This document shows, in pieces, positions 1 through 50,898 of a stretch of DNA of 50,898 nt (the stretch's first letter is position 1; each line of letters opens with the position of its first letter). The translations under genes were made by a program, and so were the position numbers. Source of the DNA: Thermoproteota archaeon. Lineage in GTDB: Archaea > Korarchaeota > Korarchaeia > Korarchaeales > Korarchaeaceae. Under the pieces are notes generated by a model. That model had not been told where the DNA came from. It saw only the letters and a list, made by a program, of their open reading frames with translations, and searched no databases. The stretch spans positions 1 to 50,898 of the forward strand of contig JAOZFH010000032.1 in assembly GCA_027491415.1 (NCBI GenBank). The letters run 5' to 3'.

Positions 1-238
1 CCTTGGTCGCGAACTCTCCCGTCCCTATGACCGCCACCTTGGCCTCCTTCCCCTTCGGCGCGTGTGGGAGCGCGACTATCTCGTTGATCTTGAGGGACGG
101 GTCCTTCTTTAGATCCAGCCCCCTGAACACCACCGTGAGGTCGACGGACTCCTTGAACCTCCTCCGGGGGCTCTCCTATATGGCCCTCCTCACGGCCTCC
201 CTCAGGGGATCTTCCAACGAGGAGATCGTAACGGCCAT
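1..238 (-). pseudogene. rpl1: Ribosomal protein L1, 5' part, interrupted by an in-frame TAG
   Basis: This is the first ~79 codons of large-subunit protein L1, which forms the L1 stalk on 23S rRNA and can autoregulate its mRNA; the gene runs off the left edge. Reading leftward from the ATG at 238 gives MAVTISSLEDPLREAVRRAI, then TAG at 178-176, then ESPRRRFKESVDLTVVF and on through the conserved LPHAPKGKEAKVAVIGTGE segment. Both sides of the stop match L1 in the same frame, and the stop falls where other archaeal L1 proteins usually have Glu or a similar residue, so GAG-to-TAG is the simplest change. No good start lies just after the stop. L1 is normally needed for growth, so a true null is unlikely; a base-call error or read-through is possible. 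It follows rpl11 by 21 nt in the classic operon. Confidence 0.85.
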
Positions 239-259
239 GATCAACACCCTCGCGCCTAT

Positions 260-751
260 TCAGGATCCCTCCTTCTTCAAGAGGTCGTCCCAGAGACCTG
301 CGTCGACATCCTTGATGGCCTCCTTGGGGTGCTTTCCCTCCACGGTCACGCCAACGCTGACGGCCGTGCCGAGTACCTGCTTCACCGCCGACTTCAGGCT
401 TGTGGTGTTCATGGACTCGAGCTTCATCTCGGCTACCTTCACGATCTGCTCCCTCTTCAGGTCACCGACCGACTTCGACCCAGCCTCGCCCGATCCCTTC
501 TCAACACCTATCTCTCGAATCAGCAGCATTGAGGTCGGGGGGAGGCCGACCCTCACCTCGTACTGCCTGGTCTCCAGATCGACGATTATCTCGACTGGGA
601 CCTTCATCCCCGCGTATTCCTTCGTCTTCTGATTGATCTCGCCTACTATCCTGCCTATGTCAACTCCGAGGCCGCCCAGCGCCGGACCGATCGGCGGCCC
701 AGGCGTGGCCTTTCCACCTTCCACGAGGACCTTGACGACCTTCTTGGGCAT
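260..751 (-). CDS. rpl11: Ribosomal protein L11
   Basis: L11 binds the GTPase-associated region of 23S rRNA and takes part in factor-dependent GTP hydrolysis. The 163-residue product starts MPKKVVKVLVEGG and shows the family segment GKATPGPPIGPALG with the Pro-rich turn that interacts with elongation factors; the C-terminal RNA-binding domain follows (KREQIVKVAEMK, then GTAVSVGVTVEG). The ATG at 751 is chosen over an upstream GTG because GAGGTG lies six bases before it. It sits between spt5 and rpl1 in the conserved secE-spt5-rpl11-rpl1 order. The length is normal for archaea. Confidence 0.97.
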   Translation of the reverse strand: MPKKVVKVLVEGGKATPGPPIGPALGGLGVDIGRIVGEINQKTKEYAGMKVPVEIIVDLETRQYEVRVGLPPTSMLLIREIGVEKGSGEAGSKSVGDLKREQIVKVAEMKLESMNTTSLKSAVKQVLGTAVSVGVTVEGKHPKEAIKDVDAGLWDDLLKKEGS

Positions 752-772
752 CTGGTACACCTCCTCAGCCTA

Positions 773-1306
773 TCAGGCTTCCTCTTCCCCAGGAGGAGCC
801 TCCTCCCCCTTCTCCTTCCCCTTCTCCACCAGCTTGACGCTGTCGACGGGGAGTTGGACCTCCCAGTCTCGTTCGATGTCGAGCAGCCTCGCCGTTATCA
901 ACTTTCTCCCCTTCCCCGAGGGTGAGGAGAGGACGAGCGCGCGGAACCCCTTGAAGTTACCCCTGATTATCTGGACTATGTCCCCCGGCTCTATCTCAAT
1001 CTTCTCGGGCTCCCTGTAGAGTAGGGCGTCGATCTCGGAGAGCGGAACGGGACTGCCGGGGAGCATCTTTGCCCTGGACACTCCCCTCACGAGCTTCCTG
1101 ACCTCGTACTCCCTGTCTGCCTCTAAGAACAGGTAACCCCTCAGCCTGGGGACGAAGAGGATGGATCTCACTCCCAGCCGGGAGTACTCTGCCTTCTTGG
1201 CGAGGAGCTTTATGATCCCGGCCTCTTGCCCAGCGGGCACCTTCACGACGAAGAAGAAAGCCCGCCCTTTTCGTTCCTCGCCTCCGCCCCCGGCGCCCTC
1301 GCTCAT
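773..1306 (-). CDS. spt5: Transcription elongation factor Spt5 (NusG)
   Basis: Spt5 clamps RNA polymerase onto DNA, with Spt4 as partner, and raises processivity. The protein has an Ala/Gly/Glu-rich tip, an NGN domain (FFFVVKVPAGQEAGIIKLLAKKA to about residue 95) and a C-terminal KOW domain (PGDIVQIIRGNFKGFRA), then an acidic Glu-rich tail. The ATG at 1306 starts just before the NGN domain; upstream codons in frame look like non-coding sequence. It lies between secE and rpl11 as in many archaea, and its partner Spt4 is encoded at 25.7 kb. At 177 residues it is slightly long because of the charged ends. Confidence 0.95.
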   Translation of the reverse strand: MSEGAGGGGEERKGRAFFFVVKVPAGQEAGIIKLLAKKAEYSRLGVRSILFVPRLRGYLFLEADREYEVRKLVRGVSRAKMLPGSPVPLSEIDALLYREPEKIEIEPGDIVQIIRGNFKGFRALVLSSPSGKGRKLITARLLDIERDWEVQLPVDSVKLVEKGKEKGEEAPPGEEEA

Positions 1307-1326
1307 CGCCCAAGCACCCTCGGAGC

Positions 1327-1503
1327 CTATACCTGCCCCCCGCTCATCAGGGTGACGGCCAGCTGCAGGAGGAAGCCGATCAACCCGACGAGCAAGAAGC
1401 CCAAGAACGTTATCTTGAAGATCGTCCAGAGGTCGTCCCACGTGGGCTTTCTAGCCACCTTGAGCGTCCTCTTGATGGCCTCTAAGGTATCCTCGCCCAC
1501 CAA
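1327..1503 (-). CDS. secE: Preprotein translocase subunit SecE (Sec61 gamma)
   Basis: SecE is the small clamp subunit of the SecYE translocon in the cytoplasmic membrane. The 58-residue product has the amphipathic helix with the conserved RKPTWDDLW segment, followed by one transmembrane helix (KITFLGFLLVGLIGFLLQLAV). The TTG at 1503 is preferred because GAGGTG lies seven bases upstream; a GTG at 1500 is the alternative. It begins 11 nt after the ftsZ stop and precedes spt5, the usual order in archaea. It ends in TAG, one of several genes here that use TAG as a normal terminator. Confidence 0.93.
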   Translation of the reverse strand: MVGEDTLEAIKRTLKVARKPTWDDLWTIFKITFLGFLLVGLIGFLLQLAVTLMSGGQV

Positions 1504-1514
1504 TGCGGCCCACC

Positions 1515-2708
1515 TCAGACGCCTTCAATCCCCAGGTCGCTCAATATATCCTTCTTGCTCCTGGCGGCCGGTCTCCTGATCCCTATCGTGGGCTTAGTGG
1601 GCTCCAGGGGACTCACCGCGGCCTCCCTCTCTATCTTCGCCTCCCTCACCACGCCTTCCAGCTCCTCTATGTAGGGCGAGGTCACCCCGGTGACGATGAG
1701 GAGTACCTGGACCACCCCCTCCAAGTCGTCCTCTATCCTGGCGCCCCAGATCACGTTTGCCTCCGGGTCCAGCGCGCTTACCACGGTCTCTACGACCCTC
1801 TTCATCTCCTGCAGGGACAGGTCCGGTCCGCACGTTATGTTCACCACGGCGGCCTTGGCGCCCGAGATGTCCGCTTCGAGCAGTGGGTTTGCGAGCGCGT
1901 CTTCCACGGCCTCAACGGACCTGTCCTCCCCCTCGCTCTCTCCGAACGCGAGTATAGCAGGACCACCGCGCTCCAGGACGGCTCTAAGGTCGGCGAAGTC
2001 TACGTTGATGAGCCCGGGCTTGGTCACCAGCTCAACGACGCCCTTGACCGACCTGGCCATTATCTCGTCCGCTATCAGGAACGCCTCGTGCAGGGGGCGG
2101 TCGCCGACCAGCTCCAGTATCCGGTCGTTGTTCACGATCACGACGGTGTCAGAACTCTTCAGGACGTTTGCGAGCCCCTCTCTGGCGATCTCGTTTCTCC
2201 TCCTCCCCTCGGCCTCGAAGGGGAGGGTGACCATAGAGACCACCACGGCCCCGAGCTCCTTCGCGACGCTCGCTATCACGGGGAGCCCGCCGGTGCCGGT
2301 CCCGCCGCCTAGGCCGGCCATCAGAAAGACGATGTCCGATCCGTCCAACAGCTCCCTGATCTCCGGCTCGCTCTCCTTTGCAGCCTCCTCGCCTATCTTG
2401 GGGTCCCCCCCAGCCCCGCTTCCACCACATAGCTCCCTTCCGAGGAGGAGCTTCCTGTCGGCGACGCTCTCTAAGAGGTGCTGGGCGTCGGTGTTGGCCG
2501 CCACGGTGACGACGCCCTCCAGCCCGAGCGCGTTCAGCCTGGTGACCGTGTTGCTGCCTGCACCGCCCACGCCCACGATGACTATCTTCGCCCTCACCCT
2601 CTCGAGGAACTCCCTGAGGTACTGGTCCTCCAGCGCCTCCCTGCGTCCTTCTGAGGCTCCTGTGGGCGGAGATAGGGCCCTTTTAGCTAACGACTTCACC
2701 TCAATCAC
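1515..2708 (-). CDS. ftsZ: Cell division protein FtsZ (copy 1)
   Basis: FtsZ is the tubulin-like GTPase that polymerises into the division ring. The 397-residue product has a ~35-residue N-terminal extension, the nucleotide-binding segment VIVGVGGAGSNTV, the tubulin signature GLGGGTGTGGLPVIA near residue 135, and the T7-loop region PGLINVDFADLRAV carrying the catalytic Asp. The C-terminal tail is short and basic (RRPAARSKKDILSDL), a likely partner-binding peptide. Starts are GTG at 2708 or GTG at 2699. It heads the ftsZ-secE-spt5-rpl11-rpl1 operon, an archaeal arrangement linking division to translation genes. A second, diverged ftsZ lies at 9923. Confidence 0.95.
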   Translation of the reverse strand: MIEVKSLAKRALSPPTGASEGRREALEDQYLREFLERVRAKIVIVGVGGAGSNTVTRLNALGLEGVVTVAANTDAQHLLESVADRKLLLGRELCGGSGAGGDPKIGEEAAKESEPEIRELLDGSDIVFLMAGLGGGTGTGGLPVIASVAKELGAVVVSMVTLPFEAEGRRRNEIAREGLANVLKSSDTVVIVNNDRILELVGDRPLHEAFLIADEIMARSVKGVVELVTKPGLINVDFADLRAVLERGGPAILAFGESEGEDRSVEAVEDALANPLLEADISGAKAAVVNITCGPDLSLQEMKRVVETVVSALDPEANVIWGARIEDDLEGVVQVLLIVTGVTSPYIEELEGVVREAKIEREAAVSPLEPTKPTIGIRRPAARSKKDILSDLGIEGV

Positions 2709-2745
2709 CTCACTAACTTACTCAAAACCGCGCGGTCCCGCCGCT

Positions 2746-2758
2746 CATATTAAATATG
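2746..2758. promoter_or_regulatory. TATA element between ftsZ operon and tRNA-Ala
   Basis: CATATTAAATATG is nearly palindromic and can act as a TATA box on either strand. It lies about 40 nt before the ftsZ start on the minus strand and about 45 nt before tRNA-Ala on the plus strand. It is the only AT-rich patch in this GC-rich gap. Confidence 0.55.
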
Positions 2759-2800
2759 GTGGTAAGCGATACGTCGAGCGCGGCGTTGCGCCGAGTCGGT

Positions 2801-2891
2801 GGGCCCGTAGCTCAGCCTGGTAGAGCGCCGGCCTTGCACGCCCCGCCAGGAAAGCCGGAGGTCGCGGGTTCAAGTCCCGCCGGGTCCACCA
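2801..2891 (+). tRNA. tRNA-Ala(UGC) with 14-nt intron
   Basis: The cloverleaf is complete: acceptor GGGCCCG/CGGGTCC with the G3-U70 pair that defines alanine tRNAs, D-arm GCTC/GAGC, anticodon stem CCGGC/GCCGG, T-arm GCGGG-TTCAAGT-CCCGC, and an encoded CCA at 2889-2891. The anticodon TGC is at 2835-2837. Bases 2839-2852 fit no tRNA position and form an intron at the standard archaeal site after nucleotide 37. Confidence 0.93.
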
Positions 2892-2914
2892 CACATCCCC
2901 CTCCCGAGGGAACC

Positions 2915-2920
2915 TTAATA
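2915..2920 (+). promoter_or_regulatory. TATA box of tRNA-Ile(GAU)
   Basis: TTAATA lies 28 nt before the mature 5' end of the tRNA, the usual archaeal spacing. Confidence 0.55.
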
Positions 2921-2947
2921 TTGGGTGGGCCTGTCGCCAGCGGTCGA

Positions 2948-3042
2948 GGGCCCGTGGCTCAGCCTGGCAGAGCGCCCGGCTGATAACCCATCTGGTGGTG
3001 GAAACCGGGAGGTCGCGGGTTCAAGTCCCGCCGGGCCCACCA
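2948..3042 (+). tRNA. tRNA-Ile(GAU) with 18-nt intron
   Basis: Acceptor GGGCCCG/CGGGCCC, discriminator A and encoded CCA. Anticodon stem CCCGG/CCGGG; anticodon GAT at 2982-2984; intron 2986-3003 at position 37/38. Acceptor, D-arm and T-arm nearly match the tRNA at 24585, which supports isoleucine identity for that one. Confidence 0.92.
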
Positions 3043-3066
3043 CCCATCTCCCGAGGGTGTCCCTCG

Positions 3067-4131
3067 TTGAGGCTCTGGGTCGACATAGTGAACTCACCCC
3101 ATGTCAGGCTCTTTGAGAGGTTCCTGTCCCTGTTCTCGTCGGATCTAGAGGAGGTATTGGTGACTACCAGAAGGTACGGGGTCCTCCCAGACCTCGTTCA
3201 AAGGCTGATCTCTCCCATTCTGGGCCAGCGCACAGAGATCCTCGTGGTCGGCGAGAGGGAGGCGGATCGGGTCGGAAAGCTGAAGTCCCACCTGCTCCGC
3301 ATCTTGGCCCTTGCAGACCTGGTCTCCGAGTTCGAGCCCGATGCAGCCGTCTCGAAGGCATCTCCCGAGCTCGCGAGGGTGGCCTTTGGACTAGGAGTCC
3401 CGTCGGTGATCGCAAATGACAACGATGAGAGCGCGTTCGTATGCAGGCTATCTCTTCCGCAGGCCGACTCGATAGTAGTCCCTGAGTCGTTTCCCGATCG
3501 AGTCATCTTGGCCAGCGGGGGATCACTGCGAGCGACGAGGAAGTTCCGGGGAGTTTTCGAGGTCGCGCACGTCCTTCAGCACTTCGATCGGGGGCCCTTC
3601 GAACCGGTTCGACCGGAGGACCTTGGGGTCGAGCCGGGCGGGTACGTGATCTTCCGGCCGGAACCCTTCGGAGCCTCTTACCTCACGGGGGCCACCAGGT
3701 CGCCCCAGTACCTCAGGGAGATTTCGCGCAGATACGACGTCGTTGTGATCCCAAGGGGACCGGAGGACGAACCTCTCTGGCGGAGGGAGGGCGCCAAGGT
3801 GGTGTCGCCGCCGGTCGACTTCCTGGACCTGGCGTCGCGGGCGGCGGCCGTCGTGGGGGCTGGCGGGACGATGACCCGCGAGGCCGCCCTCCTTGGGGTT
3901 CCCGCGGCGTCAGCCTTCCCCGGCAGGGAGCCCTGCGTCAGCCTTGAGCTTGAGCGGCTCGGGTTGATCTACAGGCTCAGTGACCCAGTAGACGTCCAAA
4001 AGTTCCTGGACCTCGCGAAAGACCGCGCGGCCTGGGAGCGGCGGGCCAGGGACTACATTCACTCTGCCGAGGATCCAGCTAGGGTCCTTTGGGAGGAGGT
4101 CAATCGCTTGGTCGAGCGCCGGACAGCTTGA
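3067..4131 (+). CDS. DUF354 family protein, glycosyltransferase-like fold
   Basis: The 354-residue product starts LRLWVDIVNSPHVRLF, matching the start of DUF354 proteins (typically W[IV]D..N.PHV), a family with a GT-B fold resembling UDP-GlcNAc 2-epimerase and MurG. The second Rossmann half carries AAAVVGAGGTMTREAALLGVPAAS, the usual nucleotide-sugar binding loop. The substrate is unknown. The TTG at 3067 is the start closest to the family N-terminus. It begins just after tRNA-Ile and its 3' end overlaps the convergent gene at 4100 by 32 nt. The neighbouring GlcNAc-1-P-transferase-like genes fit a role in cell-surface glycans, but that is inference. Confidence 0.8.
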   Translation: MRLWVDIVNSPHVRLFERFLSLFSSDLEEVLVTTRRYGVLPDLVQRLISPILGQRTEILVVGEREADRVGKLKSHLLRILALADLVSEFEPDAAVSKASPELARVAFGLGVPSVIANDNDESAFVCRLSLPQADSIVVPESFPDRVILASGGSLRATRKFRGVFEVAHVLQHFDRGPFEPVRPEDLGVEPGGYVIFRPEPFGASYLTGATRSPQYLREISRRYDVVVIPRGPEDEPLWRREGAKVVSPPVDFLDLASRAAAVVGAGGTMTREAALLGVPAASAFPGREPCVSLELERLGLIYRLSDPVDVQKFLDLAKDRAAWERRARDYIHSAEDPARVLWEEVNRLVERRTA

Positions 4132-4354
4132 TCCTGATCACGGCCGCCCTCACGGAGAGGTACCAGCCCCCCAGGGAAACGGCTAGCGCCGCCAACCCGG
4201 CCAGCACCTTTAACCCCTCAAGGATGGGGTTTCCCGCGGACCAGTTCGTCACGAGGACGCGCCCAATCAGGTAAGCTGCCAACATGAGGGCCCAGCCCTC
4301 TAGCACGAGCGCGACGCCGACCAACAACCCCCTGTCGACCCCCATGACGCTCAC
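4100..4354 (-). CDS. Small membrane protein, unknown
   Basis: The 84-residue hydrophobic protein has two to three predicted transmembrane segments (LLVGVALVLEGWALMLAAYLIG; VLAGLAALAVSLGGWYLSV) and a short charged end. Its GTG overlaps the TGA of the upstream glycosyltransferase gene (GTGA), so the two are probably translationally coupled; an ATG at 4345 is the alternative. I do not recognise the family. The coupling suggests a partner of the polyprenyl-phosphate sugar transferase. Confidence 0.65.
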   Translation of the reverse strand: MSVMGVDRGLLVGVALVLEGWALMLAAYLIGRVLVTNWSAGNPILEGLKVLAGLAALAVSLGGWYLSVRAAVIRIKLSGARPSD

Positions 4355-5343
4355 CACCCCGGAGTCAGGGCGAGGAGAGTCAGCACCGCCAGGAGCGCGG
4401 ACAGGCCCGTGAGGAGGTGAGCCTCCCTGACGACCTCCGGCTCGGTCTTGGGCCTGTCGAGCGTGAGTATCGATATGAGGGTTATCGGGGCGGCCGGGTC
4501 CGGATTCGCCCTGATTAAACCACGGGAATCGACCAAGACGGGTCTCCTGACAATCTGCCGCCTCTCCCTCAGTCCTCCCACGCTGCTTAGCAGGAAGAAC
4601 CCCGAGACCATGAATGGCAGCATCGCAATCAGCAGGAAGGCCTCAAGCCCGTCGTACACCGGGAGGGCGCTGAGGGCGGCCCCTATGGACAGGGAACCAA
4701 CGTTGCCCGAGAACACACGTGCTGGGTACCTGTTGTACCGGTAGTAGGCCAGCAGGGCGACCCCTAGGACTAGGGCTAGCTGCGCGGTCGCGACCCCACC
4801 GGTCAGCGCGCCGATAGCGACCATGGCGCCGCAGGCGATTGCGACGCTTAGGGGCATCATCCCGTTCAGCGCGTCGTACATATTGACCGCGTTCGTGACT
4901 ACAGCCGCGTACGCGGGCACCAGTACGTTTATGGCGATGAAGAGCCTCGCCCTGCCCAGGAGCGGGAGAAGGGGCCTTGGGTTCAGCGCGCCCGCCGCGA
5001 TCAGGGGCGCCGCAACCCCGAGCGTCAGGGTTGGCTTGAGCACCCCGCCAAGGTCCACCCGGTCGTCGAGCGCGCCGATCAGGGCCCCCGCGGCCGCAGC
5101 CCCCACGAACCCCACGGAGTGGGCCGAGCGTGTCAGCACCCAGAGGAGGGCAGCTCCTACCGTTGCCCCAGCGAAGACGGCGAACCCGGCCCCCTCTGGC
5201 ACCTTGGGGTGGCCAGGCTTGTGCAAATCCACTCCGACCATCCCCTTCTGGCGCAGCCTCACCTCGAGGCGTCTGGTGAGCAGGTCCGTCACCGCGCCCG
5301 CCGCCGCGGCGGAGATCAGCGCGGCCGCGAGTACTCCGAGCAT
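4351..5343 (-). CDS. MraY/GPT-family phospho-sugar transferase (glycosyltransferase 4)
   Basis: Enzymes of this membrane family move a sugar-1-phosphate from a UDP-sugar to a polyprenyl phosphate, starting N-glycans or cell-wall glycans. The 330-residue protein has about ten transmembrane segments and the family motifs in order: DLHKPGHPKVPEGAG, the Asp pair IGALDDRVDL, NAVNMYDALNGM, and YPARVFSGNVGSLSIG. The usual DGLDG triad reads DALNG here. The ATG at 5343 starts exactly before the first helix. It is divergent to a homologue at 5397 across a 53-nt gap. Which one starts the N-glycan cannot be settled from sequence. Confidence 0.88.
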   Translation of the reverse strand: MLGVLAAALISAAAAGAVTDLLTRRLEVRLRQKGMVGVDLHKPGHPKVPEGAGFAVFAGATVGAALLWVLTRSAHSVGFVGAAAAGALIGALDDRVDLGGVLKPTLTLGVAAPLIAAGALNPRPLLPLLGRARLFIAINVLVPAYAAVVTNAVNMYDALNGMMPLSVAIACGAMVAIGALTGGVATAQLALVLGVALLAYYRYNRYPARVFSGNVGSLSIGAALSALPVYDGLEAFLLIAMLPFMVSGFFLLSSVGGLRERRQIVRRPVLVDSRGLIRANPDPAAPITLISILTLDRPKTEPEVVREAHLLTGLSALLAVLTLLALTPGW

Positions 5344-5365
5344 TCGGTCGACCCCCTCCTTTCCG

Positions 5366-5375
5366 TTTATTAAAT
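5366..5375. promoter_or_regulatory. Shared TATA region of two divergent glycosyltransferase genes
   Basis: TTTATTAAAT lies in the 53-nt gap between starts at 5343 (-) and 5397 (+), about 25 nt from each, so one AT-rich element may serve both directions with nearly leaderless transcripts. Confidence 0.6.
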
Positions 5376-5396
5376 GGGGGGCCTTGTCGCCAGAGG

Positions 5397-6329
5397 ATGC
5401 TCGAGTGCGCTCTTCCTCCACTGCTGTCGCTGGCGCTGACGGCCGCCGCGCAGAGCAGGTGGATCGCGATCTCTGAGTCGAGGGGATGGACCGCGAGAGA
5501 CGTCCACAAGCCCGTGAAGCGCTTCTGCGTCAGCGCGGGGGCACTACCCTCGGTGGCGGGAGCGGCCGCTGGTCTCCTGGCCCTGAGTCTCCTCACCAGA
5601 AGTGCCGAACTGGGCGTTGTACTCGCGGTACCACTCTTCCACGCGGCCATGGGGATCTACGATGATCACGTGGGCCTCTCCAATCTTGAAAAGGTGATCC
5701 TTGGGGCCGTCCCATTCCTCCTTCTCCACCCTCAGCCGAGACGCATCCTGTGGCTATCTATGCCAACGTGGGCGTTTCCAGTCTGGGCCGCCCTTCTGGG
5801 GACGTTCTCCGTTAATGCGATCAACATACTGGCGGGATTCAACGGGATAGAGGCGGGCTACTCCCTCCTGGTAGCGCTGGCGCTGGCGATCCACGCGTGG
5901 CTCTCCGGAGATCTGCTGACGGTCGCCGTGTCGCTCGTCTTCCTGGCTGCCCTCGTTCCCTTCCTCCGGTACAACGTCTACCCGGCCAGAGCATTTCCCG
6001 GCAACGTCGGCACGTTCTTCATGGGCGGGTACCTGGCCATTTACGCGCTTCTGGCCGGACTAGACTGGGTTCTCATCCTGATGCTCTCACCTCACGCGGT
6101 AGACTTCCTCTTGAAGGTCTTCCGGTGGGGGAGGACTTCCACCAAGGGGAGATCGAGGGTCCTCCCCGACGGCAGGCTCGCTCCACCCCCCCACCTCTCG
6201 CTGGTGGGCCTGCTCCTCAGGGTCCGAAGGATGACCGAGCCCCAGCTGGTGTTATCGATCCTGACGCTCGGCGCCGCCATGCTGGCCCTAAGCCTGTTCT
6301 TGCCGCCTCTCGTACATGCGCCAGCTTAG
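5397..6329 (+). CDS. GlcNAc-1-phosphate transferase-like protein (Alg7/AglH-like)
   Basis: This 310-residue polytopic protein is a second member of the polyprenyl-phosphate sugar-1-P transferase family. Motifs in order: ARDVHKPVK, the Asp pair MGIYDDHVGL, NAINILAGFNGIEAG (closer to eukaryotic Alg7/GPT than to MraY), and YPARAFPGNVGTFFMGG. Alg7-like enzymes transfer GlcNAc-1-P to dolichyl phosphate as the first N-glycosylation step; many proteins of the pilus locus at 35-43 kb carry N-x-S/T sequons. The ATG at 5397 has a nearby CAGAGG. Its 3' end overlaps gcvPB by 42 nt, tail to tail. Confidence 0.87.
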   Translation: MLECALPPLLSLALTAAAQSRWIAISESRGWTARDVHKPVKRFCVSAGALPSVAGAAAGLLALSLLTRSAELGVVLAVPLFHAAMGIYDDHVGLSNLEKVILGAVPFLLLHPQPRRILWLSMPTWAFPVWAALLGTFSVNAINILAGFNGIEAGYSLLVALALAIHAWLSGDLLTVAVSLVFLAALVPFLRYNVYPARAFPGNVGTFFMGGYLAIYALLAGLDWVLILMLSPHAVDFLLKVFRWGRTSTKGRSRVLPDGRLAPPPHLSLVGLLLRVRRMTEPQLVLSILTLGAAMLALSLFLPPLVHAPA

Positions 6330-7829
6330 GATGGGTTTTCTGGCGGCGAGCACTTCGTCGAGCCTGCCGACGGCCGTGGAGCGAGGCGCCGTCTTGAGGA
6401 TATCCGGATCCTCGTACGCCTCCCGCAGCGCCCTCTCCAGGGCGGCCACGTACCTGTCAAGCTCCCTCTTGCTGTCCGACTCGGTCGGCTCTATCATCAG
6501 AGCCTCCTCCACAATCAATGGGAAGTACATCGTCGGCGGGTGAACCCCGAGGTCGAGCAGCCTCTTGGCAACGTCCAGCGCCCTGACCCCTGTCTCCCTC
6601 CTGAGCGTCTTCAGGCTTATCACAAACTCGTGCTTACACGGATCCCCTGCTCCGTACTGTATCGATACGCCCCTCAGCCTGCGTACCTTGCTGAGCACGT
6701 AGTTTGCGTTCAACACGGCGGCGCCGGATACTGCCCTCACTCCCTCCGATCCCAGGCGCTTGAGGTACGCCCACGCCTTCACCACCACCCCGAAGTTCCC
6801 GTAGAACGCCCTAACCCTGCCGATGGTCTTTGGCACCGAGTAGTCCAGGTAGTATCCGTTCTCCCCTCTCCTCACCAGCGGGACCGGTAGGAAATCTTTC
6901 AGCCCGTCAACGACTCCCACAGCCCCGGCGCCGGGACCCCCCGAACCGTGAGGAGCTGAGAACGTCTTATGCAGGTTGAGGTGGGCGACGTCCACGCCCA
7001 TGTCGGAGAGGAGGACCCTCCCGAGGATGGCGTTGAGATTCGCCCCGTCGTAGTAGATCAGGCCGCCGGCCCCATGCACCAAGTCCGCTATCTCCAGAAT
7101 CTCGGTCTCGAACAGTCCGAGCGTATTGGGGTTTGTGAGCATCATCCCGGCGGTGCGCTCACCGACGGCCTCCCTGAGCGCGGCCATGTCCACCCTGCCC
7201 CTCTCGTCGCTCGGGATCTTGACCACCTTGAATCCCGCCATGGCCGCGCTGGCGAAGTTGGAGCCGTGTGCCGACACCGGGATCAGCATCTCGTCCCGCT
7301 GCGACTCGCCCCTGTCCTGGTGGTAGGCTCTGATCATCAGCGCCCCCGTGAACTCCCCGTGGGCACCGGCGGCGGGCTGAAGCGTGTAGTGGGGGAGTCC
7401 CGTGAGCTTGGCCAGCATCTCGGCCAACTCGAACATTATCTGCAGGGCCCCCTGAACAGTTTCCTCGGGCTGATAGGGGTGAAGCCTGGTCACCTGTGGG
7501 AGGGCGGCCAGCCTCTCGTGCAGCTTTGGGTTGTACTTCATCGTGCAGGAGCCGAGCCAGTAGGACCCGCTATCGACCCCATAGTTCATCTCCGCGAGGC
7601 GAGAGAAGTGCCTCGCCACTTCGGGGGCGGCCAGGGACGGCAGCCGCAGATCCCTCCTCCTCAGGTTCTCGGGGACCAGCTCCTCAGGCGAGCCAACTCC
7701 CAGCTCCTCCAACAGCTCCGGCTCCACCCTGAAGCGGTAGTAACCGTCGCCGTGCGATAGCTCGAACAGGGTCGGCTCTAGGATATCTCGGCCCGCAGCC
7801 CACCTGGCCTGCCTGAACTCATCCTCCAT
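6288..7829 (-). CDS. gcvPB: Glycine dehydrogenase (decarboxylating), subunit 2
   Basis: This is the PLP-carrying half of the P-protein, which decarboxylates glycine and passes the aminomethyl group to lipoyl-GcvH. The 513-residue product shows SYWLGSCTMKYNPKL, PAAGAHGEF, and the PLP-lysine segment LNLHKTFSAPHGSGGPG. Its start is 2 nt after the end of gcvPA, so the two subunits form one operon. GcvH is encoded at 14490; the T-protein and dihydrolipoyl dehydrogenase are not in the window. Confidence 0.96.
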   Translation of the reverse strand: MEDEFRQARWAAGRDILEPTLFELSHGDGYYRFRVEPELLEELGVGSPEELVPENLRRRDLRLPSLAAPEVARHFSRLAEMNYGVDSGSYWLGSCTMKYNPKLHERLAALPQVTRLHPYQPEETVQGALQIMFELAEMLAKLTGLPHYTLQPAAGAHGEFTGALMIRAYHQDRGESQRDEMLIPVSAHGSNFASAAMAGFKVVKIPSDERGRVDMAALREAVGERTAGMMLTNPNTLGLFETEILEIADLVHGAGGLIYYDGANLNAILGRVLLSDMGVDVAHLNLHKTFSAPHGSGGPGAGAVGVVDGLKDFLPVPLVRRGENGYYLDYSVPKTIGRVRAFYGNFGVVVKAWAYLKRLGSEGVRAVSGAAVLNANYVLSKVRRLRGVSIQYGAGDPCKHEFVISLKTLRRETGVRALDVAKRLLDLGVHPPTMYFPLIVEEALMIEPTESDSKRELDRYVAALERALREAYEDPDILKTAPRSTAVGRLDEVLAARKPILSWRMYERRQEQA

Positions 7830-7830
7830 G

Positions 7831-9237
7831 TTACTTCACCTCCCCCAGCGCCGCGACAAGCGCGTCTAAGTCCGCCTTCGAGTGCCTCTCCGTAGTCGCG
7901 ATCAGGACGCTGTCTCTGAGCTCCGGGAACCACCTGCCCACCCAGGGGCCTATCAAGATCCCTCTCTCGACGAGTCTCCCGACCGCCGCCTGCCAGTCGA
8001 CGGACTCGGCGGACACTAGGAACTCCTTGAAGTGGAAGGAGTCGAATCTTGGCGCCGACAGGCCCGGAATCTCGTTGATCCTCCTCTGCAGATAGTGAGA
8101 GTTGGCCAAGATCTTCTCTCCGAGGGTTCGCATCCCGCTTGGCCCTAGGAGCGCCAGGTAGACCGCGGCCCTGATGGCCATGAGGGCCTCGTTGGTCGTG
8201 ATGTTGGAGGTCGCCCTTTCCTGCCTTATGTGCTGCTCCCTCGTCTGCAGGGTCATGACGTAGCCACGCCTCCCGTCGGCGGTCCGCGTCATTCCTATGA
8301 CCCTCCCGGGGAGCTGGCGTATGAGCCTCGGATCTGCTCTGGTGGCGAAGATCCCGAGGTATGGCCCGCCATAGCTCATGTAAAGCCCTAGAGGTTGTCC
8401 CTCGCCCACGACGATGTCCGCGCCCATCTCCCCCGGCGCGCGGAGCACGCCCAGAGCCGATGGGTCGACTCCTGCAACCATAAGACCCCCGGCTCGGTGA
8501 ACCGCGTCTGCAGCTCCCTCAATGGGTTCCTCCGCGACTCCGAAGAAGTTCGGGTACTCTAGATAGACCATGGCGGTGTCCCCATCGACGGCCTCCTCGA
8601 TCCGATCCAGCGGGACGGTCCCCCGGCTCCGATCGAAATTGATCTCCCTTATCTCGGCGTGAGGTCCAACGTATGTTCTGAGAACCTCAAGCCTCTCGGG
8701 GTGGGCGCTCCTCGGGACGACCAGAACGCGGCGCCTCGTCACCCTCAGCGCCATCCGGGCGGCCTCGCCGAGAGCCGTGGACCAGTCATAGAGGGAGGAG
8801 TTGGCGGCTTCCATTCCGGTAAGCTCGCAGATGAGTGATTGGTACTCAAACAGGGCTTGAAGAGATCCCTGCGAGATCTCAGGCTGGTAGGGAGTATAGG
8901 CCGTGTAAAACTCCTGCTTACCGGAGGCTTCGTCGACGAGCGCCGGGACGTAGTGATCCCAGGACCCTCCCCCCATGAAGCACTTCAAGTTCCAAGCTCC
9001 TAAGTTTCTCTCCAGGATCCTCTCCGCCTCCGCCTCGACGGAGACCTCGTCTCCGCCCTCGCCAATGTCGGGCGACTCTCTGAGCAGCGCCAATTCGGGC
9101 ACGTCTCGAAATAGTTCTTCCACAGAACCTACGCCTATCTCGCCCAACATCTCCTCGATCGTTTCCTCATCCCAATTGGGGATGAGGCCCGTTACCGGCC
9201 TAACAGCCCCCCGCCCTCCAGAGTCTTTCCCTCTCAA
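7831..9237 (-). CDS. gcvPA: Glycine dehydrogenase (decarboxylating), subunit 1
   Basis: The partner subunit of GcvPB. The protein begins its family homology at [20 protein letters not shown], and further shows [15 protein letters not shown] and [30 protein letters not shown] (quoted in part), typical of GcvPA. The only start in range is a TTG at 9237, giving 468 residues with ~17 extra at the front. A TATA-like GATAATTAG at 9266-9274 would give a nearly leaderless mRNA. It opens the gcvPA-gcvPB operon and faces away from the AT-rich region at 9.3-9.7 kb. Confidence 0.95.
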
Positions 9238-9692
9238 GGGAGATCGCAGCAGCCCGAGGTCATACGATAATTAGATTCTCCCTCAGACCCCGCGACCCAG
9301 GGCCCTGCGAAGACTCTCACGAAGGGGCTTGATGAAACTTTCAAGCGAAAGTTTCACTCACATCGGTCCTCCACACGACCGGGCCGGTACCGACCCGAAG
9401 TTATTTCTTAGATAGATATTATCAGGCTCCGCACTCGGCCATTAATCCAAACCAATTAACCTATCCTTCAATAAGATGCGTTACTTCGTTTCCATGCTGA
9501 TATAATCTCCGCAGCTTGATGTTCTCAAATTAATTGGAGTTTCCTTATAAGATCCTTGGCTCGAAGTTGCGCACGTCGGCCGCACGCGCGCTCCAACCTC
9601 TTTCTGTAGGTCGGGAGTCGGCTCCTACGGACCTTTATTTGCCGACTTGTAGACTAGGCTGTCCCGCGGGCGCATTTAACCCGCGGGAGCGT
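9238..9692. promoter_or_regulatory. AT-rich control region with palindromes
   Basis: No gene is supported in these 455 bases between gcvPA (-) and the RHH-ftsZ operon (+). Bases ~9390-9560 are strikingly AT-rich against a GC-rich genome, with several TATA-like runs. A perfect 10-bp inverted repeat TGAAACTTTC-AAGC-GAAAGTTTCA lies at 9333-9356. CCAATTAA at 9452-9459 reappears inverted as TTAATTGG at 9530-9537. Two CCCGCGGG palindromes flank the TATA next to the RHH start. It could be an extended regulatory region; a replication origin is possible but no origin-binding motif or orc1 gene is seen. Confidence 0.6.
9663..9687 (+). promoter_or_regulatory. Operator-like repeats flanking a TATA box before the RHH gene
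   Basis: Two identical 8-bp palindromes CCCGCGGG (9663-9670 and 9680-9687) flank CGCATTTAA, which holds the likely TATA core TTTAA at 9675-9679. Centre spacing is 17 bp. The RHH start is only six bases further. Paired short palindromes fit binding by a dimeric RHH repressor, suggesting autoregulation. Confidence 0.6.
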
Positions 9693-9923
9693 ATGAGTAT
9701 GTCAGAGGGTTACCGGGCCAGGAGAGCCGGATCCGACGGTGTCTTTTCCCCCGCCGTTGTGTCAGTAAAGCTTCCTATAAGCCTCCTCAACCAGCTTGAG
9801 ATCCTTAGGGACGCGCTTGGCTACTCAACGAGGAGCGAGCTAATTAGAGATGCCCTCAGAGAGTTCATCCTGAGCAGGCACCGTCTCATTGGCGCCTACT
9901 CTCCAGAGGGAGGTGGAGCGTGA
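9693..9923 (+). CDS. Ribbon-helix-helix regulator, CdrS-like
   Basis: The 76-residue protein has a disordered basic N-terminus, then the RHH fold: a beta strand (VVSVKLPISLL), a helix (LNQLEILRDALG) and the STRSELIRDALREFIL helix typical of CopG/MetJ-type regulators. Its TGA overlaps the ATG of ftsZ (TGATG), so both are translated together. Known family context: haloarchaeal CdrS is a short RHH factor in an operon with ftsZ2 that controls division genes. The coupling and the palindromes around its promoter make the same role likely. Start is ATG 9693 or ATG 9699. Confidence 0.85.
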   Translation: MSMSEGYRARRAGSDGVFSPAVVSVKLPISLLNQLEILRDALGYSTRSELIRDALREFILSRHRLIGAYSPEGGGA

Positions 9924-11173
9924 TGGCTAAGATGATAGAGGACGCCCTTCGACTCAAGTCTGAGCTTCCCAGCCTCTCCTCTCCGGAGGAGGACGACCCC
10001 CTGAGCGTGATAAGGAGGATAATGAAACCCGAGCAGACTGAAGACGACATTCCCGACATCTACGCCGATGTCCTCGGGGCCTCCTCGCCGGAGGTCGGCG
10101 AGGCGAACATAGTGATCGTTGGCGTCGGCGGCGCGGGCTGCAACACGGTGAATACGATCATGAAGGTGGGCATAACCGGCGCCAAGGCCGTCGCCATCAA
10201 CACCGACAAGAAGCACCTCGACAAGATCAACGCCCACATGAAAGTCCTCATCGGCGAATCCATCACCGGGGGCCTAGGGGCTGGTGGCTACCCAGAGATA
10301 GGGAGGGCCTGCGCCGAGAAGGACGCCCACCTCATCGCTGAGGCCCTGGGGAAGAGGCCAGATCTCGTCTTCATCGCGGCGGGGATGGGTGGAGGCACGG
10401 GCACAGGGGCGGCGCCGGTAGTGGCGAAGATAGCCAAGGACAAGGGCGCCATAGTGATAGCCGTCGTGACCCTTCCCTTCAAAAGCGAAGGCAAGCCCAG
10501 GATGGCAAAGGCCGTAGAGGGCGTCAAGAGACTCGCGGAGTACTCCGACACCATCGTCACAATCTACAACGATAAGCTGCTCAGGTTCAAGAACCTGCCG
10601 CTTGATGAGGCATTCGCCGTCGCGGACTACTTCCTCGCCATCATGGTGAAGGGGATCACGGAGATCATAACCAAGAGGGCCCTCGTCAATGTGGACTACG
10701 CGGACATCAGGGCTCTGATGAGCACGGGCGGGCTGGCCGCCGTCGGCATTGGCGAGGCGAGCGGCAGGAAGGGAGAGAGAGTTGAGGCCGCCATCAGAAT
10801 GGCCATGGAGAACCCCTTGGTTGACTTCAAGCCGGACGGGGCCAGAGGGGCGATACTGGTGGTCTTAGGAGGGAAGAGCATGACCTTGGAGGAGGTTCAC
10901 AAGGCCGCAGAGATAGTATCCTCAAAGCTCGCACCCAACGCGGTGTTCAAGTGGGGGGCCGATATAGATTCGTCGCTCGGCGACAGGATCAGGGTAATCC
11001 TGCTCTTCTCCGGGATCAGGGGACCCAACATCATCATAAGGCAGAAGCCCAGGGTTCCCGCCATCGTCGATCCAACGATCAGGGGGCTAATCGGCGTACG
11101 TGAGGAGCCAGAGCCCAGGGAGAGGGTACTTCAGGAAGTACTCCAGATAGTTCAGGCAATGACCTTTGATTGA
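9923..11173 (+). CDS. ftsZ: Cell division protein FtsZ (copy 2)
   Basis: The second FtsZ, 416 residues. It has a longer N-terminal extension (~60 residues, acidic), the nucleotide loop IVIVGVGGAGCNTV, the tubulin signature GMGGGTGTGAAPVVA, and a T7-loop region ALVNVDYADIRAL. The C-terminal tail ends in a conserved-looking amphipathic stretch (RERVLQEVLQIVQAM), a candidate SepF-binding peptide. The ATG at 9923 overlaps the RHH stop and has GGAGGTG upstream. Archaea with two FtsZ proteins use them for different steps of ring assembly and constriction; which type each copy represents is not certain here. Confidence 0.95.
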   Translation: MAKMIEDALRLKSELPSLSSPEEDDPLSVIRRIMKPEQTEDDIPDIYADVLGASSPEVGEANIVIVGVGGAGCNTVNTIMKVGITGAKAVAINTDKKHLDKINAHMKVLIGESITGGLGAGGYPEIGRACAEKDAHLIAEALGKRPDLVFIAAGMGGGTGTGAAPVVAKIAKDKGAIVIAVVTLPFKSEGKPRMAKAVEGVKRLAEYSDTIVTIYNDKLLRFKNLPLDEAFAVADYFLAIMVKGITEIITKRALVNVDYADIRALMSTGGLAAVGIGEASGRKGERVEAAIRMAMENPLVDFKPDGARGAILVVLGGKSMTLEEVHKAAEIVSSKLAPNAVFKWGADIDSSLGDRIRVILLFSGIRGPNIIIRQKPRVPAIVDPTIRGLIGVREEPEPRERVLQEVLQIVQAMTFD

Positions 11174-11202
11174 CCCCTGACCCCCTCTCTTTGCCAATTA
11201 TT

Positions 11203-12315
11203 TTACAAAACCCTGATTAAGGTCTCTTCCCTATACCCCGTCACTACCCTTAGATACCCCCTGAACCTCGCCCTCAGCTCCTCGTTAACGTCGAGTCTGA
11301 GTTCCCTGAGCTTGGCCAGCTTGGCAGGATGGGATATCACCATTAGATCAGTTTTGTCCAGTCTCTCTAGGACTCTTTCGGATATCTGCTGGTTCCCCCG
11401 ACCGAGCAAAACGCCTGAACCACCCACCGGGGTAAGGATTAGCTTGACCGGGCCCGCGTGTCGATCCACTATAACCTCGAGCTCGCGGGCGTCCACATCC
11501 TTCGCGATCAGACGATTCCCAAGGGCGACATCCACGCCCAGAGGGGTTTTCTCTATTCCCAACCTTGCCGCCACCTTGGAGACCGTGGATCCAGGGCCCA
11601 GGATGTAGAGGGTATTGGGATCCATATTTTCGGCCAGATAGGCAGCTATCCCGTCGTAGACGGCCTCGTCTCCCCCGCGAGTCGGCTCCTTGGTGCATTG
11701 AATGTGAGCGGGGTCGTCGGGGGTGATCGCGAATCCCTTCAGCTCCAGTCTGAGTTCTCCCTGGCGATAGAGGTCCTCGACGGCGTCAACTATCTCAGCA
11801 GTGCGGACGCCGACGCGCCCCTCCACGTACTCGGCCGCCAGGAGGCCGGCGTCCTCTGGCGAGTATGCGAACACCCCAGAGAACATCTTCACGCCCGCAG
11901 GTATTCCCAAAATGGGGACCCTTTGATCCACCGCAGAGACCACGTCAGCCGCGGTGCCGTCGCCCCCGCAGAACAGTATTAACGCGACCCCTAACCCGCA
12001 CATCCGCTTGGCGGCCTCCACAGTATCCTCGGGCGTAGTCTCACAGGAGTTCGGAACCTCGAGGACCTTCGCGATGCGGGCCCCGACCCTCTTCAGGGTC
12101 TGCTCCCCCATGACCCCGCGCGGTGAAACGAACTGAACCTCCGGGATTCTGGCCAGCAGGATCCTGACAGCCCTCTCGGCCTTGATCGGAGATGTGGGCC
12201 TGTATCCCCGGCTTAGGGCGGTCTTCACGATCCACGGCGCGTCGGTACCCTTGAACCCAGCTGGTCCGCCCAGTCCGGCTACGGGATTCACTATGAGCCC
12301 GATGAGCCTCCTCAC
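11203..12315 (-). CDS. ATP-NAD kinase family protein (COG3199-like)
   Basis: The 370-residue product starts RRLIGLIVNPVAGLGGPAGFKGTD and carries ALILFCGGDGTAADVV, the GGDGT signature of the NAD kinase/diacylglycerol kinase fold. The long C-terminal half (ILGPGSTVSKVAARLG; LILTPVGGSGVLLGRGNQQIS) matches the COG3199 group of predicted polyphosphate/ATP-dependent NAD kinases, common in archaea and some bacteria. The true substrate is unproved. The start is GTG at 12315, 31 nt from the divergent gene at 12347. Confidence 0.85.
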   Translation of the reverse strand: MRRLIGLIVNPVAGLGGPAGFKGTDAPWIVKTALSRGYRPTSPIKAERAVRILLARIPEVQFVSPRGVMGEQTLKRVGARIAKVLEVPNSCETTPEDTVEAAKRMCGLGVALILFCGGDGTAADVVSAVDQRVPILGIPAGVKMFSGVFAYSPEDAGLLAAEYVEGRVGVRTAEIVDAVEDLYRQGELRLELKGFAITPDDPAHIQCTKEPTRGGDEAVYDGIAAYLAENMDPNTLYILGPGSTVSKVAARLGIEKTPLGVDVALGNRLIAKDVDARELEVIVDRHAGPVKLILTPVGGSGVLLGRGNQQISERVLERLDKTDLMVISHPAKLAKLRELRLDVNEELRARFRGYLRVVTGYREETLIRVL

Positions 12316-12346
12316 GAGGAGGCCCCAACGGAACTCCCGTTAAAAG

Positions 12347-12997
12347 TTGGCAGATACCCAGCCCCCGGTGCTCCTAGACCTGCTGAAACTAGCCCCCGGC
12401 CTCACGCTGATACACGGCCCACCGGAGGCCGGTAAGACGACCGTAGCCACAATGCTCGCGCGTGAGATGGCCGCTCATGGCCGAGAGGTGATCTACTTTG
12501 ACACCTCGCCCGCAGGCGAGGGGGTATCTAGGCTGTACTCCACGATAGGTGGGGCTGACTCGGCCGCGGAGAGGATAAAGGCCGTGGTTGCCCCCCCAAA
12601 CCGGCTCCGGAGACTCATAATCCCGATTCTCGCGAGATTCGGCGGGGCCCCTCCAGACTTGATAGTGGATGAGCTGTCGGCGATTTTTCTCTCAATCGCG
12701 GCGACTACTCCGGCGGACGATGTGAAGGCTCGCTCCAGGGCGTACAGAGAGATGCTAGCCGTCGCCGCCCTGATGAGGGCCTACGGAGAGGGAAACTCCG
12801 TTACGTGCATAGCGGTGGTCGACGACACGACGGAGGGTCTGCCCGTGGGGGGTCGGGCCCTCACGGCGCTGACGTCCTCCTCCATAGCCGTCGTGAGGAG
12901 CGAGCGCGGGGTAAGAAAGATCGTGGTCGAGCAGGGCCCCTCTGAGGGCGTGGAAGTTGAGTTTCGAGTGACGGAGGGGGGGCCGACGCTCCTTTAA
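12347..12997 (+). CDS. RecA-superfamily ATPase, RadB-like
   Basis: The 216-residue protein is little more than a RecA core: Walker A GPPEAGKTTVA near residue 25, a beta-strand and Asp (VIYFDTSP) and a Walker B region (PDLIVDELSAIF). This size and order resemble RadB or single-domain KaiC-like proteins, which modulate recombination. It has no helix-hairpin-helix domain. Its neighbours downstream include a RadA-type recombinase and Hef, which supports a repair role but does not prove it. TTG start at 12347 follows TTAAAAG by a few bases, so the start is uncertain. Confidence 0.6.
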   Translation: MADTQPPVLLDLLKLAPGLTLIHGPPEAGKTTVATMLAREMAAHGREVIYFDTSPAGEGVSRLYSTIGGADSAAERIKAVVAPPNRLRRLIIPILARFGGAPPDLIVDELSAIFLSIAATTPADDVKARSRAYREMLAVAALMRAYGEGNSVTCIAVVDDTTEGLPVGGRALTALTSSSIAVVRSERGVRKIVVEQGPSEGVEVEFRVTEGGPTLL

Positions 12998-13029
12998 ATC
13001 GAGGGCTCCTTCCTCCCAACTCGACCGAA

Positions 13030-13509
13030 ATGGAGCAGGTAGCCGCCCTCGTGAAGGAAGCACTCTGGTTCGTTCTACCAGCGTACTTCGCCAACGCGGC
13101 ACCCGTCGTACTGGGTGGAGGTCCACCACTGGACGGCGGGAGAACGTGGAGGGACGGCAAACCCCTTTTAGGCAGCAACAAGACCCTGAGGGGGTTCATC
13201 TCCGGAGTGCTCATGGGCACCCTCGTGGGGGCCGCCCAGGGGAGACCCCTGGCGGGGTTTCTTATGGGGTTGGGGAGCATGCTGGGAGACGCCCTGGGCT
13301 CCTTCATCAAGAGGCGGCTGGATCTGAAGCCGGGGGATCAGGCGCCGGGACTGGACCAGCTCGGATTCCTCTTGGTTGCGCTTATGTTGGTGTACCCGAT
13401 GGAGAGGCCCGATTCGGACGTACTCCTTACAGCGGTCCTTATTACACCGTTCGTCCATGTGGCAACCAACGCGGTCGCGGTCCTCCTCGGCCTCAAGAGG
13501 TGGTTATGA
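13030..13509 (+). CDS. carS: CDP-archaeol synthase
   Basis: CarS is a membrane enzyme that activates digeranylgeranylglyceryl phosphate with CTP, making the precursor of archaeal phospholipids. The 159-residue product has about five transmembrane segments and the family motifs ANAAPVVLGGGPPLDGG, GSNKTLRGFISG and GDALGSFIKRRLDLKPGD. The stop overlaps the ribosome binding site of the next gene, a RadA-type recombinase. Length is normal. Confidence 0.95.
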   Translation: MEQVAALVKEALWFVLPAYFANAAPVVLGGGPPLDGGRTWRDGKPLLGSNKTLRGFISGVLMGTLVGAAQGRPLAGFLMGLGSMLGDALGSFIKRRLDLKPGDQAPGLDQLGFLLVALMLVYPMERPDSDVLLTAVLITPFVHVATNAVAVLLGLKRWL

Positions 13510-13510
13510 C

Positions 13511-14443
13511 TTGGCCGAGGTTCGGGAGTTCTTGAAGGCGAGAGGCTATCCGGATTGGATAATAGAGCGGATTCAGGCCTGCTTTTCGTCGGTAAGGGAG
13601 CTCTCAATGGTTCCCCCGGGAGTCCTGGCTGAGTCCTGCGGGGTGGACGCAAAGGTCGCTAGGGAGATCGTGCGCCAAGCTGCAGAGGCAACCGTCTCCC
13701 TGAGGCCCGCGATCGAGGTGGCCCGAACCCCCAAGAAATACCTCAAATTCTTGGTGAAGTCCATAGACGAACTCCTCGGCGGGGGCCTTCCAAGAGGGTC
13801 TCTCGTTGAAATATACGGAGAACCCGGGGTTGGCAAGACGCAGACCGCCCTTCACCTCGCCGTTAACGCCCTCCTCCCTACGGACGAGGGCGGTCTGGGT
13901 GGGAGGGTGGTCTACGTGGACACCGAGGGGGGGTTCTCCCCAGACAGAGTGGCCGCCATGGCGAGGGCGAGGGGCATGGAGCCAGAATCCGCCCTGGAAC
14001 GCATATCCGTGGCGGAAGTTCGGACGGTGGAGGCTCTGTTGGTCGCGCTAACCCGCGCACGCGATGAGGTCAGGGCGGGGGCAGTCCTCGTGGTTGTGGA
14101 CTCCCTTCTCTCGCCCTTCAGGCAGGAGTATTCGGGTCTTGGCATGCTCGCCGCTAGGCAGCAGAGGCTCGCAGCTGCGCTCGGGGAGCTGGGAAGGGCG
14201 GCAGACCTCGGCGCCGTCTGCGTGATCACCAACCACGTCATTGGGAAGACGGGGGGGCTTCAGCGCTACTCCCCGGCGGGGGGATACGTCCTGGGCCACG
14301 CCCCCGACCCCGTGCTGCTGATCAGGCGGTCCGTCAGGAATAGGCGCATCCTGAGCGTAGTTGACTCCTCACATCTCCCGCCCGGGGAGGCGCTGTTTGC
14401 AATAACGGAAGCCGGGCTCGTCGATGTGGAGGGGCTTGCGTAA
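13511..14443 (+). CDS. radA: RadA-type recombinase
   Basis: RadA forms filaments on single-stranded DNA and drives strand exchange. The 310-residue protein has a short N-terminal helical domain (~60 residues), a linker, then the RecA core: SIDELLGGGLPRGSLVEIYG, Walker A GEPGVGKTQTA, VVYVDTEGGFSPDRV, Walker B VLVVVDSLLSPFRQEY, and VITNHVIGKTGG. The TTG at 13511 is chosen because GAGGTG stands eight bases upstream inside the end of carS. It is a little shorter than usual RadA, and the loop near the conserved TGSK..D position reads VKSID, so a RadA paralogue is possible. Confidence 0.82.
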   Translation: MAEVREFLKARGYPDWIIERIQACFSSVRELSMVPPGVLAESCGVDAKVAREIVRQAAEATVSLRPAIEVARTPKKYLKFLVKSIDELLGGGLPRGSLVEIYGEPGVGKTQTALHLAVNALLPTDEGGLGGRVVYVDTEGGFSPDRVAAMARARGMEPESALERISVAEVRTVEALLVALTRARDEVRAGAVLVVVDSLLSPFRQEYSGLGMLAARQQRLAAALGELGRAADLGAVCVITNHVIGKTGGLQRYSPAGGYVLGHAPDPVLLIRRSVRNRRILSVVDSSHLPPGEALFAITEAGLVDVEGLA

Positions 14444-14489
14444 ACGTTCTATAATTGGAGGCCCACGGCTTTCCCTCGGGTGTTGTCTC

Positions 14490-14912
14490 TTGGATCAGGT
14501 GCCGAGGGATCGAAAGTATACTAAGACCCACGAGTGGGCGAAGCTCGAGGACGGGCGGGTCAGAGTGGGTTTGACGAAGCACGCGATCGACTCCCTCGGA
14601 GACCTCACGTACGTCGAGGTGAAGTCAATAGGCACCGAGGTGGAGAGGGGTGGCGAGCTGGGTCTAGTGGAAAGCAACAAGGCGGTAGAACACATCTACG
14701 CGCCTGTCAGCGGAAGGGTGGTGGAGCTTAACTCGGACGCTGGAGTGATAGAGGAAGGTGGGACCGAGATCACGGGGGAACTCGAGGTTATCTCAGAGGA
14801 CCCCTACGGGCAAGGATGGATAGTGATCCTTGAACCCACCAAGCTTGATGAGGAGTGGGACCAGCTCCTCTCTCCAGAGGAGTACGAGAAGCTCCTCGCT
14901 GAGGAGGGCTGA
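14490..14912 (+). CDS. gcvH: Glycine cleavage system H protein
   Basis: GcvH carries the lipoyl group that shuttles the aminomethyl intermediate between P- and T-proteins. The 140-residue product shows YTKTHEWAKLEDG, the lipoyl-lysine hairpin GLVESNKAVEHIYAPVSG (Lys in ESNKAV) and NSDAGVIEEGGTEITGELEVI. The start is TTG 14490 or GTG 14499, just before the homology. It lies apart from gcvPA/PB (6.3-9.2 kb), between radA and hef, so co-regulation by operon is absent. Confidence 0.95.
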   Translation: MDQVPRDRKYTKTHEWAKLEDGRVRVGLTKHAIDSLGDLTYVEVKSIGTEVERGGELGLVESNKAVEHIYAPVSGRVVELNSDAGVIEEGGTEITGELEVISEDPYGQGWIVILEPTKLDEEWDQLLSPEEYEKLLAEEG

Positions 14913-14924
14913 GGTCAGGGGGAC

Positions 14925-17147
14925 TTGTCCGCACCCCTCGAAAACCCCTTCATAGACCCAGACGCCGTCGAGTACAGGAGGTACCAGGTCGAACTCGCCA
15001 AGAGGGCACTGAAGGGGAACACTCTGATATCGCTCCCGACGGGTCTCGGCAAGACGGTAATAGCCGCGCTGGTGGCGGCCGAGAGGCTGCGACAGAGACC
15101 CGAGGGGAGCGTACTGGTGCTGGCGCCGACCAAGCCGCTGGCCTCTCAGCACCTATCCACCTTTCGAAGGCTCATGAGGTTGGAGGAGGGGGCCTTCCGC
15201 CTCGTAACCGGTGAAGTCCCGCCGGTCAGGCGCGAGGCGATCTGGCACTCAGGGGCCAAGCTATTCTTCGCCACTCCTCACACCGTCTGGAATGATGTCG
15301 TCTCAGGGTCACTGGACCTGGGGGGCTTTTCGCTGTTGGTGTTCGACGAGGCCCACAGGGCCGTCGGAGCCTACCCCTACGTGAGGATCGCCCAGGCGTA
15401 CCTAAACTCGGCGCGCGACGGCCTGATCTTGGCCCTCACGGCCACCCCTGGCTCACCCGAGGGTCGCCTCAGGGAGGTCACCAAGTCTCTGGGCATCAGG
15501 GAAGTGGTTATCAAGACCAGGGACAGCCCTGACATCCGCCCTTATGTCGCCCCCCTAAAGACAAGGGTCGTCAAGGTGAGCCTTCCCTACAGGCTCAGGG
15601 CCGCCTTGGAGCTGCTGAGAGCGGATCTGACGCTAGTCGTCCGAGAACTCGCGGCGGAAGGCCTCCTCTCCGGAAGGCCGGATTACCGGATCCCCCTCCG
15701 AGAGCTTCTGACGCTGAGATCACGCCTGTCCACAGAGGATAGCCCGGACTCTAGGGCGGCGCTCGCGAAGGTCGCTCTGGCGATAAAATTGAGACACTTG
15801 ATAGACGTCGTCTCGAGTCAGGGCCCGAGACAGGCCCTCGCCTACCTAGAGAGGCTTGCCTCCGCGCCTAGGAGGGGGAAGTCGGACAGGATGCTCTTGG
15901 ACCTTCCCTCCGTCAAGAAGCTCCCAGAACTCCTCCGAGGGTCAACTCACCACCCGAAGCTCGACGTGCTGAAACGCCTCCTCAGGGAGCGGGCCTCTCG
16001 CGACCCGAGCTTCAAAGCAATCGTCTTCGTCAGCCTGAGGGACACGGCCAACCTGGTCTTTCAGGAACTTACGGAGGTGAAGGGCGTCAGACCAGCCAAG
16101 TTCTACGGACAGGCGTCACGGGCCGGAGAGAGGGGGATGAGTCAGGCCGATCAGCGCAGAGTCCTTGAGGAGTTCTCCGCCGGGATCTACAACGTTCTCG
16201 TTGCGACAAATGTGGCTGAGGAGGGTCTGGACATACCCGAGGTAGACCTCGTCGTCTTCTACGACCCAGTCCCCTCAGCGATAAGGCAAGTGCAGAGAAA
16301 GGGCAGGACCGGCAGGGGGAGGCCCGGGGAGGTGGTGGTCCTGCTCACGGTGGGGGCTGAGGAGTGGGCGTTCTGGAGGGCGGCGAGGGGGGAGCGGCAG
16401 GTGATGGCCGCCAGACCCTCCACCGACTTGACGACCTTCACCGGCCCCCCAACCACCCCACAGGCCGAAAGACCGGCTGAGAGAGATGTCACGGTGGTTG
16501 TCGACACTAGGGAACTCCAGAGCGAGGTTGTGAGGGAGATGGCGCTGATGCCGGACGTGAAGGTCTCCGTGTCGAGGCTGGAGGTCGGGGACTTCTTGCT
16601 CAGCGACAGGGTCGCCGTGGAGAGGAAGACCGTGGAGGACCTCGCGGCCTCCCTTGTCGACGGGAGGATCTTTGAGCAGATTCACCGCCTAAGGGAGGTC
16701 TACGAGATCCCCATACTGCTGATCGAGGGTAGAGACCCATACAGACCCTCCAGGCGCGGGGTGAGCCCGAAGTCCCTCATGGGCCTCGTGTCATCCATGG
16801 CCCTTATGGGCGTTCCCGTCCTGTGGGCGAGAGACCACAAGGACACGGCCCAAATACTCAGGCTGATCGCCAGGAGAGAGCAGCTAGAGCGCAGGCGAAG
16901 GGTGGTCCTCAAGAGAGCACCCGCCAAGAGCCTAAGCGAGGACATGGAGAGGGCGCTCTCGTCCATACCCGGCGTCGGTCCCGAGACCGCGCGAAAGCTT
17001 CTGAAGAGGTTCGGTTCGCTGATAGCTGTGTTTAATGCGGACAGGGATCAGCTGATGGAAGTGAGGGGGGTAGGACGGAAGCTGGCGGACTTCATCTACG
17101 GTTTCGTGAGGAGGCCCTACGGCGCGGAAGAGGGTGAGCCGGATTGA
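14925..17147 (+). CDS. hef: Hef helicase-nuclease (XPF/FANCM family)
   Basis: Hef acts on stalled replication forks and branched DNA. The 740-residue protein has an SF2 helicase half (PTGLGKTVIAALVAAERL; FDEAHRAVGAY; TATPGSPEGR; ATNVAEEGLDIPEVDLVVF; QRKGRTGRGRPG), then an XPF-type nuclease domain with VAVERKTVEDLAASLVDGR (the ERK...D active site) at about residues 565-585, and a C-terminal double helix-hairpin-helix (SIPGVGPETARKLLKRFGS; EVRGVGRKLADFI). All catalytic motifs are intact. TTG start at 14925. It overlaps the next gene by 4 nt. Confidence 0.96.
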   Translation: MSAPLENPFIDPDAVEYRRYQVELAKRALKGNTLISLPTGLGKTVIAALVAAERLRQRPEGSVLVLAPTKPLASQHLSTFRRLMRLEEGAFRLVTGEVPPVRREAIWHSGAKLFFATPHTVWNDVVSGSLDLGGFSLLVFDEAHRAVGAYPYVRIAQAYLNSARDGLILALTATPGSPEGRLREVTKSLGIREVVIKTRDSPDIRPYVAPLKTRVVKVSLPYRLRAALELLRADLTLVVRELAAEGLLSGRPDYRIPLRELLTLRSRLSTEDSPDSRAALAKVALAIKLRHLIDVVSSQGPRQALAYLERLASAPRRGKSDRMLLDLPSVKKLPELLRGSTHHPKLDVLKRLLRERASRDPSFKAIVFVSLRDTANLVFQELTEVKGVRPAKFYGQASRAGERGMSQADQRRVLEEFSAGIYNVLVATNVAEEGLDIPEVDLVVFYDPVPSAIRQVQRKGRTGRGRPGEVVVLLTVGAEEWAFWRAARGERQVMAARPSTDLTTFTGPPTTPQAERPAERDVTVVVDTRELQSEVVREMALMPDVKVSVSRLEVGDFLLSDRVAVERKTVEDLAASLVDGRIFEQIHRLREVYEIPILLIEGRDPYRPSRRGVSPKSLMGLVSSMALMGVPVLWARDHKDTAQILRLIARREQLERRRRVVLKRAPAKSLSEDMERALSSIPGVGPETARKLLKRFGSLIAVFNADRDQLMEVRGVGRKLADFIYGFVRRPYGAEEGEPD

Positions 17148-17668
17148 GATACGTCTTCAAGCTGGTACGAGACCGGACAGGGCCCGTCAAGCTCTTATCC
17201 TACGTACTCGTCGCGCTCTCTAGGCTGAACGGGTTCACCGACAGGATGCTGGTGAGGCCGGGACATGCTCCGCCGGTTAGGGCGACCCGGGAGTTCGTCG
17301 TCGCAAGGTTGGCAGCGGACAGAGAGTTTCTGTTCGACTCGGGTGCCGCGCTGAGCGCCATATACGCCGCGAGACAGTCTGAAGAGCCAACAATAGAGTT
17401 CAGGTTCAGGGTAACTATCAAGTACTACTACAGGACCGACAGAGGGAGGATCATTACCCTCAGGTACGACAGGTACGACCTCACTGTTAGAACGGTAGAG
17501 GATGGAGTCTTGCTGGAACTTTCGATGCTTGGAGGACTGTCCAGGACCGATCCCACGTCTCTGGTGGACATGATAGTCGAGGAGGCGCGATCCGCATCGG
17601 GTTCCACCGTCCCAATTATCGTCGCCGTTGCCCCCCCTGGCGGTACTCTCGGAGGATCCGCTCGATAA
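17144..17668 (+). CDS. Conserved-looking protein of unknown function, coupled to hef
   Basis: The 174-residue product overlaps the hef stop (TTGA). It is rich in beta strands with many Arg/Tyr (FRFRVTIKYYYRTDRG; ITLRYDRYDLTVRTVEDGVLLELSML), has no transmembrane segment and no motif I recognise. The pairing with hef suggests a repair or replication accessory factor, but this is inference from position only. Its 3' end overlaps the convergent gene at 17616 by 53 nt, so the last residues (APPGGTLGGSAR) may be little constrained. Confidence 0.7.
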   Translation: MRYVFKLVRDRTGPVKLLSYVLVALSRLNGFTDRMLVRPGHAPPVRATREFVVARLAADREFLFDSGAALSAIYAARQSEEPTIEFRFRVTIKYYYRTDRGRIITLRYDRYDLTVRTVEDGVLLELSMLGGLSRTDPTSLVDMIVEEARSASGSTVPIIVAVAPPGGTLGGSAR

Positions 17669-17999
17669 CCTCGACCGTCTCAACGATCTCCCTGACCCTC
17701 GAGATTTCCTGGTGGTCCACCTCTCCAACCTCGATAGATCTCACGCTCCTATCTAGCAGGCCTATTAGCGCGTCCCTCAGGGCCATAAGGGAGTACATGG
17801 CCCTCGCCTCGGCCGCCTCCTCTTCGGACGACACTAGCACGTACTTCGTCCCACAAACCGCGCACACGACCTCGTCTCCCGCTTGGAATAGGGGGGACCC
17901 ACATCGAGGGCAAGTCTCCGAGAGCATCCTCCACCCTCGCTTTAGGGCCTCTGCCAGCTTGGCGGACTTATTCTCGGTCTCGTCCCTCTCCATCTCCAA
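17616..17999 (-). CDS. UPF0148 family protein (p27 autoantigen-like zinc ribbon)
   Basis: The 127-residue protein has a helical N-terminus and a zinc ribbon ETCPRCGSPLFQAGDEVVCAVCG, followed by a helical, charged C-terminal half. This matches the archaeal UPF0148/autoantigen p27 family, of unknown function. The ATG at 17999 (or the Met two codons later) lies ~25 nt after CTATTTAAAG on the minus strand (18019-18028), a good TATA box giving a nearly leaderless mRNA. Divergent to the UPF0147 gene. Confidence 0.8.
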   Translation of the reverse strand: MEMERDETENKSAKLAEALKRGWRMLSETCPRCGSPLFQAGDEVVCAVCGTKYVLVSSEEEAAEARAMYSLMALRDALIGLLDRSVRSIEVGEVDHQEISRVREIVETVEVIERILREYRQGGQRRR

Positions 18000-18082
18000 G
18001 GCGGGGGCCGCGGGGGGACTTTAAATAGGGATTAGTCAAACAATTTGAATTGAGCCCTAGTCGGTTTTGGGAGGTGGTTGCA

Positions 18083-18367
18083 ATGCCTAGGAGGTCTTCG
18101 GCCAAGAAGGCCGAGTATGAGAAGTTCGTCTCGGATGCCATCCAGATGTTAGATCGGATCTCGCAGGATCGGGGGGTGCCGCGTAACATAAGGAAGGCCA
18201 CCACCGACGTGATCGACGCGCTGAGGGATGAGTCCCTCTCCTACGGAGTCAGGGCCAGCAAGGCCATATCGCTCCTAAATGAGATCATCAGCGACATAAA
18301 CATGCCCCCGCAGACCAGGTCTCAGATCCTCTTGGTTGTGGGCCTTCTGGAGCGGATCAAGGACTGA
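18083..18367 (+). CDS. UPF0147 family protein
   Basis: A 94-residue all-helical protein with the family core QMLDRISQDRGVPRNIRKA (early half) and RASKAISLLNEIISDINMP, then PQTRSQILLVVGLLE. UPF0147 proteins are widespread in archaea and have no firm function. The ATG at 18083 is supported by GAGGTGG five bases upstream. It is a single gene followed by tRNA-Phe. Confidence 0.9.
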   Translation: MPRRSSAKKAEYEKFVSDAIQMLDRISQDRGVPRNIRKATTDVIDALRDESLSYGVRASKAISLLNEIISDINMPPQTRSQILLVVGLLERIKD

Positions 18368-18410
18368 GGCCGCCAAGCATATATTCGGCTCCCCCTATCC
18401 TTTGAGGGGC

Positions 18411-18502
18411 GCCGGGGTAGCTCAGACCGGGAGAGCGCCCGGCTGAAGGCTGGAAAGTTAGACACCGGGCGGTCGTGGGTTCAAGTCCCACCCCCGGCAC
18501 CA
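18411..18502 (+). tRNA. tRNA-Phe(GAA) with 15-nt intron
   Basis: Acceptor GCCGGGG/CCCCGGC, D-arm GCTC/GAGC, anticodon stem CCCGG/CCGGG, T-arm GTGGG-TTCAAGT-CCCAC, encoded CCA. Anticodon GAA at 18445-18447; intron 18449-18463 after nucleotide 37. The G37 is the substrate for wyosine chemistry; a TYW1-related radical SAM protein is encoded at 49437. Confidence 0.93.
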
Positions 18503-18627
18503 TCTATTCGGCTGTTGATCCACGTGTTCGGAGTTCCACCCCCGTGAGTCAGAGTTGTAGCATCTTGCTAGGGCTTCCCCGGGGGATCACCTTGTTCTCG
18601 AGGGAGGAAGAAGGTGGCGATCAGGCG

Positions 18628-18716
18628 TGGTGCGGGGGGTGGGATTTGAACCCACGCGGGCCTACGCCCACCCGGTCCTGAACCGGGCGCCTTGGACCAG
18701 GCTTGGCTACCCCCGC
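18628..18716 (-). tRNA. tRNA-Leu(CAG)
   Basis: Acceptor GCGGGGG/CCCCCGC, anticodon stem CCCGG/CCGGG with loop TTCAGGA, a long class II variable arm (GGGCGTAGGCCCG) and encoded CCA. No intron. A TATA-like TTTTAATA on the minus strand (18743-18750) lies ~27 nt upstream. Confidence 0.93.
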
Positions 18717-18768
18717 CCGAACCTACTCCCCTATTCTGGCCGTATTAAAACGTTAGGAGGTGATCGGG

Positions 18769-18846
18769 TGGTGCTCCGGCCGGGATTTGAACCCGGGTCT
18801 GGGGCTCGAAAGGCCCCTATGCTTGGCCTGGCTACACCACCGGAGC
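18769..18846 (-). tRNA. tRNA-Glu(UUC)
   Basis: Acceptor GCTCCGG/CCGGAGC, anticodon stem GGGGC/GCCCC with loop CTTTCGA, T-arm CCGGG-TTCAAAT-CCCGG and encoded CCA. No intron. It lies upstream of tRNA-Leu on the same strand. Confidence 0.93.
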
Positions 18847-18894
18847 ACCGGGGTGGCGGCTAATGGTCGGGGGGAAATAAAGGTTGGCTCAGGG

Positions 18895-20010
18895 TCAGAT
18901 GGACACCCCGAGCCTGTCCTCGAGCTTCTCCCGAAGGTAGCTCACGAACAGCTCCTTGAGTTCCTTCGCAGACGGGCTCATCGCCTTGAAGATCTCCAGC
19001 TCAGCCTTCTTCTTGTTCTTCAGGAACCACTCGTTCTCTCTCTGCCAGAACGGGTGCTGCAGGTTCGGCAGGTGCACGTTGTCCATAGCCGCCTTCAGGT
19101 CCGCCTGGGTCAGGGGCTCCAGCGCGAACTGGTAGTCCTTGAAGAAGCCCGTCTCAACGTCCTCCGCCATTATTCCTATGAACCTGGCCTCGGGCGCCGC
19201 GAGATACGGGATGTGGGCCGAGCTTATGCTGTTGTACACCACGGTAGCCGCTATCCTGAGGGACCAGGGGGAGAAGTCCGTCAGGATGGCTATAGGAACT
19301 CCCTCGTCCGACAGCATCCTGAGGAATCGTCGCATGCTCCTAGAGGCCTGCCCCTTTAGTATGGCTATGGCGAGGTTGTACTCCTCTGGAATGCCCAGCT
19401 CGATCATGTTCTTGGCGGGACCGACCTTCTCGACGGCTACGACCGCCTTAACGCCAATCCTCTTGAACTTGATATTCTCGGGCCTCGGGGGGACCGAGTA
19501 CCCCATCTCGCCGACTCTGTCTGCCCTTATGGTCCTTCCGGTCATGTCCACAAGCTCTATGTCTCCGTAGATCCAGCCTCTGGGGTCGCTCGTTATGGAG
19601 AAGGCCTCCCGTGGGGCGCCTAGGATGAGCTCCATCAAGACGATCCGGGCGTCGGTCTCCCTCTGATCCTCGGGAAAGAGCGTCCCCTTCAGTCGCTCGA
19701 CCTTGTGCAGGTAGTAGAAATCCCTCTTGGTCATGGTGAGCCCGTTCTCGAGGTGGTCGAGCGCCTTGGCCAGGCCGTAGAGCACTCCAGCCAGCGTCTT
19801 GACGCTCTTTACCCTGTCCCCCTCTATCTCGCTGAAGGTCTTGGGCCTGAAGATGTAGCCGACGTCCTCCCTGAACTCGATGTTCCCCTTGGAGTTCGGC
19901 GGATACCTAATGCTTGGGAACTCACCCCGCTCTATGTCCTCGATCATCCGCTCAGCTATCTCCATTATCCTCCTCTTGATCTCCTCCACGGACTCAGCTT
20001 CCGTCGCCAC
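18895..20010 (-). CDS. top6A: DNA topoisomerase VI subunit A (Spo11-like)
   Basis: Subunit A makes the double-strand break through a tyrosine in its 5Y-CAP domain. The 371-residue product has MTKRDFYYLHKVE with the catalytic Tyr at residue 99/100, then a Toprim domain with the metal-binding Glu in VVAVEKVG (residue ~194). The second Toprim motif, normally DxDPxG, reads DFSPWS at residues 245-250, so the second acidic residue and the glycine are replaced. The C-terminal part (PLTQADLKAAM; FLKNKKKAELEIF) is ordinary. It overlaps top6B by 17 nt at the end of a long conserved operon. Confidence 0.94.
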   Translation of the reverse strand: MATEAESVEEIKRRIMEIAERMIEDIERGEFPSIRYPPNSKGNIEFREDVGYIFRPKTFSEIEGDRVKSVKTLAGVLYGLAKALDHLENGLTMTKRDFYYLHKVERLKGTLFPEDQRETDARIVLMELILGAPREAFSITSDPRGWIYGDIELVDMTGRTIRADRVGEMGYSVPPRPENIKFKRIGVKAVVAVEKVGPAKNMIELGIPEEYNLAIAILKGQASRSMRRFLRMLSDEGVPIAILTDFSPWSLRIAATVVYNSISSAHIPYLAAPEARFIGIMAEDVETGFFKDYQFALEPLTQADLKAAMDNVHLPNLQHPFWQRENEWFLKNKKKAELEIFKAMSPSAKELKELFVSYLREKLEDRLGVSI

Positions 20011-21562
20011 TCTCCCTCACCTCCACCGGGACCTCCACCTTGGCCTTCCTCGCCACCTTGGCTAGTACGGTCTCAATGGGCGGCCGCTCCCCAGTCAACT
20101 CCTCGAGGACCTCCGCTATCAGCGCGTAGTACCTAGACAGGAGCTCAACCCTCCTGGCTGCCGATGCGGCCCTCCTCTTTCTGCTGAGGTAGATCCTCAG
20201 ATCCCTCGCGCAGGCCCTCCAGCCGAGTTCAACCTCCCTCGCCAGCTCGGGCTTGTTTGCGATGAACTCCTTCCCAACGGTCTTGAACGGGACCTTTGTA
20301 GAGACAACGTGGAAGAAGAGGGCGATTGGCTCATCCTCCAAGGACTTGAGCCCGTAGACGCTCCAGTTGAGGCGCCTGGCCACCAGGTAGGAGACGTCGC
20401 TGCTGACGTCGTAGAGGAGGGGAATCCTGTTGGCGAACCGGTAGAGCTGGATCTCCCCGGCGGGCTTTATGTCACCTCCGTAGGCGATGGCCGTCTCCAC
20501 TATGACTGGGTGGCCCTCGACGACTGCGGGGGGCCTCTGAACTGCCTTTACGAACTCCGGCCTGAGCTCCTTCTTGATGCCCTCCTCCCACAGATTGGGA
20601 CCCAGCGGAGACAGGACGCTTGGGTCGGGCGGGAGGTAGTTGTCGTAGGTGACGAGCGCCTTGAACAGCCTCTCCAGCTCCTCATCGCTCAGCCTCTTGG
20701 GGCTGAGGTCCGGAGACAGGCCGGCCCTGGCCAAGATCTCCGCCGCCGTCTTGGGGCCTACCCTCTGGAAGTGGGTGGTCAGGAATCCAGCCAGCTTCCG
20801 GGTGTTCGTGGTCTCGGCGAGCCTCTTCAGCAGCTCAAAGTCGATTCCCTTGGGGTGAAACTTCGTCTCCTTTGGCGGAGGGGGTATCTGGTCAGTGGTC
20901 CTGGCGAAGAAGAAGAATAGGCCGTCTGGGTCGATGAACATTATGTCCGCGTAGGGGGTGACGATCGCCGTCTGGTGGAGGTAGTCGATGATCTTCGACC
21001 TGGCCCGCCTGTAGTTCCCCTCGAAATAGAGCTCTACCGTCGTCATCGACCTCCGCGTCACGCCTGCCAATATCCTCCTGTCCAGGACAATCGGCTCGTT
21101 TTTCTGGATGTCGATCTTCATGGTGAACTCGTAGAGGGGCGATCCCTCTCTCCCCGTTATCACCTTGAAAGGCCGGTTCGTCGTGATCTGTCCGTAGAGG
21201 AGCGCCATGGTTCCTCCAAGCCCGAACGTCCCCCTGCTCTGCATCAGCTTGTACTTGGAGCTGACGAAGACCTTCCCGAAGGCTGCCGGAACGTCCTCGG
21301 GGTCAAGCCCAACCCCGTTGTCCCTCACCCTCAGCATGTAGACGGCCGTCCCCTCAAGGCGACCCTCGGCCACCTCCTCCATCGTGAGCATGACCTTGGG
21401 GGGCCGCCCGGCTAGCTCGCTGGCGTCCAGCGCGTTCTCCACGAGTTCCCTCACGGTCGTGTAGGTGGCCCTGACGGGGTTGTCAAATCCCGCCAGTGAT
21501 CTGTTTCTGTAGAAGAAGTCGGCAGCGCTAATCTGCTCGAGTTCCTTCAGCCCTCCTCCCAT
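19994..21562 (-). CDS. top6B: DNA topoisomerase VI subunit B
   Basis: Subunit B is the GHKL ATPase that gates strand passage. The 522-residue protein shows the N-box VRELVENALDASE, the G1 box LRVRDNGVGLDPEDV, a G2-type ATP lid GTFGLGGTMALLYGQITT (the usual form is GQQGIGIS, so this lid is diverged), an H2TH segment (FQRVGPKTAAEILARAG) and the transducer domain with its long C-terminal helix. ATG at 21562. It overlaps the KH gene upstream by 16 nt and top6A downstream. Confidence 0.96.
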   Translation of the reverse strand: MGGGLKELEQISAADFFYRNRSLAGFDNPVRATYTTVRELVENALDASELAGRPPKVMLTMEEVAEGRLEGTAVYMLRVRDNGVGLDPEDVPAAFGKVFVSSKYKLMQSRGTFGLGGTMALLYGQITTNRPFKVITGREGSPLYEFTMKIDIQKNEPIVLDRRILAGVTRRSMTTVELYFEGNYRRARSKIIDYLHQTAIVTPYADIMFIDPDGLFFFFARTTDQIPPPPKETKFHPKGIDFELLKRLAETTNTRKLAGFLTTHFQRVGPKTAAEILARAGLSPDLSPKRLSDEELERLFKALVTYDNYLPPDPSVLSPLGPNLWEEGIKKELRPEFVKAVQRPPAVVEGHPVIVETAIAYGGDIKPAGEIQLYRFANRIPLLYDVSSDVSYLVARRLNWSVYGLKSLEDEPIALFFHVVSTKVPFKTVGKEFIANKPELAREVELGWRACARDLRIYLSRKRRAASAARRVELLSRYYALIAEVLEELTGERPPIETVLAKVARKAKVEVPVEVRESGDGS

Positions 21563-22179
21563 TCCTCACCCTCCTCTCCACTCTCCTTCATCCGCCGACG
21601 GGACCTCGCCTCCCTCATGATCATCATCTGCTCCAGGACTTCCCTCTCCCGCATCTCGGCGATCTTTCGCTCCATCCTCCGGTAGGCGGTGGAGTGCCTG
21701 GAGCCAGAGGCGAGGGATACGATCGCCTCCTTGGCGGGGATGATGTCGTAGTACCTTCCAATTATGGCCGCAGTGTGGCCGTATATTGATATGTCGGTCC
21801 CGGTGCGGCTCTCGATGTAGGTCCGCGCCCTCCCCCCCTCCCCTATGAGCCTCCCCCGGATCCTCTGAAGGGCGTTCTTGCTGGGACCGACGTAATCACG
21901 AAGGTCGACTATCTCCAGCACATACTCGTCGTTCAGGAGCTTCATCGCCCTTTCGGGGGAAAAGCCTCTCCCAATCGCCTGAATAACGGATTGAAGCTTG
22001 TGGGGCATGAGGGGGTCCTCGGGGGGCTCCTCAAACGTGATCGTGACCTCGCCGGACCCGCTGTCCACGGTTATCTTCGCCCCGGTCACCCTCTCGAGGT
22101 ACCTCCTGGTGGCCCCTCTCTTCCCTATGAGCACGCCCACCCTGTTCCTCGGGATCTTGACTCTAATCTCGATGGCCAT
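21547..22179 (-). CDS. KH-domain RNA-binding protein, Pno1/Dim2-like
   Basis: The 210-residue protein carries two KH domains: VKIPRNRVGVLIGKRGATRRYLE (GKRG loop) and LQRIRGRLIGEGGRARTYIES (GEGG loop). This is the archaeal counterpart of Pno1/Dim2, which binds the 3' end of 16S rRNA during small-subunit maturation. The acidic tail (ESGEEGEEWEEG) lies in the overlap with top6B. It follows rio1 by 8 nt; KH protein and Rio1 act together in eukaryotic 40S maturation. Confidence 0.93.
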   Translation of the reverse strand: MAIEIRVKIPRNRVGVLIGKRGATRRYLERVTGAKITVDSGSGEVTITFEEPPEDPLMPHKLQSVIQAIGRGFSPERAMKLLNDEYVLEIVDLRDYVGPSKNALQRIRGRLIGEGGRARTYIESRTGTDISIYGHTAAIIGRYYDIIPAKEAIVSLASGSRHSTAYRRMERKIAEMREREVLEQMMIMREARSRRRMKESGEEGEEWEEG

Positions 22180-22187
22180 TCAGGGGC

Positions 22188-23000
22188 TCACCTCGCCTCT
22201 CCCTCTCTAATCAACTCATCAACGAAGCTCCACGGGTCAGGGCCCCTCACCCCAAACCTGGTCGAGAAGAAGCGGATCACCCTCTCAACGTCCCTCCTGA
22301 GGTAAGCCTCGGCCATCGGGTGCAGGGTGACAACGGCCTGGGAGACGTCTATCACCCAGTGCTTCTCCCTCCAGTACATGATGTTGTACTCACTCAGGTC
22401 TCCGTGAACGAGTTCCGCGTCTAGGTACGTCCTCCTAACGTCTGCCAGTATGGCATCGAGGGTGGAACTCGGGTCCGGGAGTTCCCTCACCTCCCTCAGT
22501 AGGGGGGCTGGGAATCCCTCGTCTCCTATGAACTCCATCACGAGCACGTTTCCCACGACTGCTATGGGCTTAGGAACAGATACTCCGGCTTCGTAGAGCC
22601 GGACGAGGTTCCTATACTCCTTCTTCGCCCACAGCCTTATCAGGCGATCTCTATCCCTCACCGGAACGAAGCGATAGTCCCCCACGATGTAGTCCAGGTA
22701 CTTCCTGAAGTTGGCGGTGGCGATCTTGTATACCTTCACTGCCACATCCCCCTCGGGTCCCGTGCCGGCCATCACGACGGCCTCCTTACCCGCACTCACG
22801 ATCCAGGTTATGTCTCTTATCACGCCTTTATTAAACAGTTTTATGAGGGCTCTGATCGTTCTTGTATCAAAAACCAACTGCCTGACCTTGTAGTACTCCT
22901 CGTCCTTGAATCTCTTCGCCCGCTTGGCGTACTCCTCCTCCATTATTCTCTCGAGCCGGCGCTCGATCTCCTCGTAGCCCTCATCGGGCTCAGAGGACAT
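22188..23000 (-). CDS. rio1: RIO1-family protein kinase
   Basis: Rio1 is an atypical kinase/ATPase acting late in small-subunit maturation. The 270-residue protein has the N-terminal RIO helices, a flexible glycine-poor P-loop (ISTGKEA position reads VSAGKEAVVM), VAVKVYKIATANFRK with the ATP-binding Lys, the catalytic loop ELVHGDLSEYNIM and the metal-binding VIDVSQAV. All key residues are present. It overlaps the aIF1A stop by 11 nt. Confidence 0.96.
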   Translation of the reverse strand: MSSEPDEGYEEIERRLERIMEEEYAKRAKRFKDEEYYKVRQLVFDTRTIRALIKLFNKGVIRDITWIVSAGKEAVVMAGTGPEGDVAVKVYKIATANFRKYLDYIVGDYRFVPVRDRDRLIRLWAKKEYRNLVRLYEAGVSVPKPIAVVGNVLVMEFIGDEGFPAPLLREVRELPDPSSTLDAILADVRRTYLDAELVHGDLSEYNIMYWREKHWVIDVSQAVVTLHPMAEAYLRRDVERVIRFFSTRFGVRGPDPWSFVDELIREGEAR

Positions 23001-23337
23001 CCTCCATCATCGCCCAAGACCTGTCGAGGTACCCCTTCTCAATGAGCCACTCGACCTGCTGACGGTTGTACCTTACCACTATGTCCCCCCTGTCCCTCTT
23101 GAAGGGCCAGACGGATACGAGCACTATGTCCCCCCTCCTTATCCAGTGTCGCTTGCCCCTGAGCTTCCCCCTCACCCTAGCTATCCTGACGACGCCGTCG
23201 GTGCACTCGACCCTGAAGTGCCCCTTGCCCACTGGGTCCAGGACTCGACCGAAGACCTCAAGGTCCTCGTCAGCGGGTAGAAGCTCCTCCATCTCGGCGT
23301 CAAGAGAACTCTCGGGCTTTGAGGACTTCTTTGACAT
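22990..23337 (-). CDS. eif1A: Translation initiation factor aIF1A
   Basis: aIF1A binds the A site of the small subunit and helps select the start codon. The 115-residue protein has a Ser/Lys tip, an OB fold (EVFGRVLDPVGKGHFRVECTDG; RVRGKLRGKRHWIRRGDIVLV) and the C-terminal helices. The ATG at 23337 is chosen because GGAGGAGG precedes it; an upstream in-frame TTG at 23394 gives an Arg-rich extension but lies at or before the start expected from the TATA-like ATATTTTAG near 23412-23420. Confidence 0.94.
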   Translation of the reverse strand: MSKKSSKPESSLDAEMEELLPADEDLEVFGRVLDPVGKGHFRVECTDGVVRIARVRGKLRGKRHWIRRGDIVLVSVWPFKRDRGDIVVRYNRQQVEWLIEKGYLDRSWAMMEDVL

Positions 23338-23422
23338 GGGCCTCCTCCTCCGCCTGAAGGTTCTCTTTCTCTTCCCCCTCCTGCGCGATGGCAAGATAAA
23401 CGCCGCCTTCTAAAATATTCCC

Positions 23423-23845
23423 TCAGACCTTCGGGACCGGCGTCTCGGCCCCGCAGGCCAGACACTTCAGAACGAGAGTCCTCTTCACCTTGACGAGCTT
23501 CGTGTCAGGCCTTCCACAGATGGGGCAGAGCACGTACCTCTCTATGAACCTCTTCACCCTGGCGTCGACCAGTTGGGGGTCTATCCTCCTGGACAGTATC
23601 AGCTTGCCGCCTCCGGTCGTCATGTAGGGGCTTCCAAGCTCTCTGGACAGATACCGGGCGACGAGCTTTGGATCCCTGTTGAGGGTGTCGCATATCTCCT
23701 TGAAGTTGATGATGTGCGTCTGCCTCCCTTCAATAATCACCACGGGGGTGGGCGGGGTGAACCTCTCACCGCTAACGACTACCCCCTTCGGGAGCCTCTC
23801 GCGGGCTGCCCGGAGCATCTCAAGGTACTCCTCCTTAGTCGACAA
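23423..23845 (-). CDS. eif2B: Translation initiation factor aIF2 subunit beta
   Basis: Part of the aIF2 complex that carries initiator tRNA. The 140-residue product has an N-terminal helix, the core domain (RQTHIINFKEICDTLNRDPKLVARYL; RELGSPYMTTGGGKLIL) and a C-terminal zinc ribbon VLCPICGRPDTKLVKVKRTLVLKCLACGA (quoted in part: CPIC...CLAC). Length is typical. It lies between the RPA-like gene and aIF1A. Confidence 0.95.
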   Translation of the reverse strand: MSTKEEYLEMLRAARERLPKGVVVSGERFTPPTPVVIIEGRQTHIINFKEICDTLNRDPKLVARYLSRELGSPYMTTGGGKLILSRRIDPQLVDARVKRFIERYVLCPICGRPDTKLVKVKRTLVLKCLACGAETPVPKV

Positions 23846-23865
23846 GGTTCTACCTCCTCCGATCG

Positions 23866-24498
23866 CTAAGCTACGACGTACCTCCCTCTCTCGTCAAGGT
23901 ATATTAACCCTTCCTCCATCAGTCGGTCCAGGGCACGGAGTACTGCCCCCCTTTTGGAGCCTGAGAACCCAGCAACGATCTGTTCCTCAGACAGGGGCCC
24001 CCTCTCTCCGAGGAGCTTCAGAATGGCCTCCCTCACGTCCGAAGGTTCGCCTTCCGCCCCCTCATCCCCGGCTGACGCCGCGGCGGCGATCCTCATCCTC
24101 TCTCTGAGGATCTCCAGGGCCCTAACCAATATCCAGTTGGGGTCCTCGACCCTCACCGTAAGCTGGGGGACGACGTACCTCTCTCCCTTCCACTCCCTCA
24201 CCCTGCCCACCACGTCCAGCACGGTTCCCCGCGAGTAGGGGGACCCGGTCTCCGGGTCCACGAGCATCTCGACGTCTTGGTCCCAGGCCCTAACCGATAT
24301 GGATCCCGTCCCGTCCTCTAAGACGACCCTCGCGTGTCCCGCGTCTGTGCTCATGTATGAGTCGACCACAACCCCCATCACCCTGACGGAGACGACGCTT
24401 CCGCCGGTTGGGAGTCTGAAGTACCTGACCGTTCCGACGCTCACGTCCTCAAACCGGCCCTCGAGGATCTCCCTGATCCACACCTTCGCCGCGGGCAT
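23866..24498 (-). CDS. RPA-like OB-fold protein with winged helix
   Basis: The 210-residue product has an N-terminal OB fold (VVSVRVMGVVVDSYMS; RVVLEDGTGSISVRAWD) resembling RPA32/archaeal RPA-associated proteins, and a C-terminal winged helix (VREAILKLLGERGPLSEEQIVA; ALDRLMEEGLIYLDERGRYV). This architecture is that of the small RPA subunit: single-strand DNA binding plus a protein-interaction winged helix. It opens the operon running to top6A, so its transcription may be tied to initiation factors and topoisomerase VI. Confidence 0.8.
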   Translation of the reverse strand: MPAAKVWIREILEGRFEDVSVGTVRYFRLPTGGSVVSVRVMGVVVDSYMSTDAGHARVVLEDGTGSISVRAWDQDVEMLVDPETGSPYSRGTVLDVVGRVREWKGERYVVPQLTVRVEDPNWILVRALEILRERMRIAAAASAGDEGAEGEPSDVREAILKLLGERGPLSEEQIVAGFSGSKRGAVLRALDRLMEEGLIYLDERGRYVVA

Positions 24499-24546
24499 TC
24501 GCGCAGGCAGTCCCGAGCTGACCCCCCAGGCCTGCCACTCTCTATC

Positions 24547-24555
24547 TTTATATAA
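24547..24555 (+). promoter_or_regulatory. TATA box of tRNA-Ile(UAU)
   Basis: TTTATATAA stands about 30 nt before the mature tRNA start; it also lies upstream of the RPA-like operon, which starts 49 nt away on the other strand. Confidence 0.65.
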
Positions 24556-24584
24556 GCCAGCCCGGCAGCGGGGGCCGGGGGCGG

Positions 24585-24691
24585 GGGCCCGTGGCTCAGC
24601 CTGGATAGAGCGCCCGCCTTATATGGCGGCTCCCGCCACAAGCCAGGGGAAAAGCGGGAGGTCGCGGGTTCAAGTCCCGCCGGGCCCACCA
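24585..24691 (+). tRNA. tRNA-Ile(UAU) with 29-nt intron
   Basis: Acceptor GGGCCCG/CGGGCCC, D-arm GCTC/GAGC, anticodon stem CCCGC/GCGGG, T-arm GCGGG-TTCAAGT-CCCGC, discriminator A, encoded CCA. With the intron at the standard site after nucleotide 37 (24624-24652, which contains its own GGCGG-CTC-CCGCC hairpin), the anticodon is TAT at 24620-24622. Outside the anticodon stem it is nearly identical to tRNA-Ile(GAU) at 2948. Most archaea read AUA with a CAU tRNA bearing agmatidine, so a UAU anticodon is unusual. Confidence 0.85.
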
Positions 24692-24712
24692 CCCCCAGTT
24701 GGGTGGCCACCC

Positions 24713-25114
24713 TTGACCGAGAGGGAGTTGGTGTTGGATACCTCTTTTCTGCTGGGGATTTTCGAGAAGAAGGTCCCCGTGAGCTTGAGCCACCTCTTAG
24801 ACTTGGTTCCCGGCGCTAGGCTCGTCACCCTCACCTCGTGCCTCGAGGAGCTGAGGGTTAAGGCGGATGGGCGAGATCCCGCCGCCAGGAGCGTCTTGAG
24901 TTCCCTTCCTGCGCTAGAGATCGAGGTGAGGGAGTCGTCGGGGCCAGCGGACGAGGCGATAGTGAAGTACTCCTCCACCGGGTTCGGGAGCAGGGTGGTG
25001 GTCACCTTGGACAATGCGTTAAAGAACAGGTGCCTTGAGCGGGGTGTGCCGGTGGTGTACCTCAGGGCAGGCAAGAGGCTGGTCCTCGAAGACCCCGCCA
25101 AGTTCAGGCCCTGA
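24713..25114 (+). CDS. PIN-domain ribonuclease-like protein (Fcf1/Utp24-like)
   Basis: The 133-residue protein is a single PIN domain with the expected acidic residues: LVLDTSFLLGIF, SCLEELRVKA, GPADEAIVKYS and VVTLDNALKNR, followed by VPVVYLRAGKRL. Archaeal PIN proteins next to rpo7/spt4 belong to the Fcf1/Utp24-like group implicated in rRNA processing. The TTG at 24713 follows tRNA-Ile by 21 nt. It is followed by rpo7 after 17 nt. Confidence 0.85.
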   Translation: MTERELVLDTSFLLGIFEKKVPVSLSHLLDLVPGARLVTLTSCLEELRVKADGRDPAARSVLSSLPALEIEVRESSGPADEAIVKYSSTGFGSRVVVTLDNALKNRCLERGVPVVYLRAGKRLVLEDPAKFRP

Positions 25115-25131
25115 GCACCGGGGGTGATCGT

Positions 25132-25695
25132 TTGTACTACGTCGTTAGGATGAGCGACATGGTCTGGGTTCCTCCCAAGAGGCTGGGAGACGATCCCAGG
25201 GAGGTCGCCGAGGAACTCCTCCGGGCCAGGTACGTTGGGAGGTATCTGGAGGATGTGGGCCTCATCCTCGAGGTCCTGAGGGTCTCCGACGTAAGCCTCG
25301 GCAAGGCGCTCATTTCCAGCCCCTCCATTTACTTCCGCGCCGAGTTCGAGGTGCTCACGTTCCTGCCCAAGGTCCACGAGATAGTGGAGGGTGAGGTCAA
25401 GGCCGTCCTTGAGCACGGGATCGTGATCACCATGGGGCCCATAGACGGCTTCGTCCACATATCCCAACTCGGAGACGACGTCTTCGTGCACAGGGCTGGT
25501 GTCCTGCAGGGAAGAAAGACTAGGATCACTTATCGGAGGGGTGATGTCGTCAGGGCCAGGATAACTGGCGTGAGCAGGCCCAGCCCAGCAGCCGCGGCGC
25601 GGGGAGAGCCGATAGTCAGGGTCTCCTTGACGTGCAGGCAGCCGAGCATGGGAAAGGTGGAGGCACGGGAGGCGGAGGAGGGTGGCGCGTCTTAG
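25132..25695 (+). CDS. rpo7: RNA polymerase subunit Rpo7 (RpoE')
   Basis: Rpo7 forms the stalk with Rpo4 and binds nascent RNA. The 187-residue product has the tip domain (LILEVLRVSDVSLGKALISS) and an S1/OB domain (EIVEGEVKAVLEHGIVITMGPIDGFVHISQLG quoted in part: GPIDGFVHISQLGDDVF). Start is TTG at 25132 with GGGGTGATC upstream; an ATG four to ten codons inside is less likely. It overlaps spt4 by 14 nt. Confidence 0.95.
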   Translation: MYYVVRMSDMVWVPPKRLGDDPREVAEELLRARYVGRYLEDVGLILEVLRVSDVSLGKALISSPSIYFRAEFEVLTFLPKVHEIVEGEVKAVLEHGIVITMGPIDGFVHISQLGDDVFVHRAGVLQGRKTRITYRRGDVVRARITGVSRPSPAAAARGEPIVRVSLTCRQPSMGKVEAREAEEGGAS

Positions 25696-25873
25696 GGCAT
25701 GTAGGAGGGATAAAGCCCTCACAGACGGAGATGCGTGCCCCGTGTGCGGGTCCACCGATCTTACTCCCAACTGGGAAGGGGTCGTGGCCATCGTTGATCC
25801 AGTTCGCTCCGTCCTAGCCAAGAGGCTCGGCATATCCAGGTCTGGGATGTACGCGCTGAGGGTGCTTGAGTGA
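25682..25873 (+). CDS. spt4: Transcription elongation factor Spt4 (RpoE'')
   Basis: Spt4 binds the NGN domain of Spt5. The 63-residue protein shows ACRRDKALTDGDACPVCGSTDL, then NWEGVVAIVDPVRSVLAKRLGI, which matches Spt4. The first zinc pair, usually CxxC, reads CRRD, leaving three of four zinc-binding cysteines. The GTG at 25682 lies inside the end of rpo7. Spt5 is encoded at 773-1306. Confidence 0.9.
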   Translation: MARLRACRRDKALTDGDACPVCGSTDLTPNWEGVVAIVDPVRSVLAKRLGISRSGMYALRVLE

Positions 25874-25890
25874 CTCCCCGACGCCACCCT

Positions 25891-25896
25891 TTAATA
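25891..25896 (+). promoter_or_regulatory. TATA box of the S24e operon
   Basis: TTAATA within CCTTTAATAGG, about 34 nt before the ATG at 25930, in the only AT-rich part of the gap after spt4. Confidence 0.55.
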
Positions 25897-25929
25897 GGCC
25901 GGCTGGCCTCGCCGTGCTGAGGGTCTCCC

Positions 25930-26235
25930 ATGGAGCTGAAGATAGAGGAGAGGCGTCGCAACCCGCTCCTACGCAGGGAGGAGATCAGGGCAATCGTGTC
26001 ATTCGAGGGCGGGACTCCAACTAGGCGGGAGGTCCGAGAGGCCTTGGCCAAGGCTCTCGGTAAGGATTTGGGCGTCGTGTTCGTTCGCAGGGTCCTGACC
26101 GAGTACGGGGCCCGCCGCGCGAGGGTCCTCGCCATGGCCTACGACGACCGAGACTACGCGCTCCGGATAGAGCCCGAGCACGTCATAAGGAAGAACGAGG
26201 GCGGAGGGGGAGAGGGGGGAGACCAGGCGAGTTGA
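25930..26235 (+). CDS. rps24e: Ribosomal protein S24e
   Basis: A 101-residue small-subunit protein shared by archaea and eukaryotes. It shows KIEERRRNPLLRREEIRAIV and TPTRREVREALAKALGKDLGVVFV, then a Gly/Glu-rich tail. It is followed after 14 nt by S27ae, the standard archaeal pairing. Confidence 0.95.
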   Translation: MELKIEERRRNPLLRREEIRAIVSFEGGTPTRREVREALAKALGKDLGVVFVRRVLTEYGARRARVLAMAYDDRDYALRIEPEHVIRKNEGGGGEGGDQAS

Positions 26236-26249
26236 GGGAGGTGTGATCG

Positions 26250-26414
26250 GTGGTCAAGCACGCGAACGTCCGGGTTCACACCTACTACGAGATCAAGGAC
26301 GGGAAGCTCGTCAGGAAGAAGAGGCAGTGCCCCAGATGCGGATCCTTCATGGCCGAGCACGAGAACAGGTGGACCTGCGGCAAGTGCGGGTACACAGAGT
26401 TCAAGACCGCGTAG
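26250..26414 (+). CDS. rps27ae: Ribosomal protein S27ae
   Basis: A 54-residue zinc-ribbon small-subunit protein: [37 protein letters not shown] and [10 protein letters not shown]. All four cysteines are present. The GTG at 26250 has GGGAGGTGTGATC upstream. It ends in TAG. Confidence 0.95.
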
Positions 26415-26430
26415 ACCCCTCGACGCAACG

Positions 26431-26439
26431 TTAATTTTT
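26431..26439 (+). promoter_or_regulatory. TATA box of tRNA-Arg
   Basis: TTAATTTTT, 21-29 nt before the tRNA 5' end. Confidence 0.5.
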
Positions 26440-26459
26440 CCGTCGGCCCCTCTTGGCTG

Positions 26460-26538
26460 GGGCCCGTAGCTCAGCACGGATCAGAGCGCCGGCCTCCGGA
26501 GCCGGTGGTCGCGGGTTCAAGTCCCGCCGGGCCCGCCA
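26460..26538 (+). tRNA. tRNA-Arg(CCG)
   Basis: Acceptor GGGCCCG/CGGGCCC with discriminator G, anticodon stem CCGGC/GCCGG with loop CTCCGGA (anticodon CCG), T-arm GCGGG-TTCAAGT-CCCGC and encoded CCA. No intron. Confidence 0.92.
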
Positions 26539-26561
26539 CCTATGGCTATGGGGTGATCGAT

Positions 26562-26771
26562 TTGCCTGAAGGAGAGGTCGATGTTGAAGGGAAGACTTGC
26601 GCCGTCGTCGGGTGCGACGAGCCGGCCGCCAAGATCGTCGGCAGGTCGTTTGTGCCTGCCCTGCAGGCGCTCAAGCTCCGCCTTAAGAACAGGGGGCTGA
26701 GGCACATTCCACTGTGCAAGAAGCACTACAAGATGGCCAAGGAGGCGCTTGAGGCCCTCAGGGGAGGCTGA
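26562..26771 (+). CDS. Small protein with possible zinc site, unknown
   Basis: The 69-residue product reads LPEGEVDVEGKTCAVVGCDEPA, then a basic helix (ALQALKLRLKNRG) and LCKKHYKMAKEALEAL. The CAVVGC and CKKH pairs could hold one zinc ion. I do not recognise the family. TTG at 26562 or GTG at 26553. It follows tRNA-Arg directly and its end overlaps the convergent methyltransferase gene by 14 nt. Its basic helix suggests nucleic-acid or ribosome contact, but nothing more can be said. Confidence 0.7.
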   Translation: MPEGEVDVEGKTCAVVGCDEPAAKIVGRSFVPALQALKLRLKNRGLRHIPLCKKHYKMAKEALEALRGG

Positions 26772-27357
26772 TTCTCAGCACCCACAGCCTGTCGAAGGCC
26801 ACCTTCTGAGAGCCCACGGGAGTGACCGAGAGGCCCAGCGTCTTGGCGAGGTTCAGCGTCTCTTCTAGGTCGTTGGACTCGGCCTGGAGCAGGAGGGCAG
26901 TCCCGCCGTGCGTCAGGTGCTCTCCAACCCCCTCGACGAAGCGGTCTATCAGCCGCCTGCCCCTCGGGCCGCCGGCCCAGGCGGCCGAGGCGAGGTCTCG
27001 AGGCTCTTCAGCCAGATACGGGGGGTTGAACGTTATCAGCTCGAACCTCTCCCCCGCGACCGGCTGAAAGAGATCACCCAGCCTGAACTCGACCTGAATG
27101 CCGTACCTCCGGGAGTTGACCTCCACGGCCAGCTTGCACATAGGGTTAACGTCCGTGGCCACGACCTCTGACGCCCCCCAGAGGGCCGCGGCCACCGCCA
27201 GCGCGCCGGACCCGGTGCCGACATCAAGGACCCTCTTACCTGCCGGGTGAGCGCTTCGTAGACACCTGAGCATGAGCGCGGTGTCCAGCTCCGGCGGATA
27301 GACCGACTCAGGGACCCTGATCCGCAGTCCCTCCACCTCGACCTCCAGCCACCTCAT
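26758..27357 (-). CDS. HemK/PrmC-type class I methyltransferase
   Basis: The ~199-residue protein has the SAM site RVLDVGTGSGALAVAAALWGA, the acidic VVATDVNP and the catalytic ITFNPPYLAEE (NPPY). Archaeal proteins of this kind correspond to eukaryotic N6AMT1/Mtq2, which methylates the glutamine of the GGQ motif in the release factor with Trm112. The ATG at 27357 is preferred over GTG at 27366; either start lies within the 3' end of ksgA. Confidence 0.88.
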   Translation of the reverse strand: MRWLEVEVEGLRIRVPESVYPPELDTALMLRCLRSAHPAGKRVLDVGTGSGALAVAAALWGASEVVATDVNPMCKLAVEVNSRRYGIQVEFRLGDLFQPVAGERFELITFNPPYLAEEPRDLASAAWAGGPRGRRLIDRFVEGVGEHLTHGGTALLLQAESNDLEETLNLAKTLGLSVTPVGSQKVAFDRLWVLRISLP

Positions 27358-28207
27358 CCGAGACACCCTTCAGGAAGGAGGCCAGCTCGAGGTATTCATC
27401 TGGGGGGATCTTGTAGACCCTATCGTCCGTCGATATCGGGCACTGGGCTAGTACTTCGGACAGGAGGGGCTCCTCAAGCCCGAAAACGCCCCGAAGCCAG
27501 CCCTTCAAGGCCGCGCGGAGCGTCCTCTTCCTCCTCGAGAAGATGTGCGGGAGGACCCCCTTCAGCACTCTCAGCTCGGGGCCCGGAGGGTTCCTCGACC
27601 TGAGGAGGAGCATCACGGTATCAACCTTGGGGCGGGGGTAGAAGCAGGAGGCCCTCAGCAGCGCCAGCTGCGCCACGTCGTACCTGACCTGAGTCAGCAC
27701 CGAGAGGCTCCCGTAGGCCGGAGTTCCAGGACTGGCGGTCAGCCTCCTACCGAACTCCTGCTGAAAGGTCAGCACCACCCTCTCAAATCTGCTCAACGAG
27801 AGTCCCACCACAAGCCTCGAGGAGATCCCGTAAGGTGGGTTGGACACCATTACTGCGTGGTCTTCATCGGGCAGCACCCTGAGCGCGCTGTCCCTGACAA
27901 CCTCGACCCACTCGAGACCTCCGAACCGATCCTCCAACAGCCTCACGAACCTTCTATCCCTCTCAACAAGCGTCAGCGACTTGGGCCTCTTCTCAACTAT
28001 TCTCTCCGTGAGATTTCCAGGACCAGGGCCGACCTCCAATACGGCGTCGGATCCCCTGATCCCCGCGGAGTCCGCCATGAGGTCGAGGGCCTCCGGGTTG
28101 AGCAGGAGATGCTGACCAGCCTCTTTCCTGAGGCTTACGCCGTACTCTGCCATGAGAAGCCTGTACCTCTCCAGCATCTCGCGGTCGATTCCTGCGAATA
28201 CGCGCAC
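27308..28207 (-). CDS. ksgA: rRNA adenine dimethyltransferase KsgA/Dim1
   Basis: This enzyme dimethylates two adenines near the 3' end of 16S rRNA. The ~299-residue product has KEAGQHLLLNPEAL, the SAM site AVLEVGPGPGNLTERI, VERDRRFVRLL, the catalytic VSNPPYGISSRLV, and the C-terminal helical domain (HIFSRRKRTLRAALK). The usual QHFL reads QHLL. The GTG at 28207 lies ~22 nt downstream of AATAAAAATT on the minus strand, fitting a leaderless mRNA. Divergent to rtcB. Confidence 0.95.
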   Translation of the reverse strand: MRVFAGIDREMLERYRLLMAEYGVSLRKEAGQHLLLNPEALDLMADSAGIRGSDAVLEVGPGPGNLTERIVEKRPKSLTLVERDRRFVRLLEDRFGGLEWVEVVRDSALRVLPDEDHAVMVSNPPYGISSRLVVGLSLSRFERVVLTFQQEFGRRLTASPGTPAYGSLSVLTQVRYDVAQLALLRASCFYPRPKVDTVMLLLRSRNPPGPELRVLKGVLPHIFSRRKRTLRAALKGWLRGVFGLEEPLLSEVLAQCPISTDDRVYKIPPDEYLELASFLKGVSDEVAGGRGGGTADQGP

Positions 28208-28228
28208 CGGTTGACGCGCCGCCCGGAA

Positions 28229-28236
28229 TTTTTATT
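28229..28236. promoter_or_regulatory. Shared TATA of ksgA and rtcB
   Basis: TTTTTATT in the 63-nt gap between ksgA (-, start 28207) and rtcB (+, start 28271) can serve both directions. Confidence 0.6.
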
Positions 28237-28270
28237 CCCCCCATAGGGCGGCTCGCGCCGAGGTGTGATC

Positions 28271-29716
28271 ATGCTGTCCGTCCTCCGGAGGGTTGATGAG
28301 GTCAGGTGGCTCCTCCCGAAGGGATACAAGGCTGGAATGAGGGTTCCCGGTCTGATAATCTCCACCGAGAAGCTCATCCGAGGAGTCGAAAAGATGTCGG
28401 TCGATCAGCTGGCCAACGTCGCCACCCTGCCCGGCATCTACAAGTACTCTCTGGCCATGCCGGACATGCACTCGGGCTACGGCTTTCCGATCGGAGGCGT
28501 CGCGGCCTTCGACTCCTACGATGGGGTGATAAGCCCGGGAGGCGTCGGATTCGACATCAACTGTGGGGTCCGACTTCTCAGGACGGACTTGAGGGAGTCC
28601 GACGTTCGTCCAAGGCTCAAGCGGCTCGTAGACGAGCTGTTCTCCAACGTGCCCTCGGGGCTGGGCAGCAGGGGCAAGGTGAGGCTCTCCCCCGCCCAGC
28701 TGGACGAGGTCATAGTGATGGGGGCCAGGTGGGCCGTGGAGCACGGGTACGGATGGGAGGAGGACCTGGCCCACACCGAGGAGGGCGGCATGATGGAGGG
28801 CGCCGACCCCAACGCGATCGGCCGGAGGGCCAAGGAGAGGGGCGCCCCCCAGCTCGGCTCCCTCGGGAGCGGGAACCACTTCCTCGAGGTCCAGGTGGTG
28901 GACAAGATCTACGACCCCGAGGCCGCGAGGGCCATGGGGATCGAAGAGCCGGGCCAGGTAACAGTGATGATACACACCGGGAGCAGGGGATTCGGCCACC
29001 AGGTCGCCGACGACTACCTGGGCTTGATGCTCAGGGAGGCCAGGAACCTGGACTTCAGGCTCCCCGACAGGCAGCTGGTCTGTGCCTACGCGAACTCCAA
29101 GCTGGCCCAGAGGTACTTCGCCGCCATGAAGGGGGCCGCGAACTACGCGTGGGCCAACAGGCAGATGATTGTCCACTGGGTCAGGGAGTCTTTCGAGGCG
29201 GTCTTTGGGAGGTCGGCCGAGGACATGGGGATGAGGATGGTCTACGATGTGGCCCACAACATAGCCAAGCTGGAGGAGCACGTAGTGGATGGGAAGACCG
29301 TCAAGGTCTTCGTGCACAGGAAGGGCGCCACCAGGGCCTTCCCACCCGGCAGGCCGGAGATCCCGTCGGACTACAGAGACATCGGCCAGCCCGTCCTGAT
29401 ACCGGGGTCCCAGGGGACTGCCAGCTACGTCATGGTCGGCACGGAGCAGGCCATGCGGGAGACCTTCGGGACCTCCGCCCATGGCGCCGGCAGGGTGATG
29501 AGCAGGGCCCGCGCCAAGAGGACCTACAGGGGAGGCCAGATCGTGGAGATGCTCGCCAAGAGGGGCATCATAGTGAAGCCGGCCTCCCTGGCGGTGGCCG
29601 CCGAGGAAGCTCCCGGCGCCTACAAGGATGTCGACGAGGTCGTCCTGGCCACCCACAAGGCCGGAATCGCGAGGATGGTGGCCAGGCTCACGCCTATCGG
29701 CGTTGTCAAGGGGTGA
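28271..29716 (+). CDS. rtcB: tRNA-splicing ligase RtcB
   Basis: RtcB joins tRNA exons after intron removal, using GTP and Mn2+. The 481-residue protein has [13 protein letters not shown], the metal-binding Cys in [12 protein letters not shown], the histidines of [13 protein letters not shown] and [11 protein letters not shown], and the guanylylated His in [11 protein letters not shown]. No intein is present. The ATG at 28271 has GAGGTG five bases upstream. Four tRNAs in this window carry introns that need this enzyme. Confidence 0.97.
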
Positions 29717-29729
29717 GGTGAACGCCGAG

Positions 29730-30521
29730 ATGTCGAACGCGCGAGAGGGAGAGATCAAGGAGGGGGACTTCGTCCTGGTCAACGTCAAGGTCGCGGACGC
29801 CGAGACCGGAAAGGTCTACATGACCACCATTGAGGAGGAGGCCCGAGAGGCCGGTATCTACTCTCCAGATGACCTGTACGAGCCCATGCTGATAGTGGTG
29901 GGGGAGGGCAGGATATTCAAGAGGGCCGAGGAGTCCATGGTCGGGCGCAGCGTCGGGGAGGAGATCGAGGTAGAGTTAGAACCCAAGGATGCCTTCGGGG
30001 AGTATGATCCCGACAAGGAGAAGATCTTCCCCATCTCACGGCTGGAGAAGGCTGGCATCAAGGATGTGGCCGTCGGAGACATCATAAGATACGGCGACGA
30101 GAGGGGGGTGGTCAGGTCGATCAGCGGAGGCAGGGTTCGAGTAGACTTCAACCATCCCCTCGCAGGCAGGAGAATAAGGGTCTGGCTGAGACCCGAGGCC
30201 ATCCTGACGGACCCGGCGGAGAGGTTGAGGGCCCTCGTGGCCAGGTACTTCGAGGTGCCGCTGGGCAAGGTGAACGCCAGGATCGACGGAGAGGTCGCCG
30301 AGGTGGAGCTCCCGCCGACGGCCTACACGAGGAGGGATGCGTTCGTCAGAAAGATCAGGGTCATGTCCGCCGTCATGAGGTGGCTGAAAGACTTGAAGCG
30401 GGTGAGATTTGTGGAGGAGTACGAGGTCCCAGAGGAAGAGGCCGAGGCCGCAGAGCTGGAGGAGGGTGCCGGAGAGGCTGAGGTAGAGGCGAGCTCAGAG
30501 GCGGCCTCGAGGGAGCCCTAA
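29730..30521 (+). CDS. FKBP-type peptidyl-prolyl isomerase (SlyD-like, long form)
   Basis: The 263-residue protein begins IKEGDFVLVNVKVADAETGKV and shows PMLIVVGEGRIFKRAEESMVGRSVGEE, the FKBP core; VEVEL-type segments (EVELEPKDAFGEYDPDKE) flank the inserted IF domain, followed by a C-terminal domain and an acidic Ala/Glu tail. Archaeal long FKBPs act as prolyl isomerases and chaperones in the cytosol. ATG at 29730; a GTG at 29718 is the alternative. Its last bases overlap the convergent UPF0179 gene by 4 nt. Confidence 0.9.
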   Translation: MSNAREGEIKEGDFVLVNVKVADAETGKVYMTTIEEEAREAGIYSPDDLYEPMLIVVGEGRIFKRAEESMVGRSVGEEIEVELEPKDAFGEYDPDKEKIFPISRLEKAGIKDVAVGDIIRYGDERGVVRSISGGRVRVDFNHPLAGRRIRVWLRPEAILTDPAERLRALVARYFEVPLGKVNARIDGEVAEVELPPTAYTRRDAFVRKIRVMSAVMRWLKDLKRVRFVEEYEVPEEEAEAAELEEGAGEAEVEASSEAASREP

Positions 30522-30967
30522 ACCCCCTGAATCTCGACGAGACACGCAGCCAGGTCCTCCCCCTTGGGGCACCTGAGATCCCTGGGGAGGACCTCGACTA
30601 TCTTGATTCGGTCGCCCGCCTTCAGACCAGGCGGCTCACACAGATCCCTGTTTTCGCACTCACTGGGACAGCTGGGCGGTCTAAATCTGAGAACAGCCCC
30701 GACCACTGCCTGGCGCTTGGGGATGGCAACCTCGATCGGGGGGATGTGGACCTCAACAGGGACCACCTCGCTCCCGTGAAGGTCGCAGGGGAACTTCTTC
30801 TTGGGGATCGCCGACATCACCTCGTAGACTCGTCCCTCTGTCAGGTTCTCAACGCACACGGACCTGAGCCTGCATCTGCCGCAGGCTTCCGCGGGCCCCG
30901 CGAATAGGAAGCGATAGCCAGCCTTGGCCTGACCCTTAGGGATTAGTGTGACTAACCTCCTTCCCAA
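30518..30967 (-). CDS. UPF0179 family cysteine-rich protein
   Basis: The ~149-residue product shows VTLIPKGQAKAGYRFLFAGPAEACGRCRLRSVC (quoted in part: CGRCRLRSVCVENL), KKFPCDLHG, and PSCPSECENRDLCEPPGL: eight or so cysteines that could bind zinc or an iron-sulfur cluster. UPF0179 is an archaeal family with no firm function. I chose TTG 30967, just before the family homology and ~37 nt from the TATTAATAA box; TTG 31000 would lie only a few bases from that box. Confidence 0.8.
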   Translation of the reverse strand: MGRRLVTLIPKGQAKAGYRFLFAGPAEACGRCRLRSVCVENLTEGRVYEVMSAIPKKKFPCDLHGSEVVPVEVHIPPIEVAIPKRQAVVGAVLRFRPPSCPSECENRDLCEPPGLKAGDRIKIVEVLPRDLRCPKGEDLAACLVEIQGV

Positions 30968-31003
30968 CCCTCCAACCCTTTCCGGGCCGGCCCCCACCAA
31001 TCC

Positions 31004-31032
31004 TTATTAATACGCGATCCCCAGAGGGATCG
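31004..31032 (+). promoter_or_regulatory. Promoter of proteasome beta with a dyad next to the TATA box
   Basis: TTATTAATA (31004-31012) is the TATA box. Directly after it CGATCCC-CAGA-GGGATCG (31015-31032) is a perfect 7-bp dyad covering roughly -20 to -3 relative to the expected start site, a position where a bound repressor would block polymerase. If transcribed it could also form a hairpin. Confidence 0.6.
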
Positions 31033-31079
31033 AGGAGCGCCGGGACTGGCGCCCGCTTTTCCACACCCCGTGGAAGGAG

Positions 31080-31772
31080 ATGTCAGAGATGCTACCAGAC
31101 GGAGTTTTGGGAAGGATCCCCCTTAGAGAGTCCGAGCTTGAGAAGGTCAGGGAGAGGCTTCTGAAGGGCACGACGACCGTGGGGGTCAAGGCAGAAGGGG
31201 GAGTCGTGATAGCCTCCGACAGGAGGGCGTCGGCTGAGACCTTTGTGGCCAGCAAGAAGGCCAAGAAGATGATACAGATAGACGAGAGGAGCGTTGTCAC
31301 AATATCTGGGCTGGTGGCAGACGGACAGTTCCTAGTGAACAATCTGAAGACTTTCTCCTCTCTCTACAGGCTCGAGCACGGCCAAGACATGCCCACCCTC
31401 GCGAAGGCCCGGTATCTGGCGCTGCTGCTGAAGTCCTTCAGGCCGGTCCTCCTCATTGCCCACATGATAATCGGAGGGGTGGATTCAACCGGGCCGCGCC
31501 TGTTCAACGTGGACTTCTTCGGCACGATGACCGAAGAAGAGTACCTGGCTACGGGCTCGGGATCGCCGGTTGCCATTTCAGTCATTGAGGAGGGCTACCG
31601 CAAGGGGATGCCCGTTGACGAGGCAAAGGACCTCGTGATATCCGCCATGGCGGCGGCGATCTCAAGAGACTCGGCTACCGGAGACGGGATGGATGTGGCT
31701 GTGATAACCGGAGAGGGGGTTCGCTTCCTCTCCCCAAAGGAGATAGAGGAGCTTCTCAAGACCGCGCGTTAG
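31080..31772 (+). CDS. psmB: Proteasome subunit beta
   Basis: Catalytic subunit of the 20S proteasome. The 230-residue precursor has a 29-residue propeptide, then LLKG|TTTVGVKAEGGVVIASDRRAS with the N-terminal catalytic Thr at residue ~30, Lys in the SKKAKKM segment, and GSGSPVAISVIEEGY. The propeptide is longer than in many archaea. ATG at 31080 (or 31089). It is followed by aCPSF1 after a short gap. The alpha subunit is not in the window. Confidence 0.95.
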   Translation: MSEMLPDGVLGRIPLRESELEKVRERLLKGTTTVGVKAEGGVVIASDRRASAETFVASKKAKKMIQIDERSVVTISGLVADGQFLVNNLKTFSSLYRLEHGQDMPTLAKARYLALLLKSFRPVLLIAHMIIGGVDSTGPRLFNVDFFGTMTEEEYLATGSGSPVAISVIEEGYRKGMPVDEAKDLVISAMAAAISRDSATGDGMDVAVITGEGVRFLSPKEIEELLKTAR

Positions 31773-31785
31773 GGTGGCCACCAGC

Positions 31786-33705
31786 ATGGTTCCTCGCCAC
31801 GATACGAGGTACCTCCCCGCGGATCAGCTGAAGCGGAGGGTTCGCGCGGAGCTCTCAAAGCTGGGCAAGGTAGAGAAGGTGGAGCTAGAGGGGCCCTTCG
31901 TCGTCGCCTATGTCTCGAACCTGCCCGACTTCCTCGACAGCGGGGGCGTGCTGGGTGAGATAGCCAAGACGCTGAAGAAGAAGATCATAATTCGGTCCGC
32001 TAAGCCCATCCTCTCGCCTCAGGAGGCTAAGAGGAAGATCAAGGAACTCATCCCCGACCGCGCCGAGATAGTCGATATGGAGTTCGTGGAGGAAACTGGG
32101 GAGGTGTACATCCTTGCCAAGAGGACTGGATACGTCGTGGGAAAGGCCGGATCGAGCATAAACGAGGTCCTCAAGGCTACGGGGTGGCGCCCCGTCGTCA
32201 TGAGAGCTCCGACGATGCAGTCAACGTTCCTCAACATCCTCTACAACCTGCTCATCGAGGGGGCCCATGAGAGGAAGAAGAACCTGAGGAGGATCGCCAA
32301 GAGGATCTTTAGAGAACCTGTTCCCTTGGGGAGGGGACTCACGATCACGTTCCTCGGCGGTGCCAGGGAGGTCGGCAGGTCCAGCCTACTCGTCAGGACG
32401 GGGGAGAGCTCCGTGTTGCTGGACGCCGGCATAGGCGTGGGGGGCGGGGACTTCTTCCCGAGGTACGACCTCCCGGACCTCGACCTGGACGAGCTGGATG
32501 CGGTCATAGTGACCCACGCCCACCTCGACCACTCCGGCGCCCTCCCCCTCCTGTTCAAGTACGGGTACAGGGGCCCGGTCTACGTCACTAGGCCCACCCG
32601 GGACCTGATCACGCTGCTGCTCTACGACTACATCAACGTCTCCATGCGAACGGGAAAGCTCCCTTACTTCGGTGAGAGGGAGATAAGGCTCCTGATCAAC
32701 CACATGATAGCCCTCGACTACGGCGAGACCGTTGACATATCCCCCGACATCAAGCTCACCTTCTACAACGCCGGGCACATACTGGGCTCTGCACTGGCCC
32801 ACCTCAACGTGCTCAGCGCGAGGCACAACATCCTCTACACGGGTGACTTCAGGTACAGGGACACCAAGCTCCTGAGCAGGGCCCACACCAAGTTCCCGAG
32901 GGTCGAGACCGTCATAATGGAGACCACCTACTCCGGAGAGGGGGACGTCATGCCTCCACTTCAGGAGGCGGAGCGCCAACTGATCTCCATAATCGAGGAG
33001 ACGGTCGCCAAGGGCGGCAAGGTGCTTATCCCTGCCCTGTCGGTCGGCAGGGCTCAAGAGGTCATGCTGAGCTTGGTGGACGCCTTCTCAAAGGGCGAAC
33101 TCCCTGACATCCCCGTGTACATCGACGGCATGATCTACGACGCCACGGCAATCCACACGGCCTACCCCGACTACATGTCGGACTACATGAAGTCAAAGGT
33201 CTTCAAGGAGGATGTCGACCCCTTCACGGAGCCGCACATCACGCCGGTGAGCAGCAGGGAGGACAGGGAGGCGATCGTCGAGGGCGGTCCCGCGATAATC
33301 TTGGCCCCGTCCGGTATGCTCGCTGGAGGGCCGAGCGTCGAGTACCTATCCATGCTGGCCGACGACGAGAGAAACGCCGTGGTTCTGGTCAGCTATCAGC
33401 CCCCAGGCACCCTGGGAAGAGCCCTGAAGGAGGGGGCCAAGGAGATCACGGTCACGAGGAACGGCGCCCCGACCAGAACCCAGGTGAGAGCCTGCGTCTG
33501 CTCGGTGGAGGGGTTCTCTGCGCACGCCGACAGGGTCCAGCTGCTCAGCTGGATGGGTCGCGTCTCTCCGAGACCTAGGAGGTTCATCCTAGTGCACGGC
33601 GAGGAGAGGAAGATAGCGTCCTTCCGCCCGATAGCGGAGAGGACCTTCAGGGGCCAGGCAGCCGTGCTGGCTCCTAGGGTGTCCGAGAGGCTATCCCTGG
33701 CCTGA
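31786..33705 (+). CDS. aCPSF1 ribonuclease (KH-metallo-beta-lactamase)
   Basis: aCPSF1 cleaves RNA 3' ends and acts as the general archaeal transcription terminator. The ~639-residue product has two N-terminal KH domains (residues ~1-140; YVVGKAGSSINEVLKATGWRP), then the beta-lactamase domain with THAHLDHSGALPLL, the beta-CASP insert, YNAGHILGSALAHL, LAPSGMLAGGP and GFSAHADRVQL. All metal ligands are visible. ATG at 31786 has AGGGTGG upstream; GTG at 31774 is the alternative. Downstream of psmB. Confidence 0.96.
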   Translation: MVPRHDTRYLPADQLKRRVRAELSKLGKVEKVELEGPFVVAYVSNLPDFLDSGGVLGEIAKTLKKKIIIRSAKPILSPQEAKRKIKELIPDRAEIVDMEFVEETGEVYILAKRTGYVVGKAGSSINEVLKATGWRPVVMRAPTMQSTFLNILYNLLIEGAHERKKNLRRIAKRIFREPVPLGRGLTITFLGGAREVGRSSLLVRTGESSVLLDAGIGVGGGDFFPRYDLPDLDLDELDAVIVTHAHLDHSGALPLLFKYGYRGPVYVTRPTRDLITLLLYDYINVSMRTGKLPYFGEREIRLLINHMIALDYGETVDISPDIKLTFYNAGHILGSALAHLNVLSARHNILYTGDFRYRDTKLLSRAHTKFPRVETVIMETTYSGEGDVMPPLQEAERQLISIIEETVAKGGKVLIPALSVGRAQEVMLSLVDAFSKGELPDIPVYIDGMIYDATAIHTAYPDYMSDYMKSKVFKEDVDPFTEPHITPVSSREDREAIVEGGPAIILAPSGMLAGGPSVEYLSMLADDERNAVVLVSYQPPGTLGRALKEGAKEITVTRNGAPTRTQVRACVCSVEGFSAHADRVQLLSWMGRVSPRPRRFILVHGEERKIASFRPIAERTFRGQAAVLAPRVSERLSLA

Positions 33706-33706
33706 T

Positions 33707-34114
33707 TCACTCCTCCTTAGGACTGCTCCAGACTGCCACGAAGCTCGGAACCACGAGAAGGGGCGGGTAGTCTTCCGTCTTAATGAGCACAACCTCGCCG
33801 CCCATCCGCTGGACCTTCTCCTTCAGCTGCTGCAGCGCTATTCGGAGTTCCTGACTGCTCTTATTGGCCAGCTCGTCGTACCGAACTATCACTATATTGT
33901 TGTCGCTGACCTCCCCGAGGATCAGGTCAATGTCCGTCATGCTCCTCAGGTCAACGGGCTTTATCGCCAGGGGCTTTTCTTCCATGGCCGGGTGGACTGG
34001 GGGGATGTCCTCCAGACCCTCGACATCTTCGTACTCTCCCTCCTCGTAGTACTCGTCATAGTACTCTTCTTCCTCATCTCCCCGCCTGCCGAAGATCTTC
34101 CTGAAGAAACCCAA
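33707..34114 (-). CDS. sepF: SepF-like FtsZ membrane anchor
   Basis: Archaeal SepF tethers FtsZ to the membrane. The 135-residue protein starts GFFRKIFGRRG, an amphipathic membrane-targeting helix, followed by a long acidic linker rich in Glu/Tyr and a SepF core (DLRSMTDIDLILGEVSDNNIVIVRYDELA; VQRMGGEVVLIKTEDYPPLLVVP, quoted in part). Two FtsZ genes in the window are its likely partners. TTG at 34114, 42 nt from TATTTAAA on the minus strand. It faces away from the LSm gene. Confidence 0.9.
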   Translation of the reverse strand: MGFFRKIFGRRGDEEEEYYDEYYEEGEYEDVEGLEDIPPVHPAMEEKPLAIKPVDLRSMTDIDLILGEVSDNNIVIVRYDELANKSSQELRIALQQLKEKVQRMGGEVVLIKTEDYPPLLVVPSFVAVWSSPKEE

Positions 34115-34155
34115 AGCTCCACACCTTCCCGAGACGTCATTTTGCCGGGCCCACG

Positions 34156-34163
34156 CTATTTAA
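34156..34163 (-). promoter_or_regulatory. TATA box of sepF
   Basis: TATTTAAA, ~42 nt before the sepF start. A second element, GTTTAATT near 34200-34207, is placed to serve the LSm gene on the plus strand. Confidence 0.5.
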
Positions 34164-34241
34164 AGGATGTCGGGCGGAGGGCTTACGCGATCGCGCCAAA
34201 GTTTAATTCCCCGAGAGCGACTAGCACCTGGGCGCGGGCGC

Positions 34242-34502
34242 ATGAGCAACGCCATGCAGTACCTCACCAGGAACATGAATGGAAACGTGCTGGTGTCCCT
34301 CAAGAACGGGTCTTGGGTTCGGGGCATACTCAGGGCCTTTGACAACCACCTCAACCTGATAGTCGACAACGCTGAGGAGATGTACCACGTGCAGACCTCT
34401 GAGGGGGTCCAGCTTAAGACTACCAGGCTTGGCAAGAGGATACTCATCCGAGGGGACACGGTGGTGGCCATCTCGACCCCCGGCGGTTCTGGGGGGAAGT
34501 AG
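34242..34502 (+). CDS. LSm (Sm-like) RNA-binding protein
   Basis: The 86-residue product has the Sm1 motif NGNVLVSLKNGSWVRGILRAFDNHLNLIVDNAEE (quoted in part: VRGILRAFDNHLNL) and Sm2 GKRILIRGDTVVAIS. Archaeal LSm proteins form heptameric rings that bind U-rich RNA. It is followed by L37e after 39 nt, the common archaeal pair. ATG at 34242. Confidence 0.95.
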   Translation: MSNAMQYLTRNMNGNVLVSLKNGSWVRGILRAFDNHLNLIVDNAEEMYHVQTSEGVQLKTTRLGKRILIRGDTVVAISTPGGSGGK

Positions 34503-34541
34503 CGCAGTCGGGCCGAGTGCTGAACTCGGGGGTGTCTGGCT

Positions 34542-34733
34542 ATGGTGAAGGGGACTCCCTCCATGGGAAAGAGGTCCCGTGGTAAGACCCACATCCGCTG
34601 CAGAAGGTGCGGGAGGCATTCGTACAACGTGAGAAAGAAGTACTGCGCGGCCTGCGGATTTGGCAGGAGCAAGCGGATGAGAAGGTACTCCTGGCAGAAC
34701 AAGATTCCCTACCGCAGGATCCGCGTCGTCTGA
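34542..34733 (+). CDS. rpl37e: Ribosomal protein L37e
   Basis: A 63-residue basic zinc-binding large-subunit protein: [26 protein letters not shown] and [19 protein letters not shown] (quoted in part), with the two CxxC pairs intact. Length is normal. Confidence 0.96.
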
Positions 34734-34789
34734 GCGTCTGAAGAGCCTCCGACGACCTGAGTGACCACGGGCGCGACGCTGGCCCCAGG

Positions 34790-34796
34790 TTATATA
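34790..34796 (+). promoter_or_regulatory. TATA box of the pilus-like operon
   Basis: TTATATA, 21-27 nt before the ATG at 34817, so the first mRNA of the operon is probably leaderless. Confidence 0.65.
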
Positions 34797-34816
34797 CTGC
34801 TCGACAGCGGCTGGCG

Positions 34817-36142
34817 ATGACCGACACGAGGGCGGTCGGCGTCGTCGGAACGGGGGGCGTGGGAAAGACAACGATCTCTTTTCTCTTGGCGCTTGCGCTT
34901 TCCTACGGATCTCGAAGGGAGCTCTCGAGGATTGCGGCCGTCGACGCAGACGTGACGGAGGCCATGCTGACTAAGATGCTTCTCGGTCGCTGGTCGGGGC
35001 CTGACTTGGTGGATCTCCTGCTCGACAGGGCAGACCTCGACTCCGTCTTGATCGCCCCCCGTGTCCTACTGTCGATTCCGGGAGAAAGGGTGTCACCTCC
35101 GGGGTTGAGACCCCTCTCGGTCATTCCGGGGGCGCATTCGAGGGTAGAGGAGGTAAGGTCGCTCGGCGCGGAGCGTCTCAGGGAGTCGCTAGGGAGAATC
35201 CGGGCGGCCTTGGAGGAGAGGGGTATCGAGCTGGCGCTCGTTGACTTCCCTCCCGGGGATCCCTCCCTCACGGAGTTTGCCCACGCGCTCTCCGAGTGGA
35301 TAGACGCGGCCGTCGCAGTGGTCACCCCCTCGAGAAGGAGGGTTGTCGCCACGGCTTCGATGTGCCGGGCGCTGGAGGACAGGGGAGCACCGACGGTGAC
35401 GGTGATCCTAAACAGGTTTCACAAGTCAGAGCCCTTCGACGAGACCGGGATGAGGTGGGAAGACCTGGTGGACACCTACTTCGGGAGGCGCCCCATAGTC
35501 TTGCCGGACGACCCCGAGCTGGCGAGGATTATGGCCCACGACGCCATCCCACTGGACAGGCTCCCCAGGCTGCGACCAGTCAGGGTCTTAGCTGAGCGCC
35601 TAGACACCATCTTGGAGCGAGTTGAGGCGATTCGCATAGAAAAGGCCCGCCCAGCTCCTGAGACGCCTGCGCCCAGCTTTGAGAGCGTAGAGTCGGAACT
35701 CAGGGAGATCTTCTCGTCCGAGCCCCACCCGGAGCTCCAGCCGACAAGATCGAGCGGCCTGCCTCCCATTCACCCGGTGTCCGCGGAGGCGCCTCAAGCT
35801 CACCGACAGGCTGGCACCGGCGGGGCCCCCGGCAAGGCACCCCAGGAGGCCCCAACCTCAGAGGGGCGGTCGGAGAGGTCGGGCATAGCGGCGAAGGTTC
35901 AGGGGAAGTTGAAGAGGCTACTGGGTGGGTCGTTTGAGGTCAGATATCCAGACGGGCGAGTCGTGAGGGTGAAGAAGTCGGTAATCAGGTCCGCCCTGGA
36001 GATGGCCGGGCTCGACAGGGTGGCGCTTGAGTCCTACATGAGGTCAGGCTCGGTGAACTTAGCCGAATTGAGAAGTGCAGAGCTGGGAGCGTGGAGATTC
36101 GCTCTCCTCGCGTCTGGTCTGGAGCCGATGGATGGGTGGTGA
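34817..36142 (+). CDS. MinD/TadZ-like ATPase of the pilus locus
   Basis: The 441-residue protein has a ParA/MinD-type ATPase domain (residues ~1-270): Walker A VVGTGGVGKTTIS, AAVDADVTEAML, LALVDFPPGDPSL and VTVILNRFHKSEPF. The signature Lys before GGxGKT is replaced by Thr. A Pro/Ala-rich linker (~290-360) joins a C-terminal domain (VQGKLKRLLGGSFEVRYPDGRVVRVKKSVI). In bacterial Tad systems a ParA-like TadZ positions the secretion machine; the downstream secretion ATPase, platform and peptidase genes make a similar role likely, by inference. It heads the plus-strand operon. Confidence 0.8.
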   Translation: MTDTRAVGVVGTGGVGKTTISFLLALALSYGSRRELSRIAAVDADVTEAMLTKMLLGRWSGPDLVDLLLDRADLDSVLIAPRVLLSIPGERVSPPGLRPLSVIPGAHSRVEEVRSLGAERLRESLGRIRAALEERGIELALVDFPPGDPSLTEFAHALSEWIDAAVAVVTPSRRRVVATASMCRALEDRGAPTVTVILNRFHKSEPFDETGMRWEDLVDTYFGRRPIVLPDDPELARIMAHDAIPLDRLPRLRPVRVLAERLDTILERVEAIRIEKARPAPETPAPSFESVESELREIFSSEPHPELQPTRSSGLPPIHPVSAEAPQAHRQAGTGGAPGKAPQEAPTSEGRSERSGIAAKVQGKLKRLLGGSFEVRYPDGRVVRVKKSVIRSALEMAGLDRVALESYMRSGSVNLAELRSAELGAWRFALLASGLEPMDGW

Positions 36143-36151
36143 TGCTTTTCG

Positions 36152-36946
36152 ATGACCTCGAGTCCGTCTAGGACCCTGGTTGTCCTCGTGGGCGCCTACT
36201 CCTTGGTCGCCGTCGCCCTGCTCACCGGGGCCCTTGGGGGGGTGGCCGGGCCGCCGGAGTCGCGTGAGATCTTCAACTCGCCGCTGGAGGCCGCGCTGAC
36301 CGGGGCTCTCGGTGGACTCGTTGGCTATCTCCTCTCCTTCTCCAGCGCAGGCGTGTTGGGCCTGGTTTATGCCTCAAGCCTGTCCGGAATGTCCCGCGGC
36401 TCTACCTTGATCGACCTCTTGGTGAGGGGGTCTCTTTTGGCTCCAGCCGTGTTTGGATTCTCTGACTTTGCCAGCGTGTGCCTTGCCTGGCGATACGGTT
36501 ACGCCAAGTCCGCCAGGTCCGTGCTCAAGTTCACGGGATACGCCGTAGTGATGGGGGCCGCCGCGGCCCTGGCGCTGCCCCCGAGGTGCTCCACCGCCGC
36601 CTGGTGGGCCGTCCGGCTCGACTCTCTGGCGGCCGGAACGTCTGTCTTGGCGATCCCGGCGTGGGCCTACCTTCGGTCCGGAGAGAGGACAATGCGGGGG
36701 ACCGGTCTCGCCCTCGCGACATCGGCGGCCGCTCTGCTTGTGTCTTCGACGTCGGGCGCGCTCGGGGCGCTCGCCGGTGCCTTCTCGGGAGCGATCCCTT
36801 GGCTCATCCCGCGCCGCCTGTTCTTCCGGAAGGTAGTCGAGATTCCCCCGCCGCCAGTTGGACCTAGGGTACAGCGGTCGGTGGCGGATGACATCGCGGA
36901 GGTGAGGCGCCTCATCCTGGAGAGGATGGCCGAGGGGGGTCTCTGA
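36152..36946 (+). CDS. Polytopic membrane protein of the pilus locus, unknown
   Basis: The 264-residue protein has about seven hydrophobic segments and a cytosolic tail ending KKVVEIPPPPVG...DIAEVRRLILERMAEGGL. No family is recognised. It follows the MinD-like gene by 9 nt and its TGA overlaps the next ATG (TGATG). It could form part of the membrane platform, taking over functions lost from the very small T2SF proteins, but this is inference from position. Confidence 0.75.
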   Translation: MTSSPSRTLVVLVGAYSLVAVALLTGALGGVAGPPESREIFNSPLEAALTGALGGLVGYLLSFSSAGVLGLVYASSLSGMSRGSTLIDLLVRGSLLAPAVFGFSDFASVCLAWRYGYAKSARSVLKFTGYAVVMGAAAALALPPRCSTAAWWAVRLDSLAAGTSVLAIPAWAYLRSGERTMRGTGLALATSAAALLVSSTSGALGALAGAFSGAIPWLIPRRLFFRKVVEIPPPPVGPRVQRSVADDIAEVRRLILERMAEGGL

Positions 36947-37347
36947 TGTTTGCGCCGATTCTGGCGGCTCTCTCCCTGCTCCTCGCCGGAGCGCTGTCGC
37001 CCCCGGCCGCGGCCCCAGCCTGCCTAGTCGTCCTCATTGAGGCGTCGCTGGAGGCCCGCGGGTGGATTCGGGGGCGAAGAAGGAGAAAGTTACTCCTCAG
37101 AGTCTTAGAGCGGGCCAGAGAGCTTAAAGAAGCCGGACACCGCGAGAGGTCCAGAGAGCTGATCCTCTCCGCCATAAGGTACGAGCTGGCCGCTAGGCTG
37201 TCTCAGCCCCTCAACTCCGACTTGGCCGAGCTCTCACCCGCCCTGCCCAGGGCTTGGAGGGACCTGCTGTCTTCCGGGTCGGCGGACGACCTCCTCAGGG
37301 CGGCCGAGGTCCTTCTCTCCGGGGAGTCCCGGCCCCGCCTTTTATAG
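36946..37347 (+). CDS. Membrane-anchored helical protein of the pilus locus, unknown
   Basis: The 133-residue product has one or two hydrophobic segments at the N-terminus (MFAPILAALSLLLAGALS; PACLVVLIEASLEARG), then a basic RGRRRRKLLLRVLERARELKEAG stretch (quoted in part) and a helical cytosolic domain. No motif is recognised. It is coupled to the gene before it. Its last codons CTT TTA TAG form the TATA box of the next gene. Confidence 0.75.
   Translation: MFAPILAALSLLLAGALSPPAAAPACLVVLIEASLEARGWIRGRRRRKLLLRVLERARELKEAGHRERSRELILSAIRYELAARLSQPLNSDLAELSPALPRAWRDLLSSGSADDLLRAAEVLLSGESRPRLL
37340..37347 (+). promoter_or_regulatory. Internal TATA box before the candidate pilin gene
   Basis: TTTTATAG is the only AT-rich run nearby; it lies 28-35 nt before the GTG at 37375 and overlaps the stop of the preceding gene. 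An extra promoter here would raise expression of the pilin over the rest of the operon. Confidence 0.6.
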
Positions 37348-37374
37348 CCGCCGAGGCCGCCAGTCGGTGATCCC

Positions 37375-37665
37375 GTGGAGGAGGTACGCCGGCGTCTTCC
37401 CGGCTATCTGATCGAGTTTCTCGAGGATGAGAGGGGGGTCACTCAGACGGTCGAGCAGGCTCTCCTCATAGCCGCCACGATAGCCGCGTTCTTCGTCCTG
37501 GTCGTCAATCCTGTGGCGGGCGTCGTGGACCTGGTGTGGAACCTGCCAGAACTCGCCGACAAGAAGTTCCTCGACTTTGTGACCGAGCTGAGAGATCGAT
37601 TGGGCGGCATCTTCCACTGGGGAGAGGGACAGGCTAACTTGACTGCGAACTCGACTGTTCCCTGA
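37375..37665 (+). CDS. Candidate type IV pilin-like protein
   Basis: The 96-residue protein has a charged 21-residue leader (EEVRRRLPGYLIEFLEDERG), then VTQTVEQALLIAATIAAFFV, a hydrophobic helix with Glu near +5/+6. This is the layout of a class III prepilin signal: basic/charged leader, Gly at -1, polar start, acidic residue, hydrophobic N-terminal helix. The C-terminus carries two N-glycosylation sequons (NLT, NST). The secretion ATPase follows after 12 nt and a minimal prepilin peptidase lies at 40144. Identification as pilin is inference. Confidence 0.65.
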   Translation: MEEVRRRLPGYLIEFLEDERGVTQTVEQALLIAATIAAFFVLVVNPVAGVVDLVWNLPELADKKFLDFVTELRDRLGGIFHWGEGQANLTANSTVP

Positions 37666-37677
37666 AGGGGGAGGGCC

Positions 37678-39078
37678 TTGCTGCTCGGGGAGGGCAGGGT
37701 TCGCGAGTTCGCGGCCGCCGTATCTCGGCTCGACTATGCGTGGGCGCGACTCCTAGCCGCCAGGCCCGCGAGGACCTACGACGAGCTGAGGGCCAGGTCG
37801 GCCCGCGGGGAGAGGGAGCCCAGGGGGATCATCGCAGCCGTTCCTCCGCCGCCTAACTGTCCGCCGGTTCCAGATGGGAGAATTCTGGAGGACTTAGGAC
37901 CCGCCCTGCTCGTGCAGAACGGTCGGCGAGAAGGCGCGCTGGTTCCGAAGAGCTGGGTCCGCGGCGGCGACTCCGCGGCCTCCGCAGCAGCTGCGGCAGA
38001 ACTCCTGCGGGGCAGGTACCCGCCCGACGTGCTGGAAGCGGGGCTTTGGAGGACGGTGTCCTACAGGTCGTCTCTGGCGGCCGGAATAGGGTTGGATCCG
38101 GACCTCGCCCTTGAGGCGGCCGTTAGATCGACGAAGCTGTGGCCGATCGCGATCCTCTTGATGGGCTCGGACGTGACTGAGGTCTACGGGAGCCTCGGAT
38201 CGAGGGTGTACATCGATCACATCGAGGCGGGAAGGTTGGTCGTCGAGAACCTGATCCTCGACGAGACCGACTTTGAGAGAATAAGGAGCTTCGTCGAACT
38301 CCATCCACACGGCTCCATCGGTCCCCACAACCCTCTCGCAAAGGTCGACCTGGAGCTGCCCGGAGGCAGGGTGAGGCTCACGGTGGACGTGCCCCCAGCC
38401 TCCACCCCTGGGTTTGACGCAAGGAACCTGTCCGCGATGTCTCGCCTCCCACTCCCAAGGCTCATATCCCTTGGGACCATCTCGGAGACTCAGGCCGCGC
38501 ACGTGCTTGAGGCGCTGTCCGGGGGCACGCCCGTCCTGGTCGCGGGTCCGACTGGGTCGGGCAAGACGACGCTATGCAACGCCCTGCTGGTGGCCCTAGG
38601 GAGGGGGGTCAGGGTGCTCACGGTGGAGGAGGTCAGGGAGGTGGAGGACCTCGGTGAGTATGGAATGCTCCACCACGCCTACGCAATTCCCGGGGCCCGA
38701 ACCTCGGCGGTCATGGCCCTGCTCCACAGGAACCCAGACGTCGTCTTCTTGGGGGAGATATTGAGTTCAGAGCACGCCAGGGCGTTTGAGTTCGCCGTCG
38801 ACTCTGGCTTCAGAGTGCTGGCCACCACGCACGCCTCGGACCGGCGGGGGCTCATGCGGAAGTGGTCCTCTTGGGGGCTCTCCCAGGCCCTCGAGGGCGC
38901 GCTGATCGTGTTCATGAGAGACAAGAGGGTGGAGCGCGTCGGCACGGTGATGGGAGGCGCCTGGGAGGAGGTCGACCCCGAGCCGAGCGGCGCCTGGTTT
39001 GACCTCGTCCGATCGCTCAGGGGCATGCGGACGAACTTCGAGGTCGCGGCCGCCGTTGGCAGGGTGATTCCGGCTTGA
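37678..39078 (+). CDS. Type II/IV secretion ATPase (TadA/CpaF/ArlI-like)
   Basis: This 466-residue ATPase drives pilus assembly. An N-terminal domain (~1-240) includes ELHPHGSIGPHNPLAKVDLELPGGRVRLTVDVPP (quoted in part: VRLTVDVPPAST), followed by Walker A LVAGPTGSGKTTLCNALL at about residue 288-304, the Asp box RVLTVEEVREVEDL, Walker B DVVFLGEILSSEHA and the His box VLATTHASD. All catalytic motifs are present. Start TTG at 37678. Its stop overlaps the first T2SF gene by 4 nt. Confidence 0.93.
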   Translation: MLLGEGRVREFAAAVSRLDYAWARLLAARPARTYDELRARSARGEREPRGIIAAVPPPPNCPPVPDGRILEDLGPALLVQNGRREGALVPKSWVRGGDSAASAAAAAELLRGRYPPDVLEAGLWRTVSYRSSLAAGIGLDPDLALEAAVRSTKLWPIAILLMGSDVTEVYGSLGSRVYIDHIEAGRLVVENLILDETDFERIRSFVELHPHGSIGPHNPLAKVDLELPGGRVRLTVDVPPASTPGFDARNLSAMSRLPLPRLISLGTISETQAAHVLEALSGGTPVLVAGPTGSGKTTLCNALLVALGRGVRVLTVEEVREVEDLGEYGMLHHAYAIPGARTSAVMALLHRNPDVVFLGEILSSEHARAFEFAVDSGFRVLATTHASDRRGLMRKWSSWGLSQALEGALIVFMRDKRVERVGTVMGGAWEEVDPEPSGAWFDLVRSLRGMRTNFEVAAAVGRVIPA

Positions 39079-39596
39079 GCGTCGCCAGCCTGTTTGGAGG
39101 AAGAAGTTCCCGCGACAGGCTGCGGGCCGTCTACGCGCTCTGCGCCGCCCTGCCAGCCGGCGCGCCCGGCGCCCTGAGGGTTGCCGCCGAGGTGGCGCCT
39201 GAGGAGGTCGCGCGGGCCTTCAGGAGCGCCCTGGCTGAGGCGGCCGTCGAGGGCACGCCCATCGAAGCGGCGCTCGAGAGGTCGCTCTCAACTGTAGACT
39301 GGGCCCCTCTGAGGGAGACGGTCACCGCGCTTGTCAGGGGAGGAAACCCGGGGGTCTCTCTCGACATTCTCAGGCGCTACGTTGAGTCTGAGATCGAGGC
39401 CGAGTCTCGGGAGATATCGCTCAGGTTGGGGATCCGGACGACGGCCGCCTTCTCCGCCATCACCGTGGTGGCGGCCTCGGTGGTCACGGGCTCCGCGCCG
39501 CCCGGCCTCATCGCCCCGGCGGCCGCCGCGATCTCCCTGTTCCTCCTGGCGGCGTCGGTGAGGAGGTGGATCCGACTGTGGAGGGCCCGAGCCTGA
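39075..39596 (+). CDS. Mini T2SF platform protein 1 (TadB/TadC-like)
   Basis: The 173-residue product carries one T2SF domain: a helical bundle with EAAVEGTPIEAALERSLS and SLDILRRYVESEIEAESREISLRLGIRTTAAF, ending in two C-terminal transmembrane segments (TAAFSAITVVAASVV; LIAPAAAAISLFLLAASV) and a basic end. Archaeal platform proteins (ArlJ, PilC-like) normally hold two T2SF domains in one ~500-residue chain. It overlaps the ATPase stop and its TGA overlaps the next ATG. Confidence 0.8.
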   Translation: MSVASLFGGRSSRDRLRAVYALCAALPAGAPGALRVAAEVAPEEVARAFRSALAEAAVEGTPIEAALERSLSTVDWAPLRETVTALVRGGNPGVSLDILRRYVESEIEAESREISLRLGIRTTAAFSAITVVAASVVTGSAPPGLIAPAAAAISLFLLAASVRRWIRLWRARA

Positions 39597-40147
39597 TGGA
39601 CTGGCTGGCCTCCCTCCTTGAGGCTGGCATGCCTCCCCTGGCCGCCATTGAGTCTCTTGCGCGCTCTCAAAGTGAGCTGCAAGGGGCGGCGGCCAGGGCG
39701 AAGGTCGAGGGAGACGTTCTGACCTCCCTCTCGCTTGCCGCCGAGGCCTTCGGCGACGACGCCCCCCTGGTGAGGGCCTTGGTCCCCGGCCTGAGTCCGG
39801 ACGGGGCGGCCATGATCCTGCGCCACGCCGCCTCGGCGTCCCGCGCCATCGGGCAGCTCATGGAGGAGAGGAAGTCGGTGCTGAGGTGGCACAGGCGGGT
39901 GTGCAGGACCCTCGCGGCTTCCGTAGCCGCCTCGACGGCAGTCTTGGGCAAGGTGACCGATCTGCTGGCTCAGATGTCCCTGGGCCATGGCGTCCAGGGA
40001 ACCGGTGCCCTAGGTCCCATGGTGGCCATTGGGCTGGGGTTCTCAGCGCTCCTCCTGTCCGAGACCGGGGACAGCCCCGCCTGGATGGCCCTGCCTGCCG
40101 CCTCGGCGGCGCTGTCAATAGCTCTGCTGGAGGCGATGGGGGTTTGA
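39596..40147 (+). CDS. Mini T2SF platform protein 2 (TadB/TadC-like)
   Basis: The 183-residue product starts DWLASLLEAGMPPLAAIESLAR, the typical opening of a T2SF domain, followed by RHAASASRAIGQLMEERKSVLRWHRRV and two to three C-terminal transmembrane segments (VAASTAVLGKVTDLLA; GALGPMVAIGLGFSALLLSE; PAASAALSIALLEA). With the gene before it, this looks like a platform protein split into two half-size subunits. ATG at 39596 is coupled to the upstream stop (TGATG). Its TGA overlaps the TTG of the peptidase. Confidence 0.8.
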   Translation: MDWLASLLEAGMPPLAAIESLARSQSELQGAAARAKVEGDVLTSLSLAAEAFGDDAPLVRALVPGLSPDGAAMILRHAASASRAIGQLMEERKSVLRWHRRVCRTLAASVAASTAVLGKVTDLLAQMSLGHGVQGTGALGPMVAIGLGFSALLLSETGDSPAWMALPAASAALSIALLEAMGV

Positions 40148-40530
40148 CCACGCTCAGCCTCGCCACATCGGTGCTTCTCATCTCGGAGGTGTGGATTGCG
40201 GCCTGCGTAGACTCCCGCTCCGGGAGGGTTCCGAACAGCCTCAACGCCGCCTTTCTGACCTTGAACCTGGCTGTGGCTGGCTCTCTGGGGTGGTGGAGGC
40301 CGGCCCTGGTCTGGTCTGCCCTGTCCGTCCCGGCCGCGCTGGTCCTGCACAGGCTAGGCCTGGGAGGCGGAGACCTGAAGCTCGTCCTGTCTACGTGCCT
40401 CCTGGGCGGGCCGATCCCCTGGGTGGCCCTCGCCGCCGCGTGCGTCGCCGGGTACCTCAGCGGCGGCAGGTTCTCCGCGCTCGACCTGGCGGCCTTCGCG
40501 ACGGTCTTCGCGATTCCGACACTCCTCTAG
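40144..40530 (+). CDS. Minimal prepilin peptidase (A24 aspartate protease)
   Basis: The 128-residue protein has about four transmembrane segments and both catalytic aspartates of A24 peptidases: ACVDSRSGRVPNSLN and GLGGGDLKLVLS (GGGD motif). It is far shorter than the ~200-260 residues usual for FlaK/EppA and lacks any extra domain. It is the last gene of the plus-strand operon and would process the candidate pilin. TTG start overlaps the stop before it; its 3' end runs into the C-terminal frame of the convergent TFB-like gene. It ends in TAG. Confidence 0.85.
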   Translation: MTTLSLATSVLLISEVWIAACVDSRSGRVPNSLNAAFLTLNLAVAGSLGWWRPALVWSALSVPAALVLHRLGLGGGDLKLVLSTCLLGGPIPWVALAAACVAGYLSGGRFSALDLAAFATVFAIPTLL

Positions 40531-40752
40531 CAGGCTGGCAGTCTCCTTCCACCGGCTCTTCCCGAGCCCCAGCCTCCGGAGCAGATCCTTGAAGGGAATC
40601 CGAGCCCCTCCCCTCAACCTCGTGGGGAACCCGACCTGTTCCATTGCCAGAAGGACCGCGACCGCCGCGAGGTGCCGGGGGTTCCTCCCCGCCAGGGCCC
40701 CACCCACCCCCTCGACCCCGCGCAGCATGGCGATTGCCCTGATCCTGATCAC
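40354..40752 (-). pseudogene. C-terminal cyclin repeat of a TFB-like factor, separated by stops
   Basis: In the same frame as the gene at 40762, after TGA-ATG-TAG, reading continues EVIRIRAIAMLRGVEGVGGALAGRNPRHLAAVAVLLAMEQ (quoted in pieces: GRNPRHLAAVAVLLAM; FKDLLRRLGLGKSRWKETASLLEE). The GR.P..LAA..LA pattern is that of the second cyclin repeat of archaeal TFB. A perfect GGAGGTGATC sits at its start but no ATG follows within normal spacing (next ATG 40728). After LLEE the frame runs antisense through the peptidase gene for ~55 codons, so the true end is probably near 40520. Either a separate translated half or part of a decayed gene. Confidence 0.65.
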
Positions 40753-40761
40753 CTCCTACAT

Positions 40762-41268
40762 TCACCCCATGTCCAGACCTGACCTGACCAGCCCCCTGAT
40801 TATCGCCCCGACGTAGTACTCCGGAGAGACCCTGTAAGAGACGCCTACAAGCGATTTTACTGCCTCCATGCCCTTCAAGACGTCGCTTGGCCTGACCTTC
40901 CTGGCCCGGGTGAGGGAGAGCGCTTCCAGCACCTCCGAGATCGTAAGGGGATACCCCAGCCTCCTACCCGCGGCCAGGAGACACGCGGCGGCTAGGGAGG
41001 CGGACGCCCGCCCTCCCGTCTTGGAGAGGTAGATCCACAAGAGCCCCTCGGCGGCCGAGCGCACCGAATCGGGCACCTCAAGGGCCTCGGCCAGGTCTTG
41101 GATAACCCTCAGCCGGGAACTCTTCGCTGGGACTCCCAGCCACCAGCCCTCAAGCCGCGAGATCCTGCCCCACATCCTCCCACACGTCGGACACACTAGG
41201 CAGCCGTCCTCAACGATGAGGCGCGATCCGTCAACCGGGCACCTGGACGCGTCCTCCTGGACCACCAT
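40762..41268 (-). CDS. TFB-like transcription factor, N-terminal half (zinc ribbon plus one cyclin repeat)
   Basis: The 168-residue product has a reduced zinc ribbon, SRCPVDGSRLIVEDGCLVCPTCG, in which the second cysteine of the first pair is Asp, followed by the first cyclin repeat (RSAAEGLLWIYLSKTGG; ASLAAACLLAAGRRLGYPLTISEVLEAL) and SPEYYVGAIIRGLVRSGLDMG, where TGA stops it. Full TFB has two cyclin repeats in ~300 residues; the second lies in the same frame just beyond (40752). TFB recruits RNA polymerase at the TATA-TBP complex. It is the last gene of the minus-strand surface-protein operon. Confidence 0.75.
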   Translation of the reverse strand: MVVQEDASRCPVDGSRLIVEDGCLVCPTCGRMWGRISRLEGWWLGVPAKSSRLRVIQDLAEALEVPDSVRSAAEGLLWIYLSKTGGRASASLAAACLLAAGRRLGYPLTISEVLEALSLTRARKVRPSDVLKGMEAVKSLVGVSYRVSPEYYVGAIIRGLVRSGLDMG

Positions 41269-41335
41269 GCGCCGCAGCTGGGGCCGATGCAGGTTTCCCC
41301 CGCCCACCTGACGAAAGTATCCCGCTCGCGGGCGT

Positions 41336-41581
41336 TCAGGGGGCTCCCAATATTCTCGGAGCCGAGGCCAGCGCGATATCCGCAACCAGTAGGTAGAGCA
41401 TCACCCGCCTGATCTCCCGCGCCAGTTCCAAGTGGTCCTCAAGGAGCCAGGAGAGGACGAGCAGCAGGGCTATCGGCGGCGCGGCCTCCCGGGCCAGGGC
41501 AGACGCCCTCAGCAGGCCATCTCTCACAGCCTCCCAGAGTCCCCAGAGCATTTCTCCGAGCTCTCTCTCGAACGGGTTCAC
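41336..41581 (-). CDS. Small membrane protein of the pilus locus
   Basis: The 81-residue protein has an amphipathic N-terminus (NPFERELGEMLWGLWEAVRDG) and two hydrophobic segments (PPIALLLVLSWLLEDH; VMLYLLVADIALASA). No family is recognised. Its GTG overlaps the stop of the gene upstream (GTGA). It is fifth in the mRNA after the surface proteins and just before the TFB-like gene. Confidence 0.7.
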   Translation of the reverse strand: MNPFERELGEMLWGLWEAVRDGLLRASALAREAAPPIALLLVLSWLLEDHLELAREIRRVMLYLLVADIALASAPRILGAP

Positions 41582-42501
41582 GTGGCCTCCCTCCGCAGAA
41601 GCCCGCGAGTGACGACCGTGATCGCGCCCTCCGAGTAGCACCCCCACCCGGTCCTCTCTTCCTTCCACCAGTAGCGTACCTCGGGGTCCTCCACCCAGAC
41701 GCGTATTAGGAGGGTGGCACGGTGCGTCGCCTCGACCCACTCGCCCCTCCTATCCAGATCGAGTTCTGTTCCGTTGAGAACGACGTCGAACGAGATGCTC
41801 AGTCCCCGCTTGGAATACTTGAGCCTCAGCTCTCTCTCTAGCGCCCTCACCTCACCGATTACCTGCCGCATCGCGCCGTCGGAGGCCTCGAGGAGTTCGG
41901 CGGAGGAGTTGACGACTCCTACAAAGAATACCGCGCGGCCGGCTATCTCGCCGATGCCCGCCGCGGCCTCCCGGTGTGCCTCAATCACCGAGTAGTACCT
42001 CAGGGGGTGGACCACCGTGAAGGTGTAGTTCCTGACCGCCGACGTCTCGGCCAGCCCCCTCCTAACCACCGTCGAGACGTTGAGCGCGCCTCGGACCCTT
42101 ATCATCCCTGCGTCGCCTCCGCCGAGGAAGAGGGAATTGAGATCCTCGTCCACCCCGCCTGGGCCGGGGTTCCTCCTGAGTTCCACCTCAGCCGAGGCCT
42201 TGAGCTCCGAGGCAGTCTCCACGAGCGCCGCCCGGGAGATCATCTCCTCCCAGTCCTCCAGATCTATCTGCGGAGGTTCGATGTCCTCGAGGCTCTTCCC
42301 GTTGGTCTCAACCATCCACCTGTCGATCGCGCAGCGGACGTAGATCAGGAGCCGAGGAAGGGCGGCCTCGGCCTCCATCCACGCCACCGCCTGCGAGAGC
42401 CCGGCGTCGATCGCGGGGGGGTCTAGCTCACTCGCCCTGTGCCCCCCCAGCGCCGAGAGGGCGATCACCAGCACCGCGGCGAGCCCGAGGAGGTCCCTCA
42501 C
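41578..42501 (-). CDS. Large single-anchor surface protein of the pilus locus
   Basis: The 307-residue protein starts RDLLGLAAVLVIALSALGG, an N-terminal anchor or signal, followed by an extracytoplasmic domain with several N-glycosylation sequons (NVS, NYT, NSS, NGT) and a beta-rich end (THRATLLIRVWVEDPEVRYWW). No family is recognised; it may be a pilus-associated or adhesin-like subunit. GTG at 42501 overlaps the upstream stop (GTGA). The upstream in-frame reading, rich in Gly and Arg, is a shadow of the neighbouring gene. Confidence 0.75.
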   Translation of the reverse strand: MRDLLGLAAVLVIALSALGGHRASELDPPAIDAGLSQAVAWMEAEAALPRLLIYVRCAIDRWMVETNGKSLEDIEPPQIDLEDWEEMISRAALVETASELKASAEVELRRNPGPGGVDEDLNSLFLGGGDAGMIRVRGALNVSTVVRRGLAETSAVRNYTFTVVHPLRYYSVIEAHREAAAGIGEIAGRAVFFVGVVNSSAELLEASDGAMRQVIGEVRALERELRLKYSKRGLSISFDVVLNGTELDLDRRGEWVEATHRATLLIRVWVEDPEVRYWWKEERTGWGCYSEGAITVVTRGLLRREAT

Positions 42502-42773
42502 CCTCTCCCCACCTCGACGGTGTGGTTCAGCCCCCCTGGGAGCGGGATCACCACCCTCGCCGACAGCGGGCAGGAGAGGTTCAGCCTGCCGTCCACCTCT
42601 GTCACGCTCTCCCAGACAAGCCTCGCCCCCTCCTCGCTCAGCGCGTCGACGAGCCCTCCGGCTTGCGAATCCCTGCAGGCGACCACCCACCCGGTGCTGC
42701 GGTATCCCAGGAGGGAGTAGCCGGCCAGCGCGACCACCATAAGCGCGCCCACCGCCAGCCACAGAACCCTCAC
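42498..42773 (-). CDS. Small anchored surface protein of the pilus locus
   Basis: The 91-residue product begins RVLWLAVGALMVVALAGYSLLG, a signal or membrane anchor, then a compact extracytoplasmic part with two cysteines (VVACRD, NLSCPL) that could pair, and sequons NLS and NHT. No family recognised. GTG at 42773 overlaps the stop of the 42-residue gene upstream, and its own stop overlaps the next GTG. Confidence 0.72.
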   Translation of the reverse strand: MRVLWLAVGALMVVALAGYSLLGYRSTGWVVACRDSQAGGLVDALSEEGARLVWESVTEVDGRLNLSCPLSARVVIPLPGGLNHTVEVGRG

Positions 42774-42898
42774 GGTATCACCTCCAGCGGTAGTGGGCTC
42801 GGCGGCTGCACAGCGGCCAGCGCAGCCGCGACGAGCGCGGCGATCACCAAGGCGAGCCAGAGTAGGTCCCCGATCGCGTCAGCCGCCTCCTCTGACAA
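42770..42898 (-). CDS. 42-residue single-span membrane protein of the pilus locus
   Basis: Between two overlapping genes lies a 42-codon frame starting TTG (42898): SEEAADAIGDLLWLALVIAALVAAA, one transmembrane segment, and a Pro-rich end (QPPSPLPLEVIP). It overlaps the upstream gene by 20 nt and the downstream GTG by three bases, as the other genes of this operon do. The acidic head and single helix resemble a processed pilin-like peptide, but this is only a resemblance. Confidence 0.6.
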   Translation of the reverse strand: MSEEAADAIGDLLWLALVIAALVAAALAAVQPPSPLPLEVIP

Positions 42899-43148
42899 CC
42901 CGCCCACCGCCCTCCCTCAGGCCCCCCGCTCCTGACGGAACTTGGACCTCGCCCCCCCACGGGTACCTAACCACCGTGGTGACGCGGAGGGACTCGGCCC
43001 TCTCTCCCAGCCTCGCGATGTCCTCCCTGAGCCTGGCGCTTGAGGCCCGTTCTCCCAGGCCGCGTAGGAGGGCGCCCATGGCCAGGGCGCTCAGCAGGAG
43101 GGAGGCGTTCAGGGCGATGCCGAGCGACTCCCTGAGCACCCTCCTCAC
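42879..43148 (-). CDS. Small anchored protein with coiled-coil, pilus locus
   Basis: The 89-residue product starts RRVLRESLGIALNASLLLSALAMGALLRGLG, a membrane anchor (quoted in part: NASLLLSALAMGALL), followed by a short heptad-like helix (SARLREDIARLGERAESLRV) and a small Gly-rich end. GTG at 43148 overlaps the TAG of the gene upstream by one base. No family recognised. Confidence 0.68.
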   Translation of the reverse strand: MRRVLRESLGIALNASLLLSALAMGALLRGLGERASSARLREDIARLGERAESLRVTTVVRYPWGGEVQVPSGAGGLREGGGRVVRGGG

Positions 43149-43570
43149 TACCCCCTCACCTCCAGCAGTACGGCCCCCTCGTCCCAGGCCGCCCCGACCC
43201 AGACCAACCCCCTGACCACGCAGACCTCGTTCTCAGGGTGCCAGGGGTAAGTCTGTCCGCTCAGGAGCCTCACCTCCACCGGAAACTCGACCGTGAACTC
43301 GGAGAGGCTCTCGTTGTCCCAGACGATGACCTGACCACCCCTGGCCTCGACCACGAGTTCCACCGGAATGAACACCCGGGTCCTGCAGGCCCCCCCTCCA
43401 ATGACGGCCGACACGCAGTTGCTCACGGCCCCGCCGAGGGTCCACTCGCTCGACGCCGTCAGCCGCCGGTCTATCCTCCCCGCGGCCTCTCGCATGGGGC
43501 CCGAGGCTAGGGCCAGCATGGCAGCCGCTGAGACGAGCCCGATCATGGCGTAGGCGAGCGTCTCGTTCAT
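43148..43570 (-). CDS. Pilin-like single-anchor surface protein, pilus locus
   Basis: The 140-residue product starts NETLAYAMIGLVSAAAMLALAS, a hydrophobic helix with an acidic residue at position 3 and no leader, then a beta-rich domain with three cysteines (VSNCVSAV, GACRTRVFIP, EVCVVRG) and sequons. The layout recalls minor pilins or ArlF/ArlG-type pseudopilins. Its ATG overlaps the stop upstream (ATGA). Function unknown. Confidence 0.7.
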   Translation of the reverse strand: MNETLAYAMIGLVSAAAMLALASGPMREAAGRIDRRLTASSEWTLGGAVSNCVSAVIGGGACRTRVFIPVELVVEARGGQVIVWDNESLSEFTVEFPVEVRLLSGQTYPWHPENEVCVVRGLVWVGAAWDEGAVLLEVRG

Positions 43571-43800
43571 TTACTCTCCACCCCCAGTAGCCTGGCCAGC
43601 TCACGCGCCTCCCTCTCGCTCGCCGTCAGCAGTCCAACCATAAGGCCCGCCAGCGCCTCGGCCGCCTCGCTGGCCGCAGGATTGACGATCCTGATCTCGG
43701 CAATGACCTCCCGGAGGTGCCTCCTGGCCCTCTCCCTGCTGGCGTCGAGGCTCGGCCTGCGCCGAAGCGGGAGGGAGATCAGCCTACCGAGGTTCCGCAT
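43567..43800 (-). CDS. Small helical cytosolic protein opening the minus-strand pilus operon
   Basis: The 77-residue product is highly charged and helical (SRERARRHLREVIAEIRI; ASEAAEALAGLMVGLLTASEREARELARLLG, quoted in part), with no membrane segment. The ATG at 43800 lies ~21-28 nt after AATAAAAG on the minus strand (43821-43828), so the operon mRNA is probably leaderless. No family recognised. Confidence 0.7.
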   Translation of the reverse strand: MRNLGRLISLPLRRRPSLDASRERARRHLREVIAEIRIVNPAASEAAEALAGLMVGLLTASEREARELARLLGVESK

Positions 43801-43820
43801 CGCTGCGAGGAGTTCAGCGA

Positions 43821-43828
43821 AATAAAAG
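43821..43828 (-). promoter_or_regulatory. TATA box of the minus-strand pilus operon
   Basis: CTTTTATT on the minus strand, 21-28 nt before the ATG at 43800. The divergent gene at 43882 has its own TTATAT at 43854-43859. Confidence 0.6.
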
Positions 43829-43881
43829 GCGGGGCCGGGCGGGTCGGGGGGGGTTATATCCTGCGCGGAGGCGCCGGCCTG

Positions 43882-44961
43882 ATGAGGACGCGCCCTTGGC
43901 TCTTCGAGGAGTACCCCGAGCTAGAGGGGAGGGCCCCTTGGACGAGCCTGGGCGACTTTCCCACCCCACTGCACAGGCTTGAGGGCCTGTGCAGGTCTGA
44001 GGGGATCTGTGAGGTCTGGATTAAGAGAGACGACCGCTCTTCAAGTCACTACGGGGGGAACAAGGTCCGAAAGCTGGAGTTCACCCTCGCCGACGCGAAG
44101 AGACGGGGGAAGAGGTACGTTCTAACATTCGGCGGCCTTGGGTCGAACCACTGCCTCGCCACGACCGTACACTCCCACAGGCTCGGTCTCAAGTCAATAC
44201 TAGTCCTCCACCCACAGCCGATCACCCCCCACGTAAGGAGGAACCTCCTCCTAGACGTGAAGTTCGGCGCCGAGGTGCACCTGGCTAGGAACCCGCTGGA
44301 AAGGGCGCTGACCGTGGCGTGGATCAAGCTCACCAGACGCGGGGTCTACACGCTGCCGCTCGGCGGCTCCTCGCCCTTGGGGGTTCTGGGCTTCGTCGAC
44401 GCCGGGCTGGAGCTGGCTCGCCAGGTGGAGTCCGGAGAGCTGCCTGAGCCTAGGGAGATCTACCTCGCGCTCGGAACCGGTGGGACGCTGGCCGGCCTGC
44501 TGGTGGGGCTGAGGCTCGCAGGGCTCAACTCGAGGCTGATCGGGGTCAGGGTCACGCCCGAGAGGATCGGCAACGCGAGAAAGGTGGCGGACCTGGCCAA
44601 CAGGGTGATCAACTTCCTCAGGTCCAAGTCAGATTCCGTGCCCGACCTGAGGTTCTACCCCTCCGACTTGGAGGTGGTCCACTACTTCTATGGACCTGGA
44701 TACGGCGCCCCCACGCCGGAGGCTGTCGAGGCTAGGGAGCTCCTGCTCGAGACCGACGGCGTGGAGCTGGACCTCACGTACACCGCGAAGGCCTTCGCGG
44801 CCCTCCTCGCCAGGGCTAGGTCGGGGGCCGAGGGTCCACTCCTCTTCTGGAACACCTTCAACTCGGTGGACCTCACTCCCCACCTCCAGGGAATCAGCGA
44901 GGACGACCTCCCGCCTCGCGTCAGGGAGTTCCTCAGGAGGGAGGTCGGGCCAAGCTTATAG
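43882..44961 (+). CDS. PLP-dependent enzyme, D-cysteine desulfhydrase/ACC deaminase family
   Basis: The 359-residue product shows DFPTPLHRLEGL, WIKRDDRSSSHYGGNKVRKLEF with the PLP lysine in GGNKVRK, TFGGLGSNHCLAT, LPLGGSSPLGVLGFVDAGLEL and LALGTGGTLAGLLVGL. This is the family of D-cysteine desulfhydrase and 1-aminocyclopropane-1-carboxylate deaminase; the substrate cannot be fixed from sequence. The ATG at 43882 follows TTATAT by ~25 nt. Divergent from the minus-strand pilus operon. Confidence 0.88.
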   Translation: MRTRPWLFEEYPELEGRAPWTSLGDFPTPLHRLEGLCRSEGICEVWIKRDDRSSSHYGGNKVRKLEFTLADAKRRGKRYVLTFGGLGSNHCLATTVHSHRLGLKSILVLHPQPITPHVRRNLLLDVKFGAEVHLARNPLERALTVAWIKLTRRGVYTLPLGGSSPLGVLGFVDAGLELARQVESGELPEPREIYLALGTGGTLAGLLVGLRLAGLNSRLIGVRVTPERIGNARKVADLANRVINFLRSKSDSVPDLRFYPSDLEVVHYFYGPGYGAPTPEAVEARELLLETDGVELDLTYTAKAFAALLARARSGAEGPLLFWNTFNSVDLTPHLQGISEDDLPPRVREFLRREVGPSL

Positions 44962-44976
44962 GCCCGCCCCGACTGA

Positions 44977-45135
44977 ATGCTTGGGATGCGCGTTAGGGAC
45001 GCGCTGTTGCTGCTGGTGGCCCTGGCTCTCGCGGTCCTCTTGTGGAGGATAGTCTGGCTCCTAGTGAGGATCATCCTGATAGCTCTCTTGGCGCTGGTGA
45101 TCTACTGGGTCCTCAAGAGGGCGCTCAAGTGGTAG
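44977..45135 (+). CDS. 52-residue two-helix membrane protein
   Basis: A short frame starting ATG at 44977 encodes LGMRVRDALLLLVALALAVLL, WRIVWLLVR and IILIALLALVIYWVLKRALKW: almost entirely hydrophobic, with Arg/Lys at helix ends as in a membrane hairpin. GCTTATAGG at ~44955-44963, in the end of the preceding gene, gives a TATA box at a suitable distance. No family recognised. It may be a small membrane-active or regulatory peptide. Confidence 0.6.
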   Translation: MLGMRVRDALLLLVALALAVLLWRIVWLLVRIILIALLALVIYWVLKRALKW

Positions 45136-45184
45136 CTGCAGGGTCGAGGCCGGTTCCCACGTGAAACGGAGGGGGCCGCGGGGA

Positions 45185-46384
45185 TTAGATCACCTCTCCG
45201 AGCCTCTGGGCCCTGGCCACGTCCGCCGCCGTCTTGGACGCCAGTATCTTGGCCGCGAGCGGAGCCAGCAGAACGGTGAAGAGGGCGAAGAGGACCGCCG
45301 TCGAGTAGACGCTAACGTCCACCAAGCCGAGCCTCAGCGCCGCCTCCGAGGCCGCGATGACCAGGCTCAGCTTCGCCCACATCAGCGTCCCCATGGTGAG
45401 GGAGACCTCTTTGCCGTGCCCGCGTAGCCTGGCGGGTACGTACACCCCAACGAGCTTTCCGACGTAGCTAAGCGCCAGAAAGGCAGGCAGGAGCCACAGC
45501 TCCCCGGCGGCAGCCACCTCCGGAAGGTTCACCTTTGCCCCGGCTAAGAGGAAGAACGCCGGGAGGAAGAGAGAGTAGCCGAAGGATATCAGGCTCTCTC
45601 CCAGCCTCTCGTAGCCCTCCGTGAGCACTGACACGAGCACCCCAGCGAAGAAGGAGCCCACGACCGCGTGGACGCCTATGAGCTCCGCCGCCGCGGCGAG
45701 CACTATCATGAGCACCATGCTCATCCGGGTGGTGAAGTGGTACCTCCTCTCCAGCTCAATCATCCTGCTGGCGAGCCTGCCGTAGGCTTGGAGGGCTCGG
45801 TAGAACGGGAGGAGCAGGATGCCGGCCGCCGCTATCAGGGCCAGGGTCTGGATGTTTGCGCCCCTCCTCTCTATCATGAAGGCGAGCATGAACATGCTGA
45901 GCATGTCTGAGACGGCAGTCGCCCCTATCAGCAGCTTGTGGAACGGGACCTCACCCGACCGTCCGGCTAGCCCCTGAAAGAGGTGCTCCATCTCCTTGGC
46001 GGCGGGCAGGACCACGCCGACGGAGGTCGTAGAGAATATGACGCCGGTCAGCTCGGGCGAGAACCCCACCGCCCAGCCGAAGGAGTATCCCATGGCGAGG
46101 GGCACTAGCGTCGATAGCACGCCTATTACCATCGAGTCGAACGCGTTCTGTCGGAGGAACTTGGCCTCGACCTCAAGTCCCGCCATGAACAGGAGGTAGA
46201 TCAGCCCGAAGTCGAATAGAAAGGTGGTCCATGGGCCCTCTACGCTGACGAGGCCCAGCACAGACTGCCCGAAGATGATCCCGAGCGCGATCTCCAGGAC
46301 CACGCAGGGTACCTCGGTTACCTTCGAGATCAGCGGAGCTATAAGAGCCAGCAGACCGACCAAGGCAAGCGTTAGAAGCTCCAA
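45185..46384 (-). CDS. Cation/proton antiporter, CPA2 (KefB/NapA-like)
   Basis: The ~399-residue protein has 12-13 transmembrane segments and family features: PCVVLEIALGIIFGQSVLG, FDFGLIYLLFMAGLEVE, TSVGVVLPAAKEM, GVHAVVGSFFAGVLV. No cytosolic NAD-binding or TrkA domain is attached. The TTG at 46384 is chosen because TATA-like CTTTTATT lies at 46416-46423 and would start the mRNA near 46392; a TTG at 46417 would precede it. Probably Na+ or K+ for H+ exchange in the cytoplasmic membrane. Confidence 0.87.
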   Translation of the reverse strand: MELLTLALVGLLALIAPLISKVTEVPCVVLEIALGIIFGQSVLGLVSVEGPWTTFLFDFGLIYLLFMAGLEVEAKFLRQNAFDSMVIGVLSTLVPLAMGYSFGWAVGFSPELTGVIFSTTSVGVVLPAAKEMEHLFQGLAGRSGEVPFHKLLIGATAVSDMLSMFMLAFMIERRGANIQTLALIAAAGILLLPFYRALQAYGRLASRMIELERRYHFTTRMSMVLMIVLAAAAELIGVHAVVGSFFAGVLVSVLTEGYERLGESLISFGYSLFLPAFFLLAGAKVNLPEVAAAGELWLLPAFLALSYVGKLVGVYVPARLRGHGKEVSLTMGTLMWAKLSLVIAASEAALRLGLVDVSVYSTAVLFALFTVLLAPLAAKILASKTAADVARAQRLGEVI

Positions 46385-46540
46385 TTCTACCGGATGATGC
46401 CCACGCTGGATTGCCAATAAAAGCCGATGTCCGTCGGCCCCCTGGGTTGAGGCGATCAGGTCTCGGCCCAGACCTCAATGACCCGAAAGCGGCTATGGGG
46501 TCTCCAAAAGGATTTTTGTGAGGTAAGCGATTGCCGCAGG

Positions 46541-47680
46541 ATGTCGAGCGGGAACCCGAGACTCCTCGTCCTCGGAACCTGATTCGCCGGCCTGGGCGTT
46601 CTAAGGTGGCTGATACATAGAGACCTCCTGGACAGGCTGGAAGTGATCTTCGTATCGGCCTCCGGCTCCTTTGAGTACCTGCCATCCGCTCCGGAGCTTG
46701 TATCCGACAAGGTGAACCCAGAGGAGATACGGCGGGACGTCTCTCCTGCCCTAAAGTCCCACGGCGCGGACCTGATAAGGGCGAGGGTGGCAGAGCTCCG
46801 GCTGGAGGAGAAGAAGGTTACGCTGGATACGGGTGAGATTCTGGACTACGACTACCTGGCGGTCGGCATAGGGGCAAGGCCTTGGATGCCGCCGGGCGGA
46901 CTCCCCAGCTCAGCTACCACCACTTACAGGGTGGACGACACGATGAGATTCCGCCAGCTCCTGAGCAAAGCCTCGGGAGGGACGGTATTGGTAGTGGGCG
47001 CCGGCCTGACGGGTGTCGAAGTGGCGGGAGAGGTCGTGGACCTGAGCGAGAGGCTTGGCGCCGGCTTCAGGGTCACGATAGTGGAGAAGCTAGAGAGGGC
47101 CGCCCCCTGCATGGGGAACGCGAGGGCGGGAGAGCTGGCCAAGTTCTTCTTGGAGTCTAGGGGCGTTGGGTTCATCCTCGGAAAGGGCGTGGAGAGGGTG
47201 GAGGAGGGTAAAGCAATCCTCGAGGGTGGAGAGGAGTTGGAGTTCGAGGCCGCAGCCTGGACCGCCGGTGTCGTGCCGCCCGAGCCGGTCGAGCGCCTGC
47301 CGAGGAAGTACAAGAGGGGCCGATTCATGGCCGTGGATGAGCACATGAGGGTTATCGGGGCCCAGGGCGCCTATGCGGCCGGGGACTGCGTGCACCTCGA
47401 GGTGGGTGGGAAGTGGGCCGCCAAGATGGCTGAGGAGGCCATGTTTCAGGGGGAGACTATAGCAGAGAACATCTGGAGGGATCTGAAGGGTCTGCCACCC
47501 AGGATCCATAAGATAAGGTTCTCAGTTCAGTCTCCCAGGTGCCTCGTCTCGCTGGGAGCTGGCCGGGCCGTCCTGGCCTACGGGAAGAGAATTGCCCTTC
47601 TGGGCCGCTTCCCGTACGTGGTCAAGAAGAGGATCGAGAGGAAGTTCATGGCAGAGCTGGACGAGCTCCTCGGCCACTGA
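46541..47680 (+). pseudogene. NDH-2-like FAD-dependent oxidoreductase, interrupted by an in-frame TGA
   Basis: From the ATG at 46541 the frame reads SSGNPRLLVLGT, TGA at 46580-46582, FAGLGVLRWLIHRD and on through a full two-Rossmann flavoprotein: DYLAVGIGARPWMP, TVLVVGAGLTGVEVAGEVVDL, AAWTAGVVPPEPV, GAYAAGDCVHLE and a C-terminal membrane-binding tail. The stop falls exactly on a Gly of the FAD-binding GxGFAG motif (GGA to TGA). Everything after is intact over ~365 codons, so decay is very recent, or the base is wrong, or the stop is read through. Likely role: type II NADH or sulfide:quinone oxidoreductase-like enzyme. Confidence 0.82.
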
Positions 47681-47745
47681 TCTGAGTCACCAGCGCAGGA
47701 CAGGCCGAGTTGATCTGGTCGGCGGTCCAGTGGATCGCGAGAGCG

Positions 47746-47753
47746 TTAAATTC
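47746..47753 (+). promoter_or_regulatory. TATA box of the deaminase gene
   Basis: TTAAATTC, 21-28 nt before the GTG at 47774. Confidence 0.5.
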
Positions 47754-47773
47754 AACGCCCCGTCGGGAGGCCG

Positions 47774-48289
47774 GTGTCCGGCAGACCCTCCAAGGAGGAG
47801 TACTTTCTCCGCATAGCCGAGGTTGTGTTAGAGAGGTCCACGTGCCTCCTCCGCAAATATGGGGCCGTGATCGTGGTCGGGGACACGATAGTCTCCACGG
47901 GCTACAACGGCCCGGCCAGGGGAATGAAGCACTGCGACGAGTTTGGATTTTGCCTGAAGGAATTGGCCAACATGCCCAAGGGGACCGGATACGACTTCTG
48001 CCCGGCCGTACATGCCGAGGAGAACGCCATAATCAATGCGGCCAGGAGCGGGGTGAGCTTGGTAGGCGGGACCCTCTACATCGCTGGTAGGGATGCCAGG
48101 ACCGGCGAACTCACGGAGGCCATGCCCTGCGAGAGGTGTAGGAGGGCCATAATCAACGCCGGGATAACGTCGGTGGTCATCAGGACCTCCGACGGCGAAC
48201 TGAGGAGGGTAGATCCTAGGTCGTGGGTGGCCGAGGAGGAGAGGAGGTATCTGGAGAAGGCCAGGATGTTGAGGGAGTCTCAAAGCTGA
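47774..48289 (+). CDS. dCMP/cytidine deaminase family protein (ComEB-like)
   Basis: The 171-residue zinc deaminase has VVGDTIVSTGYNGPARG, the catalytic VHAEENAIINAARSG and AMPCERCRRAIINAG (PCxxC), plus the extra CDEFGFCLKELANMPKG...FCPAVHAEENA region typical of dCMP deaminases. dCMP deaminase supplies dUMP for dTMP synthesis. GTG at 47774, nearly leaderless. Confidence 0.9.
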   Translation: MSGRPSKEEYFLRIAEVVLERSTCLLRKYGAVIVVGDTIVSTGYNGPARGMKHCDEFGFCLKELANMPKGTGYDFCPAVHAEENAIINAARSGVSLVGGTLYIAGRDARTGELTEAMPCERCRRAIINAGITSVVIRTSDGELRRVDPRSWVAEEERRYLEKARMLRESQS

Positions 48290-48321
48290 GAGAAGCCAGG
48301 TGGGCGCTCGGACGTTGCCCG

Positions 48322-49233
48322 CTACTGGCCCAGTGACTTGAGTATCCCTCTCACCACATCCTCCTCGAGCATTCCAACCCTTGGGAGCCTCCTGAGGACC
48401 TCTACCCACCTACCCTCGGCCTTGAACACCCTCTCGAATATTGGTAGGGACTCCTTGATCCTCCCAGAGCTGGCAAGGGTCACGGCCCGCCAGAACGGCA
48501 GCTCCACAATCTCTGGGGCCAGCGCGGCCGCCTTCTCGTACTCGCCAAGGGCCTCCTCGACCTTCCCCTCAGCCATGAGCTCGTCGCCCCTGTTGGAGTG
48601 AGCGTAGGCCTCGTGAAGCCTGAGGAGCCTCCTGAGCTCTTCCAGAGGCTTCGGATGGTCTTCGACCCTCAGGTCGACGAGCACCTCACCCCACGGCCTC
48701 CCGCTCAGCCTGCCCGACACTACGAGGATGGCGGCCGACTGCATTCCCCTGATGTCTCCTCCCGCCTTCTCGGCCGCCTCCAGAGCCGCCAGGAGCCTGT
48801 GGGCCAGGTTTCCCTCCGCAGACTCGTACGCATCCGCCATGGATGGCCAGACATCAGACGTGCTCATGAGGTTGGCCTGGGCGCTGAAGCCATCTCCGAC
48901 GACGTGCCCGGCCTCGGGTATGCACAGCTCCCCGGTGTGAACCGCCACCCGACCTGAGGAGTCTACGAACGCCACCTGCCTGTACTCTCTCTTGGGATCC
49001 ACCTCCAGCAGAGCCCTGAGTGCCTCGTCCGCGCTTTTCCCGGCCCTCATCAGGGCGAGCCCCAGTGGGCCGTACGAGGGCTCCGCGAACGACTGGGTTA
49101 CTACCGCGCCAACGCCCGCCTCGGCCCAGGGGACCACGCTTCCCACCGAGAACCAGTGGGACTGGACGGCCACCCCCAGCTGGCCAGTCTCGGGATCGCG
49201 GGCCACTATCGAGTACGTAGCCACTGGCCGCAT
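48322..49233 (-). CDS. DUF1028 protein with C-terminal TPR
   Basis: The 303-residue product starts RPVATYSIVARDPETGQLGVAVQSHWFSVG, the DUF1028 signature of a predicted Ntn-hydrolase-like fold, with AVVTQSFAEPSYGPLGL and GRVAVHTGELC...GHVVGDGFSAQANLM (quoted in part). After ~residue 205 two to three TPR-like helices follow (HSNRGDELMAEGKVEEALGEYEKAAALAPE, quoted in part). Function of the family is unknown; a hydrolase is likely. ATG at 49233 follows CATTTTAGG on the minus strand by ~25 nt. Confidence 0.85.
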   Translation of the reverse strand: MRPVATYSIVARDPETGQLGVAVQSHWFSVGSVVPWAEAGVGAVVTQSFAEPSYGPLGLALMRAGKSADEALRALLEVDPKREYRQVAFVDSSGRVAVHTGELCIPEAGHVVGDGFSAQANLMSTSDVWPSMADAYESAEGNLAHRLLAALEAAEKAGGDIRGMQSAAILVVSGRLSGRPWGEVLVDLRVEDHPKPLEELRRLLRLHEAYAHSNRGDELMAEGKVEEALGEYEKAAALAPEIVELPFWRAVTLASSGRIKESLPIFERVFKAEGRWVEVLRRLPRVGMLEEDVVRGILKSLGQ

Positions 49234-49436
49234 TCCGACCGTGGGCGGGAGAGATCTCCTAAAATGGTGCTGCGGGGTGAGGGCACCTCAGCCGCAGACT
49301 TCGCCCCCGAACTCAAGCGGGCGCGGCGTAAGATGAGGCACCCAGGCGATCTCAAGCTGCCTCCTTTCATGGGGAGGTTTTTCCGTGCCCAAAGATTCTC
49401 GGCAATAGATTTATCCCCCTGGCCTGGGGCTGGGGC

Positions 49437-50408
49437 GTGTCGAGGTTAGCGTTCGGTCCGGTCCCATCCAGGAGGTTGGGCAGATCCCTGGGGGTCAATA
49501 ACATCCCACCCAAGCACTGCACCTACTCCTGCGTGTATTGCCAGCTGGGCAAGACGCCTCACCTGGAGGCGAGGAGGAGGGAGTTCTACGATCCGGTCCT
49601 CATCGCAGAATCGGTAGCAAGGGCCCTCGACTCGCTGGAGGGGGGAGTGGACTACGTGACGTTCGTCCCTGACGGCGAGCCCACCCTCGACGAGAACCTC
49701 GGGAGGGCCATCAGGCTGATCAAGGCCCGGATGGACGTCAGGGTCGCGGTGATAACCAACGCCTCCCTTATGCACCTGCCAGAGGTCAGGTCGGACCTCT
49801 CCGAGGCCGATCTGGTGTCCGCTAAGGTCGATGCCGTCTCAGAGAGGGTCTGGAAGCTGATCAATCGGCCGCATCCTGACATCCCCCACCTTGAGAGGCT
49901 AGTGGGGCTGAGGGCATTCGCAGGAGAGTATTCAGGCCGCCTCATAACAGAGACCATGCTGGTGAGGGGCGTGAACGACTCGCTGGAGGAGCTGAAAGCT
50001 ATTGCAGAGTATTTGGCCTCACTAGATCCAGCAAGGGCGTACGTATCCATACCCACGAGGCCCCCTGCTGAGCGCTTCGTCAGGCCGCCGAGCGAGGAGA
50101 CCCTGACGGCGGCCCACGAGATCTTCGCCGACGTATTGGGGCCTGACAGAGTTGAGCTCCTCACGGGGCACGAGGGGCCCGACTTCGCCTCCCTGGGAGA
50201 CCCGATAGAGTCGCTCCTCGCGATAACCTCGGTCCACCCCATGAGGATCGAGTACGCCAGGGCCGTGCTGGAGAGGGGTGGGCTCGACCCCGATGAGACC
50301 CTCCGTGAGCTGCTGGCCAGGGGCGAGGTGAGGGTGGTGGAGTATAGAGGCGAGAGCTTCGTGCTGAGGACCTTGGGCAACTCCGAGGAGAGGATCGTGG
50401 AACCGTGA
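49437..50408 (+). CDS. Radical SAM protein, TYW1-related (COG0731-like)
   Basis: The 323-residue protein starts SRLAFGPVPSRRLGRSLGVNN and has the cluster motif CTYSCVYCQLG, then DYVTFVPDGEPTLDEN and AVITNASLM, the pattern of COG0731 enzymes related to wyosine synthase TYW1. A C-terminal winged-helix-like part follows (YARAVLERGGLDPDETLRELLARGEV, quoted in part). The substrate is not proved; many such proteins are not TYW1 itself. GTG at 49437, ~25 nt after AGATTTATC. Confidence 0.85.
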   Translation: MSRLAFGPVPSRRLGRSLGVNNIPPKHCTYSCVYCQLGKTPHLEARRREFYDPVLIAESVARALDSLEGGVDYVTFVPDGEPTLDENLGRAIRLIKARMDVRVAVITNASLMHLPEVRSDLSEADLVSAKVDAVSERVWKLINRPHPDIPHLERLVGLRAFAGEYSGRLITETMLVRGVNDSLEELKAIAEYLASLDPARAYVSIPTRPPAERFVRPPSEETLTAAHEIFADVLGPDRVELLTGHEGPDFASLGDPIESLLAITSVHPMRIEYARAVLERGGLDPDETLRELLARGEVRVVEYRGESFVLRTLGNSEERIVEP

Positions 50409-50497
50409 GCCCTCTCCCCAGGTCTAACCGTCGGGCGAGACCGATGTCCCCTCCGCCCCGAGGGCCGCCCTCCGCGTGCGGCGACGGCGCCCTCTAG

Positions 50498-50505
50498 TTT
50501 AAATA
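50498..50505 (+). promoter_or_regulatory. TATA box before a candidate structured RNA
   Basis: TTTAAATA in a GC-rich gap, with no start codon of a convincing gene downstream; expected start near 50527-50531. Confidence 0.6.
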
Positions 50506-50526
50506 CTCGGGCTGTGAAGAGGCTCG

Positions 50527-50695
50527 GGAGGGCAACTCCGCCGAAAGGCGGAAGCGGTCTCACCTCGGGCAACTGAGGAATGGGGTCGCTCTCCCACCCT
50601 CAAGGGGTCTCATTCCAATGTACTCTGCGCCTGAACAGGCTTTGCGGCCCTTCCAAGCTTAACGGGACCGCATCAGGCGCCGAGACCCCTCGACC
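50527..50695 (+). ncRNA. Candidate structured non-coding RNA, unknown class
   Basis: Downstream of TTTAAATA the gap between the radical SAM gene and the edge gene folds well. A 5' hairpin GGAG-GGCAA-CTCC (50527-50539) is followed by GCC-GAAA-GGC and by CCTC-GGGCAACT-GAGG (50563-50578), so GGGCAACT occurs in two loops. Then a long compound stem: GGGGTCTC (50604-50611) with GAGACCCC (50682-50689), GCGCCTGA (50627-50634) with TCAGGCGC (50673-50680), and TGCGGCCC with GGGACCGCA inside. It lacks RNase P, SRP, 5S or tRNA hallmarks. End position is a guess. Confidence 0.55.
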
Positions 50696-50702
50696 ATCGC
50701 AT

Positions 50703-50898
50703 TCAGAAGTACAGGTCCAGAGAGAGGTGAGAGAGGGCCCCGAGGACCGCGCCTACGGTTGCGCAGAACTCCGGGGTCAGGGGACCGCCGGGCCAAGAGG
50801 AGGCCCAGATCGCCTGGACCTCCTCCAGAGGGGACGTCAACAGGAGGTGGAGGCCGCTCAAGTCGAGCGGCCCCGACACCTCGCCTTCTAGCGCCCAG
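50703..50898 (-). CDS. C-terminal part of an unknown protein (runs off the edge)
   Basis: The last 65 codons of a minus-strand gene read WALEGEVSGPLDLSGLHLLL, TSPLEEVQAIWASSWPGG and PLTPEFCATVGAVLGALSHLSLDLYF (in pieces), ending in TGA at 50705-50703. The composition is that of a real protein, unlike the overlapping plus-strand frame. No family is recognised from this fragment. It faces the candidate RNA tail to tail. Confidence 0.65.
   Translation of the reverse strand, partial: WALEGEVSGPLDLSGLHLLLTSPLEEVQAIWASSWPGGPLTPEFCATVGAVLGALSHLSLDLYF

Follow-up and report, generated by a model that had tools for sequence, protein, structure and literature searches.

What does a pair of convergent operons packed into nine kilobases do in a korarchaeon, a member of a group for which there is hardly any cell biology? 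The operons lie in a 50,898-nucleotide stretch of DNA (hereafter the window), and the system they encode recurs in nearly every korarchaeal genome. Judged by its genes, the region very probably encodes a machine that builds surface filaments (pili). More specifically, the nine kilobases hold what reads as a full set of genes for an archaeal type IV pilus built along Tad lines, and we put the probability that the locus encodes a single machine of the archaeal type IV filament superfamily that builds pili at about 80%. The Tad/type IV pilus-like identity that the original prediction gave this locus is borne out.

The plus strand carries a MinD/FleN-type ATPase, a secretion ATPase, two one-domain platform proteins, an A24 peptidase and a short Flp-like pilin:

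34817..36142, plus strand: MinD/FleN-family (TadZ-like) ATPase, 441 aa (Pfam CbiA, 1.6e-6)
36152..36946, plus strand: multi-TM membrane protein, 264 aa, partner of the MinD-like ATPase (no Pfam family)
36946..37347, plus strand: membrane protein, 133 aa (no Pfam family; dN/dS 0.08)
37328..37345, plus strand: promoter element CCCGGCCCCGCCTTTTAT before the pilin (sequence identity with the minus-operon copy)
37375..37665, plus strand: Flp-like pilin, 96 aa, leader ending in DERG and followed by VTQTVEQALLIAATIAAFF (Flp_Fap, 0.018; alignment)
37678..39078, plus strand: secretion ATPase of the T2SSE/VirB11 family, 466 aa (Pfam T2SSE, 1.2e-15)
39075..39596, plus strand: first half of the platform protein, TadB/TadC-like, one T2SSF domain (T2SSF, 0.0014)
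39566..40147, plus strand: second half of the platform protein, TadB/TadC-like, one T2SSF domain (T2SSF, 0.0027)
40144..40530, plus strand: dedicated A24 prepilin peptidase, 128 aa, motifs DSRSGRVPN and GGGD (Pfam Peptidase_A24, 1.9e-6)

A Pfam search thus recovered every core part that had been named from the sequence: MinD/TadZ-like ATPase, secretion ATPase, two T2SF subunits, A24 peptidase and candidate pilin. All four proposed families (CbiA/MinD, T2SSE, T2SSF, A24) were matched, although each platform half matched T2SSF only weakly, below the Pfam cut-off. Profile matches to the platform halves occur in 25 of 27 loci; several relatives have the platform as one fused gene, and the window halves align by profile with four-TM fused homologues. 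The secretion ATPase finds its closest PDB profile matches in GspE2, FlaI and CpaF. The MinD-like ATPase has the Walker A motif GTGGVGKT, with the signature lysine absent, and matches FleN and MinD weakly in the PDB, where no TadZ structure was among its matches. Its 264-aa membrane partner has a homologue in G006 and positional counterparts in G026 and G027.

In type IV pili, removal of the leader by an A24 peptidase is regarded as one of the steps that define assembly. The window pilin has a class III leader and an N-terminal hydrophobic helix; its Flp_Fap match (E 0.018) is weak and under the Pfam cut-off, and its size and motif fit Flp. Profile searches of 23 same-phylum genomes found a single pilin in every one, and between the window genome and its sister genome G001 the gene has a dN/dS of 0.08. 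The window genome encodes a second A24 gene elsewhere. Across the phylum, an acidic pilin leader goes with a dedicated A24 gene, and a basic leader is found where the dedicated gene is missing. The class III leader is absent in G003, G007, G009, G011 and G024. In the K. cryptofilum group and one other lineage (G024), the first codon of the pilin gene is that of the mature residue itself, leaving no leader (MQQTIET.., MINTMET.. and MLNTVET.., as against ..RG followed by VTQTVEQ.. elsewhere). In G007, probably Ca. Korarchaeum cryptofilum, the best-known species of the group, the pilus ATPase of the present system is the sole ordinary pilus ATPase found.

These gene starts incline us to think that the major pilin is leaderless in G007 and its close relatives and, as an independent case, in G024; filaments there would assemble without prepilin processing, leader and peptidase types having shifted together phylum-wide. 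In the papers available to the search, nothing on point about leaderless type IV pilins turned up. In G026 and G027, open reading frames of 61–63 aa next to the ATPase were also considered as leaderless pilins and rejected, the profile search giving better, leader-bearing pilin matches elsewhere. Running from a long acidic leader with a peptidase of its own, through a short basic one, to no leader at all, this natural series would allow the purpose of the leader, and of its removal, to be tested.

The minus strand encodes seven small proteins and an interrupted TFB-like gene, all downstream of a second copy of the promoter element:

43822..43839, minus strand: promoter element CCCGGCCCCGCCTTTTAT before the minus operon (sequence identity with the pilin copy)
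43567..43800, minus strand: m77, soluble small protein, first gene of the operon (no TM helix seen; dN/dS 0.16)
43148..43570, minus strand: m140, pilin-shaped, long N-terminal helix plus sheet (model pLDDT 89)
42879..43148, minus strand: m89, N-terminal helix protein (hhalign 82% to Nitrososphaeria counterpart)
42770..42907, minus strand: m45, one-helix protein (35–85 aa counterparts at the same place; dN/dS 0.19)
42498..42773, minus strand: m91, N-terminal helix protein (same position in relatives' cassette; dN/dS 0.44)
41578..42501, minus strand: m307, N-terminal helix plus alpha/beta domain (model pLDDT 90)
41336..41581, minus strand: m81, small membrane protein (dN/dS 0.18)
40762..41307, minus strand: TFB-like factor, zinc-ribbon-like part and first cyclin repeat (Pfam TFIIB repeat, 2.3e-7)
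40354..40752, minus strand: TFB-like gene, second cyclin repeat (one open frame with the first part in G001)

The original prediction counted six small proteins; the correct number is seven (77, 140, 89, 45, 91, 307 and 81 aa), the 45-aa one-helix protein having been missed. All seven have dN/dS values of 0.16–0.44 against G001, indicating purifying selection and therefore real genes. Both m140 and m307 occur in 26 of 29 same-phylum genomes; m307 is found in 0 of 32 others, and m140 has profile matches in other phyla. Relatives' operons end with multi-TM proteins similar in size to m81. The cassette proteins matched no Pfam family, TadE/F/G included, and show no cleavage motif. Structure prediction had been proposed as a way to find pilin folds here: the modeled shape of m140, a helix plus a sheet, is that of pilins and pseudopilins, but a fold search of m140 and m307 against the PDB gave no credible match. 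Kinesin-like PDB matches to m307 were discarded at TM-scores below 0.2. Because no membrane helix was seen in m77, the idea that all the small proteins are pilins was dropped.

An 18-bp promoter is common to the pilin and the minus operon, where background matches reach 12 bp at most, and its 15-bp core has two sites in the 1.78-Mb genome, solely these. This sharing was not found in other genera, the 18-bp identity being confined to the window's genus. The promoter also bears on the TFB-like gene. As predicted, such a factor stands beside the system, but in the window genome two in-frame stops (TGA, TAG) split its gene between the cyclin repeats, which G001 encodes in one open frame. The homologous part of the second repeat (about 40537-40755) overlaps the 3' end of the A24 gene, and a canonical TFB is encoded elsewhere in the genome. 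It is an even bet whether the TFB-like gene is decaying as a bystander and plays no part in the pilus system. The stops point that way, as does its distribution: among the korarchaeal loci read, a TFB gene adjoins only those of G000, G001 and G004. Conversely, both halves have a dN/dS of 0.3 against G001, though the G001 branch alone could explain that value; TFB genes adjoin related loci in Nitrososphaeria and Asgard and, by the account of a 2016 census, are general neighbors of archaeal pili (PMC4858521); and the GC-rich part of the common promoter lies where TFB binds.

The sequence itself establishes the parts, how they are linked, the common promoter and the conservation; cleavage, assembly, placement, regulation and adhesion are what we infer beyond that. 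The 96-aa Flp-like pilin would sit in the membrane with its leader inside, and the dedicated A24 peptidase would cut it after ..DERG. The secretion ATPase would drive the two-part platform (39075-40147), which would raise pilins into a thin filament that lacks globular heads. The proteins m140, m89, m45, m91 and m307 would form a complex at the base or tip, taking the part played elsewhere by minor pilins or TadE/F/G, and the MinD-like ATPase and its membrane partner would place the machine. Pilin and minus operon would be switched on together via their common promoter type. The likely use of such a pilus is adhesion.

An unlikely alternative is that what the machine makes is not an extended adhesive pilus but a short pseudopilus serving to secrete proteins, take up DNA or exchange it between cells. 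The window locus has no obvious adhesin, unlike several relatives (no DUF2341 adhesin was found among its proteins with Pfam), and the Ups pili of Sulfolobales do serve DNA exchange (PMC7554672). However, the pilin is a separate gene under its own promoter, relatives' equivalent loci hold large surface proteins with terminal TM helices, and none of the genes in the window locus was recognized as serving DNA uptake or exchange, by a search that left Ced/Ted genes outside its scope. An adhesive pilus is the reading we prefer.

The plus and minus operons are one system, as predicted: core genes of both halves form a single co-directional operon in deep korarchaeal relatives, both halves occur in nearly every genome of the phylum, and the promoter is unique to the pair. 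In G024, G026, G027 and G028 the cassette and the ATPase belong to a single operon, and the cassette keeps the same order phylum-wide; a MinD ATPase paired with a multi-TM protein stands near it in G026 and G027. More than half of relatives keep the halves at separate loci, which goes halfway toward the outcome named beforehand as refuting the original prediction, but almost always with both in the genome, and no unrelated partner system for either half was seen in them. Although the cassette lies away from the ATPase (at another locus or contig) in G004, G005, G008, G010, G012-G019, G023 and G025, a chance juxtaposition of two unrelated operons is extremely improbable given the deep single operon, whose conserved order already refutes it, the near-universal co-occurrence and the exclusive common promoter.

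How does this machine compare with known systems? The arrangement had been thought unfamiliar, but its parts list is not new: archaeal pilus loci with MinD/FleN ATPases, two tadC-like genes and TFIIB homologues are described by Makarova et al. 2016 (PMC4858521), and such parts were published over 2016–2019. Clades 1 and 4 of that census (Makarova, Koonin, Albers) likewise have a secretion ATPase, TadC-like platform, FleN/MinD ATPase, A24 peptidase, several minor pilins and TFIIB homologues near many loci; in clade 1 the platform is two genes, as in the window. The census main text contains neither the five-gene cassette, nor the pilin leader series, nor the korarchaeal locus by name.

The Epd (EppA-dependent) pilus of Methanococcus similarly has paired platform genes, a short pilin and a dedicated A24 peptidase beside a general one, and Epd-like clade 1 has two TadC-like genes and a FleN/MinD ATPase; EppA has 9 TM helices (PMC4858521), whereas the window peptidase is a 128-aa single A24 domain. 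Also close are the Nitrososphaeria and Asgard loci (L086-L104), with which korarchaeal sequences group in an ATPase tree that contained no named clade 1 (Epd-like) reference sequence. Nitrososphaeria loci share the split platform, the Flp-like pilin, small N-helix genes in the same order and a nearby TFB; m140 (hhalign 96%) and m89 are homologous to their counterparts, whereas hhalign detected no homology of m91 or m307 to the Nitrososphaeria cassette. Most Asgard loci differ in that the cassette is incomplete or not seen, and the Lokiarchaeota platform is fused.

Bacterial Tad (type IVc) pili, marked by short, head-less pilins (PMC11067988), also have two one-domain platform genes (PMC6668835), a MinD/FleN-family ATPase and a small A24 peptidase. 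They differ in their ATPase clade; moreover, the window system has no TadE/F/G family match and no secretin was found in it. Despite the resemblance in platform, MinD-like ATPase, pilin and peptidase, horizontal acquisition of a bacterial Tad system is a most improbable origin, since an AU test rejected a single ATPase clade with bacterial Tad (p 0.0001) and the korarchaeal ATPases group with Nitrososphaeria and Asgard. Tree and test place the secretion ATPase outside the TadA/CpaF lineage and rule out membership in bacterial Tad, so that the "Tad" label describes build but not descent. Bacterial Tad has itself been derived from such archaeal systems (Denise et al. 2019, PMC6668835); the korarchaeal machine is a further branch of TACK/Asgard Tad-like pili, relevant to this proposed archaeal origin.

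The window is the whole of contig C51 of a 1.78-Mb genome. Gene calling places eight genes on the plus strand at 34817-40530; on the minus strand, from 43800 down to 40762, it places a TFB-like gene and seven small ones. Pfam matches at the locus comprise MinD/CbiA, T2SSE, T2SSF (two, weak), Flp_Fap (weak), A24 and TFIIB. With these core families found, the pilus system of Tad-like build that the original prediction placed here is real, and it is phylum-wide. The TFB-like factor predicted on the minus strand stands on its TFIIB match, whereas the six small proteins become seven. Pfam assigned the small ORFs no family; their dN/dS of 0.16-0.44 against the sister genome G001 identifies them as genes. 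Across 34817-39596, whose genes begin with the MinD-like ATPase and end with the first platform gene, dS to G001 is 0.04-0.12; across 39566-43800, which covers the second platform gene and all that follows up to the far end of the minus operon, it is 0.19-0.52. A recombination boundary between the two parts is possible. A SepF-like gene (33707-34114, Pfam 2.4e-5) immediately precedes the locus. The window also holds an FtsZ-like gene (1515-2708), assigned by reading IVIVGVGGAGSN, and a tRNA-like gene (2948-3042) predicted without an anticodon call.

The two operons are one system, not two. Their proposed linkage is borne out by four genomes (G024, G026, G027 and G028) that carry the same cassette order on a single strand: ATPase, platform, (A24), m140, second, short, fourth, m307. 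The cassette is inverted in G006 and the window's genus, and in other genera it sits at a second locus with similar internal order. Near m307 in G026, and directly beside it in G027, a MinD-like ATPase is encoded with a multi-pass membrane protein just after it; this connects the TadZ-like gene and 36152-36946 with the system. Almost every genome of the phylum has the system's secretion ATPase, and all 23 genomes searched for the pilin have it. m307 occurs in 26 of 29 same-phylum genomes versus 0 of 32 other archaea, the three negative genomes being 63-78% complete; for m140 the count is again 26 of 29, and outside the phylum it has a single marginal match. Large surface proteins that carry terminal TM helices on one or both sides and measure ~470 and 330-850 aa (L063:8612-10030, L037:13249-15696 and counterparts) adjoin the cassette or ATPase in Korarchaeum relatives; none is found at the window locus.

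One copy of the promoter element GGCCCCGCCTTTTAT ends ~30 bp short of the pilin start, the other ~21 bp short of the first gene in the minus operon. Identity between these upstream regions reaches 18 bp, against 12 at most for all other gene pairs in the window, and the 15-bp element is kept at both sites in G001. Scanning both strands of the whole genome yielded no other copy with 0-1 mismatch and one with two; the reversed control yielded none. The TATA part of the shared promoter looks ordinary for the genome and is preceded by a GC-rich part. In archaeal promoters, TFB binds just before TATA. The last gene of the minus operon is a TFB paralogue, which suggests a possible private regulon, an idea weakened by two stops that split the gene between its cyclin repeats in this genome and by a canonical TFB encoded elsewhere in it.

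The confident model of m140 has a long N-terminal helical region and a sheet, and so the overall form that pilins and pseudopilins share; m307 is modelled as an N-terminal helix, then an alpha/beta domain. Of the pilin folds anticipated among the small proteins, the shape of m140 stands, but a PDB fold search gave no credible match for m140 or m307. Since neither has a recognisable cleavage motif, "minor pilin" is a label we infer from shape, position and precedent.

The aspect likely to surprise specialists is the series of pilin leaders. Pilin alignment and reading of start sites define three classes across the phylum: acidic, basic and none. Acidic, long leaders (EDERG, DDESG, RDERG, KDERG or ANENG before the cut site) occur where the ATPase locus has a clear A24 (G000, the window's genome, and G001, G004, G006, G025, G028). 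Basic, mostly short leaders (MRRRRG, MRRKG, SNKG) occur where it has no clear A24 (G005, G008, G010, G012-G017, G026, G027). Acidic leader with locus A24 versus the rest counts 6:0 and 0:15, on which a p-value is overstated because the genomes are related. In G003, G007, G009 and G011 the pilin frame begins at the mature residue. Nearby stops and the lack of an upstream start codon leave no room for a leader in G003, G007 and G011, and TATA-like boxes lie ~25-30 bases before the pilin ATG in this group. An upstream in-frame ATG in G009 is, given the TATA position, unlikely to be the true start. G024, from another family (66% complete, locus A24 divergent), starts its pilin with GTG at the same point. 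The pilin genes read as leaderless in the K. cryptofilum group and G024 are:

L052:8026-8289, leaderless pilin gene
L051:11951-12220, leaderless pilin gene
L050:11666-11902, leaderless pilin gene
L038:8313-8516, leaderless pilin gene
L206 (G024), leaderless pilin gene

No second pilus ATPase was seen in the leaderless group, which retains one A24 gene outside the pilus locus. A literature search, with subscription journals mostly outside its reach, turned up no natural major type IV pilin described as leaderless.

The window's genome (L061:241-6773, contig C7), G001 (L078) and G004 (L077) each have a second type IV pilus locus, of conventional type, whose platform protein is fused and has seven TM helices; in G001 and G004 its region also has an A24 gene. 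These two A24 genes share GEAD with the A24 gene of G007, the likely K. cryptofilum genome (L079:7267-7908), which has no pilus neighbour and in which GEAD replaces GxGD. A divergent second A24-like family with YED/VED-LK and GxGD/SLGD motifs appears in G028 (L056:7091-7573) and G024 (L055:6311-6739), where it is the locus's only A24 and the pilin is leaderless.

The ATPase profile's nearest PDB matches are, in order, archaeal GspE2, FlaI and CpaF. In a 77-sequence tree (quick build, midpoint root, some long branches), korarchaeal ATPases form one clade (support 100) nested in a Nitrososphaeria/Asgard/Geothermarchaeota/Marsarchaeota group (support 100); the remaining archaeal pilus ATPases and bacterial Tad fall outside that group. 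A single clade with bacterial Tad was rejected (AU test, p 0.0001). Nitrososphaeria loci share the window's layout, including TFB and an Flp-like pilin, and hhalign pairs m140 and m89 with their positional counterparts there at 96% and 82% probability, versus ≤14% for mismatched cassette pairs. m140 further matches a Loki protein (63%), and its profile picks the cassette gene of Lokiarchaeota, of G038 and of three further loci (2943 ORFs searched). The arrangement is less unfamiliar than first thought: archaeal pilus loci with MinD/FleN ATPases, with tadC genes in pairs and with TFIIB homologues have been described before (PMC4858521, PMC6668835). The parts are known in kind, and the family is a little-described branch.

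Follow-up and report, generated by a model that had tools for sequence, protein, structure and literature searches.

A duplicated family of structured RNA genes, absent from any catalogue searched, in two genera of one archaeal family

The window analysed here – the whole stretch of 50,898 nt, contig C51 of genome G000 from a probable korarchaeon, with a G+C content of 63% – carries near its end an RNA gene that belongs to a family absent from any catalogue searched, a conclusion that is well supported. The gene has a paralogue in the same genome: we refer to the gene in the window as copy A and to the paralogue as copy B. Its most probable nature, in our judgement, is that of a stand-alone gene for a small noncoding RNA, composed of a constant 5′ junction and a copy-specific 3′ domain; it would act in trans, either as an RNP scaffold or as a regulatory RNA. 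The gene is placed by a promoter element and a predicted transcript:

50498-50505, + strand: TATA box TTTAAATA, read from the sequence; its first base lies 28 nt before the first base of helix P1
50526-50690, + strand: predicted transcript of about 165 nt; the start is taken from the TATA spacing, the 3′ end from the limit of the conserved block

The sequence TTTAAATA occurs only three times in the 51-kb window, both strands counted. The same box precedes copy B, 29 nt ahead of its P1 (L006:960-989), and TTTATA stands 28 nt ahead of P1 in a homologue from another genus of the family, G002 (L009:1473-1501). An own TATA promoter is therefore found at a fixed distance from the RNA 5′ end in three lineages (28, 29 and 28 nt, counted from first base to first base). 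A distance of 28-29 nt is usual for archaea, and because it recurs in all three lineages transcription should start at P1.

The other end is suggested by comparison with a sister species, G001. Identity between G000 and G001 is 91.7% over the TATA region, 94.4% over the core and 98.9% over the 3′ rod (95.3% for coding DNA), and falls to 75% over the 12 bases just past 50690. The sister species retains the whole block, from TATA box to rod end, despite rearrangement of the intergenic DNA upstream of copy A, where the two genomes differ by an insertion or deletion of about 210 bases. Since the conserved block extends to the end of the rod and identity then drops, the copy A gene probably ends near 50690, a tentative 3′ end for which no terminator pattern was found. 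The predicted start (about 50526) and length (about 165 nt, to about 50690) are in line with the 150-170 nt guessed in a preliminary description of this DNA. The sole + strand ORF listed in the region (50580-50891) begins within the RNA; the downstream gene is convergent and ends at 50703, and its G001 orthologue reads through as a YdjM-like membrane protein.

The core common to all members is a three-way junction: P1, a GGYAAC linker, two hairpins mostly with GNRA loops, and the closing strand of P1. In copy A it is laid out as follows:

50526-50530, + strand: P1 5′ strand GGGAG; pairs with 50591-50595, 100% paired in five sequences
50531-50536, + strand: J1/2 linker GGCAAC (GGYAAC as consensus); almost unchanging across the alignments, and unpaired
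50537-50552, + strand: P2 hairpin of six pairs (50537-50542/50547-50552, 100% paired) with a GAAA loop
50553-50590, + strand: P3 hairpin, with a 10-bp stem (50553-50562/50581-50590), an AA bulge, an apical stem and a GCAA loop
50563-50568/50573-50578, + strand: P3 apical stem, read by eye, with the GCAA loop at 50569-50572
50591-50595, + strand: P1 3′ strand CTCCC, partner of 50526-50530
50597-50606, + strand: P4, a possible small hairpin CCC-TCAA-GGG; in the model, weakly supported (three pairs)

Loops vary among members: that of P2 is GCAA in copy B, and the P3-type apical loops elsewhere are GCAA, ACAA or GUAA(A). All strings named in the preliminary description were located at their coordinates, GGGCAACT at 50530-50537 and 50567-50574. 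Of the two hairpins said to bear this string, the second stands, capping P3 as a GCAA tetraloop, whereas the first occurrence lies outside any hairpin loop: P1 ends with its first G, GGCAAC forms the linker between P1 and P2, and its T opens P2. Beyond the core, copy A continues into a rod:

50604-50690, + strand: 3′ rod, specific to copy A; in the predicted fold, three helices with one-sided loops
50604-50611/50682-50689, + strand: rod helix 1, GGGGTCTC with GAGACCCC
50627-50634/50673-50680, + strand: rod helix 2, GCGCCTGA with TCAGGCGC
50643-50650/50664-50672, + strand: rod helix 3, TGCGGCCC with GGGACCGCA, with a bulged A

The long stem had been described as three consecutive perfect helices. 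All three strand pairs are present, but the third is imperfect (the bulged A) and the helices do not stack directly on one another, being separated by one-sided loops confined to the 5′ side (15/1 and 8/0 nt). P4 overlaps the first rod helix in copy A, so that the two are mutually exclusive and would compete. On paper, GGCTT (50638-50642) could form a pseudoknot with AAGCT (50655-50659), a candidate drawn from near-identical sequences. The rods of the two species differ by one substitution in 87 nt, located in a loop, and such near-identical sequences give no covariation information on rod pairing. As an observation in its own right, the copy A rod is better conserved between the species than coding DNA. 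The 3′ part of copy B folds differently, and that of the G002 homologue has little structure: family members thus have the 5′ domain in common and differ in their 3′ domains (a long rod in A, another fold in B).

DNA searches recovered copy B at C13:987-1082 of G000 (78%), and both copies in G001, 3.5 kb apart and in the same direction. A covariance model built from these four copies of genus g1 (G000 and G001), and hence trained without G002, identified the fifth member in G002 with an E-value of 1.1e-6. A second model, built from all five, gives the four g1 copies E-values of 5.7e-20 to 3.0e-18 (these copies having trained the model). In the remaining 26 phylum genomes it gave no match at E≤0.1 among at most 150 scored candidates per genome, a depth at which absence is not proven for G+C-rich genomes. 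Among the 29 phylum genomes sampled, the family is seen only in genera g1 and g2. Weak model matches in G004, G005, G006, G012, G013, G015 and G017 (14-21 bits) were rejected, their pairs being broken or, where checked, their sequence apparently coding. Pattern searches of genome and viral collections gave weak matches only – in Parabacteroides, Duganella, a Rhizobiales bacterium and two viral contigs – and these, at 21 bits or less, were likewise rejected; no match was found in phages and plasmids.

An independent small RNA gene is expected to show conserved structure with compensatory changes, and both were found. Over the 24 pairs of the five sequences, 99.2% of cells are paired; in nine pairs both partners have changed, and a further 18 pair types occur. 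None of 500 shuffles reached the observed values for pairing, double changes or pair types, while controls in which the structure was slid gave 0-3 doubly altered pairs. Six of the ten pairs of the long P3 stem are altered on both sides (98% of cells paired); P1 shows one double change (A-U to C-G), as does P2 (C-G to U-A). The alignment was fitted to the covariance model and hence leans towards the structure; the P1 and P2 changes are also visible in a plain MAFFT alignment. Because four of the five sequences belong to one genus, the signal derives largely from the comparison of A with B and from G002. The minimum free energy of copy A (−87.8, against −73.95, sd 4.87, for shuffles) corresponds to a z-score of −2.84, with one of 200 shuffles as good: covariation is much stronger evidence than this score. 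The preliminary description had proposed an unassigned structured RNA with a TATA box, and had named as counter-evidence an Rfam hit to a known class or a lack of both compensatory changes and a transcript. The nine doubly altered pairs in relatives, together with the lack of any Rfam match, support the proposal.

At the gathering level Rfam gave no family for the RNA in the window, and matches at relaxed E-values, in the window and at the homologue loci, were at chance level. Archaeal SRP RNA (RF01857) had no match in the window or at the homologue loci, RNase P RNA (RF00373) had none in the window, and neither ARAGORN nor Rfam called a tRNA or tmRNA at the RNA locus. With motif reading, these searches bear out the initial failure to fit the RNA to RNase P, SRP, tRNA, H/ACA or C/D RNAs, or a riboswitch. 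Elsewhere in the window lie a 104-nt tRNA recognised by Rfam and missed by ARAGORN (24585-24688) and a tRNA with an anticodon that ARAGORN cannot name (2948-3042); each probably contains an intron. Archaeal RNase P RNA is similar in being a single-gene structured RNA, but G000 has its own copy elsewhere (G000:C30, 99.8 bits). The Hgc RNAs of thermophilic archaea are stand-alone structured noncoding RNAs encoded in G+C-rich intergenic gaps, with functions unknown or found late. The present genes resemble them as G+C-rich intergenic RNA genes, but have no Rfam match to any of them, and their core is common only to relatives within the same family of the phylum.

Copy A follows a radical SAM gene on the same strand and faces the convergent YdjM-like gene. 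Copy B has a LigD 3′-phosphoesterase gene upstream and a convergent two-domain KaiC-like gene (named by eye). The G002 homologue has a divergent nitroreductase gene on one side and, downstream on the same strand, a GvpD/KaiC-like ATPase gene that starts 76 nt past the core. The KaiC-like genes near copy B and in G002 were considered as a conserved neighbour and rejected, since they look like different families (by eye and from Pfam). The KaiC-like gene by copy B (L006:1219-2694, − strand) remains intact in G000, but the matching stretch of G001 (L005 around 2467-3496) shows short frames only, none full-length seen, so that the gene there looks broken. No neighbour gene common to the copy A, copy B and G002 loci was found, which makes cis-regulation of one gene unlikely; moreover copies A and B precede convergent genes and so are not leaders.

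These surroundings bear on the alternative that survives best, a cis-acting leader or riboswitch whose junction binds a ligand and controls the downstream gene. The compact junction with its near-invariant linker nucleotides resembles an aptamer, the exclusive pairing of P4 and the first rod helix in copy A would suit a switch, and the ATPase gene of G002 is suitably placed. Yet a location in the 5′ leader of a same-strand gene is possible only for G002, opposite-strand genes following copy A in both species and copy B in G000, and even the G002 gene has a second TATA-like stretch ahead of it (by eye). Riboswitch classes gave no match; the closest is c-di-GMP-I-GGC (RF03167), with a fragment of 24 nt scoring 15.5 bits where the cut-off is 59. 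Like the present RNA, the c-di-GMP-I and GGC aptamers place a P2 hairpin of the GGGCAAnnCCGCC-GAAA-GGCGG type in a three-way junction, but no P3 tetraloop receptor was seen in the present family, and copies A and B lack a downstream gene in the same direction. We consider a riboswitch unlikely.

A second alternative arises from a property of the lineage itself. The SRP pathway is usually described as universal. Nevertheless, five genomes from three related genera (G000, G001, G002, G004 and G006) seem, from their sequences, to be without it (SRP RNA, SRP54 and FtsY). RF01857 scores above cut-off in 22 of the 29 phylum genomes, the exceptions being these five plus G009 and G028. The helix 8 pattern AGGYCYGGAARGGAGCAGCC, with two mismatches allowed, is absent from the five and present in G007 and G009 (in G009 at a contig end); G009 and G028 lack only a full SRP RNA match. 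The SRP54 M domain (PF02978) is present in 24 genomes and missing in exactly the same five, which also give only generic P-loop matches to the SRP54/FtsY GTPase domain (PF00448; best E 1e-4), whereas the remaining genomes all match strongly (E 2e-51 or better). Neither SRP54 nor FtsY was found in G000 with these two domains. The best GTPase-domain matches were judged by eye to be Mrp/ParA-like (G000 and G001), ArsA-like (G004) and Fe-S-ParA-like (G002) ATPases. A 15-nt helix 8 match at G000:C34 was put down to chance (it sits where an ORF ends, and the other strand is missing), and candidate SRP fragments at G000:C56, G001:C9, G000:C2 and in G004 had no Rfam SRP match. The five genomes are 96, 96, 78, 91 and 71% complete, and since genomes just 63-72% complete still have SRP54, incompleteness is a poor explanation. 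The apparent loss is read from SRP RNA, SRP54 and FtsY, with a single clade for the three genera as an assumption. No report of such a loss was found in the papers searched; the Korarchaeum cryptofilum entries of a 2010 survey record the presence of SRP RNA features, SRP19 and SRP54 (PMC2905702).

The RNA could be SRP RNA in radically altered form, or belong to a system that replaced SRP, in a lineage otherwise without SRP. It occurs only in g1 and g2; these genera and g4 account for all five of the 29 phylum genomes that lack SRP RNA, the SRP54 M domain and the SRP54/FtsY GTPases together, and copy A, a stand-alone archaeal RNA with a 5′ three-way junction, two hairpins and then a long rod, resembles SRP RNA in overall layout. 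It is, however, about half the length, with neither helix 8 (AGG..GGAA..AGCAGC) nor helix 6; its linker lies between P1 and P2, that of SRP RNA between helices 3 and 4; the rod is absent from copy B and G002; and the host genome offers no SRP54 to bind it. Tests with the Rfam model and the helix 8 pattern, and with an S-domain model built for the purpose and blastn, revealed no SRP RNA features in the RNA. Nor does the gene adjoin the SRP RNA neighbours of three relatives (G007, G008 and G022), and the RNA was not found in g4. With no SRP hallmark and none of those neighbours, the RNA is not classed as SRP RNA, and this alternative is less likely than a riboswitch. The co-occurrence may reflect common descent, which is the simpler reading; a functional link between the RNA and SRP absence is possible. 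A bolder version – that the RNA is part of a new RNP that arose in, and perhaps compensates for, a lineage in which the entire SRP pathway was lost – is more doubtful still.

A mobile or repetitive G+C-rich element without host function, a reading already disfavoured, ranks lower again: two copies 3.5 kb apart in G001 would fit, but the compensatory changes, the constant promoter spacing, the limit of two copies per genome, and the lack of a transposase in the stretches read and of matches in phages or plasmids all speak against it. Least probable is an atypical H/ACA or C/D guide for RNA modification. Such guides are abundant in archaea, and the length and hairpins are compatible, but none of the Rfam guide families reaches its cut-off; each arm is a continuous helix, and reading by eye gave no pocket in either P2 or P3, no ANA box following a hairpin and no C/C′/D/D′ set.

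If the RNA is, as we favour, a stand-alone molecule acting in trans, RNA polymerase would begin transcription with the G that opens P1, about 28 nt past the TATA box, and yield an RNA of about 165 nt. Its first 70 nt or so would fold into the compact three-way junction, the same in every member, which may serve as a folding and protein-docking module. The remainder, differing between paralogues, may be the part that meets the target, and the RNA would then work as an RNP scaffold or regulatory RNA in two versions per cell. The finding adds a stand-alone structured RNA family, duplicated within the genome, for archaea whose noncoding RNAs are little studied. If the absence of SRP holds in closed genomes, membrane-protein targeting in these cells becomes a testable question, for which the RNA described here is one lineage-specific candidate.
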